Positions 1-46,343 of a stretch of DNA of 46,343 bases are shown piece by piece. The position numbers and the translations under genes are program-made. Origin of the DNA: Pseudomonadota bacterium (lineage in GTDB: Bacteria > Pseudomonadota > Gammaproteobacteria > Burkholderiales > Gallionellaceae); contig JAJXTL010000004.1 in the NCBI GenBank assembly GCA_021783855.1, positions 1 to 46,343 on the forward strand. Direction: 5' to 3'. The notes under the pieces were generated by a model. The model worked only from the letters and a program-made list of their open reading frames with translations, was not told the origin of the DNA and searched no databases. Each line of letters starts with the position of its first letter. The first letter of the stretch is position 1.

Positions 1-50
1 TGGATCATCGTTCTCTCTTCGATACTCATCTGCTTGTATATTTTTCCCAT
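1..50 (-). CDS. IS30-family transposase, N-terminal fragment cut by window edge
   Basis: Reading leftwards from the ATG at 50-48, the first 16 codons give MGKIYKQMSIEERTMI. This is the typical opening of IS30-family DDE transposases (a short basic start followed by a 'LSxEER' helix that begins the helix-turn-helix). The rest of the gene lies outside the window, so the catalytic DDE residues cannot be checked. Just upstream of the start is a 10-bp inverted repeat (51-60/67-76). The assignment is by motif recognition over only 16 residues, so it is probable rather than certain. Confidence 0.6.
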   Translation of the reverse strand, partial: MGKIYKQMSIEERTMI

Positions 51-95
51 GCAACATTTTCCTCTAAAAATGTTGCACTTGGTTTTTGAGCGCGC
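1..95 (-). mobile_element. End of an IS30-like insertion sequence
   Basis: The transposase start (50-48) is followed outwards by a perfect 10-bp inverted repeat, 51-60 and 67-76 (GCAACATTTT/AAAATGTTGC, 6-nt loop). After it comes the GTTGCACTTGG-type sequence often seen near IS30 ends. The outer boundary is placed near 95 because recombinase-like coding sequence resumes shortly after it. The exact terminal repeat and any target duplication cannot be fixed, because the other end of the element is outside the window. Confidence 0.45.
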
Positions 96-105
96 CCAGG
101 CAATC

Positions 106-376
106 AATGCCAATTGATCTGATTAACCCAAATAAACTTTATGAATTTTCCAAAGCCATGCGAAAAGTTTTACATGACCATACGAACACGACAGGAAAAG
201 AATATTTACGACTATTAGTCAGCGAGATTCTTATTACTGGGAAACAAGGTGAAATAAGGGGAAGTTATGCTGCGCTTACGTCTGCGATGATTGAAACGAA
301 GATGGGAACCGTAGTGCCCACCTTCGTACCAAATTGGCTCCCCGACCTGGATTCGAACCAGGGACCTGCGGATTAA
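106..376 (+). pseudogene. C-terminal remnant of a site-specific serine recombinase
   Basis: The frame that is open here encodes a stretch with LYEFSKAMRKVL, KEYLRLLVSEI, GSYAALTSAM and KMGTVVPTFVPNW. These are the characteristic C-terminal motifs of resolvase/invertase-type serine recombinases carried by mobile elements. The N-terminal resolvase domain with the catalytic serine is missing: upstream sequence is IS30-like. The frame then runs into the antisense of tRNA-Asn and stops at 374-376, opposite the anticodon loop, so its last residues (WLPDLDSNQGPAD) are read-through of the tRNA gene. It is best seen as a decayed integration gene beside a tRNA, interrupted by an insertion sequence. Confidence 0.6.
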
Positions 377-410
377 CAGTCCGTCGCTCTACCGGCTGAG
401 CTATCAGGGA
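335..410 (-). tRNA. tRNA-Asn (anticodon GTT)
   Basis: The minus strand from 410 to 335 folds as a 76-nt tRNA. The acceptor stem is TCCCTGA paired with TCGGGGA, followed by a G discriminator and an encoded CCA (337-335). The D-arm contains AGCTCAGCCGGTAGAGC. The anticodon loop CTGTTAA carries GTT, and the T-arm contains GGTTCGAATCC. These features together identify tRNA-Asn. A strong promoter lies immediately upstream. The recombinase remnant ending inside this gene suggests that the tRNA has served as an integration site. Confidence 0.96.
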
Positions 411-424
411 ATGAAGAGGTGCGC

Positions 425-453
425 ATCATATAGATACGACCCGATTCGGTCAA
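425..453 (-). promoter_or_regulatory. Sigma70-type promoter of tRNA-Asn
   Basis: On the minus strand there is TTGACC (453-448), a 17-bp spacer, and TATGAT (430-425). This is close to consensus and ends 14 bp before the tRNA 5' end at 410. Confidence 0.7.
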
Positions 454-609
454 CATCAAATTCATATTTTTTACAAAACAACGAAATTCCACATCACATC
501 ATTGCCGTCAATCCGGACAGATCATGACATGTTCAAACACGCGAACCTGCAGCAACATGCCGGCCGCCTGAAAATAATTGCAAATTAGGCAATGATCGCC
601 TGTCACACG

Positions 610-638
610 CTGACGAGCAGTCCATTCTGCGGCATAAT
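610..638 (+). promoter_or_regulatory. Probable promoter of ugd
   Basis: CTGACG (610-615), a 17-bp spacer and CATAAT (633-638) lie about 30 bp before the ugd start codon. Spacing is ideal and each hexamer matches most of the sigma70 consensus. The rest of the 411-668 gap shows no gene. Confidence 0.5.
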
Positions 639-668
639 ACGTGCCTTGTTTTTTATAAGTCCCCTGCA

Positions 669-2015
669 ATGAAAATCACTGTGATCGGTTCCGGCTATGT
701 CGGTTTGGTGTCAGGCGCATGTCTGGCGGATTTGGGCAATGACGTGCTGTGTCTGGATCTCGATCCGCGCAAGATCGAACTGCTCAACAACGGGGGCGTA
801 CCCATTTACGAGCCCGGACTGGACGAAGTCATCGCTCGCAATATCGAAGCGGGGCGCCTGCACTTCACCACCGACATTCCCGCGAGTGTCGCGCACGGCC
901 TGGTGCAGATCATCGCAGTGGGCACGCCTTCCGACGAAGACGGCTCCGCCGATCTGAAATACGTCGTCGCTGCCGCCCGCAATATCGCCCGCCACATGAC
1001 CGAATACAAGGTCATCGTGGACAAATCCACCGTACCGGTCGGCACGGCTGACAAAGTCAGGCTCGCCATGCAGGAGGAACTGAATCTGCGCGGCAACGAT
1101 CCTCAATCCTCGTTCCTCGCGCCTGAATTTTCCATGGTATCGAACCCCGAGTTTCTCAAGGAGGGCGCGGCGATAGAGGACTTTAACCGTCCTGACCGCA
1201 TCGTCATCGGCGCCGAAGATGAAACCGCCATCAAAATCATGCGCGATATGTACGCACCGTTCCAGCGCAATCACGAACGCCTGATGGTGATGGACATCCG
1301 TTCCGCGGAACTCACCAAATACGCGGCCAACGCCATGCTGGCCACGCGTATCTCGTTCATGAACGAACTGGCCAATCTGGCCGAACGCGTCGGCGCGGAC
1401 ATCGAACATGTACGCAAGGGCATCGGTTCGGACCTGCGCATCGGCTACAGCTTTCTGTACGCGGGCTGCGGCTACGGCGGATCCTGCTTCCCCAAGGATG
1501 TGCGCGCATTGCAACACACCAGTGCGGAATACGGCCTGCCATTGAAAGTGCTGGAAGCGGTAGAGCTGGTCAACAACGCGCAAAAATCGGTCATGCTGAC
1601 AAAAATCACCAAACGTTTTGGCAATGACCTGACAGGCAAACATTTCGCCCTGTGGGGACTGGCGTTCAAGCCCGGCACGGACGACATGCGCGAGGCGTCC
1701 AGCCGCGTGCTGATGGAAGGACTGTGGGCACGAGGCGCTACCGTTACAGCCTTCGATCCGGCCGCCATGAAAGAAACACAACATATCTACGGCGAACGCG
1801 CCGATCTGTCCTACGCCGATAACGCCAAAAATGCCCTGCATGATGCCGATGCGCTGATTATCGTCACCGAATGGAAAGCGTTCAAAAGCCCGGATTTTGG
1901 CATCATCAAGGCGCGTCTGAAGCAGCCGGTTATTTTCGATGGGCGCAACCTGTTTGAACCGGTTGACATGAAGGCATTGGGATTCGAATATTTCGGCATC
2001 GGACGCGAAAGCTGA
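669..2015 (+). CDS. ugd: UDP-glucose 6-dehydrogenase
   Basis: This cytoplasmic enzyme oxidises UDP-glucose to UDP-glucuronate with two NAD+, and the product is the precursor used by the Ara4N pathway encoded next to it. The 448-residue protein has the usual length. It has an N-terminal Rossmann motif GSGYVG at residues 7-12, the DKSTVPVGT segment near 118-126, the conserved lysine in ELTKYAANA (about K217), and the catalytic cysteine in [13 protein letters not shown] (C273). The start is the first ATG of the frame and sits 31 bp after a good -10 element. It lies convergent to the arn genes. It could also feed capsule or exopolysaccharide synthesis, but the neighbourhood points to lipid A modification. 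Confidence 0.95.
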
Positions 2016-2021
2016 AATGCA

Positions 2022-2054
2022 GCGGGTGGCGGATTAAAATCGATTCGCACCCGC
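2022..2054. terminator. Hairpin between convergent ugd and HDOD gene
   Basis: GCGGGTG (2022-2028) and CACCCGC (2048-2054) are perfect 7-bp arms around a 19-nt loop, just after the ugd stop. There is no clear T-run, so this is a possible terminator or RNA-stabilising hairpin only. Confidence 0.3.
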
Positions 2055-2084
2055 CAACCTCCGGCACCGTGCGCCACAGACCGC

Positions 2085-2930
2085 TCAGTGCGGCTTGCTC
2101 AAATCGCACGCCAGACCGGCATCTTCTTTGACCATCAGCATCGCCTGTTCAAACGGGATATGCAGCAGTTCGCCCAGCGCCTTGTAGTCATCCGGCAAGG
2201 CGGCATCATCCCAGCCGTTCGCAGAATGACGCGCCAGATTGACAGCCAGCGTAACACAGCGCACGCGCGGCGACTTAGCACTTCCATCATTCATCAGCAT
2301 TAACAGCAATTCAGGCAAACCCCATTGCATCGCCAATTCTTTCTGCAATTCGTCCAGCATAAAACCCAGCACCTCCTGCTGAACATCGCGACTGCGCAGC
2401 TCCTTGTTCTGCAACTGAATATTGCGGATTTTCAACATGGCGTCCGGCGCAAAACACCACATGAGCATCTCGGCGATATCATGCAATAGCGCAGCAACCC
2501 TTATCTCTTCAAAGTGCATATCGTGCAGATACACCGCCCAGTCATAGGCATATTCGGATGCCCTGCGCGAACGATGCATCATGCGCAGCAAAGGCGGAAG
2601 CGCAACGGCATGCGCCTTGAGTTGATCCTCGATCAGGGGTTCAGGCGCAACATGATTGAAGAACTGTTCGGTACCCAGCATCAGCAACGCCTGCTCGACC
2701 TGAACGAGTTCGGTGGTTTGCGCCTTGCGTTTGTTGTTTTGCAGATAGCGCAGCAATTTGACCGTCATGAGAGGGTCGTACTTGATGGCAAGTGCAAGGG
2801 TATGTGCCGTCAGATTCTGCTCATCCTGACGCAACATGGCAAGATCACGCGCGGTATGCCTGAGCACGGGCAACTCACTCTGACTGAGCTTGTATACCCA
2901 CTCATTCAATACCTTGTTATCTCCCATCAT
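2085..2930 (-). CDS. HDOD domain protein
   Basis: This 281-residue cytoplasmic protein has the HDOD architecture, a degenerate HD-like helical fold used in bacterial signalling. The N-terminal half carries the typical SELPVLRHTARDLAML, ALAIKYDPLMTVKLLRYLQ and VEQALLMLG segments. The central LLHDIAEMLMW resembles the HD core. No GGDEF, EAL or receiver domain is attached. HDOD proteins usually have regulatory roles and no proven catalysis, and nothing here identifies the target. It is the last gene of the minus-strand arn group, 70 bp after arnD, and could be co-transcribed with it. Confidence 0.85.
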   Translation of the reverse strand: MMGDNKVLNEWVYKLSQSELPVLRHTARDLAMLRQDEQNLTAHTLALAIKYDPLMTVKLLRYLQNNKRKAQTTELVQVEQALLMLGTEQFFNHVAPEPLIEDQLKAHAVALPPLLRMMHRSRRASEYAYDWAVYLHDMHFEEIRVAALLHDIAEMLMWCFAPDAMLKIRNIQLQNKELRSRDVQQEVLGFMLDELQKELAMQWGLPELLLMLMNDGSAKSPRVRCVTLAVNLARHSANGWDDAALPDDYKALGELLHIPFEQAMLMVKEDAGLACDLSKPH

Positions 2931-3000
2931 GCCTCCTCACTTTTACACATTATCGGCAAAACAGACAAATGCTTTAGGCAAACACCCAGGCACTGGATAT

Positions 3001-3909
3001 TCAGCTTCTCTCCCCTTGCACCGCCAGCGTACCGGTACGCCCCTCAATTTCACGCATGACCACTTCATGACGCGGCAAGGATACCGCATCCAGCCCTTGC
3101 AGATACTGCTGCATGGATACCAGCTCATAGCCTTGCGCCTGCCAGCCTTGCATCAGTTGCTCGAAAACCGGCATCCACTTGCCGCCTTCCAGCTCGGCGT
3201 GCAACGTATAAACATGACCCGCAGCCGGCGCCTCGGCAGTGAGACCCAGCAGATGTTGCGCGACATTGTCCAGCGTGATGCCGTCGCGATTGATCAACTC
3301 GTCCAGCGTCGGCAAGGTGGTGGGCAGCTGCGGACAGGCGACAATCTCCGCCTGCCAGGTCGGGATGAAAGGATGCGTGCCGCGCGTATCAGAGCAATAG
3401 TCGAAACCAAAATGCTGCATCAGACGCAGCGCGTGGCGGTTCATCTGCCAGCCGGCGGCGGCATGGGCGTGCGGCGCCTCACCGAAAATCTCCGTATAGC
3501 GATCCACCGCGCGCTGCAATTCGCGCCGCGTCCATTTGGCATCTTTGCCCGCCACATAATCCTGCCAGCGGATATGGTCGAAACAGTGGATACCCACTTC
3601 AAAACCCGCATCACGCACCCCACGCATGATGTCGGCGCATTTCTTGCCGATGTCAGGTGAGGGCAGCAGCGTGCCGTACAGCAAGGTTTTGATGCCGTAA
3701 TGCTCGACCACAGAGGTACGCGAGACCTTGCCCAGAAAACCTCTGCGAAACACCCGCTTGATGGCGCGCCCGGTGTGGTCAGGGCCAAGCGAGAAGAAAA
3801 AAGTGGCCTGCGCGTGATAGCGTTGCAGCGCATCGAGCAGACGCGGCACACCTTCTCGCGTGCCGCGATAGGTGTCTACGTGAACCTGAAGAGCGAGTTG
3901 TTTGGTCAT
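3001..3909 (-). CDS. arnD: 4-deoxy-4-formamido-L-arabinose-phosphoundecaprenol deformylase
   Basis: ArnD is a polysaccharide-deacetylase-family enzyme that removes the formyl group from undecaprenyl-phosphate-Ara4FN, giving the Ara4N donor for lipid A. The 302-residue length fits. Visible family signatures are HVDTYRGTREGVPRLL near the N-terminus (metal-binding Asp), FFFSLGPDHTGRA, the GFEVGIHCFDHIRWQ segment with metal-ligand histidines, and the AAGWQMN and DYCSDTRG motifs. The gene follows the split arnA, with an inverted repeat array in the gap that leaves no recognisable Shine-Dalgarno. Together with arnB, arnC and the two arnA genes, the function is well supported. Confidence 0.9.
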   Translation of the reverse strand: MTKQLALQVHVDTYRGTREGVPRLLDALQRYHAQATFFFSLGPDHTGRAIKRVFRRGFLGKVSRTSVVEHYGIKTLLYGTLLPSPDIGKKCADIMRGVRDAGFEVGIHCFDHIRWQDYVAGKDAKWTRRELQRAVDRYTEIFGEAPHAHAAAGWQMNRHALRLMQHFGFDYCSDTRGTHPFIPTWQAEIVACPQLPTTLPTLDELINRDGITLDNVAQHLLGLTAEAPAAGHVYTLHAELEGGKWMPVFEQLMQGWQAQGYELVSMQQYLQGLDAVSLPRHEVVMREIEGRTGTLAVQGERS

Positions 3910-3910
3910 A

Positions 3911-4014
3911 TCAGGATGCAGGATTGAGGATCAAGGATTGAGTTAAAAACAGAGCAGCGGTTTTTTTCGCTCCTCGATCCTCCACTCCTCGCTTCGCTCT
4001 CCTCACTCCGTCCT
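3911..4014. repeat. Inverted array of ATTGAGGAT-type words
   Basis: Directly upstream of arnD, degenerate GGATTGAGGAT words (about 3911-3942) face CTCCTCGATCCTCC-type words (about 3969-4010), with a loop containing a T7 run. The same architecture recurs at 5971-6076 and 27728-27873. It fills the arnA-arnD gap and occupies the ribosome-binding region of arnD. Confidence 0.6.
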
Positions 4015-5055
4015 TTAGTCCATCAGTTTGCGAGCTTCGGCGACCTGACCGCGATACGCATCGAAGATATTGCGCAACGTGTCAGCCATATTGATAGCGG
4101 GCTGCCAGCCCAGCTCTTCGCAGGTATTGGTAATCTTGGGCACCCGGTTTTGCACGTCCTGATAACCCTTGCCATAGTAGGCTGCCGAAGTGGTCTCTAC
4201 GATCTTGACCTTCTGCGCCGATTCGCGATATTCAGGATACTCGTTCGCCAGTTTCAGCATCATGTCCGCCAGATCGCGGATCGAAAAATTGTTTACAGGA
4301 TTGCCGATGTTATAGATCTTGCCGGTCGCCACACCATCCTTGTTCTCGATGATCTTCATCAGCGCACTGACGCCATCATCGACGTAAGTGAACGCGCGTT
4401 TCTGCAACCCGCCATCCACCAGACTGATGTTCTCGCCGCGCACAATGTGCCCCAGAAACTGCGTAACCACGCGCGAACTGCCTTCCTTCGCCGTATGGAT
4501 GGAATCCAGCCCCGCACCGATCCAGTTGAACGGGCGGAACAGCGTGAAATTCAGACCTTCCATGCCGTAACCCCAGATCACACGATCCATCAGCTGTTTG
4601 GAGCAGGAATAAATCCAGCGCGGCTTGTTGATCGGGCCGCAGATCAGCTCGGAATTTTCGGGGTCGAATTCCTCGTCGTGGCACATCCCATAGACTTCCG
4701 AGGTAGACGGGAATACCAGATGCTTGCCGTATTTCACCGCTGCACGCACGATGGGCAGATTGGCCTCAAAATCCAGCTCGAACACGCGCAGCGGTTCCTT
4801 GACATAGGTGGATGGCGTGGCAATCGCCACCAGCGGCAGGATCACATCGCATTTCTTGACATGATACTCGACCCACTCCTTATTGATGGTGATGTCGCCC
4901 TCGAAGAAATGAAAACGCTCATGGCCGATCAAATCGCTGATGCGATCCGAGCTCATGTCCATGCCATAGACTTCCCAGTCGGTGGTATTCAGGATGCGGT
5001 TGGACAGATGATGACCGATAAAACCGTTAACGCCGAGTATCAATACTTTTTTCAT
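4015..5055 (-). CDS. arnA: UDP-glucuronate decarboxylase (ArnA C-terminal domain as a separate protein)
   Basis: This extended SDR enzyme oxidatively decarboxylates UDP-glucuronate to UDP-4-keto-pentose, the substrate of ArnB. The 346 residues match the C-terminal domain of the fused enterobacterial ArnA. Visible are the Rossmann GVNGFIG (8-14), the catalytic STSEVYG (117-123, with Ser and Glu as in ArnA), and YSCSK with the active-site Tyr149/Lys153. FRPFNWIG and QKRAFTYVDDG follow. The formyltransferase half is the separate gene immediately upstream (10-bp gap), so the pathway's ArnA functions are on two polypeptides here. Other UDP-sugar epimerases are less likely given the S-T-S-E-V-Y-G motif and neighbours. 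Confidence 0.9.
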   Translation of the reverse strand: MKKVLILGVNGFIGHHLSNRILNTTDWEVYGMDMSSDRISDLIGHERFHFFEGDITINKEWVEYHVKKCDVILPLVAIATPSTYVKEPLRVFELDFEANLPIVRAAVKYGKHLVFPSTSEVYGMCHDEEFDPENSELICGPINKPRWIYSCSKQLMDRVIWGYGMEGLNFTLFRPFNWIGAGLDSIHTAKEGSSRVVTQFLGHIVRGENISLVDGGLQKRAFTYVDDGVSALMKIIENKDGVATGKIYNIGNPVNNFSIRDLADMMLKLANEYPEYRESAQKVKIVETTSAAYYGKGYQDVQNRVPKITNTCEELGWQPAINMADTLRNIFDAYRGQVAEARKLMD

Positions 5056-5065
5056 TTACGTTCCC

Positions 5066-6070
5066 TTAACAATTAAATTCAAATCGTGCCGTACCAAATT
5101 TTGCGGCGAATTGGGTCGCACTCATCTCGATGCCCTCCAATTCAAAACGCACTATCCGCAATACGCCTTGTCCGCAGATCGCATAGGCGCAGCCTTCATT
5201 CACATAAAAAGCGGGATTACCGGCAGCCGCAATACGGGTTTTCAGTGTCTGCAAAATGCGCATCGGCCGGCCCAGCAAACGGGTCGCCGCCCCCGGATAG
5301 GGGGGCGCAACAGCGCGCACCAGATTATGTATATCCTGCGCACTTTGCGACCAATCGACTACGCCGTCTTCAGCGCGGCGCCCGCCAAAATAGGCGCCCT
5401 GAGTCAAATCCTGTTTCATCCGTGGCGCACGTCCAGCCAAGAGCGCCGGCAACACAGCATTCAACGCCATCTCGGCCGCCACGGTCACCTTCTGAAACAC
5501 GTGCAGCGCGGTATCGTCGGGCAAAATAGGCACAGCCTGTTGCGCCACAATGTCGCCGTTGTCCGGTTTCTCCGTCATGTAATGCAGCGTGGCGCCCGTT
5601 TCAGTCTCGCCGCGGATTATCGCCCAATTCACCGGCACCCGACCACGGTATTTTGGCAACAGGGAGCCATGCATGTTCAAAGCGCCCAGTTTCGGGATAT
5701 CCAGCAGGGACGCTTTCAACATCTCGCGATAATAGAAGGAAAAGAAAAAATCAGGCTGCAGGGCGCGGATTTGCTCGACCACTGCCACATCATTCGGATT
5801 GTCCGGCGTGATAACAGCGATACCGTGCAGCGCGGCCAGCTCGGCGACGCGCTCGAACCAGATATTTTCATCGGGGTTGTCGCGGTGGGTCACCACCAGC
5901 TTCACCGCCACTCCATGCGCCAGCAGCACGGAAAGGCAGCGCACGCCCACGTTATGATAGGCAAAGACAACGGCTGAGGATTGAGGATTGAGGATTGACG
6001 ATTGCGCAAATCCCTTTAGCTTAGATGCTGGTTCCAACTCGTCCCTCACTCCTCGATCCTCGATCCACAA
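5066..6070 (-). CDS. arnA: UDP-Ara4N formyltransferase (ArnA N-terminal domain as a separate protein)
   Basis: This enzyme transfers a formyl group from N10-formyl-tetrahydrofolate to UDP-4-amino-4-deoxy-L-arabinose. It has the formyltransferase core with the Asn-His-Asp triad: N132 and H134 in LNMHGSLLPKYRGR, and D170 in KPDNGDIV. The family normally starts at VVFAYHN, but here that motif lies at residue 34. The first 33 residues are encoded by an ATTGAGGAT repeat array and overlap the end of arnC. No ATG occurs between residue 1 and the core. Real initiation may be this ATG, the GTG at codon 8, or the TTG at codon 12 just after the arnC stop. Confidence 0.88.
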   Translation of the reverse strand: MWIEDRGVRDELEPASKLKGFAQSSILNPQSSAVVFAYHNVGVRCLSVLLAHGVAVKLVVTHRDNPDENIWFERVAELAALHGIAVITPDNPNDVAVVEQIRALQPDFFFSFYYREMLKASLLDIPKLGALNMHGSLLPKYRGRVPVNWAIIRGETETGATLHYMTEKPDNGDIVAQQAVPILPDDTALHVFQKVTVAAEMALNAVLPALLAGRAPRMKQDLTQGAYFGGRRAEDGVVDWSQSAQDIHNLVRAVAPPYPGAATRLLGRPMRILQTLKTRIAAAGNPAFYVNEGCAYAICGQGVLRIVRFELEGIEMSATQFAAKFGTARFEFNC

Positions 6071-6076
6071 TCCTGT
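5971..6076. repeat. Inverted array of ATTGAGGAT-type words, inside coding sequence
   Basis: Tandem GGATTGAGGATTGAGGATTG (from about 5977) faces CTCCTCGATCCTCGATCC (about 6049-6066). It lies across the arnC/arnA junction, encoding the last ArnC residues and the N-terminal extension of the formyltransferase. It is the same family as 3911-4014 and 27728-27873. Confidence 0.6.
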
Positions 6077-7032
6077 CTTTTTGCTTCTTGCTCCTCAACC
6101 CTGTTTTCCAGCACCGCTTCAACCAGATAGCGCGGCCGGTGGCGCACCTGCTCGTAGATGCGCCCGATATATTCCCCCAACAGGCCGATGCCGAACAGGG
6201 TGATACCGATCATGAAGAACACCAGTGCAAACAGCGTAAACAGCCCTTCCGCTTCGGGCCCTAAGATCAGACGACGAATGACAAGAAATACGAAGAAAAA
6301 CGCCGAAGCGGCGGACGTCACCATACCGACCAGCGAAAACATTTGCAGCGGCACCACAGAAAAACCGGTCATCAGATCGAAATTGAGCCGGATCAGGCTG
6401 TACAGCGAATATTTGGACACGCCTTGCGCGCGTTCCTCATGCTCCACCACCACCTCGGCAGGGCGGCGCGCAAAGTTGTAGGCCAGCGCCGGGATAAAGG
6501 TATTCACCTCGTGACAGATATTGATCGCATCGATGATGCCACGATCATAAGCGCGCAACATGCAGCCCTGATCGGTAATCTTGATGTGCGTGATGCGTTC
6601 GCGCAGTTTGTTCATCGCGCGCGAGGCCAGATGCCGCCACCAGCTGTCGTTGCGCTGATTGCGTATCGAGCCGACGTAATCAAAGCCTTCGTCCATTTTG
6701 GCGAGCAGCTTGTGGATTTCTTCAGGCGGGTTCTGCAAATCCGCATCCAGCGTGACCACACGCTGCCCGCGTGACAGCTCGAACCCGGCCATGATCGCCA
6801 TGTGCTGACCGAAATTACCGTTAAACAGAATCACCCGCGTCACATCGGGACGCAGTTGGAACTGTGCACGCAGTATCGCCGCCGAACGGTCGCGGCTGCC
6901 GTCGTTGATAAAAACGATTTCGTAGCTGACAGCAAGCTTGTCAAGTGCGGGGTACAGGCGATCGAACAAGGTCTGCAAACCTTCTTCTTCGTTGTACACG
7001 GGAATAATGATGGAAAGTTGTAAGTTTTTCAT
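6046..7032 (-). CDS. arnC: Undecaprenyl-phosphate Ara4FN transferase
   Basis: This membrane-bound GT2 glycosyltransferase moves 4-deoxy-4-formamido-L-arabinose from UDP onto undecaprenyl phosphate at the inner face of the inner membrane. The 328 residues start with LSIIIPVYNEEEGL. The nucleotide-binding/metal motif is LDADLQNPP, and FNGNFGQHMAIMAG and TDQGCMLRAYDR are typical of ArnC. Two hydrophobic helices follow (about 235-260 and 268-292). The last residues (RQDCGSRIEE) are encoded by a repeat array, and the gene overlaps the downstream formyltransferase by 25 bp. Other DPM-like transferases share the fold. Context fixes the name. Confidence 0.9.
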   Translation of the reverse strand: MKNLQLSIIIPVYNEEEGLQTLFDRLYPALDKLAVSYEIVFINDGSRDRSAAILRAQFQLRPDVTRVILFNGNFGQHMAIMAGFELSRGQRVVTLDADLQNPPEEIHKLLAKMDEGFDYVGSIRNQRNDSWWRHLASRAMNKLRERITHIKITDQGCMLRAYDRGIIDAINICHEVNTFIPALAYNFARRPAEVVVEHEERAQGVSKYSLYSLIRLNFDLMTGFSVVPLQMFSLVGMVTSAASAFFFVFLVIRRLILGPEAEGLFTLFALVFFMIGITLFGIGLLGEYIGRIYEQVRHRPRYLVEAVLENRVEEQEAKRQDCGSRIEE

Positions 7033-7090
7033 GAGGCGGCATTCTACCGCAAGGAAGGTGGTTAGCGAAATCGGGAATTATTTTATCTGC

Positions 7091-7366
7091 TTAGCGGTAC
7101 ACATCACCATGGCTACCGATATCAAGCAGAATGATTTCCTGTTCCGTGACCATCAAAGTCAGTGTGATCCGGTAACTGTAAGTCAGACTGACAGCGTAAC
7201 AACCATCAAGCTTGCCGCTCAAAGCGTGCAATTTAAGGCTGGTTTGAAACGGATCATTCTGCAAATCGTCGAGCACCCTGGCAAAGCGCAGCTTCAAATC
7301 GGGATGCTGTCTGAAGAATTTTCGTGCCAGGCGAAGAAATTGATCAGGTGTGACGATGACGTACAT
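7091..7366 (-). CDS. RelE/ParE-superfamily toxin (YafQ/plasmid-stabilisation type)
   Basis: The 91-residue protein has the compact RelE fold pattern: an N-terminal VTPDQFLRLARKFFRQHP helix, LQNDPFQTSLKLHALSGKLDGCYAVSLTYSYRITLTLMV, and the C-terminal LLDIGSHGDVYR. The central K-L-x-G...Y-S-YRI and the C-terminal G-x-H-D/G-x-VY are characteristic of ribosome-dependent mRNA interferases of this group. The ATG overlaps the antitoxin stop by one base (TAATG), the usual arrangement of such modules. It lies between yciI and arnC within the arn gene series. Which subfamily it belongs to, and whether it is still toxic, cannot be told from sequence. Confidence 0.8.
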   Translation of the reverse strand: MYVIVTPDQFLRLARKFFRQHPDLKLRFARVLDDLQNDPFQTSLKLHALSGKLDGCYAVSLTYSYRITLTLMVTEQEIILLDIGSHGDVYR

Positions 7367-7638
7367 TACGCAGTCTCATCTGTATCCAGCGCTTCCAGCA
7401 GCTCTGCTGCCGTCCTGAATTTCATGACTTTTCCATCTTTCACGTCCGCAAGCGACGCACGGACACGGGCATAGTGCGCTTCCTGCTCTGAAGCGATCAG
7501 ATCCTGATAGCGCGCCTCGGACAGCACCACATACTGCGGCTGGTTATTCCTGATGACATGCAAATCGCCGTTGGCAATGAGATCATCCACCGCTGCAATA
7601 CCACGACGCTTGATTTCCTGGGCAGGTACGACGTTCAT
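7366..7638 (-). CDS. Phd/YefM-type antitoxin
   Basis: The 90-residue protein begins with VVPAQEIKRRGIAAVDDLIANGDLHVIRNNQPQYVVLS, the Phd/YefM N-terminal DNA-binding fold. A charged helical tail (ALADVKDGKVMKF, ELLEAL) that would wrap the toxin follows. It precedes the RelE-like toxin with a one-base overlap. It has its own promoter and a perfect palindromic operator just upstream, so the pair is probably autoregulated as in known type II modules, even though it sits inside the arn gene series. Confidence 0.8.
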   Translation of the reverse strand: MNVVPAQEIKRRGIAAVDDLIANGDLHVIRNNQPQYVVLSEARYQDLIASEQEAHYARVRASLADVKDGKVMKFRTAAELLEALDTDETA

Positions 7639-7649
7639 ATCCAGACTCC

Positions 7650-7675
7650 TTTTAGTACTCGATTAAGTACTAAAA
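7650..7675 (-). promoter_or_regulatory. Palindromic operator of the toxin-antitoxin pair
   Basis: TTTTAGTACT (7650-7659) and AGTACTAAAA (7666-7675) form a perfect 10-bp inverted repeat with a 6-bp centre. It lies between the -10 element and the antitoxin start, covering the expected transcription start. Position and symmetry fit an autorepression site bound by the antitoxin. Confidence 0.7.
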
Positions 7676-7703
7676 CTATACGCAGTCGGATACAGGATAG
7701 CAA
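7675..7703 (-). promoter_or_regulatory. Promoter of the toxin-antitoxin pair
   Basis: On the minus strand there is TTGCTA (7703-7698), a 17-bp spacer, and TATAGT (7680-7675), followed by the operator palindrome and an AGGAG ribosome-binding site before the antitoxin ATG at 7638. This gives the module transcription independent of arnB. Confidence 0.6.
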
Positions 7704-7768
7704 GCCCTCTCCATGGCTGAAGTTAACATAATCGTCTATCAGTCCGACTGAGCAATCTGATAGCGCGA

Positions 7769-8023
7769 TTACTTTGCATGCCATTCGTAAACAGTCACGT
7801 CTGATGAGCCGCTGGTGTGCACAGGATCGCTGTAAGCCACCGCACGGGCATCAATCAGACTGGCTGCCCGGATCAGATAGGCGCCGCCGGATTTATCGGA
7901 AAAAGGGCCGGCCAGTTCAAGCATTCCCTGCTGTCTCAAACGATCCAGAAACGCGTAATGCGCGTCTATCACGGACGCCTGAAACTGCGGCGTACGGACT
8001 GTCATCACAAGATATCGATACAT
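7769..8023 (-). CDS. YciI family protein
   Basis: This 84-residue protein has the YciI (dimeric ferredoxin-like) pattern: MYRYLVMTVRTP, a conserved His in IDAHYAFLDRL, the LAGPF turn, and DARAVAYSDP before a C-terminal strand. Family members have a His-Asp pair and mostly unknown activity. The start codon overlaps the arnB stop by one base (TAATG), so it is translationally coupled to arnB. A role in Ara4N synthesis is possible but not shown by the sequence. Confidence 0.8.
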   Translation of the reverse strand: MYRYLVMTVRTPQFQASVIDAHYAFLDRLRQQGMLELAGPFSDKSGGAYLIRAASLIDARAVAYSDPVHTSGSSDVTVYEWHAK

Positions 8024-9150
8024 TATTGCGTCCCGCTCAACACCTCAGTCATCGCCGCACAGGCCCGTTCGACATCGGCCTCAGTCATCGCATAGAACAT
8101 CGGCAGGGACACGATCTGTTTGCCGACACGCTCGGCGACGGGGAACATGCCTTCCTTGAAACCTAAATTCCGATACAGCTTGAACAGATGTATGGGCGCG
8201 TAATGAAAGCCGACGCCGATGTTAAACGCTTTCATACGTTCCATAAATTGCGGGCGCGTAATGGTATCCGGCAGCACGATCTGGAACAGGTGCCAGTTGG
8301 TAGACTCAAAATCCGCAGGCGGCAGTTGCGCGCCGGTTGTTGCCTCGAAATCGCTACCCAGTATTTTGAAATAGTGTTGTGCCAGATGACGCCGGTGTGC
8401 GGTGATCGCGGGCAGTTGTGCGAACTGCCCCAGACCGATCGCAGCGGCAATGTCGGTCATATTGTACTTGCCGCCCAGCACGTCCACATCGATGCCATCC
8501 CAGCCGCTGCGGGACACGCCCTGCAAACGGTATTTTTCGGCTAACGCAACTTCATCGCTGTTATTGAGCACCAGACAACCGCCCTCGGAGGTGGTGATAT
8601 TTTTGTTGGCCTGAAAACTGAACGAGACGAAGTCGCCAAAAGATCCGATCGGCCTGCCCTGCCAGCGTGAACCGATGGCCTGCGCGGCATCCTCGATCAC
8701 GCGCAATTTATATTTGGCCGCGATTGCATACAGCCTGTCCATGTCCAGCGGTTTTCCCGCCAGGTACACCGGAATAATCGCACGAGTTTGGGACGTGATC
8801 GCCGCCTCAACCTTGTCCAGATCGATATTGCGCGTGACCGGGTCGATGTCGGCGAACACCGGCACAGCGCCCACTTCGAGGATTATATTGGCAGTCGCCA
8901 CCCACGAGATGGGCGTGGTAATCACCTCGTCACCCGGGCCTATGCCTGCGATGCGCAGCGCAATCTCCATGGTGCAGGTACCTGAATTGAAGGTACGCAC
9001 CGGACGCCCGCCAAAATAATCGGACAACTGTTTCTCGAACTCTGCCACCTTGGGACCGCTGGTGATCCAGCCGGAACGCAGCACGTCTGCAACGGATGCA
9101 ATCGTCGCCTCGTCTATGGTGGGTCTGGAAAAAGGAAGAAAGCAGGTCAT
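8023..9150 (-). CDS. arnB: UDP-4-amino-4-deoxy-L-arabinose-oxoglutarate aminotransferase
   Basis: ArnB is a PLP enzyme of the DegT/DnrJ/EryC1 family that converts UDP-4-keto-pentose to UDP-Ara4N with glutamate as amino donor. The 375-residue protein has the expected length. It has FNSGTCTMEIALR for phosphate binding, VIEDAAQAIGSRW with the PLP-ring Asp (about D154), and the Schiff-base lysine K183 in FQANKNITTSEGG. The ITTSEGG segment and N-terminal FLPFSRPTID are close to ArnB. It is the first gene of the minus-strand arn series and is followed by yciI with a one-base overlap. Confidence 0.92.
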   Translation of the reverse strand: MTCFLPFSRPTIDEATIASVADVLRSGWITSGPKVAEFEKQLSDYFGGRPVRTFNSGTCTMEIALRIAGIGPGDEVITTPISWVATANIILEVGAVPVFADIDPVTRNIDLDKVEAAITSQTRAIIPVYLAGKPLDMDRLYAIAAKYKLRVIEDAAQAIGSRWQGRPIGSFGDFVSFSFQANKNITTSEGGCLVLNNSDEVALAEKYRLQGVSRSGWDGIDVDVLGGKYNMTDIAAAIGLGQFAQLPAITAHRRHLAQHYFKILGSDFEATTGAQLPPADFESTNWHLFQIVLPDTITRPQFMERMKAFNIGVGFHYAPIHLFKLYRNLGFKEGMFPVAERVGKQIVSLPMFYAMTEADVERACAAMTEVLSGTQ

Positions 9151-9181
9151 AAAAATATCCAGGTAGTTACAAACTCAAAAC

Positions 9182-9202
9182 GACCAGGCTTACAGTCTGG
9201 TC
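9182..9202 (-). terminator. Possible terminator between alaS and arnB
   Basis: On the minus strand GACCAG (9202-9197) pairs with CTGGTC (9187-9182) and is followed by GTTTTGAG. It would end alaS transcription before arnB. Stem and T-run are short, so support is modest. The remaining 9151-9419 gap holds a dispersed repeat copy and no gene. Confidence 0.35.
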
Positions 9203-9296
9203 TTAACCCAATCAGGAACAGAGTCCAATGCGGCTGACAAACATTCTGGTTTGGTCCCGCCTGCCTGCGCTATTTCCGGCGCGGCTGCGACACGTT

Positions 9297-9358
9297 ACTG
9301 ATGAAACAACTAGCCATTCGACTAGACGAGCAAACAACACTCGCCAAGTCGCTGGTTA
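9297..9358 (+). repeat. Dispersed ACTAGCC repeat, intergenic copy
   Basis: The segment contains ACTAGCCATTCGACTAGACG and then GCAAACAACACTCGCCAAGT. It matches the reverse complement of the recA 3' end (15460-15513) at nearly every position over about 50 bp. Its two ends, ACTAGCCATTCGACTA and CAAGTCGCTGGTTAT, also occur inside thiL (about 41902-41956). Confidence 0.75.
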
Positions 9359-9419
9359 TGGCGAAGCGAAGCTTCACCAGCCGTCTGCGGCAGCCGCCAG
9401 CAAGGCCGGACTCACCAAA

Positions 9420-12116
9420 CTATAACTTGCCCTGTACCCAGGCTGGGACAGATGCCAGCGCCGCCGCCAGATGCGCGGGTTGCGTGCCCCCTGCCTGCGC
9501 CATGTCCGGCCGGCCCCCGCCCTTGCCGCCTACCTGCATGGCTACCATATTAACCAGTTCGCCCGCCTTGACCTTGCCGGTCTGATCTGCGGTTACCCCG
9601 GCGATCAGCGATACCTTGTCATCCGTTACGGAAGCCAGCACGATCGCGGCAGACTTGAGTTTGTCTTTTAACTTATCCAGTGTCTCGCGCAGCACCGCCG
9701 CATCAGCGCCCGGCAACAAGGCTGCCAGCACTTTCACACCCTTGATGTCCTGCGCCTGATTCAACAGCTCATCGCCTTGTGCCGAAGCCAGTTTCCCCTT
9801 CAGTGCTGCAAGTTCGCGTTCGAGACGGCGCACCTGATCGAGCACCGCCAGCACGCGGGCGGGAACCTCCCTGGGCAACACTTTCAGTGTACCCGCCACG
9901 CCGCCCAGTGCTGTTTCCATCTCCTGCATATAGCTCAACGCATTATCGCCCGTCACCGCTTCAATCCGGCGCACGCCGGCAGCTACGCCGCCCTCTGCCG
10001 TGATGCTGAACAGGCCGATGTCACCGGTACGTTTAACATGTGTGCCGCCACACAATTCACACGACGAACCGATGTTCAGCACGCGAACTTCATCGCCGTA
10101 CTTCTCGCCGAACAGCATCATCGCACCGGTCTGCTGCGCATCCTCAATATTCATCACGCGCGACTGAGTTTCAACATTCGCCAGAATCTCGGCATTCACG
10201 ATCGCCTCCACCCGGCGGATCTCTTCATTCGTCAGTGGCTGGCTGTGCACGAAATCGAAACGCGTCTTGTCCGCGTCCACCTGCGAGCCCTTTTGCTGCA
10301 CGTGAATACCCAGCACTTCCCTTAATGCCTTGTGCATCAAATGAGTGGCGGAATGGTTGCGCACGATGCGGGCGCGCGCCAGCGTATCCACTTTTGAGGT
10401 CACGTTGTTGCCGACACTGACCCTGCCCGTCGTCACCGTCCCGTGATGACCGAAAACGGCCGCCTGTATCTTTTGCGTGTCTTCCACCACGAAAATACCA
10501 TGCGTGCTGCGCAATACGCCGCTGTCACCGACCTGACCGCCGGATTCGGCGTAAAAAGGCGTATCGTCCAGCACCACCACGCCCGTCTCGCCCTCGTTCA
10601 GCTCATTAACCGAAACGCCGTCCTTATACAGCGCAAGCACGCAACCCTTATGCTCCAAGGTCTCGTAGCCATGAAAAGACGTCACCGGCCCTTCATACTC
10701 AAGATTGGCGACCATCTTGAATTTGCCGGAGGCGCGCGCCTGCTGTTTTTGCTGCGCCATTGCCGCGTCGAATGCGGCCACATCCACGGTCACGCCTTGC
10801 TCGCGGCACACGTCCTGGGTCAGATCGAGCGGGAAACCGAACGTGTCGTGCAGCTTGAATGCTAAGTTTCCATCCAATATAGAGCGATTTCCCTCACCCT
10901 CAATCCCTCTCCCTGAGGGAGAGGGAGGCTGAACCCTCTCCCCTCGGGAGAGGGCAGGATGAGGGAGCGCCCGCAAAGCATCCAATTCGCTTTCGAGTAT
11001 CTCCATGCCATTTTCTATGGTGGCGAAGAAACGTTCCTCTTCCAGCTTGAGGATACCCTTGACGTGCACTTGTTCAGCAATCAGTTCGGGATAGGCTGTG
11101 CCCATCTGTTCGACCAGATCGGGCACCATCCTGTAGAAAAACGCGTCGCGCGCGCCCAGCTTGTAGCCGTGGCGGATCGCACGACGGATGATGCGGCGCA
11201 GCACATAGCCGCGCCCTTCGTTGCCGGGAATCACCCCGTCCGCGATCAGGAAGGAACAGGCGCGAATATGGTCTGCCAGCACTTTGAGCGAGGGCGATTC
11301 CAGATCGGTACAGTGCGTTTCGCGCGCCGCAGCAGCAATCAGCGCAACAAACAGGTCAATCTCGTAGTTGGCATGCACATGCTGCAACACCGCCGAGATG
11401 CGTTCCAGCCCCATGCCGGTATCCACCGACGGCTTGGGCAGCGGATGCATCACGCCCGCTTCGTCGCGGTTGAACTGCATGAACACGTTGTTCCAGATCT
11501 CGATGTAACGGTCGCCGTCTTCTTCCGGTGAACCTGGCAGACCGCCCGGAATATGCTCGCCGTGATCGTAGAAAATTTCGGTGCACGGACCGCACGGACC
11601 GGTGTCGCCCATCATCCAGAAATTGTCTGACGCATAGCGCGCACCCTTGTTGTCGCCGATGCGAATCACGCGGGAAGGTTCGAGTCCCATCTCTTTGGTC
11701 CAGATGTCGTAAGCCTCGTCATCCTCTGCATACACCGTGACGTAAAGCCTGTCCACAGGCAGTTTGAACACGCGGGTTAACAGCTCCCACGCATAGGAAA
11801 TCGCGTCGCGCTTGAAGTAATCGCCAAAGCTGAAGTTGCCCAGCATCTCGAAAAAGGTGTGGTGGCGCGCGGTGTAGCCGACGTTTTCCAGATCGTTATG
11901 CTTGCCGCCGGCGCGCACACACTTCTGACTCGTTGTCGCGCGGGTATAGGGGCGCTTGTCGAAACCCAGGAATACATCCTTGAACTGGTTCATCCCCGCA
12001 TTGGTAAACAGCAGGGTCGGGTCATCGACCGGCACCAGTGAACTGGATGCGACTATCGTGTGGCCTTTGGAGGCGAAAAAATCGAGGAACTGCTGGCGAA
12101 TTTCACTGCTTTTCAT
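9420..12116 (-). CDS. alaS: Alanyl-tRNA synthetase with an in-frame repeat insertion
   Basis: This class II synthetase charges tRNA-Ala and edits misacylated Ser/Gly. Domains are in order: the aminoacylation core (from [19 protein letters not shown] to the [13 protein letters not shown] region), the editing domain with zinc ligands in HSATHLMH and CELCGGTH, and the C-terminal oligomerisation domain with [12 protein letters not shown]. At 898 residues it is about 25 longer than usual. Residues 384-409 ([14 protein letters not shown]... to ...GIEGEGN) interrupt an otherwise conserved linker just before [15 protein letters not shown]. They are encoded by a double palindromic repeat at 10891-10965. 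The frame is kept, so the enzyme is presumably active. The start ATG is standard. Confidence 0.97.
10891..10965. repeat. Double CCCTCTCCC palindrome inside alaS (module B)
   Basis: Two adjacent hairpins occur: 10905-10925 (arms CCCTCTCCCT/AGGGAGAGGG) and 10934-10954 (arms CCCTCTCCC/GGGAGAGGG). They are flanked by CCCTCACCCT on the left and AGGATGAGGG on the right. The unit is 75 bp, exactly 25 codons, so the alaS frame is preserved. The same module is seen at 17209-17229, 21392-21413 and 23223-23243. Confidence 0.8.
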
Positions 12117-12202
12117 GTTTTACATCCATCGCTAATTGCAACTGGCGGCACCTTGCAGCCTGTCGGACAAGGTGCGCATCATACCATGCAGGGACCCGGC
12201 AG

Positions 12203-13624
12203 CTAAACCACGCGCTTGTCCAACAATACAATCTGTATGTCCATTACATTGGTGCCGGTAGGGCCCGTCTTGAAATGGTGTTGCACCCCGGAACGAGCAT
12301 CGAGGTTCTGAAAAAATGAATATGAATCGTTTTGTTCAAGATAACTGCGCGTTTGCAAACCAAAACTGCGTGCCCGTACGCTGGTTGTTCCATCCACCAT
12401 CGCACCCGCAGCATCGGTCGGGCCGTCACTGCCGTCAGTGCCTGCGGATAACAGCGATACGCCCTGCCAGCCCTCAATTTCCAGCATAAAGGCCAGCGCC
12501 AGCTCCTGATTCCTGCCGCCACGGCCACCGCCGCGCACCGTGACAGTGGTTTCGCCGCCCCAGATCAGACAGCGCCGCTCACCCGGCTTCATCACGTCAA
12601 GTTCAGCACGTGCTGTCTGAGCCAGCAATCGCGCAGCATCGCGCGCCTCACCCTGCAACGTTTCTGACACTATCCGTGTGACGAGTCCCAGCTGTACGGC
12701 ACGCTCTCTGGCTGCCGCCAGCGCCTGAGTGAGGCTGGCGATGATCACATTGTGCGTCCTGCTCAAACATGGATCGTGCTCCTTCACGGTTTCGGGAACC
12801 TGTCCTGCCATGCCGCGTTTCAAATAGTCAGCCACATTTACAGGAATTTCTGCCTGAAGCGCATATTTGTTGATCACCTCCAGCGCATCCGCGAAAGTCG
12901 AACTGTCCGGCGCAGTCGGCCCGGAAGCGATCACGTCCAGCCGGTCGCCGATGACGTCTGAAAGGATCAGCGTCACCAGTTGCGCAGGCCAAGCCGCCCG
13001 GGCGAGCCTGCCCCCCTTGACCATCGAGAGGTGTTTGCGCACCGAATTCAGTTCGCTGATCGATGCGCCTGCATTCAGCAACAGACTTGTTACCTGCTGC
13101 TTGTCATGCAGCGTGATGCCTTCGACAGGCGCCGCCAGCAGAGCGGATGCGCCGCCTGATAGCAGGCAGATGACTAGCGTTTGTTGATCGGCAGCACGCA
13201 ACATCTGCAAGATGCGCGCAGTTCCCGCCATTCCGGCCCTGTCAGGTACAGGGTGTGCGGCTTCGACCTGTTCGATGATAGACAGTCGCGCTGAGTGACC
13301 GTCCTTGACGACAATCAATCCTGAGGAAATTTTGCTGCCAAACAGTGATTCGACAGCCACCGCCATGCGTGCCGCAGCCTTGCCCGCGCCCACCACGATG
13401 ATGTGTCCGAACGCTGCAAGATCGTAAGTTGTACTCGCAACCTGCAAACGGTTATTCTCGAAACTGACCGCCTTGAGCACCGCGTTGTATGGATCAACCG
13501 CCGCCAGCGCGGCGCTGAAAATGTCCAGCAGCGCTTGCCGGGTTACCGACATTTCTGCATAAGTGTTGTTAACCGCATTAAGCGGGACTGCTTCCATGTC
13601 GGATGGGGTTGCTGTCACTTTCAA
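12203..13624 (-). CDS. Glycerate 2-kinase / hydroxypyruvate reductase-type protein (MOFRL family)
   Basis: This is a DUF4147/MOFRL protein. Members phosphorylate D-glycerate to 2-phosphoglycerate, and older annotations call them hydroxypyruvate reductase (TtuD). Signatures are HIIVVGAGKAAARMA, VKDGHSA and EAAHPVPD, then LLSGGASALLAAP. ILSDVIGDRLDVIASGPT follows, and the C-terminal MOFRL domain has WGGETTVTVRGGGRGGRNQELAL and AGTDGSDGPTDAAGA. At 473 residues it is slightly long. The family usually begins near MSVTRQALLDIF (residue 26, position 13549), so the first 25 residues may not be translated. It lies 86 bp after alaS's start in a minus-strand series. A role in serine/glyoxylate metabolism is family knowledge. 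Confidence 0.85.
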   Translation of the reverse strand: MKVTATPSDMEAVPLNAVNNTYAEMSVTRQALLDIFSAALAAVDPYNAVLKAVSFENNRLQVASTTYDLAAFGHIIVVGAGKAAARMAVAVESLFGSKISSGLIVVKDGHSARLSIIEQVEAAHPVPDRAGMAGTARILQMLRAADQQTLVICLLSGGASALLAAPVEGITLHDKQQVTSLLLNAGASISELNSVRKHLSMVKGGRLARAAWPAQLVTLILSDVIGDRLDVIASGPTAPDSSTFADALEVINKYALQAEIPVNVADYLKRGMAGQVPETVKEHDPCLSRTHNVIIASLTQALAAARERAVQLGLVTRIVSETLQGEARDAARLLAQTARAELDVMKPGERRCLIWGGETTVTVRGGGRGGRNQELALAFMLEIEGWQGVSLLSAGTDGSDGPTDAAGAMVDGTTSVRARSFGLQTRSYLEQNDSYSFFQNLDARSGVQHHFKTGPTGTNVMDIQIVLLDKRVV

Positions 13625-13865
13625 TGTCCTTAATACAGAAGCTCAATCCCTTGATTAACCAGATTTACAAGCCTTATCTGCCTTGCATCTCTCACCCATA
13701 AGCTGAGCCGACCAACAACCAATACAATTTTATGATTAATCGCTGTTAATCGATTTAATCTGATGAAACTGGCATGCATAGACCCTGCAATCAAAAACCA
13801 TTGCAAAGTCGCAGCGGACAACTGCTTTTTTAGCTTTACCGGTCATCAATTTGTTCGAATCCAAA

Positions 13866-14600
13866 CTACTTTGATAATGGTTTTGGCAACAAACGCTCAT
13901 ACTCGTGATTCACCACCTCGTAGCATTCGCATACCTGCATTTCGAGCTTGCGTCGGTCTATCACCTTGATAATGCCGCGTGAATAGGTAATTGTTCCATT
14001 TTTTTGCAGTTTGCCCGCAGCGTCGGTCACACTCTCCCGGCGCACGCCCAACAAGCTCCCGATCAGTTCTTGCGTTACCAGCAGCTTATTGTCATGCATC
14101 CGATCCAGGCTCATCAACAGCCAGCGGCAAAGTCTCTGATCCAGCGTATGGTGTTGATTGCATACCGCAGTTTGAGACGTCTGGCTAATCAGTGCCTGCG
14201 TGTAAAGCAGCGACATGTGTTGTAGCTGACCACCCAGTGCGAACTCCTGCTTCATAATTTTCCTACTGAGCCGGTAAGCGTAGCCTGCGCTTTGCACCTT
14301 CGTGCTGCTCGGCATACTTTCGCCCCCCATAAAAATGGAAATACCGACCATGCCCTCGTTTCCAACGAGCGCAATTTCACTCGAAGCGCCATTTTCCAGA
14401 TCATAAATCAGCGAGACAATGCCGCTTATCGGGAAGTGCAGAAAATTCACATGGTCGCCCGACTCGGACATCGTCAAACCAAGAGGCATCGGGATCAATT
14501 CCAGGTCAGGCAACAGGCGTACGTAATCCTGTTTGGGCAGAGCTGCAAGAATAAGGTTCTGTTTCGGCTCGCGGGGCGATATTGTTATATTTTTTGACAT
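13866..14600 (-). CDS. Crp/Fnr-family transcriptional regulator
   Basis: The 244-residue protein has an N-terminal cyclic-nucleotide-binding-like beta barrel (FLHFPISGIVSLIYDLENG, EIALVGNEGMVGISIFMGG). A dimer helix (about 130-165) follows. The C-terminal winged helix contains LVTQELIGSLLGVRRESVTDAAGKLQKNG as helix-turn-helix. No N-terminal cysteine cluster of the FNR type is present, so an iron-sulfur sensor is unlikely. The ligand is unknown. No target is evident. A CAGGAA ribosome-binding site precedes the ATG. The gaps on either side (13625-13865 and 14601-14960) hold no convincing gene. Confidence 0.88.
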   Translation of the reverse strand: MSKNITISPREPKQNLILAALPKQDYVRLLPDLELIPMPLGLTMSESGDHVNFLHFPISGIVSLIYDLENGASSEIALVGNEGMVGISIFMGGESMPSSTKVQSAGYAYRLSRKIMKQEFALGGQLQHMSLLYTQALISQTSQTAVCNQHHTLDQRLCRWLLMSLDRMHDNKLLVTQELIGSLLGVRRESVTDAAGKLQKNGTITYSRGIIKVIDRRKLEMQVCECYEVVNHEYERLLPKPLSK

Positions 14601-14673
14601 GCATGAATTTCCTGAAAATTTTTATTCCGTTGATAGCAAGTGGCAATTGTGCTCTTGCTGGCGTATCTAACGA

Positions 14674-14797
14674 GCATGGCGAAGATGCTACCCTTGATGA
14701 TGAACTTCGCCATGCCCGTGCACCCTAGCTGCGCGCTACGCTCTCCGTTCCCGGCAGGAGAGGAGGAAAACGAACGCTTGCGCGAGTTTCACGTTAA
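14674..14797 (+). repeat. Composite palindromic element, copy 1 (modules A-B-C)
   Basis: Module A is a perfect 11-bp inverted repeat, GCATGGCGAAG (14674-14684) and CTTCGCCATGC (14705-14715). Module B is degenerate, a CTCTCC...GGAGAG hairpin near 14740-14763. Module C is GAACGCTTGCGCGAGTTTCA followed by CGTTAA (to 14797). It fills much of the 360-bp gap between the Crp/Fnr gene and recX, where no gene is seen. Order and sequence match copies at 17154-17262, 21360-21473, 37763-37835 and 41860-42000. Confidence 0.75.
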
Positions 14798-14960
14798 GGC
14801 CTGTCAATGCAGAGCGTTTTACTTTTAACGCAATATCGGGGAGATTTATAGTCGTCAGCCAACTCAGTACCAAGCTGCCTTTTGAAGGACTCTCGCAACC
14901 ATTGACTCATTCCAGAACCGCTTGCCGCGTTGCTGCGGTGTAATTGAACAATCTGAATTA

Positions 14961-15446
14961 TCACTCACCTTCAGCCGTTTCATCGTGTCGCAGCACCTTG
15001 AAAATCACGTCCAGCGAGAAGCCGCGGGATTGCATAAAGCGCATCTGGCGCGCCCTTTCTTTGGCGTCCTGCGGTAGAGTGCCGAACTTTCTTTGCCACA
15101 CGCCGCATGCGGATTCGAGCTCGGTTTCTTTTAACGACGGTAAAGCCTGCTCGATCAGTTCATCGCTGATGCCCTTCTGGCGCATTTCGCGCGTGATGCG
15201 CTGAGTGCCGAAGCGGGGGCGTCTGGCGTGCAACAGCTGGGTGGCGGCACGCTCGTCCGACAGCCAGCCGCGCTCGGTCAGATCGTCTAATAATCCTTCT
15301 AAATCAATAGACTGCAACTGCTCGAATTCGTCCTCAACCTGAGCATACGGGCGTAGCCTGGCGGCCAGCTCGGCGCGGCTGTATTCGCGGCGCGCCAGAT
15401 ACTGCAAGGCCCGCGTGCGCAGACTGGGCTCAGGCCGTTTCTTCAT
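14961..15446 (-). CDS. recX: RecA regulator RecX
   Basis: RecX binds RecA filaments and limits their activity. The 161-residue, highly helical protein has the triple three-helix repeat pattern: ALQYLARREYSRAELAARLR, LLDDLTERGWLSDERAATQLLHAR, the conserved RFGTQRITREMRQKGIS turn, and RQMRFMQSRGFSLDVIFKVLR at the end. It lies 31 bp downstream of recA on the same strand, the usual operon arrangement, and part of that gap is a dispersed repeat. Length is normal. Confidence 0.93.
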   Translation of the reverse strand: MKKRPEPSLRTRALQYLARREYSRAELAARLRPYAQVEDEFEQLQSIDLEGLLDDLTERGWLSDERAATQLLHARRPRFGTQRITREMRQKGISDELIEQALPSLKETELESACGVWQRKFGTLPQDAKERARQMRFMQSRGFSLDVIFKVLRHDETAEGE

Positions 15447-15477
15447 CCGGGTACCCCTACGACTTGGCGAGTGTTGT

Positions 15478-16569
<1,092 letters not shown>

Positions 16570-16597
16570 TTTGCATCCCTTAAAAATTAGTGCGCGG

Positions 16598-16626
16598 ATT
16601 ATGTCACATCAATGCGCATCTGAACA
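16598..16626 (-). promoter_or_regulatory. Probable recA promoter
   Basis: On the minus strand there is TGTTCA (16626-16621), a 17-bp spacer, and CATAAT (16603-16598), about 30 bp before the recA start codon. The -10 is good and the -35 is weak, as expected of a regulated promoter. Confidence 0.5.
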
Positions 16627-16639
16627 GAACGATCGTTCT
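16626..16639. promoter_or_regulatory. GAAC-N4-GTTC palindrome at recA promoter, candidate LexA box
   Basis: AGAACGATCGTTCT is a perfect 14-bp palindrome abutting the recA -35 element. It has the GAAC-N4-GTTC layout of the Bacillus/actinobacterial LexA (Cheo) box. No CTGT-N8-ACAG box typical of beta/gammaproteobacteria was seen in this 80-bp region. Binding by LexA is inference. Confidence 0.5.
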
Positions 16640-16649
16640 TTTTAATTAT

Positions 16650-17159
16650 TTATGCGGTGTCGGTGCGCTGATTGAGCAAATCGATCACCCCCTGCAAGGC
16701 AATGCGCACTGCGTGCGCGCGAACTTCGGCGCGGCTGCCTGCAATCTGATGGCGTTGCGCATAGACGGATGCATTTTTCAAGCCCCAGGCAAACCACACG
16801 GTACCGACCGGCTTGTCGGGCGTGCCGCCGTCCGGCCCTGCAATGCCGCTGATCGCCAGCGCCACTTGCGCCGTGCTGTTGGCTAACGCGCCCGCCACCA
16901 TTTCGCGCACCACAGCTTCGGATACCGCGCCGTACTCGATCAGCGTCGCCTCACTCACCCCCAGCATCTCTTGTTTGGACAGATTGGAGTAGGTCACAAA
17001 GCCGCGCTCGAACCACGCCGAACTGCCCGCCACCTCCGTGATTGCCTGCGCCACCCCGCCGCCGGTACAGGATTCGGCTGTCGCCAGCATCAGCCCGTGA
17101 GACTTGAGCATTCCGCCTGTTTGAGCTGCCAATACGTCCATTATTGATTCAACGGGCAT
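16650..17159 (-). CDS. pncC: Nicotinamide-nucleotide amidohydrolase (CinA C-terminal family)
   Basis: PncC deamidates nicotinamide mononucleotide to nicotinate mononucleotide in NAD salvage. The 169-residue single-domain protein has the family motifs TAESCTGGGVAQAIT, GFVTYSNLSKQEMLGV, the YGAVSEAVVREMVAGAL segment, and ISGIAGPDGGTPDKPVGTVWFAW. The N-terminal molybdopterin-like CinA domain is absent, as in most proteobacterial PncC. Translation may begin at the first ATG (inside repeat module A) or at codon 7. It lies upstream of recA on the same strand, a common neighbourhood in proteobacteria. Confidence 0.92.
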   Translation of the reverse strand: MPVESIMDVLAAQTGGMLKSHGLMLATAESCTGGGVAQAITEVAGSSAWFERGFVTYSNLSKQEMLGVSEATLIEYGAVSEAVVREMVAGALANSTAQVALAISGIAGPDGGTPDKPVGTVWFAWGLKNASVYAQRHQIAGSRAEVRAHAVRIALQGVIDLLNQRTDTA

Positions 17160-17262
17160 GAAAAACAGCTACCCATGATATTTTCCATGCCCTTCTCCCT
17201 CACCCAAACCCTCTCCCAATGGGAGAGGGGACAAACGAACGCTTGCGCGAATTTCACATTAA
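17154..17262 (+). repeat. Composite palindromic element, copy 2 (modules A-B-C)
   Basis: Module A is GGGCATGAAAA... paired with ...TTTTCCATGCCC (about 17155-17192). Module B is CCCTCACCC followed by arms CCCTCTCCC (17209-17217) and GGGAGAGGG (17221-17229). Module C is GAACGCTTGCGCGAATTTCA followed by CATTAA (17237-17262). It spans the whole metZ-pncC gap, contributes the metZ stop codon (TGA on the minus strand at 17256-17254) and the pncC start. Confidence 0.8.
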
Positions 17263-18423
17263 ACCGCGCGCAAGATCGTTCTGTATATCGACAACCGCTT
17301 CCAGTCCCACTCCAATGCGGATCAGCCCGTCCGTAATGCCTGCCGCCGCGCGTGCCTCAGGACTGATGCGCGCATGGGTGGTGCTGGCCGAATGGCAGAT
17401 GGTGGTGCGCGTATCGCCCAGATTTGCCGTGATGGACAGCATTTTCGTGTTGTCGATCACACGCCAGGCCGCCTCTTTGCCGCCTTTAACCTCGAAGGCC
17501 ACGATGCCGCCGCCGCTTTTCTGCTGGCGCATCGCCAACTCATGTTGCGGGTGTGACGGCAGGCCGGGATAAAAAACGCGCGACACGTTGGGCTGCGCTT
17601 CAAGCCAGCGAGCCAGTTCCAGCGAACCGGCGCTGTGCGCATCCATGCGAAGCTTCAGCGTTTCCAGTCCCTTCAGAAATATCCAGGCATTGAAGGCGCT
17701 CATGGTAGGCCCCGTGGTGCGCAGAAAGCCGTACACGCCTTCCAGATGTTTTTTACTGCCCAGCACAGCGCCGCCCAGCACGCGCCCCTGCCCGTCTATG
17801 TATTTGGTAGCCGAGTGAATCACGATGTCTGCACCCAGCGCCAAAGGGCGTTGCAGAATCGGCGTGCAGAAACAGTTATCCACCGCCAGCAGCGCGCCGC
17901 AACTTTTTGCCACCAGCGAGATAGCCGCAATATCGGAAATCTCGGTAAGCGGATTGGACGGCGTTTCCAGGAAGAACAGGCGGGTGTTGGCGCGCACTGC
18001 AGCCTGCCACTCGGATACATCGGTTGCGGAAACATAAGTCGTTTCCACGCCGAACTTCCTGATGACGTTGTTGAACAGATTCACGGTAGAACCGAACAGA
18101 CTGACCGAAGCAACGATGTGATCGCCCGCCTTAAGCAACCCCATCACGCACGCCAGAATCGCCGACATGCCGGATGCCGTGGCGACGCATTGCTCAGCCC
18201 CTTCGAGGGCTGCCAGACGTTCCTCGAACATCGTGACGGTAGGATTGGTAAAACGCGAATAGATGTTGCCCGGTTCCTCGCCGATGAAGCGGGCGGCAGC
18301 TTGCGCCGCACTCTCGAACACAAAGCTGGAAGTCAGAAACAGCGCCTCGGAATGTTCGCCGAACTGGCTGCGCACCGTGCCGGCACGCACCGCCAGCGTT
18401 TCAGGTTGATACGATTCAGTCAT
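17254..18423 (-). CDS. metZ: O-succinylhomoserine sulfhydrylase
   Basis: This PLP enzyme of the Cys/Met metabolism family makes homocysteine from O-succinylhomoserine and sulfide. The 389 residues include YSRFTNPTVTMFEERLAALEGAE, ATASGMSAI, the VDNCFCTP segment with the PLP-ring Asp, and the PLP lysine K207 in HSATKYIDGQGR. The C-terminal SSTTHARISPEAR variant (here SASTTHARIS) is typical. It is controlled by an upstream SAM-II riboswitch with intrinsic terminator, which supports a methionine-pathway role. The last codons and stop come from a repeat element. Confidence 0.94.
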   Translation of the reverse strand: MTESYQPETLAVRAGTVRSQFGEHSEALFLTSSFVFESAAQAAARFIGEEPGNIYSRFTNPTVTMFEERLAALEGAEQCVATASGMSAILACVMGLLKAGDHIVASVSLFGSTVNLFNNVIRKFGVETTYVSATDVSEWQAAVRANTRLFFLETPSNPLTEISDIAAISLVAKSCGALLAVDNCFCTPILQRPLALGADIVIHSATKYIDGQGRVLGGAVLGSKKHLEGVYGFLRTTGPTMSAFNAWIFLKGLETLKLRMDAHSAGSLELARWLEAQPNVSRVFYPGLPSHPQHELAMRQQKSGGGIVAFEVKGGKEAAWRVIDNTKMLSITANLGDTRTTICHSASTTHARISPEARAAAGITDGLIRIGVGLEAVVDIQNDLARGLM

Positions 18424-18457
18424 TTTTGTCCTTACGGTCTGTCCACCAATGCCGCCA

Positions 18458-18492
18458 ATAAAAAACCCGGAAAGCTTAGCGCCAAACCGGGT
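18458..18492 (-). terminator. Intrinsic terminator of the metZ leader
   Basis: On the minus strand ACCCGG (18492-18487) pairs with CCGGGT (18470-18465), followed by TTTTTTATT. It lies directly after the SAM-II aptamer and 35 bp before metZ, so it is the expression platform of the riboswitch. Confidence 0.85.
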
Positions 18493-18493
18493 A

Positions 18494-18552
18494 CCCCCGC
18501 TTTAGCTGTATTTATCAGGCGCCCGCAAGCTGATCCTCAAATCGGCGCAGTT
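18494..18552 (-). ncRNA. SAM-II (SAM-alpha) riboswitch aptamer
   Basis: The minus-strand leader reads GCGCC-GATTTGA ... CAGCTTGC-GGGCGCC ... TAAA ... GCTAAAG. This matches the conserved SAM-II blocks GAUUUGA, CUUGC and GCUAAAG in order and spacing. GCGCC pairs with GGCGC to make P1. The later GCTAAAG block can form the pseudoknot with the loop. It lies between a consensus promoter and an intrinsic terminator in front of metZ, so S-adenosylmethionine would be expected to shut the gene off. Confidence 0.88.
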
Positions 18553-18556
18553 GGAA

Positions 18557-18585
18557 AAATAGCACTCACTGTTGCGCATTGTCAA
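18557..18585 (-). promoter_or_regulatory. metZ promoter
   Basis: On the minus strand there is a perfect TTGACA (18585-18580), a 17-bp spacer, and CTATTT (18562-18557). The predicted start, about 18550, coincides with the 5' end of the riboswitch aptamer. Confidence 0.7.
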
Positions 18586-18682
18586 TCTGCGCAGCGCAAT
18601 TTTTTCTGATTCATACAAGGTTGGGAATCGAGTCCGAGCCTGTTTTAACTATTTTGTTCTGTTTTTGACCTTCCTAACAGGC

Positions 18683-18709
18683 AAAAGCCCCCGATTTCCG
18701 GAGGCTTTT
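18683..18709. terminator. Terminator after the cytochrome c gene
   Basis: AAAAGCC (18683-18689) and GGCTTTT (18703-18709) form a GC-core hairpin with A and T tracts on both sides, 22 bp after the cytochrome c stop. It could work in both directions. The 18586-18682 stretch holds nothing else recognisable. Confidence 0.75.
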
Positions 18710-18730
18710 CAGAGATTATAGAACGGCTCG

Positions 18731-19177
18731 TTATTTAGGCATTCCACCCATATCGAGCGGCTTGCCTTGCGCAAGTGAAGTCACATAAGTGACGAGACTG
18801 TTCAACTGCTCGCTGCCGTAGGCCGGCGGCGTCCCCTGAAGTCCGCCTTGAACGCACCCTCTGATCTGGTCCGACAGCGTGACCACCTTGTTTGCCATGG
18901 GTTTGAAGCGGGGGAAGATCGTCGCCGCATTGGACAGGCTCGGTATAACCTTGCCGTTCGGCAGTTTGCCCGCCACGACCCCACCCCCGACGTGGCAGGA
19001 CTCGCAGGTTTTACCGTTACCCTCGAAAGTTTCATGCGTAAACATCGTTTTGCCATCCTGAACCGCCATATCCAACTCCGGCGCAGTTGCCGCAACAGCA
19101 TTAGTCATGCTCAATGATGCTCCCAACGCTACAGCAATAAGCGATGCGGAACAGGTATTTTTAATGAATGCATTCAT
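18731..19177 (-). CDS. Periplasmic monohaem cytochrome c
   Basis: The 148-residue protein begins with a Sec signal peptide (MNAFIKNTCSASLIAVALGASLS, cleavage near AVAA about residue 30). One haem-binding motif, CESCH, lies at 58-62. The later DQIRGCVQGGLQGTPPAYGSEQLNSLVTYVTSL resembles the C-terminal part of class I cytochromes in the SoxX/TsdA vicinity. The sixth haem ligand may be a Met (for example FKPM). Its redox partner is unknown. It is a single gene with an AAAGGA ribosome-binding site and its own terminator. It could serve in periplasmic electron transfer, but nothing here ties it to a given donor. Confidence 0.85.
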   Translation of the reverse strand: MNAFIKNTCSASLIAVALGASLSMTNAVAATAPELDMAVQDGKTMFTHETFEGNGKTCESCHVGGGVVAGKLPNGKVIPSLSNAATIFPRFKPMANKVVTLSDQIRGCVQGGLQGTPPAYGSEQLNSLVTYVTSLAQGKPLDMGGMPK

Positions 19178-19321
19178 GTTATATCCTTTCTGGTGATTGG
19201 TATGGTTTTGTGAATCGCAAACTGGACACTATCAGACACCCCAAGTTCAGGTTTTTCCTCCCGGTAATTTTTCATAAAAAAACACTGCGCTTGAAGAACA
19301 AAACTGGATCAGACTCGATTA

Positions 19322-20848
19322 TCACATTGAACTGGCGTTCATCGCCAGTTCAAGCTCCATCTGATCGTCGTCTTCCTGTTTATTGACCTTGCCGCCTGTC
19401 CGTCCGCGCTCTATCTTGTCAAGATAGGCAGGCGTGATGTTACCGGTGATGTATTTACCGTCAAAACAGGATGCTTCGAAGTCCAGGATAGCCGGATTGT
19501 CCTTGCGCACCGCAGCCTTCAAGTCTTCAAGATCCTGATAAATCAGCGCATCCGCACCGATTTCACGGCAGATTTCTTCGTCCGTGCGCCCGGTTGCAAT
19601 CAGCTCAGTCCGACTGGGCATGTCGATGCCATACACATTGGGGAAACGCACCGGCGGTGCTGCGGACGCAAAATATACCTTCAAGGCGCCTGCATCGCGC
19701 GCCATTTGCACGATCTCGCGACTGGTCGTGCCGCGCACGATGGAGTCATCTACCAGCAACACATTCTTGCCCTTGAATTCCATACCGATCGCATTCAATT
19801 TCTGGCGCACCGATTTTTTGCGCATCGCCTGACCGGGCATAATGAAGGTGCGACCGATATAGCGGTTCTTTACGAATCCTTCGCGGAACAGAATATTGAG
19901 ACGGTTGGCCAGTTGCAGCGCACTGGGGCGACTGGAATCCGGGATCGGTATCACCACATCGATTTTCACATCAGGCCAGATGCGGGCCAGCTTGTCGGCC
20001 AGATACTCGCCCATATAAAGACGCGATGCATGCACCGATATGCCATCAAGCACCGAGTCCGGACGCGAAAAATACACATATTCAAAAATACAAGGCGTCA
20101 AATTGGATTTGCTGCTGCACTGACGGGTGTGTAATCTGCCCTCGAAGTCCACAAACACCGCCTCGCCGGGAGCGACATCGCGCATGAATTTAAACCCCAG
20201 CGTATCGAGCGCGACACTTTCGGACGCGATCAGATATTCCGTCCCGCCTTCGGTTTCGCTCACGCCGATGACCAACGGACGGATGCCGTGAATATCGCGA
20301 AACGCCAGCAGCCCGTAACCCGCAATGATCGCGACCACCGCGTAGGCGCCCTGACAACGCTGATGCACACCTGAGACGGCGTCGAAAATGGTCGCCGCAT
20401 CCAGTCGCAGACCTTTCGACTTCGACTGCAACTCATGCGCCAGCACGTTCAACAACACTTCCGAATCCGAATTGGTATTGACGTGACGCAGATCCTGAAC
20501 GAACAACTGCTTTTTGAGTTCCTCGGCATTATTGAGATTGCCGTTGTGTCCCAACACGATGCCGAACGGCGAATTCACATAAAACGGCTGAGCCTCATTG
20601 TGATCGACAGCGGAACCTGCGGTCGGATAACGCACATGCGCGATGCCCGTATTGCCCTGCAGAGCGCGCATATTGCGGGTGCGGAACACGTCGCGCACCA
20701 GGCCGTTGCCTTTATGAAGATGTATGGTATCGCCATCCATGGTCGCAATGCCGGCAGCATCCTGGCCCCTATGCTGCAAAACCTGCAAACCGTCGTACAG
20801 AAGCTGATTGGCTGGTGTATACGAAACCACTCCGAGTATGCCGCACAT
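19322..20848 (-). CDS. purF: Amidophosphoribosyltransferase
   Basis: This enzyme catalyses the first committed step of purine synthesis: PRPP plus glutamine to phosphoribosylamine. The 508-residue protein starts MCGILGV with the Ntn nucleophile Cys2. The glutaminase domain contains HRGQDAAGI and GHNGNLNN. The PRTase domain has the PRPP loop VLLVDDSIVRGTT and the flexible-loop region GQAMRKKSVRQKLN. Length is normal. It follows cvpA by 16 bp on the same strand, the usual cvpA-purF operon. Confidence 0.97.
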   Translation of the reverse strand: MCGILGVVSYTPANQLLYDGLQVLQHRGQDAAGIATMDGDTIHLHKGNGLVRDVFRTRNMRALQGNTGIAHVRYPTAGSAVDHNEAQPFYVNSPFGIVLGHNGNLNNAEELKKQLFVQDLRHVNTNSDSEVLLNVLAHELQSKSKGLRLDAATIFDAVSGVHQRCQGAYAVVAIIAGYGLLAFRDIHGIRPLVIGVSETEGGTEYLIASESVALDTLGFKFMRDVAPGEAVFVDFEGRLHTRQCSSKSNLTPCIFEYVYFSRPDSVLDGISVHASRLYMGEYLADKLARIWPDVKIDVVIPIPDSSRPSALQLANRLNILFREGFVKNRYIGRTFIMPGQAMRKKSVRQKLNAIGMEFKGKNVLLVDDSIVRGTTSREIVQMARDAGALKVYFASAAPPVRFPNVYGIDMPSRTELIATGRTDEEICREIGADALIYQDLEDLKAAVRKDNPAILDFEASCFDGKYITGNITPAYLDKIERGRTGGKVNKQEDDDQMELELAMNASSM

Positions 20849-20864
20849 GTTTTATCCTAACTCT

Positions 20865-21359
20865 CTAACTACGATCTTTGAAATGGATGCGCCGGGCAAT
20901 ATTGTCCGGCAATCCAGTCTTGGCCAGCCGTGCGACATCTTCCGCAGCCCGGCTGAACTTTGCATCACGCCAAAACGGCTGCTCCGGAATGCTTGACGTT
21001 CCGGCCAGCCACACCAGTATCAATATTATCATTATACCGCGCAACAGTCCGAACAGCCCGCCCAGCAGACTGTCCAGCGCCCCCAAACCGGCCGCCTTGA
21101 CCAGCTTGGCGAACAACCAGACCAGCAGACCCCAGACGATCAGGGTTGCGATGAACACCAGCGTGTAAGCCAGGGCTACGCGGATGGCATCCTCGCTGAC
21201 CGGCAGCAGAGGTTCGATGTTGCCGGCAAATTTCCAACTCAGCACGAATGCCAGAGGCCAGCCCAGCAAGGACAACACTTCATACACGAGGCCGCGCCAC
21301 AAGCCCAGCGACAGCGATAACAGCATGATGCCGATCACGGCATAATCGAAACCCGTCAT
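20865..21359 (-). CDS. cvpA: CvpA family inner-membrane protein
   Basis: The 164-residue protein has four predicted membrane segments (about 2-20, 28-45, 63-85 and 100-120). It has the CvpA start DYAVIGIMLLSLSLGLWRGLVYEVLSLLGW and the GLLGALDSLLGGLFGLLRG-like loop. CvpA is needed for colicin V export in E. coli and is tied to envelope stress. The molecular role is unclear. It sits before purF, as usual. Its ATG directly abuts the end of a composite repeat (GTTAAATG), so the ribosome-binding region lies in the repeat. Confidence 0.92.
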   Translation of the reverse strand: MTGFDYAVIGIMLLSLSLGLWRGLVYEVLSLLGWPLAFVLSWKFAGNIEPLLPVSEDAIRVALAYTLVFIATLIVWGLLVWLFAKLVKAAGLGALDSLLGGLFGLLRGIMIILILVWLAGTSSIPEQPFWRDAKFSRAAEDVARLAKTGLPDNIARRIHFKDRS

Positions 21360-21473
21360 TTAACAAATTTCGCGTAGCGATTCGATCGCCTCCTCTCCCG
21401 CAAGCGGGAGAGGATTGAAGTGAGGAAAACGGGCATGGACTTTCATCAAAACAACTTATTTCCCATGCCCGTT
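21360..21473 (-). repeat. Composite palindromic element, copy 3 (modules A-B-C, minus orientation)
   Basis: On the minus strand, module A is AACGGGCATGG (21438-21428 complement pairing) with CCATGCCCGTT (21463-21473), perfect 11-bp arms. Module B is CCTCTCCCGC/GCGGGAGAGG (21392-21413). Module C is CGATCGAATCGCTACGCGAA then ATTTGTTAA. It spans the dedD-cvpA junction, encodes the last DedD residues (GHGK) and stop, and ends at the cvpA start. Confidence 0.75.
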
Positions 21474-22127
21474 AACTTCCGCAATTACCGGGTGCAGACC
21501 GTGTTTTTCCAGCAACTGCCGCACCTCGTCCGCCTTGCTGCGATCAACATAGGGCCCTACCCGCACCCGGGTCGTACCGCTGATCAATTCCGTATAGGCC
21601 TTGAAGCCCCAGGCTTTCAACCTGGCAGCTTCCTGCTCCGCCGTCTTCCCACTGGAAAATGCGCCGATCTGAACGATATAATTCCCTGATGGTTTTTCTG
21701 ACGGTTTTTCCGAAGGTTTCACTTCTGCATGTCTGGCTTCTGCCGGCTTTGCTTCAGCCTGCCTGACTTCCGCGGGTTTAGCCTGCGCCAGTTTGACTTC
21801 AGGCTCCTTGACCGGTTCCTTGAGCGGCTGCACGGTTTCAGATACGGCAGGCTTGACAGCCGGCGCCACACCGGACACCGGATTGGCAACAACAGCGGAT
21901 CTGGCAGCGGCATCCACCACTTTGGAGAGCGCTTCGCCTGGCACGAACTCGCCCACCTTGTCGGGTGCCGGGATGCGCAAGTCGATATCCTGCCCGGTGA
22001 TTTTAGGCTCGCTGTCCAGCAACATCGGCAAAACCACCACCACGGCCAGCGCAAGGACAATCGCACCGACCAGACGGCGGCGCGCACGGCTCTTGATATT
22101 AATTTCCTCTTCCGCTTGCTTTGCCAT
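21456..22127 (-). CDS. dedD: SPOR-domain protein DedD
   Basis: This is a septal-ring SPOR protein. A cytoplasmic basic head (INIKSRARRRLVGAI) is followed by one membrane helix (about 18-36), then a long Pro/Lys/Glu/Ala-rich linker with repeated KPAEARxAE units (about 100-145). The C-terminal SPOR domain is NYIVQIGAFSSGKTAEQEAARLKAWGFKAY ... RVRVGPYVDRSKADEVRQLLEKHG (about 148-215). SPOR domains bind denuded peptidoglycan at division sites. The 223-residue length is usual. Neighbours folC and cvpA match the conserved order. The final residues come from a composite repeat. Confidence 0.92.
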   Translation of the reverse strand: MAKQAEEEINIKSRARRRLVGAIVLALAVVVVLPMLLDSEPKITGQDIDLRIPAPDKVGEFVPGEALSKVVDAAARSAVVANPVSGVAPAVKPAVSETVQPLKEPVKEPEVKLAQAKPAEVRQAEAKPAEARHAEVKPSEKPSEKPSGNYIVQIGAFSSGKTAEQEAARLKAWGFKAYTELISGTTRVRVGPYVDRSKADEVRQLLEKHGLHPVIAEVNGHGK

Positions 22128-22245
22128 TAGCTGATCCCGACATAATAAATCGTTGCGTCCGCCAGAATATGACAGGCGGCCTGTCGATCAGTACGACAGG
22201 ACAAACAGCTCGATCTTCCTTCATGACTGCAAACAGAACGCTTGT

Positions 22246-23616
22246 TCATGTTGCACACACCCCTTTTGTACGCATCGCTTCCGCCACCGTATAGAACGAT
22301 CCGAAGGCGAGGATTCTATCATTTTCACCGGCCACGTTACAGGCATGCGCAATAGCATGCTCGATATCATGAAAAGCAATGACTTTTCCTTTCACTCGGC
22401 ACCGATGCAACACCTTGATCGACTCATCGCTGCTTGCGCCGCGCGGCGCGTCTATACCCGACACCAGCCAGCTATCTATGTACGGATTAAGCGCTTCTAC
22501 CACGCCCGCCATATCTTTGTCTTTCAACATCGCAAACACCGCATAAGTATGCGGGCAGGGCGGCAGGGCCGCCAGATTCTGCGCCAGCGCGCGTGCTGCA
22601 TGCGGGTTATGTGCCACATCCAGAATAAACTGCGACTTGCCCGGCACAAACTGAAAACGTCCGGCCAACTGCACCTCGGTTAATCCACGGCGCACCGCTT
22701 CCATGCTCACCGGCAAGCGATCACGGATTGCATCCAGCGCCGCCAGTGCCGCACTGGCGTTGCGCAACTGGAACGCGCCGCGCAAGGCAGGATGCGGCAG
22801 CGCAGTTCTTGCGCCTGTCTTGCTGCGATAGTCCCACTGCCCCTGGTGTGGCGTAAAGCCAAACTCGCGGCCGATACACTGTAGCCTTGCGCCGATTTTT
22901 GTCGCATGATCCACAAGCGACCGAGGCACATCATCGCCGCCGGAAAATATGGCCACGCGATCACTGCGAAAAATACCCGCCTTCTCGAATGCGATTTGTT
23001 CTATCGTTTCCCCCAGATAATCGGTGTGATCGATGTCCACGCTGGTGACGACACTGCAATCTCCATCGAACACATTCACTGCATCGAGCCTGCCACCCAA
23101 ACCCACTTCCAGTATCGCGACTTCCACCTTGTGCTCGATGAACAGTTGCATCGCAGCCAGCGTGCCGAATTCAAAATAGGTCAGCGGAATATCGGATGAC
23201 TCAGATGATTCTAACGATTGCCCCCTCTCCCACCGGGAGAGGGTTGGGGTGAGGGAGGCGGCGCTCTGTCGGGATGAATCTCGACCTACGGCACAGCGCG
23301 CCTTTTCTATTTTCTCGAATGACGCGCATAACTCACCATCGGAGGCTGCCTGCTTACTGATTCGCACCCGCTCGTTGTAATGCAACAGATGGGGCGAAGT
23401 ATAGCAACCGACCCGGTATCCTGCCGCGTACAGAATGGCTTCCAGCATCGCGCACACCGAACCCTTGCCGTTGGTGCCGCCAACCACGATGACAGGAAAA
23501 TCAGGTTCGAGATTCAGCCGTTGCCTGATTTTTTCGACGCGCTCCAAGCCTAACGCGATGGCCTTGGGGTGCAACGATTCGAGATAGATGAGCCAGTCGG
23601 CTAAAGTTTTAGGCAT
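22246..23616 (-). CDS. folC: Folylpolyglutamate synthase / dihydrofolate synthase with repeat insertion
   Basis: FolC adds glutamate to dihydropteroate and to folates. The chosen start gives MPKTLADWLIYLESLHPKAI, the usual N-terminus. The ATP loop is GGTNGKGS (46-53). Later motifs are TYFEFGTLAAMQLFI, LEVGLGGRLDAVN, VDIDHTDYLG and DVAHNPHAARAL. At 456 residues it is about 30 longer than relatives. Residues about 106-139 (GRDSSRQSAASLTP to LESSESS) interrupt the region just before DIPLTYFEFG and are encoded by palindromic repeats at 23201-23300. The frame is intact, so activity is likely retained. A longer upstream ATG (23661) would lie in a repeat and is less likely. Confidence 0.95.
   Translation of the reverse strand: MPKTLADWLIYLESLHPKAIALGLERVEKIRQRLNLEPDFPVIVVGGTNGKGSVCAMLEAILYAAGYRVGCYTSPHLLHYNERVRISKQAASDGELCASFEKIEKARCAVGRDSSRQSAASLTPTLSRWERGQSLESSESSDIPLTYFEFGTLAAMQLFIEHKVEVAILEVGLGGRLDAVNVFDGDCSVVTSVDIDHTDYLGETIEQIAFEKAGIFRSDRVAIFSGGDDVPRSLVDHATKIGARLQCIGREFGFTPHQGQWDYRSKTGARTALPHPALRGAFQLRNASAALAALDAIRDRLPVSMEAVRRGLTEVQLAGRFQFVPGKSQFILDVAHNPHAARALAQNLAALPPCPHTYAVFAMLKDKDMAGVVEALNPYIDSWLVSGIDAPRGASSDESIKVLHRCRVKGKVIAFHDIEHAIAHACNVAGENDRILAFGSFYTVAEAMRTKGVCAT
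23201..23300. repeat. Palindromic repeats inserted in frame in folC
   Basis: The insert holds a CCCTCTCCC (23223-23231)/GGGAGAGGG (23235-23243) hairpin followed by TTGGGGTGAGGG. A second hairpin follows, GTCGGGA (23268-23274)/TCTCGAC (23279-23285), within outer arms GCGCT (23261-23265)/AGCGC (23295-23299). Both are families seen outside genes elsewhere. Here they code for an extra protein segment in FolC. Confidence 0.75.
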
Positions 23617-23621
23617 ATTTA

Positions 23622-23667
23622 TGTAGGGTGCGCTGTGCGCACCATGGTGCGTGAAACGCACCCTACA
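23622..23667. repeat. GTAGGGTGCG palindrome overlapping the accD stop
   Basis: Perfect 11-bp arms TGTAGGGTGCG (23622-23632) and CGCACCCTACA (23657-23667) enclose a second perfect palindrome, CGCACCATGGTGCG (23638-23651). The right arm contains the accD stop codon (TAG, 23665-23663). Related elements are at 24571-24592 and, degenerate, at 33173-33288. Confidence 0.8.
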
Positions 23668-24544
23668 CCACCGCCAACTCCGCGACCGCAGACTGTCGGG
23701 TCAGCAGCGTGATCAGCGTCGCCAGCTGGTTACGCATCTCGCGGCGATCCACGATCATGTCCACCGCACCGTGCTCCAGCAGAAACTCCGCGCGCTGAAA
23801 CCCGTCCGGCAGGGTTTCGCGCACAGTCTGCTGGATCACGCGCGCACCGGCAAAACCGATCAGCGCGCCGGGTTCTGCGACCACCACATCGCCCATGAAG
23901 GCGAAGCTGGCGGACACGCCGCCCATGGTAGGGTCGGTCAGTACGGAAATAAAGGGGAGTTTTTCTTCGGACAACTGGGTCAGCGCGGCACAGGTTTTCG
24001 CCATCTGCATCAGTGACAGCAAGCCTTCCTGCATGCGCGCCCCGCCGCTGGCAGCAAAGCAGATAAACGGGCATTTCTGCGCCAGGGCGATTTGCACACC
24101 GCGCACAAAGCGCTCGCCAACCACGGAACCCATCGAACCGCCCATGAAGTTGAACTCGAAGGTAGCCACCACAACCGGCACGTTGCGTATATTTCCTTGC
24201 ATGACTACCAGCGCATCGTCTTCGTCGGTACTCTTCTTGGACGCGGTCAGGCGCTCCGAATACTTACGACTGTCCTTGAATTTGAGCGTATCCACCGGCA
24301 GAACCTCGGCACCGATTTCAAAGCGCCCTTCTCCATCCAGCAACCAGTCCAGACGGGTGCGCGCGGCAATGCGATGATGATGATTGCACTTGGGGCACAC
24401 GCCCAGATTTTTCTCAAGATCGGAATGGTACAGCACCGTTTCGCAACCGGGGCACTTGCTCCACAGGCCTTCCGGTACGTTTTTCTTGGCATCGCCTTCA
24501 CGGCGCTTGATTTTCGGCGGCAATAATTTTTGAAACCAGCTCAT
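23663..24544 (-). CDS. accD: Acetyl-CoA carboxylase carboxyltransferase subunit beta
   Basis: AccD pairs with AccA to transfer carboxyl from biotin to acetyl-CoA for fatty-acid synthesis. The 293-residue protein has the N-terminal zinc ribbon Cys31, Cys34, Cys50, Cys53 (CPGC ... CPKC). The crotonase-fold core follows, with [54 protein letters not shown] and [10 protein letters not shown]. The stop codon lies in a palindromic repeat and the C-terminus AELAVV is short. It is located between trpA and folC, the usual betaproteobacterial order. Confidence 0.97.
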
Positions 24545-24570
24545 GGTGTGTATTCCTATGACATTATTTA

Positions 24571-24592
24571 GGTAGGGTGGGCGTAGCCCACC
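24571..24592. repeat. GTAGGGTGGGC palindrome between trpA and accD
   Basis: GGTGGGC (24576-24582) and GCCCACC (24586-24592) pair over a GTA loop and are preceded by GGTAG. It occupies the short trpA-accD gap. The stem is GC-rich but lacks a T-run, so it is listed as a repeat, not a terminator. Confidence 0.65.
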
Positions 24593-24594
24593 GT

Positions 24595-25395
24595 TCAGGC
24601 CTGATCGATCGCTACGCGCAATTCAGCAACCAGTCGGCTTACATTGGCGATCAGATTTTGCTCACTGGAGTCCTCAATTTCCTGCACGATACGGCTGCCA
24701 ACGACTACGCCATCGCACAACTTCGCCACTGCCTGCGCGGTCGCCGCATCGCGGATGCCAAAACCCACGCCTATCGGCAGTTTGATGTGACGGCGCAACT
24801 GCGGCAACTTCCGCTCAATTGCAGACAGATCGAGATTGCCGGCCCCCGTCACCCCTTTGAGCGAAACATAATACACATAGCCGCGTGCAAGTTTGGCAAC
24901 CTTCTCGATGCGCGCGTCTTCGGTCGTCGGGGCCAGCAGAAAAATGGGATCAATGCCGTGACGTTGCAGGTATTCAAAGGCATCATGACTCTCCTCAGGC
25001 GGAAAATCCACCGTCAGCACGCCATCCACGCCAACCGCCTGGCAACGCTTGGCAAATACTTCCCACCCCATGGCTTCAATCGGATTGCCATAGCCCATCA
25101 ATACGACAGGCGTACTGTCATCGCTGCGACGAAATTCCGCTACCATCTCCAGCACGCCGCGCAGCGACATGCCGTGTTTGAGGGCACGCTCGGATGCACG
25201 TTGTATCACAGGACCATCGGCCATCGGGTCGGAAAACGGCACCCCCAGTTCGATCACGTCGGCACCTGCCGCCGCGATGGCATGCATCAACGGCACAGTA
25301 AACATCGGGCTCGGGTCGCCCGCCGTAAAAAACGGGATCAGCGCGCGGCGATTTTGCTGCTTGAGCTTGTCGAAAGTTGCTAGTATTCGTGACAT
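24595..25395 (-). CDS. trpA: Tryptophan synthase alpha subunit
   Basis: TrpA cleaves indole-3-glycerol phosphate to indole, which is channelled to TrpB. The 266-residue TIM barrel has the catalytic Glu49 in [12 protein letters not shown] and Asp60 in [46 protein letters not shown] and the phosphate-binding [14 protein letters not shown] and [10 protein letters not shown] follow. It is normally adjacent to trpB, but here a HicAB toxin-antitoxin remnant separates them, with hicB ending 9 bp before trpA. Confidence 0.97.
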
Positions 25396-25404
25396 CTTGC
25401 TTTC

Positions 25405-25617
25405 CTATGCGTACATCAGACGGCCGCCCTTGGGGGATGGCACTGACGCTCCTCGTTCATGGGCAACTTCCAGCCAGAGGGTCATTGCATCCTTCACGCT
25501 GCTCAACGCCGCTTCGTGACTTTCACCGTGTGCCATACAACCAGGCAGCTCAGGAACTTCCGCAATAAACACCCCATCTTCATCGCTCCAATACAGAATA
25601 ATTTCATAGTGTTCCAT
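25405..25617 (-). CDS. hicB: HicB-family antitoxin
   Basis: The 70-residue protein has the HicB partial RNase-H fold: YEIILYWSDEDGVFIAEVPELPGCMAHGES, then HEAALSSVKDAMTLWLEVAHE. The DEDGVFIAEVPELPGCxAHG core is diagnostic. It lacks an extended C-terminal DNA-binding domain, like many short HicB proteins. It follows hicA, whose broken frame would overlap the hicB ATG. It lies in the trp operon between trpB and trpA. With a frameshifted toxin, its present role may be only residual or regulatory. Confidence 0.82.
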   Translation of the reverse strand: MEHYEIILYWSDEDGVFIAEVPELPGCMAHGESHEAALSSVKDAMTLWLEVAHERGASVPSPKGGRLMYA

Positions 25618-25869
25618 CAGATACCCTTCCCAGTTTGTATTTGGTAATCATGTTGCGCACTTGCCTGACCTGGTAGGGTTTTGCCTTTGCGCCATCGCGT
25701 TGCAGATTGATCTGATCAAACACGCCAACCAGCGTAAAGTATGATGACTTCCCTTTACTCTCATTTCAAATCCCAGATAACTCAACAAACCACACAATTC
25801 ATCGAATCCAATATTCACATCGGATAAACCACGCAAAACCTGAAGCAACAATTTGTCGTATTTACCCAT
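25604..25869 (-). pseudogene. hicA: HicA-family toxin, frameshifted
   Basis: The first 43 residues (MGKYDKLLLQVLRG, FDELCGLLSYLGFE, RVKGSHH) are a normal HicA start including the catalytic-type His in GSHH. After this the open frame runs into an unrelated tail and stops at 25648. A different frame then encodes the true HicA C-terminus, VFDQINLQRDGAKAKPYQV followed by RQVRNMITKYKLG, ending at 25604 inside the hicB start. A one-base change near 25740 would restore it. The start is 2 bp after the trpB stop (TAA-AG-ATG). It is either a genuine inactivation or a sequence error. Confidence 0.8.
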
Positions 25870-25871
25870 CT

Positions 25872-27068
25872 TTACAACGCGATCCCTGACAGGCGTGCCA
25901 CCGTGTTGATATCCTTGTCGCCGCGCCCGGACAAATTCACCAGCAACACTTTGTCCGTGCTCATACCCGGTGCAATTTTCGCGGCATGCGCCAGCGCATG
26001 ACTGGATTCAAGCGCGGGTATGATGCCCTCAAACCTGCACAGATCGTGAAATGCGGCCATCGCCTCATCGTCGTTGATCGCCACATATTGTGCGCGACCG
26101 ATGTCTTTGAGCCAGCAATGCTCGGGGCCTACGCCGGGATAATCCAGTCCCGCGGAAATGGAATGCGTCTCGATGATCTGCCCGTTCTCATCCTGCATCA
26201 GATACACCTTATTGCCATGCAGCACGCCCACTTTACTGTTGGAGGTCAGGGGCGCTGCGTGCGATCCGCTGGCAATGCCATGTCCGCCCGCCTCCACGCC
26301 GATGATCTGCACCTGCTTTTCTTCGATGTAGGGATAGAACAATCCAATGGCGTTCGAACCGCCGCCGACACAGGCAATCACCGCATCCGGCTGGCGGCCT
26401 ATCATCTCAGGCATCTGAATTTTGGCTTCATTGCCGATCACACACTGAAAGTCCCTCACCATCATCGGATAAGGATGCGGGCCCGCCGCCGTGCCGAAAA
26501 TATAAAAGGTGCTCTCGACGTTGGTCACCCAGTCGCGTATCGCCTCGTTGCACGCATCCTTGAGCGTCTTCGATCCGCTTTCCACCGGCACCACGGTCGC
26601 CCCCAGCAGCTTCATGCGATACACGTTGGGCGACTGGCGAACAATATCTTCCGCGCCCATGTAAACCACGCACTCCATGCCGTAACGCGCGGCCACCGTC
26701 GCGGTTGCCACGCCGTGCATACCGGCGCCGGTTTCGGCAATCACGCGCTTCTTGCCCATGCGTTTTGCGAGCAGCGCCTGGCCAATCGCGTTGTTGATCT
26801 TGTGCGCACCGGTGTGATTCAAATCTTCCCGCTTGAGGTAAATCTGCGCACCGCCCAACCGGTCAGACCAGTTTTTGGCGTGATAAATCGGGCTGGGACG
26901 CCCGACGTAGTGTTTCAGTTCATAAGCAAATTCCGCCTTGAATTCAGAATCGTTTTGATAGCGCAGATACTGCACGCGCAACTCTTCCACGGCTGGAATC
27001 AATGTTTCCGCCATGTAGATACCGCCGAATTGCCCGAAATGACCGGTACTGTCTGGATAGTCGTACAT
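25872..27068 (-). CDS. trpB: Tryptophan synthase beta subunit
   Basis: This PLP enzyme condenses indole and serine to tryptophan. The 398-residue protein has the PLP lysine K90 in [14 protein letters not shown], the catalytic Glu in [14 protein letters not shown], the GGGSNAIG phosphate loop, and VGVLHG and [16 protein letters not shown]. Its length is normal. The ATG follows the trpF stop directly, and the stop is 2 bp from the hicA start, so the whole trpF-trpB-hicA-hicB-trpA run is probably one transcript. Confidence 0.97.
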
Positions 27069-27713
27069 CTATTCGTTTAACCTTTTGTAATCAATGCGCA
27101 TAACTTCATGCATGAAACTGGCGATTTTCGCCGCGTCCTTTATGCCCTTCAGGGTATTGATTCCCTTACCGGCTTCCACGCCACTCGATACATCCACCGC
27201 GTAAGGCCGCACCTGTTCAATTGCCGAAGCGACATTTTCAGCATCCAGGCCGCCTGACAAAATTATCCGCGAGCGTAACACCTCGGGGATCAGCGACCAT
27301 TCAAAGACCGCCCCTGTTCCACCCGGAACACCTTCGACAAACGCATCCAGCAACAATCCCTGAGCGGCGTGAAAATCCGCCGCGCATTGTAACAAATCCA
27401 CGCCAGGCTTGACGCGAATTGCCTTGAGATAGGGTTTATGGAATTGTTCGCAAAACTCGGGCGTCTCGTCGCCGTGAAATTGCAACACATCCAGCGAAAC
27501 GGAGTTCAGCACCTGACGCACGGCGTTTGCAGTGGCGTTGACGAACAAGCCGACCACGGTGACAAAAGGCGGCAGCACGGCTAGCAGTTGCGCGGCTTTT
27601 TCCGTACTGACATGGCGCGGACTCTTTTCATAGAACACCAGACCGATGGCATCCGCACCACTTTGCGCGACGGCCAGCACATCCTCGACACGGGTGATAC
27701 CGCAAATTTTCAC
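27069..27713 (-). CDS. trpF: Phosphoribosylanthranilate isomerase
   Basis: TrpF catalyses the Amadori rearrangement of phosphoribosylanthranilate. Starting at the GTG at 27713 gives [13 protein letters not shown], the usual N-terminus with catalytic Cys, and about 214 residues. Later motifs are [42 protein letters not shown] and [15 protein letters not shown] with the catalytic Asp. [17 protein letters not shown] closes the phosphate site. An ATG in frame exists 37 codons further upstream (27824), but that extension is encoded by an ATTGAGGAT repeat array and is unlike the family. No clear ribosome-binding site is seen. Confidence 0.92.
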
Positions 27714-27727
27714 ACGGGTTCTGAAAC

Positions 27728-27873
27728 AGGATTGAGGGTTGAGGAGCGAGGAGTGAGAACTAACGCCCCCAGCTTCCTCATTTCGTACAGCTATGCCATC
27801 ACTATTCCGCTCAACCATGTTCAATCACCACCACGTTTTTAAATTGATCCTCAATCCTGCATCCTCAATCCTG
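27728..27873. repeat. Inverted array of ATTGAGGAT-type words between truA and trpF
   Basis: GGATTGAGGGTTGAGGAGCG and GAGGAGTGAG (from about 27729) face ATCCTCAATCCTGCATCCTC and AATCC (about 27847-27872). It supplies the truA stop (TGA) and last residues, and reads as an extension of trpF. It is the same family as 3911-4014 and 5971-6076. No gene is seen in the gap. Confidence 0.6.
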
Positions 27874-28629
27874 AATCTGGGGCAATCCCCACTGGGCATC
27901 ATATTGAATGCGGCGCAAGTATAAACCATCCGGTGCGAAGGTCGGCGCGGCAAAACGGCGTATACGACCTGCCAGCACTTGCTCCAGCCAGTGCGGCGGA
28001 TGCTTGCCCTTGCCGACATACACCAGGCAACCGACCAGGTTGCGCACCATATGATGCAGGAACGCATTCGCAGAAAAATCGAATACCAGCATTTCTCCTT
28101 CCATGTATATATCGATGCTGTTCATGCACTTGACCGGCGACTTAGCCTGGCACTCCGCAGCACGAAACGCGCTGAAATCGTGCTCGCCCAGCAGGCACTG
28201 CGCAGCTTCCTGCATCGCCACGATGTCGAGCGGCAAATGGAACCAGCCCACGCGGCCCGCATGAACCGCAGAACGCACCGAACGATTGATCAGCAGATAG
28301 CGGTAGCTGCGCGCCTGCGCCGAAAATCTCGCGTGAAATTCATCCGGCACGACGTGCGCCCAGCGCACCGCAATACTGTCCGGCAGCTCCGAATTTACCC
28401 CGCGCACCCAGGCACTGAGCGGGCGTTGCGCATTGCTGTCAAAATGAACCACCTGTTCCAGCGCATGCACACCGGCATCCGTACGCCCTGCGGCGACAAC
28501 CGCAACGGGCGCATCGGCAATCCGGCTCAGCGCCTGCTGCAAGCTGTGCTGCACAGTCGCACCCACAGGCTGGCTCTGCCATCCCAGGTAAGGCCTGCCG
28601 TCGTACTCCACTCCCAGCGCAATTCTCAT
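27865..28629 (-). CDS. truA: tRNA pseudouridine(38-40) synthase
   Basis: TruA isomerises uridines 38-40 in the tRNA anticodon arm. Starting at the ATG at 28629 gives MRIALGVEYDGRPYLGWQSQ, the standard N-terminus, about 254 residues. The catalytic Asp51 lies in AAGRTDAGVHA. Other motifs are DEFHARFSAQARSYRYLL, EHDFSAFRAAECQAKSPVK, and FLHHMVRNLVGCLVYVGKG. The ATG overlaps the stop of the upstream membrane-protein gene (ATGA). The C-terminal residues QIQD and stop lie in a repeat array. Confidence 0.95.
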   Translation of the reverse strand: MRIALGVEYDGRPYLGWQSQPVGATVQHSLQQALSRIADAPVAVVAAGRTDAGVHALEQVVHFDSNAQRPLSAWVRGVNSELPDSIAVRWAHVVPDEFHARFSAQARSYRYLLINRSVRSAVHAGRVGWFHLPLDIVAMQEAAQCLLGEHDFSAFRAAECQAKSPVKCMNSIDIYMEGEMLVFDFSANAFLHHMVRNLVGCLVYVGKGKHPPHWLEQVLAGRIRRFAAPTFAPDGLYLRRIQYDAQWGLPQIQD

Positions 28630-29231
28630 CGCATTGCAAACCACAGCAACAGCATCGTACCAACCAGCAACACCGTATCGGCAAAAGCGAATCGGCACAC
28701 CGGCAGTTCCAGTTTATGACCCGCTTCCGCATGCGGTTCAAATAAACTGCGCAAGCTGTCCTGCCATGATATGGCGCGCAGCATTCCGACCTCGGCATAG
28801 TGCAGCGTTAATGCCAGGCGTACCGCCATTCGTTCACGCGACAGACCCAGCCATTGCAGCGGGGCGAAAAGCGCGTAAAGTCCGGCGATCAGTTGCTGGC
28901 GATGCAGGCGATCCAGCAATATCGCCAATCCGGCAATGGCTGCCAGCAAACGCATCAGCTGCAAACCTCCATCAATCAGACCCTCCCGGCTGGGACTGAA
29001 GGACGCGTCGAACATTGCCTGTCCCGGTGTGCTGTAAGCATAAATCAGCCACAATGAAAACATGATCCAGCGCGTGCGACGCACCAGTTGAACAAGTTTG
29101 TGGCGTGACAGCAAAAAAGCGATCGACAACACCAGACCACCCGCGACGAGCAATCGCGTCGGCGGCAGGAGCTGCATTGCAGTCACCAAACCACACCAGA
29201 TCAGAATTTGCGTAGCAGGATGCAGGTGCAT
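28626..29231 (-). CDS. EcfT/CbiQ-like membrane protein
   Basis: Starting at MHLHPATQILIW gives about 201 residues with four or five hydrophobic segments (about 8-45, 55-75, 100-120 and 183-200). The central stretch LRHxxLLAAIAGLAILLDR ... LIAGLYALFAPLQWLGLSRERMAVRLALTLHY resembles the transmembrane T component of energy-coupling-factor transporters (CbiQ/EcfT). No ATPase or S component is next to it. Its stop overlaps the truA start (ATGA), so it is coupled to truA, and fimV ends 60 bp upstream. The transported substrate is unknown, and the family call is moderate. Confidence 0.6.
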   Translation of the reverse strand: MHLHPATQILIWCGLVTAMQLLPPTRLLVAGGLVLSIAFLLSRHKLVQLVRRTRWIMFSLWLIYAYSTPGQAMFDASFSPSREGLIDGGLQLMRLLAAIAGLAILLDRLHRQQLIAGLYALFAPLQWLGLSRERMAVRLALTLHYAEVGMLRAISWQDSLRSLFEPHAEAGHKLELPVCRFAFADTVLLVGTMLLLWFAMR

Positions 29232-29291
29232 ATTTTCTCCAATAAAAAACGGCAGCTCGATAGGAGCTGCCGTCGCGTTAAATGCAAGCAA

Positions 29292-31997
29292 TCAACTCAT
29301 CTGCTTGATAAGCAACTGTGCCACTTGCTGCTGAGAGTCATCGCCCTCTATCATGACTTCGTCGAGAATTTCACGCGCACCGACTTCATCGCCCATTTCC
29401 TGGTAAGCCTTAGCCAGATCCAGCTTGGTGGCTACCTCATGCCAATGCTCGGATTTTACTGCCTCCACAGGCGCAGACACCGGTGCGGGTATATCATCCA
29501 TATCCAGACTGATGTCCGCCAGGTTGATTGCCGGGGGTGGCGGAGCTGCATTTTTATCGCCTTCATCCAGCGGAAAATCCAGTGTGAATTCCATGCCAGC
29601 TTCTTCGGCGTCATGTTCCACGGGCGCAATCTCATCAGCAGGTGCTTCGGTTACAGGCATTGCATCGAATATCAAATCGTCGAGATCCGGCAGCGCTTCT
29701 TCATCAGCCTGGTGAGCAGCCGGTTCCGTTCCACTGGCCGCAATATCGAAATCCAGCACTTCCGGCGCAGCCAACATAGGGCTGGTCGATGTTACGTCAA
29801 AATCCATCTCAGCCTTTTGAGCGGGCTGGGTTGCCGTCACATCAAAATCAATCGCCTCAGCCTCGGCTTCTGTATTAACAACATCATCAATGCCAAAATC
29901 CAACGGCTCATCGTGAGGAGCCTTAAACGCCGCTGCAAGCTGCGTAGCGCTGTCATCCTCCTCCACTGCAAACTCTTCGGTCTTTAGCGGATTCTCCGGA
30001 CCCAGCTTCCGCCCCAATATGGCCGCTTGTTCGATCAGTTCGCTGTCACCGGAGTCCTGCAACAGCTGTGCAACCCCGGCAAAAGAGGCTGCATCCTTAC
30101 GATCGGCGTAAATACCCAGTAGTTTCAATTGCACCTGATGATTGTCGGGCGTGCGACGCAATGCATCTTTCAGCACCTCTTCCGCCTGCTCATCGCGACC
30201 AAAATTCAGGAACAGTTCGGCTTCACTGATCGGGTCGACGTCATCAGGGTGCAGTGCAGCCTCCTCTGTCTGAATTAAAGGTGCCGTAAAATCGCCGGTA
30301 TCCGGGGAAGGCACGACCGGGTTGGTCAGCTGACCTGTGACCGTACCGATCTCATCCTCATCGGGCCGGACTATTTGAGCGTCCGGGCGCTTGCGCCTAC
30401 CCAGGACAATACCCAGTCCGCCCAGAACGACCAATACAACGGCACCTATTCCCATGGCAAGAGGAGACGCCAGCAACTGATCCATCAATGACGGCTCTCC
30501 TACCACCGCCGGCTTGACCGCGCTCGCAGCTTGAACGTGACTTGCCGCAACACTGGCGGCAGGCGATGCAGCCGGTACTTTTGAGGCAGCTGAAACAACC
30601 TGCGATGCTGCCGCAACTTTCGATGCCGCTGCTGCGGACAAGGCAGCCGCCTCTGACTTGAGTTGCGCCAATCGCTTCATATCCTTGAGATTGCTCTCCA
30701 GAAGGGCTGCGCGTGTTTTGCCTTCTTCAAGCGCCTTGGCTTTGGCAATCGCATCCTCTGCTGCTGCATTCTTCTTATCCTGCGCCGATTTGCCGGCAGC
30801 AGCCGCCTTGTCGCCGGGCGCTTCACCCTTGGACAAATGCAACACTTCTCTGGCAGACTCACGTGTAACCGGCGTTTTATCAACCGCAGCACTGGTCACC
30901 TTCCCGCTGACAACCTGTCGACTGGCCTCAGACTGACGGCGGGTCTCAGCCGCTCCGGCAAGTCTCTGACGATAGGCGTTCCAATCGTCTGCCTGAGCGC
31001 GAATCTCCTGAAGCGCTTCGGCCTGGTCAACGCCGGTCACCTCATTTTTGTCAGGCATGCGCAACACTTTTCCGGAGCGAATACGGTTCATGTTATTGCC
31101 ATCGAACTGCGCTTCATTGGCACGATACAGCGCGACCAGCATGCGCTCCAGACTCACCTGATCCGGCTTGATGCGTGCAGCAATTTTATTAAGGCTGTCG
31201 CCATTCCTGACAGTAACAGCACCCGTTGCAATCTGTTCAGACTTTGCTGCACGTTTCTCAACAGGTGCCGCCGGCTTTTCGACCGCTTTGACAGCACTGA
31301 CGAGCGGCCTTTCTCCTTCCAACTTTTCGGGTTTCACCGGCTGCGCAGCAGCAGGAGGAGGAAGCTCAGTCTGCACCACCACCGGCGCCACAGCCTGCAC
31401 CGCTGAAGGCTTGGGCTGTTCGGCAACATAACCCGGCGGATCGAGTAAAAAAGTATATTCGCGCATCAACCTGCCGGACGACCAGGACAACTCAACCAGC
31501 AGACTGACAAAAGGATCGTTGATTGCCTGGCTACTGGAAAGCATGAGGTAAGGCTCGCCATTCGCGCGATTTTCAATCTTGAAACTGTATTTGACACCGA
31601 AGGGATAATCCAGCCCTGCGCCCTTGTAGGTATCAGGCGAAGCCAGGCGTGCGACCAGACTGGGTTTGTCTGCCTTGCTCACTGCCACCAGTTCGATTTC
31701 CGCCTTGAGCGGCTGACCCAGCGCAGAAACCACATTGATTCCGCCCATACCCACGGCATTACCCCACGCGCTTAGCGTCAGCCCGAGCGTCATGCCGATC
31801 GCTTGCAGTGTCAGCTTGCGGGGCTTGGTGAACTTCTTGAATTGAATAACCGTTCCAACCATCGAATGTTCAGGCATCGACAAGTCAGCCTGTTTCACCA
31901 CAAGCGGCAACCCTTCGTCAATGTTCAGGACAGACTGGGCTGGCGTAGCCTGCCTGTCTGGTCGAATGGCCGGGAGTTTCACCAAGAATTTTCGCAC
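29292..31997 (-). CDS. fimV: FimV-like inner-membrane hub protein
   Basis: FimV is a polar peptidoglycan-binding membrane protein needed for type IV pili/twitching. The mature part begins GMGGINVVSALGQPLKAEIELVAV (the conserved FimV N-terminal domain, about 82-190). It continues with a LysM motif (VRNGDSLNKIAARI ... IRSGKVLRMP, about 258-315), a long Ala/Lys/Ser-rich linker with coiled-coil character, and one membrane helix (LAMGIGAVVLVVLGGLGIVLG, about 510-530). An acidic cytoplasmic region follows, with a TPR-like stretch (AELFLNFGRDEQAEEVLKDALRR) and the C-terminal FimV motif LDLAKAYQEMGDEVGAREILDEV. A start at codon 46-47 near the signal-like LTLQAIGMTLGLTLSAW is also possible. Neighbours asd and truA match the usual order. 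Confidence 0.9.
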   Translation of the reverse strand: MRKFLVKLPAIRPDRQATPAQSVLNIDEGLPLVVKQADLSMPEHSMVGTVIQFKKFTKPRKLTLQAIGMTLGLTLSAWGNAVGMGGINVVSALGQPLKAEIELVAVSKADKPSLVARLASPDTYKGAGLDYPFGVKYSFKIENRANGEPYLMLSSSQAINDPFVSLLVELSWSSGRLMREYTFLLDPPGYVAEQPKPSAVQAVAPVVVQTELPPPAAAQPVKPEKLEGERPLVSAVKAVEKPAAPVEKRAAKSEQIATGAVTVRNGDSLNKIAARIKPDQVSLERMLVALYRANEAQFDGNNMNRIRSGKVLRMPDKNEVTGVDQAEALQEIRAQADDWNAYRQRLAGAAETRRQSEASRQVVSGKVTSAAVDKTPVTRESAREVLHLSKGEAPGDKAAAAGKSAQDKKNAAAEDAIAKAKALEEGKTRAALLESNLKDMKRLAQLKSEAAALSAAAASKVAAASQVVSAASKVPAASPAASVAASHVQAASAVKPAVVGEPSLMDQLLASPLAMGIGAVVLVVLGGLGIVLGRRKRPDAQIVRPDEDEIGTVTGQLTNPVVPSPDTGDFTAPLIQTEEAALHPDDVDPISEAELFLNFGRDEQAEEVLKDALRRTPDNHQVQLKLLGIYADRKDAASFAGVAQLLQDSGDSELIEQAAILGRKLGPENPLKTEEFAVEEDDSATQLAAAFKAPHDEPLDFGIDDVVNTEAEAEAIDFDVTATQPAQKAEMDFDVTSTSPMLAAPEVLDFDIAASGTEPAAHQADEEALPDLDDLIFDAMPVTEAPADEIAPVEHDAEEAGMEFTLDFPLDEGDKNAAPPPPAINLADISLDMDDIPAPVSAPVEAVKSEHWHEVATKLDLAKAYQEMGDEVGAREILDEVMIEGDDSQQQVAQLLIKQMS

Positions 31998-32077
31998 AGT
32001 ACCTGCCTCGCTTTATTTATTGAGTAACGAAAATAACGACGCAATCATAACAAAACCGCACCGTTGGACAACAGTCC

Positions 32078-32115
32078 AATTCAGATATTCGGCAACTAAT
32101 TCAGATATTCGGCAA
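32078..32115. repeat. Tandem duplication at the asd 3' end
   Basis: AATTCAGATATTCGGCAA occurs at 32078-32095 and again at 32098-32115, a perfect 18-bp direct repeat at 20-bp spacing. The second copy encodes the last Asd residues (AEYLN), and the first lies just beyond the TAG stop. Confidence 0.85.
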
Positions 32116-33145
32116 TCAGGATTTCGGCGATTTGCACACTGTTGAGGGCCGCGCCTTTACGCACATTATCGCTCACTACCCACATATCCAGACCCAGCGG
32201 ATGCGACAAATCTTCGCGTATGCGTCCGACGTAAGTCGCGTCAGTACCCGCCGCATCTACCGCCGTCGGCCAGCCTCCCGGCACGCGCTCATCCATCACC
32301 ACCACGCCCGGCGCCTTTTCCAGCAAGGCACGCGCCTCGATAGCCGTGATCTTCTTGCGTGTTTCGATATGCAGCGCTTCGGAATGACCATAGAACACCG
32401 GCACCCGTACCGCAGTCGGATTCACCAGTATGGTATCGTCTTCCATGATTTTCTGAGTCTCCCACACCATCTTCATTTCTTCCTTGGTGTAGCCGTTCTC
32501 CATGAACACATCGATCTGCGGCAACACGTTGAAGGCGATCCGCTTGGGATAGACCTCCACCTCCACATCCTGCGAGCTGAACAGCGCGCGGGTCTGATTG
32601 GCAAGCTCCTCGATTGCTTCCTTACCGGTGCCCGATACGGCCTGATAAGTCGCCACATTGATACGCGCAATACCCACCGCGTCACGGATGGGCTTCAATG
32701 CCACCATCATCTGTATGGTCGAACAGTTCGGATTGGCAATGATGCCGCGATTCTTGTATTGCGCAATCGCGTGCGGATTGACTTCGGGCACCACCAGCGG
32801 AATATCGCGGTCGTAACGAAAATGTGCGGTATTGTCGATCACCACGCAACCGGCCGCAGCGGCAATCGGTGCATATTTTTCAGACACGCTGCCGCCTGCC
32901 GAAAACAAGCCGATTTGCACCTGCGAGAAATCGAAACCTTCCACATCCAGCACGGTGACTTCTTCACCACGGAACATGATCTCGGTGCCTGCTGAGCGGC
33001 TGGAAGCCAGCAGATAAAGGTTGCGCACCGGGAACTTGCGTTGTTCCAGGATCGCCAGCATCGCCTCGCCCACCGCGCCGGTTGCGCCCAAAATGCATAC
33101 ATCGTACCGGCGCCGGGATAAAAGTTCTTCATCTTGCTTGCTCAT
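32096..33145 (-). CDS. asd: Aspartate-semialdehyde dehydrogenase
   Basis: This NADPH enzyme reduces aspartyl phosphate to aspartate semialdehyde for lysine, threonine, methionine and diaminopimelate. The 349-residue protein has the Rossmann GATGAVGEAML (20-30), NTAHFRYDRDIPLVVPEVN, catalytic Cys141 in NPNCSTIQM, and YQAVSGTGKEAIEEL. VPVFYGHSEALHIET follows near the C-terminus. It belongs to the USG-1/Asd type common in beta/gammaproteobacteria. It lies between leuB and fimV, as is typical. Confidence 0.96.
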   Translation of the reverse strand: MSKQDEELLSRRRYDVCILGATGAVGEAMLAILEQRKFPVRNLYLLASSRSAGTEIMFRGEEVTVLDVEGFDFSQVQIGLFSAGGSVSEKYAPIAAAAGCVVIDNTAHFRYDRDIPLVVPEVNPHAIAQYKNRGIIANPNCSTIQMMVALKPIRDAVGIARINVATYQAVSGTGKEAIEELANQTRALFSSQDVEVEVYPKRIAFNVLPQIDVFMENGYTKEEMKMVWETQKIMEDDTILVNPTAVRVPVFYGHSEALHIETRKKITAIEARALLEKAPGVVVMDERVPGGWPTAVDAAGTDATYVGRIREDLSHPLGLDMWVVSDNVRKGAALNSVQIAEILIAEYLN

Positions 33146-33172
33146 GTTTCTTATTCCTTAATAATCAAATTT

Positions 33173-33288
33173 TGCAGGGTGCGCTTTCATTCAGGAACAG
33201 ACGATTTATCGCCTTTATATTCCGCGGGAATGCCCTTGCGGCATTGCGCACCATTGCATCGAACTGGTGCATGAATGTACCCTACCTT
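33173..33288. repeat. Degenerate GTAGGGTGCG-type element between asd and leuB
   Basis: TGCAGGGTGCGC (from 33173) and TGTACCCTACC (to 33288) form imperfect outer arms, with GCGCACCAT and TGGTGCATGAATG inside. It looks like a decayed or interrupted member of the family at 23622-23667. No gene is seen in this 145-bp gap. Confidence 0.5.
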
Positions 33289-33291
33289 GTT

Positions 33292-34356
33292 CTACAGCGC
33301 CGCAACCACCGCATCACCCATCGCCGCACAGCCTGTCTTCTGCATGCCGGCCTCGAAAATATCCGCAGTGCGCAACCCTTGCTGCAACACGCGACGCACC
33401 GCAGTTTCAATGCGCAGCGCAAGCGCTTCCTGCCCAAACGTGTAGCGCATCATCATCGCCACCGACAATATCGTCGCCAGCGGATTCGCAATGTCCATAC
33501 CCGCAATATCCGGCGCAGAACCATGACAAGGCTCATACAAACCCTTGTTGTTCGCATCCAGCGACGCGGACGGCAGCATGCCGATGGAACCGGTCAGCAT
33601 CGAGGCTTCGTCAGACAAAATGTCACCGAAAATATTTCCGGTCAGAATCACGTCAAACTGCTTGGGCGCACGCACCAGTTGCATCGCGGCGTTGTCCACA
33701 TACATATGCGACAACACCACCTCAGGATATTCGCGCGCCACATCGGTAACGATCTCGCGCCATAACATGCTGGTGTCCAGCACATTAGCCTTATCCACTG
33801 AACACAGCTTGAAGCTGCGCTTCATCGCAATCTGGAAACCGACATGCGCCACACGGCGAATCTCCGACTCGCTGTAGTGCATGGTGTCAAAACCCTGACG
33901 CTCGCCGTTATCCAGTGTGCGGATGCCGCGCGGCTGACCGAAATAAATATCGCCGGTCAGTTCGCGCAGAATCATGATATCCAGATCCGATACCAGCTCA
34001 GGCTTCAGGCTGGACGAACTAACCAGCTCCGGATATACCAGCGCAGGACGTAAATTTGCAAATAAATTCAATGTCTTACGTATACGCAACAAACCTTGTT
34101 CAGGGCGCAGCGGACGCGGCAAGGTATCATATTGATAGCCGCCCACCGCACCCAGCAGCACCGCATCACTCGCCTGCACCAGCGTTTCTGTCGCCACCGG
34201 AAACGGATCACCCGCCGCATCATAACCTGCGCCACCGATATGGGCATACTCCATTTCAATCGGCAAACCCTCACTGCGCAACGCTTCAAGTACTTTTGCA
34301 GCCTGCGCCACAATTTCCGGTCCTATGCCGTCACCCGGCAAAACTGCTATTTTCAT
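33292..34356 (-). CDS. leuB: 3-isopropylmalate dehydrogenase
   Basis: LeuB oxidatively decarboxylates 3-isopropylmalate. The 354-residue protein has [14 protein letters not shown] at the N-terminus, the substrate arginines in [18 protein letters not shown] sequence ([19 protein letters not shown]), [13 protein letters not shown], the [14 protein letters not shown] segment and the cofactor [20 protein letters not shown]. The start overlaps the stop of the small membrane protein upstream (ATGA). leuB translation is therefore likely coupled to an inserted cassette, leuD-mntA-hepT-membrane protein-leuB. Confidence 0.97.
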
Positions 34357-34667
34357 TTTCTAGTCCATTTCTCAATCAATTCAACAATATCTTTAGCAGC
34401 GGCATCACACATTTTTTTCACAGTCACATCGAAAATACTTTTAAATAACTGAAGCAAAAAAATAATGCCAGATGACACAAAAATTGCCCACACGATAACG
34501 ACAATTTCCCAAGGCCTGATTACAGCAAAAGGCGTAGTATTCAGGGCTGTAAAAACCTTTTCACCTACTTCGACAAAACCTTTCAAAGTATAAAAAAGCA
34601 TTACAAAAGACACCAAAGACAAGAATATCGCCGCGAACCCTAAAATAATTTCCTTAAATTTCTTCAT
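34353..34667 (-). CDS. Small two-helix membrane protein of unknown function
   Basis: I do not recognise a family. The 104-residue product from the ATG at 34667 ([17 protein letters not shown]...) has two strong hydrophobic segments (about 8-30 and 54-78, the latter [21 protein letters not shown]). A charged C-terminal tail ([22 protein letters not shown]) follows. The start lies 14 bp inside the hepT end and the stop overlaps the leuB start (ATGA). The DNA is visibly richer in A and T than leuB or leuD, which suggests it arrived with the hepT/mntA pair. A longer start at 34697 is possible. Confidence 0.6.
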
Positions 34668-35136
34668 TTCGATTTGTTTGGTAGTTAGTCGATACAAAAT
34701 TTTTCAAACTCTCAAACACGTCGAAAAGATAAGCGGAGTTTTGAAGCAAACTGTCGAAGTGTTTCGCTTTAGTCGCTTCCGACTCAGAGTAATCGTGCGT
34801 TGCCGTATTTCTCAAACCTCTCACCGCCAGCCAGTCGTTCATGTCGGAAATAATATCCAACTGCACCATGTAATTGAGCACGTAAGTGAACAGTCGCGCA
34901 TCCTCACCTTCGATATTCGCAATCAGCTTCATCGCCGACGCAAGGTGATCCTGAAACTCGGCGAAACGCCCCTTGAACGCGGCCAACGATTCAAGCTGAT
35001 CTTCATTCCAGCCATCAAAATCGGCATCCACCCGCCACCAACTGGTCACCTTATCGTAAGAATAGGCCAGATTACGGCGAATTTTCTGCAATTGTTTCAG
35101 CTTGTCCCGCAAAGCCTCAATCACATTGTCATTCAT
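34654..35136 (-). CDS. hepT: HepT-like HEPN-domain toxin
   Basis: This HEPN-family protein has 160 residues, nearly all helical. The key motif is RNTATHDY, residues 109-116, the RX4HXY signature of HepT ribonuclease toxins. The Tyr in that motif is the residue modified by the MntA partner in studied systems. A preceding LDIISDMNDWLAVRGL helix fits. The gene overlaps mntA by ATGA and the next membrane-protein gene by 14 bp. Together with MntA it forms a HEPN/MNT toxin-antitoxin pair, inserted in the leucine operon. Confidence 0.8.
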   Translation of the reverse strand: MNDNVIEALRDKLKQLQKIRRNLAYSYDKVTSWWRVDADFDGWNEDQLESLAAFKGRFAEFQDHLASAMKLIANIEGEDARLFTYVLNYMVQLDIISDMNDWLAVRGLRNTATHDYSESEATKAKHFDSLLQNSAYLFDVFESLKNFVSTNYQTNRNEEI

Positions 35137-35423
35137 AATCTGACCCCCTGTGCCTGCGCGATACGGTATATCGGCAAGTCGCGTCCCGGCTCATGCACCA
35201 CCAGATCAACAGGATAGGGCAACGCCGCTTCCAGTTTTCCCAGACAAGTCACCCGCTTCATAAACAGATCGTCACACTGTGCAGGCACTACATATAAATC
35301 CACATCCCCGCCGCGCTTGGAATCATCCACCCGCGAGCCAAATAGCCACAAGACCGCATCCTCGCCGAACACTTCAGCGACAATGCGTTTGATGACCGAT
35401 TGCTCCTCTTCGGTCAGGCGCAT
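35133..35423 (-). CDS. mntA: MntA-like nucleotidyltransferase antitoxin
   Basis: This minimal nucleotidyltransferase has 96 residues from the ATG at 35423 (MRLTEEEQSVIKRIVAEVFG). The catalytic motif is GSRVDDSKRGGDVDLYV, with Gly29-Ser30 and the metal-binding Asp40-x-Asp42. MntA proteins inactivate HepT by adding AMP to the RX4HXY tyrosine. The gene starts one base after the leuD stop (TAA-G-ATG) and its stop overlaps hepT (ATGA). An upstream ATG at 35483 would lie inside leuD and is unlikely. Confidence 0.8.
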   Translation of the reverse strand: MRLTEEEQSVIKRIVAEVFGEDAVLWLFGSRVDDSKRGGDVDLYVVPAQCDDLFMKRVTCLGKLEAALPYPVDLVVHEPGRDLPIYRIAQAQGVRL

Positions 35424-35424
35424 C

Positions 35425-36057
35425 TTACAGCCAGGGCTGCGCTGCGTGGTGCCTAGCCTCAAACGCGGCAATCTCAGCCACATGCTGCAAGGTCAACCCG
35501 ATGTCGTCCAGCCCGTTCAGCAAACAATGTTTACGGAATGCGTCAACTTCAAACGGATAGACCGTCCCGTCCGGTGCGCTGATGGTCTGCTGCTCAAGGT
35601 CGATCGCAAGCTTATAACCGATGTTTGCTTCCACCGCACGAAACAGCATATCAACTTTGTCCGCATCCAACCTGATCGGCAACAGACCGTTCTTGAAGCA
35701 GTTATTAAAAAAAATGTCGGCAAAACTGGGTGCAATAATGGCGCGAAAACCGTAATCTTCCAACGCCCATGGCGCGTGTTCGCGCGAGGAGCCGCACCCG
35801 AAATTCTCGCGTGTCAGCAGAATCTGCGCGCCCTGGTAGCGCGGCTGGTTCAGCACGAACTCGGGATTGATCTGTCGCGTGCCGCAATCCTGTCCCGGCT
35901 CGCCGTGATCCAGATAACGCCATTCATCGAATGCATTCGGGCCGAAACCTGAACGCTTGATGGATTTCAGAAATTGTTTCGGGATAATCGCATCCGTGTC
36001 CACGTTGGCGCGATCCAAAGGCGCGACCAGACCATTGAGCAGGGTAAATTTTTTCAT
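35425..36057 (-). CDS. leuD: 3-isopropylmalate dehydratase small subunit
   Basis: LeuD forms the swivel subunit of isopropylmalate isomerase with LeuC. From the ATG at 36057 it reads [30 protein letters not shown], the classic N-terminus, about 210 residues. It contains [46 protein letters not shown] and the C-terminal [19 protein letters not shown]. The start overlaps the stop of the small secreted-protein gene (ATGA), and the stop is one base from mntA. Confidence 0.96.
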
Positions 36058-36329
36058 TTTGACTCTGATGCCTTTCCTGATTTTTGCTCGCCCACATGCA
36101 GCTTCCTGTCCACCCACTTACCGGCCGTTTTCAAACCTTTAACCGTTGCATCGCCGCCCTTTTGGATGCCATGACCCGCCGCCTCCGCACCCTTTTCAAT
36201 ACCACGTCCGGCAGCTTCACCACCGCGCTTAACCGCACTGCCAACTCGTTCCGGAACACTCTCCTCGGCAGATGCATGCGTAGCTGCAAGCACACCCAAC
36301 ACGATCAGCGAAGTCAGCAGTTTCTTCAT
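36054..36329 (-). CDS. Small secreted Gly/Ala/Lys-rich protein
   Basis: The 91-residue product from the ATG at 36329 has a Sec signal peptide ([21 protein letters not shown]). A short repetitive body follows, with [33 protein letters not shown], four related 11-residue units, then a basic tail. Small entericidin-like or envelope proteins are known in betaproteobacteria at this leuC-leuD position. No lipobox cysteine is seen, so it is not an obvious lipoprotein. It starts 11 bp after leuC and overlaps leuD by ATGA, so expression is tied to the leu operon. Function is unknown. Confidence 0.7.
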
Positions 36330-36340
36330 GAACGCGTCTT

Positions 36341-37735
36341 TCACAATTTGCTTACATCCACAAAATGTCCGGCAATCGCTGCTGCCGCCGCCATCTCGGG
36401 ACTGACCAGATGCGTGCGTCCGCCCTGTCCCTGACGCCCCTCGAAGTTCCGGTTGGAGGTAGACGCGCAACGCTCGCCTGCCGCCAGTTTGTCGTCATTC
36501 ATCGCAAGGCACATCGAACAACCCGGCTCGCGCCACTCGAAGCCCGCGTCCATAAATATCTTGTCCAGCCCTTCCTGCTCGGCCTGCCGCTTGACCAGAC
36601 CGGAACCGGGCACCACCATCGCCTGTTTCACGGTGACTTTTCCGCCTTTAATTACGGCAGCTGCGGCACGTATATCTTCAATACGCCCGTTGGTACAGGA
36701 GCCGATAAATACCTTGTCGATTTTAATATCGGTAATGGGCGTGTTAGCGCTCAACCCCATGTAAATCAACGCGCGCTCTGCGCCTTCACGCTTGTCGGCG
36801 CCCAACGTCGCCGGGTCCGGCACGCAGCCATCCACCGCCACCACCATTTCAGGAGAAGTACCCCAGGTCACCTGAGGACGAATTTCCGCCGCATCCAGCA
36901 GCACGCCGGCGTCGAAAGTGGCGCCCTGATCGCTGTGCAGTTCACGCCACTGCGCCACGGCCTGATCCCACTGCGGCCCATAAGGTGCAAAGGGACGGCC
37001 TTTGAGGTAGTTCAGGGTTGTATCATCCACCGCAATCATCCCGGCGCGCGCGCCCGCCTCTATCGCCATGTTGCACAGGGTCATGCGCCCTTCCATGCTC
37101 AATGCACGGATGGCACTTCCTGCAAACTCGATTGCGTAACCCGTACCACCCGCCGTACCGATCTTGCCGATCACCGCCAGCGCAATGTCCTTTGCGGTAA
37201 CACCGTGTCCCAGCATGCCTTCGACACGCACCTCCATGGATTTTGATTTCTTGGCAACCAGACACTGCGTCGCCATCACATGCTCGACTTCGGAGGTGCC
37301 GATGCCGTGCGCCAGCGCGGCGAACGCGCCATGGGTGCTGGTGTGCGAATCGCCGCACACCACCGTCATGCCGGGCAAGGTCGCTCCCTGTTCAGGGCCG
37401 ATCACATGCACGATACCCTGACGGATGTCGTTCATTTTAAATTCCGTCACGCCAAACTCGGCGCAATTCGCATCCAGCGTCTCCACCTGAATGCGCGAGA
37501 CCGGATCAGCAATGCCTGCCGCGCGATTGGTAGTCGGCACATTATGATCGGGCACCGCCAGCATCGATGCGATGCGCCACGGGCGGCGATGCGCCAGCCT
37601 CAACCCCTCGAAGGCTTGCGGGCTGGTCACCTCATGGACCAATTGCCGGTCGATATAAATCAACGCGGTGCCGTCCTCATCCTGTCTCACCACGTGAGAA
37701 TTCCAGAGTTTGTCGTAAAGAGTTTGTGCACTCAT
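36341..37735 (-). CDS. leuC: 3-isopropylmalate dehydratase large subunit
   Basis: LeuC carries the [4Fe-4S] cluster of isopropylmalate isomerase. The 464-residue protein starts [16 protein letters not shown] and includes [22 protein letters not shown] and [28 protein letters not shown]. The cluster ligands lie in [13 protein letters not shown] and the C-terminal [15 protein letters not shown] (two Cys). [23 protein letters not shown] follows. It is the first gene of the leu series here; the 255-bp upstream region holds a composite repeat and a doubtful short gene. Confidence 0.97.
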
Positions 37736-37762
37736 AGTGTGTCGCCTAGCCGATATTTAATT

Positions 37763-37835
37763 TTAACGTGAAACTCGCGCAAGCATTCATTCCCTGCACA
37801 TTGCATCATTTTGGGATGGCAGCTTGCCATGCCCG
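37763..37835 (-). repeat. Composite palindromic element, copy 4 (modules A and C)
   Basis: On the minus strand, GGGCATGGCAAGCTGCCAT (about 37834-37816) is a module A-like hairpin. Then comes degenerate sequence in place of module B. Module C follows: GAATGCTTGCGCGAGTTTCA then CGTTAA (to 37763). It lies upstream of leuC. Confidence 0.65.
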
Positions 37836-37994
37836 TAGGAACGCGGGATTATGCCATATCAAACGCGACTTGGCGCCCCCCTGGCGTGCTACTGTGTAGC
37901 CGCGCGCCTGTTGCAAACCTTGCCCATCGAACAACAATTGCCTGCTCATGCCTTGCATCCATCGCAGACTGACAACAAAACGCACCTTACTCAT
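37806..37994 (-). CDS. Hypothetical 62-residue protein coupled to the MFS gene
   Basis: The ATG at 37994 overlaps the stop of the upstream transporter gene (ATGA). The product is basic, without membrane segments or a recognised domain (MSKVRFVVSLRWMQGMSRQ...). Its last residues (AWQAAIPK) and stop come from a composite repeat, which argues either for a truncated gene or for chance. I include it because of the coupled start, with low confidence. Confidence 0.3.
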   Translation of the reverse strand: MSKVRFVVSLRWMQGMSRQLLFDGQGLQQARGYTVARQGGAKSRLIWHNPAFLRAWQAAIPK

Positions 37995-39163
37995 GAACGA
38001 GCCCTTAACAGCAACAGCAACCCAAACAGCGCCATCAGCGCGCTGCACGAATACAGAATACCCGCACCGTAATGCTGCCAGATCGGCCCGCTGGCCAGTC
38101 CGCCCAGCACGCCGCCCGCGCCATAGGTCAGGCTGCCGAACAATGCCTGGCCTTTGGATTGATGACGCCCCTGAAAGAGTTCATGCACCAGCGCTACCGA
38201 CGAGGCGTGATAGGCGCCGAAGGTGGCGGCATGCAACACTTGCGCGATGAGCAGCAGCAACAGAAAATCAACGCCCCATCCTATCAGCATGAAGCGCACC
38301 ACGGCAAGACCGAAACTCACTATCAGAATGCGTATATAGCCGTAACGGGTAGCCAGCCTCGGCATCACGAAAAACACGGCAATTTCACAGATCACACCAA
38401 GCGCCCACAACGCTCCTACCGCACTTTTTGCATAACCATGCTCAACCAGATAGATGGAAAAAAATGTGTAATACGGGCCATGTGCGGCTGACATCAAAAA
38501 ACACGCACCGAACAACATCAGCACACGCGGTTGCAGCACGAGCTGCCTGATAGACTGATGATCGGTGTGATGCGCAAGCACGGGCGTCGTCGGCATCTGC
38601 CCGGAAAAAATCAGGATACCCAATTCACAGATCAATCCCGCCCACAACAGCCAGGCAATGGCGATGTAGTCAAAGGCAAAACCCAATCCCACCACCGAGA
38701 CGATGAAGCCTATCGAACCCCAGATGCGAATTCTGCCGTAACGCGCCGCGCGCCGGCCCAGATAACTCAAGGTGGTCGCTTCGACCAGCGGCATTGATGC
38801 ACTCCAGAAGAAACTCATCAAAGCCAGCACCAGCAACATGCCCCAGAAACTGGCAGTCATGAACACCCCGAGATAAAATACCGCACTTAAGGAGGCTGCA
38901 AGCTGTATCACCCGTATTCGCCGGCCGGTATGGTCGGCCAGCCAGCCCCACAGATTGGGGGCCAGCATGCGCATCACCGGCTGTACCGACATCAGCGTCG
39001 CAATCTCGACCGCATTGAAGTGTATGGATTTCAGGTACAAGCTCCAGTAGGGAGCAAACATCCCGATGAACGCGTAATAGAAAAAATAGAAACCGGCGAT
39101 ACGCCAATAATAGTTTTTGGTTGAAATCACTTGATGCGTTGAACCGGCTGATAGTCCCTGCAT
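37991..39163 (-). CDS. MFS transporter, phenylpropionate permease-like (HcaT family)
   Basis: From the ATG at 39163 the protein is about 390 residues with 11-12 membrane helices. Recognisable stretches are YYWRIAGFYFFYYAFIGMFAPYWSLYL at the start, RMLAPNLWGWLADHTGRR (MFS loop 2-3 motif), YGRIRIWGSIGFIVSV, and HELFQGRHQSKGQALFGSLTYGAGGVLGGL. This pattern fits the PPP (phenylpropionate permease/HcaT) subfamily of major facilitator transporters. Substrate cannot be told. No aromatic-catabolism genes are adjacent. It diverges from ribBA. Confidence 0.8.
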   Translation of the reverse strand: MQGLSAGSTHQVISTKNYYWRIAGFYFFYYAFIGMFAPYWSLYLKSIHFNAVEIATLMSVQPVMRMLAPNLWGWLADHTGRRIRVIQLAASLSAVFYLGVFMTASFWGMLLVLALMSFFWSASMPLVEATTLSYLGRRAARYGRIRIWGSIGFIVSVVGLGFAFDYIAIAWLLWAGLICELGILIFSGQMPTTPVLAHHTDHQSIRQLVLQPRVLMLFGACFLMSAAHGPYYTFFSIYLVEHGYAKSAVGALWALGVICEIAVFFVMPRLATRYGYIRILIVSFGLAVVRFMLIGWGVDFLLLLLIAQVLHAATFGAYHASSVALVHELFQGRHQSKGQALFGSLTYGAGGVLGGLASGPIWQHYGAGILYSCSALMALFGLLLLLRARS

Positions 39164-39400
39164 TCTAATGCAGAGTTGCGTGCAATGAGGTAAATCGCCT
39201 CGAACCGGCGCTTGTTTCACTTTTCCATTTACCCCGCTCGCACAATTTTACGAGCGAAAACACCCCCATAGCATCCGCAAAGCATCCGGATCTTAACGGA
39301 TAGTTCGATTTGTCGGGAAGTCATGCGCATATTTTTCACCCCGGCTGCTCTGTTGCGCATATCTGCGTCAATCGCAATTTCAACCTTTGACGCAAACGGC

Positions 39401-39429
39401 GTGAGCGGTGAGCGCCAAGATGATAGAAT
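39401..39429 (+). promoter_or_regulatory. Possible promoter of the rib operon
   Basis: GTGAGC (39401-39406), 17 bp, then TAGAAT (39424-39429), about 50 bp before the ribBA start. The -10 is fair and the -35 poor. No FMN riboswitch motif was found in the 39221-39481 region. Confidence 0.3.
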
Positions 39430-39481
39430 CACACCCCTTTGGGTCGCACGGCGCGCTGCCCCGCCAATTTCGAGGTTATGC

Positions 39482-40576
39482 ATGACAGATATCACACCAA
39501 TACGAGAAATCATCGAGGAAATCAGCAAAGGGAATATGGTCATTCTGGTGGATGAGGAAGACCGTGAAAACGAGGGCGACCTGATATTTGCCGCCGAATT
39601 CGCCACCCCTGAGAAAATCAACTTCATGGCCCGCCATGGCCGCGGGCTGATTTGTCTCACGCTCACCGAAGCCCATTGCAGACAGATCAATCTACCCCTG
39701 ATGGTGCAGGAAAATGGCTTGCAGCTGGCAACCAATTTCACCATGTCCATCGAGGCGGCAACAGGCGTGACAACCGGCATTTCGGCGGGAGACCGTGCGC
39801 GCACCATCCTGGCCGCAGCCGATAAAAATGCCAGGCCTGCCGACATCGTACAACCCGGTCATATTTTCCCGCTGCGCGCACAAAACGGCGGCGTGCTGGT
39901 GCGTGCCGGACACACTGAAGCCGGTTGCGATCTGGCGCAGATGGCAGGCTTGACGCCGGCTTCGGTGATCTGCGAGATACTCAAGGACGACGGCGAAATG
40001 GCTCGCCTGCCGGATCTGATCGAGTACGCCAAACTGCATGGATTGAAAATCGGCACCATCGCCGATCTGATCGAACATCGCAGCCAGCATGAAAAACTGG
40101 TCGAACGGATGGCGACGCGACGCGTTCAGACCGCGCACGGCGAATTCGAGATGATGACCTATGTGGACAAGACCACGCAGCGCACCCATCTGGCGCTGGT
40201 CAAGGGCAAGATCGAACCGCAGCAGGAAACGCTGGTGCGCGTGCATGAGCCTTTGTCGGTGATGGATTTTCTGGAGCAGAAATCCCCCGCGCATTCGACC
40301 AGTGTACATGAAGCCCTGCAAAAAATGAGCGAAGCCAGGGCGGGCGTACTGGTGTTGCTGCACCGGGGCGAATCGCCGCAGGATCTGCTCGCCCGTGCGA
40401 CACAGGATGAGAGCGTTCAGCAGCATGCACACTGGGATCCGCGCAGCTACGGTATCGGTGCGCAGATATTGCGCGACCTGAATGTCGGTAAGATGCGTCT
40501 TCTGGCCCGCCCGCACAAGATGCCAAGCATGGCGGGTTTCGGGCTGGAAGTGACAGGCTACGCGAATCACGAATAA
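39482..40576 (+). CDS. ribBA: 3,4-dihydroxy-2-butanone-4-phosphate synthase with degenerate GTP cyclohydrolase II domain
   Basis: The N-terminal domain makes the four-carbon riboflavin precursor from ribulose 5-phosphate. From the ATG at 39482 it has [17 protein letters not shown] (24-40), [27 protein letters not shown] and [21 protein letters not shown]. The C-terminal half has the RibA fold traces ([41 protein letters not shown]). It lacks the zinc-binding cysteine cluster and catalytic region of GTP cyclohydrolase II, so that activity is probably absent and a separate RibA is expected elsewhere. Length is 364. It heads ribBA-ribH-nusB-thiL-pgpA. Confidence 0.92.
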
Positions 40577-40588
40577 AGGAGCAGGAAA

Positions 40589-41041
40589 ATGAAAGAAATC
40601 GAAAAAAATCTGGACGGCAAAGGTCTGCGCATCGGTATCGTACAGAGCCGCTTTAATCCAGAGGTCTGCGAAGGCCTGCTGGCATCCTGCCGCGCGCGAC
40701 TGGTGAATCTCGGCGTAGCGGAAGACGATATCACCCTGGCGACCGTGCCGGGTGCGCTTGAAATCCCGCTGGTGCTGTTGCACATGGCCGACAGCGAAAA
40801 GTACGATGCGCTGATCGCACTGGGTGCAGTGATACGCGGCGACACCTATCATTTTGAGGTGGTATCGAACGAGTCGGCACGGGGCGTGGGGGATGTGCAG
40901 CTGGCTTGCGGCGTGCCGATCGCCAATGCGATTTTGACCACCGACAACGACGATCAGGCACTTGAGCGCATCAGCGTGAAAGGCAGCGAGGCGGCAGAGG
41001 CGGCGGTTGAAATGGCCAATTTGCTGTGTGATCTGGTATGA
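40589..41041 (+). CDS. ribH: 6,7-dimethyl-8-ribityllumazine synthase
   Basis: RibH condenses the four-carbon precursor with the ribityl pyrimidine to lumazine. The 150-residue protein has [15 protein letters not shown], the [14 protein letters not shown] turn, [17 protein letters not shown] with the catalytic His, [12 protein letters not shown] and the C-terminal [15 protein letters not shown]. An AGGAGCAGG-like ribosome-binding site lies in the 12-bp gap after ribBA. Its stop overlaps the nusB start (ATGA). Confidence 0.97.
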
Positions 41042-41505
41042 GCGCTGAAGCGGAGGCAAGCGCAGCCAAGCCGCAGCAAAGCCCGCGCCATCGCGCACGG
41101 GAACTGGCTATGCAAGGCGTTTATCAATGGCGCGTGTCGGGCTCGGATGCGTCCGAGATAGAAAAGCATCTGCTGGGCGAAAAAAATCTGGGGCGTTACG
41201 ACAAAGCCATGTATACGCGGCTGTTGCACGGCGTGCTGTCTCACCATGAGGCGCTGGAAACACTGCTGAGTCCTCATCTTGACCGTGAGCTTTCCGAGTT
41301 GAGCACTGTGGAATTTTCGGTACTGTTGCTGGCTGCCTTCGAGCTCTCCCAGCAACTGGATGTGCCTTACAAAGTGGTCATCAACGAAGCGGTCGAGCTT
41401 GCCAAGACCTTTGGCGGCACCGACGGTCACAAATACGTCAACGGCGTGCTGGACAAGCTGGCGCCCAAGGTTCGCGCGGTCGAGTTTGCTAACAACAGGA
41501 AGTAG
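41038..41505 (+). CDS. nusB: Transcription antitermination factor NusB
   Basis: NusB with NusE binds boxA of rRNA operons. The 155-residue helical protein has the typical [25 protein letters not shown] start (here [16 protein letters not shown]). [59 protein letters not shown] and [16 protein letters not shown] follow. It has a short Ala/Lys N-terminal extension. Translation is coupled to ribH by an ATGA overlap, the usual ribH-nusB order. Confidence 0.96.
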
Positions 41506-41590
41506 TGAGTTGTAAGTGGTGAGTGGTAAGTAGAGCGGCTGCGCCTCAGTGAAAACCACTTACTACTTTCCACTGACTACTTGCCAATCA
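41506..41590. repeat. Inverted array of GTGAGTGGTAAGTAG-type words
   Basis: GAGTTGTAAGTGGTGAGTGG and TAAGTAG (about 41507-41533) face CCACTTACTACTTTCCACTG and ACTACTTG (about 41555-41583). It fills the nusB-thiL gap. The design resembles the ATTGAGGAT arrays, but the word is different. Confidence 0.6.
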
Positions 41591-41593
41591 AAC

Positions 41594-42688
41594 ATGTCTG
41601 AATTCGATCTGATCCGTCGCTATTTCACGCGCCCCACGCCAAGCGCGCTACTGGGCGTGGGTGACGATGCGGCCTTGCTGCAATTAGGTTGCGACAAGCT
41701 GCTGGCAGTGTCTTCCGACATGCTGGTATGCGGCACGCATTTTTTTAGTGACGCCGACCCTTTTTTGCTGGGGCACAAGACGCTGGCGGTCAATCTGTCC
41801 GATTTGGCCGCCATGGGCGCTGTGCCGCGCTGGGCTACGCTGGCGTTGTCTTTGCCATACGGTCATGCAATTGCTCATGACCGCCCCCTCCACCCTAACC
41901 CTGATGGAACCACTAGCCATTCGACTAAGCCCGCAAGCGAGCAAGTCGCTGGTTATCCCCCGGAGGTAGAGGGGACGAACGAATCGCGATGCGACGTTAA
42001 TATCATTCTGGATGACGCCTGGCTGGAACAGTTCAGCGCAGGATTTTTTGCCTTGGCAGAGATGCATGGCGTGGAACTGGTCGGCGGCGATACCACGCGC
42101 GGGCCGCTCAATCTTTGCGTGACGATATTCGGCGAGGTGGATGCTGAACTTGCGTTGCGGCGCAGCGGTGCACAGGCAGGCGACGAAATATGGGTATCCG
42201 GCAAGCTGGGCGATGCGGCCCTGGCACTTGCCCATCTGCAAGGCCGCGTCGTCTTGACAAAAGACGAGTTCGCCGCCTGCGCGCCTGCATTACATCAGCC
42301 GCAACCGCGCGTAGCGCTGGGTCTTGCGTTGCGCGGCATCGCCGGCAGCGCGATCGATATATCGGATGGCTTGCTGGCTGATCTCATGCATATACTCGAT
42401 GCCTCGCAAGTCGGTGCAGAGCTGGCGTTGCCGTCTGTCCCCGCATCGGCCATCTTGCAGAAACTGCCAGACCGGATGCTAGCTCAGCGCTGTCTGCTGT
42501 CGGGCGGCGATGATTATGAATTGTGTTTTACTGCGCCTGCCTCACGCCACAACGACGTGCTGAATATCGGCGAGCAGCTGGGCTTGCCGTTGACATGCGT
42601 AGGTAAAATTGTTGCGGGGCGTGCAATTCGCGATGCGGCTGGCAATCCGATTAATACTGAAAACAGCGGTTATGACCATTTCCGATAA
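41594..42688 (+). CDS. thiL: Thiamine-monophosphate kinase with a 47-residue repeat-encoded insertion
   Basis: ThiL phosphorylates thiamine monophosphate to the diphosphate. Starting at 41594 gives MSEFDLIRRYFTRPTP. The conserved GVGDDAALLQ (metal-binding Asp), SSDMLVCGTHF and GHKTLAVNLSDLAAMGA segments follow. GGDTTRGPLNL, SAIDISDGLLADLMHIL and LLSGGDDYELCF come later. At 364 residues it exceeds the usual size by almost exactly the 47 codons encoded by a composite repeat at 41860-42000 (residues about 90-136, HAIAHDRPLHPNP to NESRCDVN). The insertion lies just before the DDAWLEQFSAGFFAL helix. The frame is intact. The gene overlaps pgpA by 17 bp. Confidence 0.93.
   Translation: MSEFDLIRRYFTRPTPSALLGVGDDAALLQLGCDKLLAVSSDMLVCGTHFFSDADPFLLGHKTLAVNLSDLAAMGAVPRWATLALSLPYGHAIAHDRPLHPNPDGTTSHSTKPASEQVAGYPPEVEGTNESRCDVNIILDDAWLEQFSAGFFALAEMHGVELVGGDTTRGPLNLCVTIFGEVDAELALRRSGAQAGDEIWVSGKLGDAALALAHLQGRVVLTKDEFAACAPALHQPQPRVALGLALRGIAGSAIDISDGLLADLMHILDASQVGAELALPSVPASAILQKLPDRMLAQRCLLSGGDDYELCFTAPASRHNDVLNIGEQLGLPLTCVGKIVAGRAIRDAAGNPINTENSGYDHFR
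41860..42000 (+). repeat. Composite palindromic element, copy 5, in frame inside thiL
   Basis: Module A is CGGTCATG (41860-41867)/CATGACCG (41876-41883). Module B is split: CCCTCCACCCTAACCCT on the left and CCCCCGGAGGTAGAGGGG on the right. Between them sits an ACTAGCC-type repeat (about 41900-41956) matching 9297-9358 and the recA end. Module C is ACGAACGAATCGCGATGCGA followed by CGTTAA (to 42000). The unit is 141 bp, a multiple of three. Confidence 0.75.
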
Positions 42689-43193
42689 GTTACACGAAGA
42701 AGGTGAATTGAAAATTCAACCAAGCTGGAGATTTCTGTTCAGCCATCCGGCACATATATTGTCGTTCGGCTTCGGCAGCGGGCTGGCGCGCCGTGCGCCC
42801 GGCACCTTCGGCACGCTGGCAGCTTATCCGATTTACTGGGCTGTCGCGCCGCATCTGTCAGACAACCAGTACCTGTTCATGCTGTTGTGCGCGTTCTTCA
42901 TCGGCGCATGGATGTGCGATATCACCAGTCGGGCACTGGGTGTCGCGGATTACGGCGGCATCGTCTGGGACGAGATCGTCGCGATGCTGCTGGTGCTGTT
43001 CTTCACCCCGCCGGGATGGAAGTGGATGGTGATCGCTTTCGCGCTGTTTCGCTTGTTTGACATTCTCAAGCCCCCGCCGATACGCCATTTCGACAGCAAC
43101 TGGCACGGAGGACTGGGTGTGATGTTCGACGATCTTCTGGCGGCAGGTTACGCGCTGCTGTGCATGTCGGCCATCAAAAGCATCCTGCTATGA
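42672..43193 (+). CDS. pgpA: Phosphatidylglycerophosphatase A
   Basis: PgpA removes the phosphate from phosphatidylglycerol phosphate in the inner membrane. From the ATG at 42672 it has about 173 residues: PAHILSFGFGSGLARRAPGTFGTLAAYPIYW, DYGGIVWDEIVAMLLVLFFTPP, FRLFDILKPPPIRHFDSNWHGGLGVMFDDLLAAGYA. These include the conserved GTFGTLA, D-E and FDD residues. Three or four hydrophobic segments are visible. It overlaps thiL, the usual partner. Confidence 0.95.
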   Translation: MTISDKLHEEGELKIQPSWRFLFSHPAHILSFGFGSGLARRAPGTFGTLAAYPIYWAVAPHLSDNQYLFMLLCAFFIGAWMCDITSRALGVADYGGIVWDEIVAMLLVLFFTPPGWKWMVIAFALFRLFDILKPPPIRHFDSNWHGGLGVMFDDLLAAGYALLCMSAIKSILL

Positions 43194-43201
43194 ACTGTGG
43201 T

Positions 43202-44341
43202 TCAAGGTTGCTGGCCGAAAAACGTAATGATCTCTTCGCGGCGCTTCATCGCATCCTGATAACCCAGATTGATCAGGGCGCGGCAATAGCTTTTTTCGAA
43301 CAACAGATAGCTCATCAGATTTGCGCCACTGTGGCGCATAGCGCCTATCCAGCGCAACAGGTAGCGGATCGTCCAGGGAAGCTTGGCCGCATAGCGCTCG
43401 GCGATTTTCTCGATGGGCTGACTGGGTGAAAATATCAGCACGTCGACATGGCGCAGATTGGCGTTGCGGCGGATTTCTTCGGGTATGCTGCCGACCGTGT
43501 GGTTGATGCGCAACAAGCGTTCAATATCCACTTCCATGCTGTCGAGAAAAATGCTGTTCAATGCGTGTCCTGCAATTTGCGCCAGCGACGGATAGTCCGG
43601 AGTCTGCTCGCGCTCAGGGGTCGCACCGCCATTCTGCCCCACACTGATGACCAGCAAGCGGTCTGCTCCCAGATGCAGCGCGGGGCTGATGGGCGCAATC
43701 TGGCGCATCGATCCGTCGCCGAAATACTCACGGTTGATGCGTACGGCTGGAAAAATAAAGGGGATGGCTGCGGATGCCAGTAAATGACGGATTTCGATTC
43801 TGGCCGGAACGCCCAGTCTGCGCGCGCGCCTCCATGGCTCGATTTCCGGCACGCCCTGGTAGAACGTCACCGACTGTCCTGACCCATAGCCCGAAGCAGT
43901 GATGCTCAGGGCATGCAGCAAGCCTGCGTCGATATTTTCCTGAATTTTTTGGCATGGCAATTTCTCTGCCAGAAAATCGGCCAGCGGCGAATTGTCGAGC
44001 AGTGATACGGATTTTGACTTATGGATACCCATGCTGCCCAGCAACATACCGCCTATCCAGCTCAGGCTGTTGCCGAATACGCCAGCCGGGTCGGTGCGAT
44101 AAATGTCATCGATGCGGGAATTTTTCCAGATACCCAGCAGATGTTGCACGCCTAAGCGGAAGCGCTGCGCGTTTACGGCCAGCGTGACGGCATTGAGCGA
44201 GCCTGCCGAAGTGCCGCATATCACGAAAAACGGATTGGGCGCGCGGCGCGGTAAAATCCTGGCAATCGCCTTCAATACGCCAACCTGATAGGCGGCGCGG
44301 GCACCGCCTCCGGTCAGGATCAGGCCTATTTTTCGTTCCAT
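43202..44341 (-). CDS. Patatin-like phospholipase
   Basis: The 379-residue protein from the ATG at 44341 has the patatin core: an oxyanion loop GGGARAAYQVG (11-21), the nucleophile Ser45 in CGTSAGS, and the catalytic Asp in FGDGSMRQIAPISPAL. There is no signal peptide, so it is probably cytoplasmic or membrane-associated. The C-terminal part (LPWTIRYLLRWIGAMRHSGANLMSYLLFEKSY) is typical of a proteobacterial group of this family. Substrate is unknown. It is convergent with pgpA and divergent from the acyl-CoA synthetase. Confidence 0.88.
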   Translation of the reverse strand: MERKIGLILTGGGARAAYQVGVLKAIARILPRRAPNPFFVICGTSAGSLNAVTLAVNAQRFRLGVQHLLGIWKNSRIDDIYRTDPAGVFGNSLSWIGGMLLGSMGIHKSKSVSLLDNSPLADFLAEKLPCQKIQENIDAGLLHALSITASGYGSGQSVTFYQGVPEIEPWRRARRLGVPARIEIRHLLASAAIPFIFPAVRINREYFGDGSMRQIAPISPALHLGADRLLVISVGQNGGATPEREQTPDYPSLAQIAGHALNSIFLDSMEVDIERLLRINHTVGSIPEEIRRNANLRHVDVLIFSPSQPIEKIAERYAAKLPWTIRYLLRWIGAMRHSGANLMSYLLFEKSYCRALINLGYQDAMKRREEIITFFGQQP

Positions 44342-44506
44342 GATAGAAATACAAAGTAATTGCAAGAAGCCGAACAGCGACGGCCTGATTTTTTCATCAG
44401 TCCGGCATATCATATCACTTAAAAAACCGTATAGACCATAACCTGCGCCGGCGCATGCCCGATGTACAGGAAATTTAAAACAAATCCACATGCAGGAAAA
44501 TGCGAG

Positions 44507-46105
44507 ATGTCAGCCTACAACTATCAGTTATTAATCAAACAGTTACTACACACACCGCGGGCGAACGCAGCCGATCAGGAAATCGTCTACCGCGATCTGT
44601 GGCGCTGCGACTACCGTACACTGTGCAGACGTATCGCCCGCCTGGGCAGCGCGGTGCTGCCGGGACTGACGGTTGCCGTGATGGACTGGGACAGCCACCG
44701 CTACCTGGAATGTTTTTTCGCCATTCCCATGCAGGGTGCCGTGTTGCAGACGGTGAACGTGCGGCTGCCGCCGGAGCAGATCGCCTATACCCTCAATCAT
44801 GCGCGCGCCGACTGGCTGCTGGTGCACGAGGATTTTCTCCCTTTGCTGGCAAGTATCGGCGACCGGCTCGAAACGGTGAGCCGCTTCGTGCTGTTGTCTG
44901 ATTCCGCCCAGCCGGTATGTCCGCCGCACTTTGCGACCGACTATGAAACCCTGCTGGCGGGCGGGGACGAAAATTACGTATTCCCCGATTTCGACGAAAA
45001 TACGCGCGCCACCACTTTTTATACTACCGGCACGACGGGGATGCCCAAGGGTGTGCATTTCAGCCATCGCCAGCTGGTGTTGCATACCCTGGCAACGGCG
45101 GCAGCCTTCGGCACGGCTCCGATTCAGGGGAATTTCGGCAGAGGGGATGTTTACATGCCGATCACGCCGATGTTCCACGTTCATGCGTGGGGGTTTCCCT
45201 ACGTTGCCACGATGCTGTGCACCAAACAGGTCTATCCGGGCCGCTATCAGCCGGATGCGCTGCTGCACCTCATCCGCCAGGAGGGCGTGACATTCTCGCA
45301 TTGCGTACCGACCATATTGCATCTGTTGCTGGCAAGCCCGCTGACAGTGGATCTGTCCGGCTGGAAAGTAGTGATCGGCGGATCGGCTTTGCCCAGAGGG
45401 CTGGCGCAGGCAGCGCTGGATCGCGGCATAAACGTGTACGCAGGATACGGGCTGTCCGAGACTTGCCCCATTCTGTCGCTCGGGCAGCTCGAAGCTGGCG
45501 ACGATGAGGCGCCGCAGGCAGCGCTCACACAGCGCATCCGTGCCGGGCGAACCATCCCGCTGGTTGAGATGCGCGTCGTGGACAACAATGGCAGCGAAGT
45601 GCCGCGAGACGGGCAAACCGCAGGTGAAGTCGTGGTGCGCGCGCCCTGGCTTAGCATGAGTTATCTGTACGATGATGAAGCGTCGGAAGCGCTCTGGCGT
45701 GGCGGCTATCTGCATACCGGCGACATCGGCACGCGGAATGCTGCGGGGGTGCTGAACATCACCGATCGTCTGAAGGATGTCATCAAGTGTAGCGGCGAGT
45801 GGCTGTCTTCGCTGGAGCTGGAGAGCCTGATTTCAGAACATCATGCGGTGAGCGAAGTCGCCGTAATCGGCGTTCCCGACCAAAAATGGGGAGAGCGTCC
45901 GCTCGCGCTGGTGGTGCTCAAAGCGGGCGCAGAGGTCGGTGCAGACGAATTAAGGGAACCGCTAAACCGGCGCGTCGATGAAGGATGTCTGTCGCGCTAT
46001 GCCCGTCTGATTCATATCCGTTTTGTCACCGTTCTTCAACGCACCAGCGTCGGCAAACTGGACAAAAAACTGATGCGAAAAATGTGTTCGGATGAGATTT
46101 CTTGA
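44507..46105 (+). CDS. Acyl-CoA synthetase (AMP-forming, fatty-acid-CoA ligase type)
   Basis: This adenylate-forming enzyme activates a carboxylic acid with ATP and joins it to CoA. From the ATG at 44507 it is 532 residues. Motifs: P-loop FYTTGTTGMPKG (171-182), PMFHVHAWGFPYVATM, GYGLSETCPILS (A5), and YLHTGDIGTRNAAGVLNITDRLKDVIKCSGEWLSSLELE (A7-A8). VIGVPDQKWGERPLALVV and RTSVGKLDKKLMRK follow, with the catalytic lysine in GKLDKK. It resembles medium/long-chain fatty-acid ligases of the dimethylsulfoniopropionate/alkK-like group. Exact substrate cannot be told. Adjacent patatin phospholipase may release fatty acids for it (inference). Confidence 0.88.
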   Translation: MSAYNYQLLIKQLLHTPRANAADQEIVYRDLWRCDYRTLCRRIARLGSAVLPGLTVAVMDWDSHRYLECFFAIPMQGAVLQTVNVRLPPEQIAYTLNHARADWLLVHEDFLPLLASIGDRLETVSRFVLLSDSAQPVCPPHFATDYETLLAGGDENYVFPDFDENTRATTFYTTGTTGMPKGVHFSHRQLVLHTLATAAAFGTAPIQGNFGRGDVYMPITPMFHVHAWGFPYVATMLCTKQVYPGRYQPDALLHLIRQEGVTFSHCVPTILHLLLASPLTVDLSGWKVVIGGSALPRGLAQAALDRGINVYAGYGLSETCPILSLGQLEAGDDEAPQAALTQRIRAGRTIPLVEMRVVDNNGSEVPRDGQTAGEVVVRAPWLSMSYLYDDEASEALWRGGYLHTGDIGTRNAAGVLNITDRLKDVIKCSGEWLSSLELESLISEHHAVSEVAVIGVPDQKWGERPLALVVLKAGAEVGADELREPLNRRVDEGCLSRYARLIHIRFVTVLQRTSVGKLDKKLMRKMCSDEIS

Positions 46106-46151
46106 TCTCAGCCACTGCTGACCGATCAGGAGAGCAGATTGCCAGATGAGC

Positions 46152-46173
46152 GCCGACGTGTTTGAATGTCGGC
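46152..46173. terminator. Weak hairpin after the acyl-CoA synthetase gene
   Basis: GCCGAC (46152-46157) and GTCGGC (46168-46173) pair over a 10-nt loop, 46 bp after the stop. It lacks a T-run, so a terminator role is uncertain. Confidence 0.25.
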
Positions 46174-46196
46174 ATGTAAGAAAGCCGGGGGCAGCG

Positions 46197-46343
46197 ATGA
46201 GGCAAACACCGTTTTCAAAATTAAAATCGGACATGCTGGAAATGCTGGGACTGGGTCCGGTACTGGGTTTGCTCGCGTTCATACTGACAGCGCTGATCCT
46301 GCTTTACGCCGTGCTGTGGTTTGTTGATTCGGCCCCCCCAAAC
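46197..46343 (+). CDS. Start of a probable TAXI-family TRAP transporter solute receptor (partial)
   Basis: The last 49 codons of the window read from an ATG with a GGGGG-rich ribosome-binding region. The peptide has a polar start (MRQTPFSKLKSDMLEMLGLG), one membrane helix (PVLGLLAFILTALILLYAVLWF) and then VDSAPPN. The helix followed by a (V/F)DPAPP-like motif is how TAXI-type TRAP solute-binding proteins with an N-terminal anchor often begin. The gene is cut by the window edge, so this is a tentative call. Confidence 0.45.
   Translation, partial: MRQTPFSKLKSDMLEMLGLGPVLGLLAFILTALILLYAVLWFVDSAPPN

Follow-up and report, generated by a model that had tools for sequence, protein, structure and literature searches.

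The window, that is, the whole 46,343-nt stretch of DNA that was analysed, contains five copies of a palindromic element of ~120 nt that is, in our judgement, very probably a non-autonomous, MITE-like transposable element, moved in trans, whose copies are tolerated in genes and are nested by other palindromes. The element is mobile, as seen from the empty sites in relatives.

Copies of the element in the window

The initial annotation had placed five copies of an A-B-C palindromic element in the window, and direct reading of the sequence bore out these places to within a few bases, with the strand corrected for copies 3 and 4, which lie on the minus strand. The A-B-C order that it described holds in general, the exceptions being copy 4, which lacks B, and copy 5, in which B is interrupted by a fourth palindrome, module D. 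The copies and the related hairpins are as follows.

14667..14797, plus strand: copy 1, with hairpin A, an A-B linker containing an additional CCCTAGCTGCGCGCTACGCTCTCC piece, B, and a C tail with the end CACGTTAA
17151..17262, plus strand: copy 2, A-B-C, with a cinA-like start on one side and the end of a PLP-enzyme (cystathionine synthase/lyase-like) gene on the other, both genes named by eye
21360..21474, minus strand: copy 3, A-B-C, at the junction of a dedD-like stop and a cvpA-like start, both genes named by eye
37763..37838, minus strand: copy 4, A and C without B, upstream of a leuC-like gene
41858..42000, plus strand: copy 5, A, B with nested D, and C, inside thiL (41549-42688)
41903..41956, plus strand: module D in the B arm of copy 5
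9300..9359, plus strand: solitary module D, located 3' of a CT dinucleotide
10880..10965 (limits approximate), plus strand: two B-type hairpins (10889-10960) in alaS (9420-12116, minus strand), without A or C
23196..23294, minus strand: B (~23220-23256) with a GTAG-type hairpin in folC (22246-23661, minus strand, named by eye), without A or C

All five copies, together with two B-only places, were also recovered with a profile derived from 17 copies; as three of these 17 come from the window, the profile is not independent evidence for those three. Other repeats were also seen in the window, namely a GGATTGA/TCAATCC-like heptamer repeat at 1098-1128, 3913-3940, 5977-6004, 6041-6071, 27728-27755, and 27846-27876, and another short repeat family at 33186-33248 with copies in the genomes G001 and G002.

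Architecture and stem covariation

The element follows the layout CTAACGGGCATGGC..GCCATGCCCGTT-[B]-CAAACGAATCGCTRCGCGAGTTTCACGTTAA, with a consensus of ~121 nt and a typical length of 113-125 nt where no nested palindromes are present, and is made up of three hairpin modules: A; B, a TM-type repeat; and C, a tiny TCGC-TNC-GCGA hairpin. Its ends are sharp, reading [YTAA]CGGGCATGG ... TTTCACRTTAA, and form a short terminal inverted repeat, TAACG/CGTTA, that is perfect over 5 bp and extends to 7 bp with one mismatch in the consensus (TAACGGG vs TAACGTG). Left ends (n = 86) begin with C (67%), T (75%), A (95%), and A (96%), followed by CGGG, and right ends (n = 81) finish with T (96%), T (93%), A (92%), and A (90%), beyond which there is only a slight preference (second base G in 48%); most copies therefore have TA at both termini. 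The consensus has neither GTAG nor CGTC as a terminal tag. On the reverse strand, the C hairpin of many copies often reads GCGNAGC, the motif of unusually stable DNA mini-hairpins, and this may be the strand that is recognised.

Stems A and B covary. A check for compensatory changes, as the initial annotation had called for, was made over 28 pairs of the A, B, and C stems in 68 copies, against 500 shuffles and slid controls. Paired cells made up 85.9% (84.2 +/- 0.2 in shuffles), changes on both sides were found in 15 of the 28 pairs (7.1 +/- 1.5) and in 52 cells (19.8 +/- 3.3), and the covariation score was 0.102 (0.070 +/- 0.003), with 0/500 shuffles as high for any of these measures, to be read with the caution that relatedness by itself can beat such shuffles and inflate such counts. 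Further pair types numbered 33 against 28.2 +/- 1.7, a value reached by one of the 500 shuffles, and the slid controls gave at most 12 pairs and at most 26 cells. Since a free fold with RNAalifold on a sequence-based alignment recovered just five B pairs, the claim of covariation rests on the named structure and its controls. The proposal that A keeps its pairing rather than its sequence stood for the inner A pairs, where many copies are unpaired (the three innermost pairs in 22-35 of the 68 sequences), and did not stand for the outer 12 A pairs, which are also conserved in sequence. Three C pairs failed in 18-19 of the 68, and in one copy type the C stem is shifted by one base. The cases in which pairing clearly outlasts sequence are mainly inner A, modules B and D, and two distant copies (L213 and L214, in G405 and G294), in which the A place holds a different stem that is still self-complementary.

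Distribution among relatives

Further copies were sought in the genomes of relatives, and many were found, in A-B-C order. The modules are thus not solely independent units, with B and D also standing alone. An exact scan with the tail pattern reached five contigs of three assemblies, all of them MAGs. In these, G001, G002, and G003, a search with 111 nt of copy 2 (no more than 40 candidates scored in each) gave 40, 22, and 7 matches, respectively, at E <= 0.001, the best at E = 5e-28, so that the repeat is no product of chance. Along most of its longer alignments with the window, G001 shows ~90-96% identity, with one 1.4-kb part at 81%, and a Gallionella-like betaproteobacterium is therefore the probable host. 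In the family of G002, which is also the host family, 135 of 158 genomes match the 121-nt consensus (mostly with the best five candidates scored per genome). With the best two candidates scored per genome, matches were found in 103 of 349 genomes in a sample of the order and in 84 of 369 in a sample of the class. At least 18 matching genomes of the order sample that lie outside the 158 of the family have a near-full-length match (starting no later than base 3 and ending no earlier than base 113). The class matches listed lie around module B, at about bases 45-106, with the exception of those in G002, G405 (41-121), and G294 (40-121 and 52-121). These patterns indicate that B is widespread, while the complete unit is most frequent in this family and occurs in part of its order. 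The genome G084 is particularly rich in the element, containing a 15-nt tail pattern (at most one mismatch) 207 times, as compared to once for the reversed control pattern.

Empty sites, recent copies, and the insertion target

The suggestion in the initial annotation of a transposable hairpin was supported by the empty sites in relatives and by the near-identical copies with different flanks in G084. At the place of copy 2, the element is absent from G002 and G078. The copy 3 site is empty in G001, G002, and G061, where it reads GTTAG or GTTAA and then ATG, and the copy 5 site in thiL is empty in G001, at a spot without TA. No empty site was found for copy 1, at the place of which G001 has another C-like remnant, and no clean one was found in relatives for the solitary D at 9300. 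Seventeen sites in G001 were treated as joined flanks and 13 of these were searched in six relatives, from which 20 matching regions were fetched, corresponding to eight aligned sites. Four of the eight have TA at the spot in at least one relative (GTTAC-TAA/TAG, GTA-TAA, GGC-TAC, and AGC-TAG), the last being the L027 site, which has TAG in one and CAG in the other of two relatives. A fifth, in the linker of an AroA-Cmk fusion, is well aligned in five relatives and reads GCAG or CAAG, without TA, and the remaining three are too diverged for reading. Empty sites holding TA in at least one relative therefore total five (copy 3, L029, L035, L031, and L027), and well-aligned empty sites without TA in the relatives seen total two (the AroA-Cmk linker and thiL). 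The filled/empty polymorphism occurs between sequences that are ~90-95% identical.

In G084, 11 copies of equal length are 95-100% identical (mean 98.8%) and have different flanks, and such near-identical copies are a recent burst. All 16 of the G084 copies passing the script filter read CTAA at the left end and TTAA at the right; three further copies, outside the filter, have TTAA on the left, and two of these stand directly behind the tail of another copy. Among copies with CAA on the left (n = 10), nine have TAA on the right and none has CAA. Taken together, the CTAA/TTAA pairing and the copies with CAA on the left exclude a 4-bp target duplication and are compatible with duplication of TA or TAA, or with a YTAA-like target used without duplication. 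A long, autonomous copy was looked for in G084 at 22 tail matches within 17 fetched stretches, and no gene-sized gap was found in the 170 nt upstream of them. Left ends that could be reached lay 120-122 nt before the end of the tail, or 155 and 181 nt where D was nested; one stretch (L244) is without a left end, and contig ends truncate several copies. Several of the G084 contigs (L233-L249) end at or near a copy of the element, which for this reason probably breaks assemblies.

Copies and hairpins inside genes

Copies of the element probably survive in genes because three of the six frames of its consensus are without stops, chiefly NGHGK..PHPNPLPEGEGTNERLREFHV, and a copy of 3n length in a gene would add just a loop of ~40 residues. 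Copy 5 is a net 147-nt in-frame insertion in thiL compared to G001 and splits the AIRS match (Pfam). The two hairpins in alaS amount to a net 75-nt in-frame gain compared to G001, are absent from both G001 and G002, and include a B insert that splits the tRNA-synt_2c match (Pfam). The folC insert, a net 99 nt in frame that is absent in G001, pairs B with a hairpin that starts with GTAGGTCGAGATTCATCCCGACA and resembles a GTAG-tagged REP.

An open frame runs through the element in 17 of the 78 copies with at least 400 nt on each side, giving 19 frames in all at a cut-off of at least 60 codons upstream and at least 40 downstream, some of them antisense or otherwise unconvincing. Eight of these copies fall in proteins with a Pfam match. 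In four of them, namely a PabC-like protein (Aminotran_4), TilS (ATP_bind_3), a pirin (Pirin_C), and an SDR enzyme, the insert splits a matched domain or sits within it. In an FGGY kinase it falls between the N and C domains, and in the other three (a cytidylate kinase, a DUF218 protein, and a member of the nitronate-monooxygenase family) it comes ahead of the matched region. Overall, a Pfam domain was split by, or spanned, the insert in six of the ten proteins scanned. For the AroA-Cmk fusion the Pfam scan covered the Cmk part alone, with AroA read by eye; here the element (L073:17623-17742) lies in the linker, and as element-free relatives read continuously from aroA towards cmk, the fusion itself is apparently native. 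The reading phase was determined for the 45 of 81 copies that have an upstream open frame of at least 90 codons (open frames rather than verified genes), of which 25 read through, 14 use the TAA of the element as a stop, and six are in the third phase, a bias that is suggestive only.

Modules B and D and their nesting

To judge by its layout, module B is a TM-type triplex-like repeat, its arrangement CCCTCTCCC..GGGAGAGGG..GGGTGAGGG being that of TM_ECO when the B consensus is compared by eye with the TM_ECO table. B also lives apart from the element, for example elsewhere in the class. Module D, GRTGRAAC.ACTAGCCA..AAGTCGCTGGTTAT, is an independent palindrome with 26 distinct copies, 18 of which lie inside B by the script rule, mostly at CCCT^C or CCCTCT^CCC, and its inner hairpin varies from copy to copy while mostly remaining self-complementary, as read by eye. 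Secondary insertions of this kind, with D in the B arm and further hairpins in the A loop, would keep the outer stem and so produce nested forms, such as the A-B-C element in G001 (L070:15214-15664) that is swollen to ~450 nt by several nested palindromes. A speculative extension, which we think improbable, is that palindromes serve as landing pads, so that families (A-B-C, D, GTAG-type, and others) insert into the loops and arms of each other through single-strand hairpin targeting and build Russian-doll elements of up to ~450 nt, the TM repeat being one such mobile palindrome that is still moving in Gallionella-type genomes.

Search for a transposase

Transposases of two types were considered as the possible source of movement, Y1 genes being present in 122 of the 158 family genomes and DDE_3 genes in 54. 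The two ends of the element were not found together at any of the 50 Y1 or 30 DDE_3 loci examined, and ends in common with an autonomous IS, a feature not strictly required of bacterial MITEs, are therefore not seen among these loci.

Of the more specific mechanisms, mobilisation of a TA-duplicating MITE by a DDE transposase of the IS630/mariner type, the mechanism put forward for RUP, is possible while clearly short of probable. It agrees with the TA seen in one or more relatives at five of the empty sites, with the TA at both termini of most copies, and with the YTAR-like flanks. It is at odds with the absence of TA at the AroA-Cmk linker and thiL sites in the relatives seen and with the limited occurrence of DDE_3 genes, for which G001 and G002 gave no match, and the 30 DDE_3 loci (DDE_3 being the sole IS-type domain covered) had no end pair of the TAACGKG / CACGTTA type and just weak partial matches to the element profile.

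Movement by a Y1 (HUH) tyrosine transposase of REP/RAYT type, which would move palindromes to a position 3' of a YTAA-like target with no target duplication, seems unlikely on present evidence. The lack of a clean target duplication (left YTAA or CAA compared to a near-constant right TTAA), the hairpins lying towards both ends of the element, and the frequency of Y1 genes in the family all speak for it. The RAYT/Y1 partner that the initial annotation had proposed to look for was nonetheless not found. In 20 Y1 loci with flanks there was no complete module, and no tail, 5' A, B, or D, save for one 3' A half (L134) and one 3' D half (L142). Six of the 20 (L133, L135, L142, L146, L147, and L152) instead have GGGGTCAGACTCGA repeats near the Y1 gene, which are probably the REP-like ends of those Y1 genes themselves. 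Another 30 Y1 loci had no tail and no A, and yielded a B copy ~0.3 kb from the gene (L130), a weaker match to the B part of the profile (L105), and a nested D ~1.2 kb from the gene (L127); the L127 and L130 loci could be counted in favour of a Y1 partner, and as B and D are common repeats, such single modules near Y1 genes are weak evidence either way. Moreover, no Y1 match was obtained for three element-bearing genomes (G010, G071, and G093, with 49, 43, and 67 first-look candidates), which may be incomplete, and the unit is 120 nt long rather than a GTAG-headed hairpin of 20-40 nt.

That the element is no longer mobile, and is instead a regulatory RNA or terminator, conserved and multiplied by ancestral duplication, whose mosaics arose by recombination between B repeats, is very unlikely: the stems covary, several copies stand at gene ends, and B is common elsewhere in the class, but this reading is already disfavoured by the empty sites and is opposed by filled/empty polymorphism at ~90-95% identity, by in-frame insertions in unrelated genes, by the near-identical G084 copies, and by the search of the window against Rfam at gathering thresholds, which matched a tRNA and left the element unmatched. 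An integron attC site, brought to mind by the AAC/GTT ends, was set aside by eye, as there are two local hairpins rather than one long stem.

For the non-autonomous, MITE-like element of ~118-124 bp that we favour, a transposase acting in trans would recognise the paired ends and insert the element at a YTAA-like, usually TA-containing target, with TA either duplicated or the target used without duplication. Most copies are probably selfish, and some may serve as putative intercistronic or 3' RNA hairpins. The mechanism of transposition is made directly testable by the filled/empty pairs and by the near-identical G084 copies.

Comparison with known systems

The best reading of the element is as a new bacterial MITE family, comparable to ERIC and the Rickettsia palindromic elements (PMC2229807, PMC10969869, PMC3733652) and unusually modular and nested. 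As is general for bacterial MITEs, it is shorter than 200 bp, has no protein of its own, occurs in many dispersed copies, and has terminal inverted repeats and TA termini. No paper was recognised as describing it in the mostly open-access literature that was surveyed. The modular repeats of the pneumococcus, the BOX elements, are also built as A-B-C and resemble the present element in layout alone.

ERIC/IRU, Correia/NEMIS, and RUP are similar in being ~100-200 bp, non-coding, and palindromic, with a short TIR, TA termini, many copies, and gene-fused open frames, and RUP is the only bacterial MITE for which a partner IS is named, according to the excerpts of PMC2229807 used here. Compared by description, the present element differs from these in its host group, its modular A-B-C build, its triplex-type core, and its nested palindromes. 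Rickettsia palindromic elements, in the same excerpts, are palindromes of 105-146 bp that occur in frame in conserved protein genes as well as between genes (PMC2229807). In-frame insertion in conserved genes is likewise found here, in thiL and elsewhere in PabC-, TilS-, pirin-type, and other genes, and, again by description, the present element differs in having non-Rickettsia hosts, defined TAAC/GTTAA ends, and separable modules. These insertions add cases of in-frame palindromic DNA in conserved genes outside Rickettsia and enterics, in environmental bacteria.

GTAG/CGTC REPs are also short palindromes that are sometimes found in genes, as described in excerpts of PMC3733652, and module D is likewise hairpin-shaped with a constant GRTG-like head; the element differs from REPs and RAYTs in its length and ends, and no RAYT gene flanked by it was found. 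The TM intrastrand-triplex repeat, known from more than 260 genomes, is always intergenic in E. coli MG1655, where no association with mobility was found, according to the portions of Holder et al. (2015, PMC4666352) used here. In contrast, module B is the core of a mobile element and lies also within alaS, folC, and thiL, which gives the TM triplex repeat a setting where it is carried along by a moving element.
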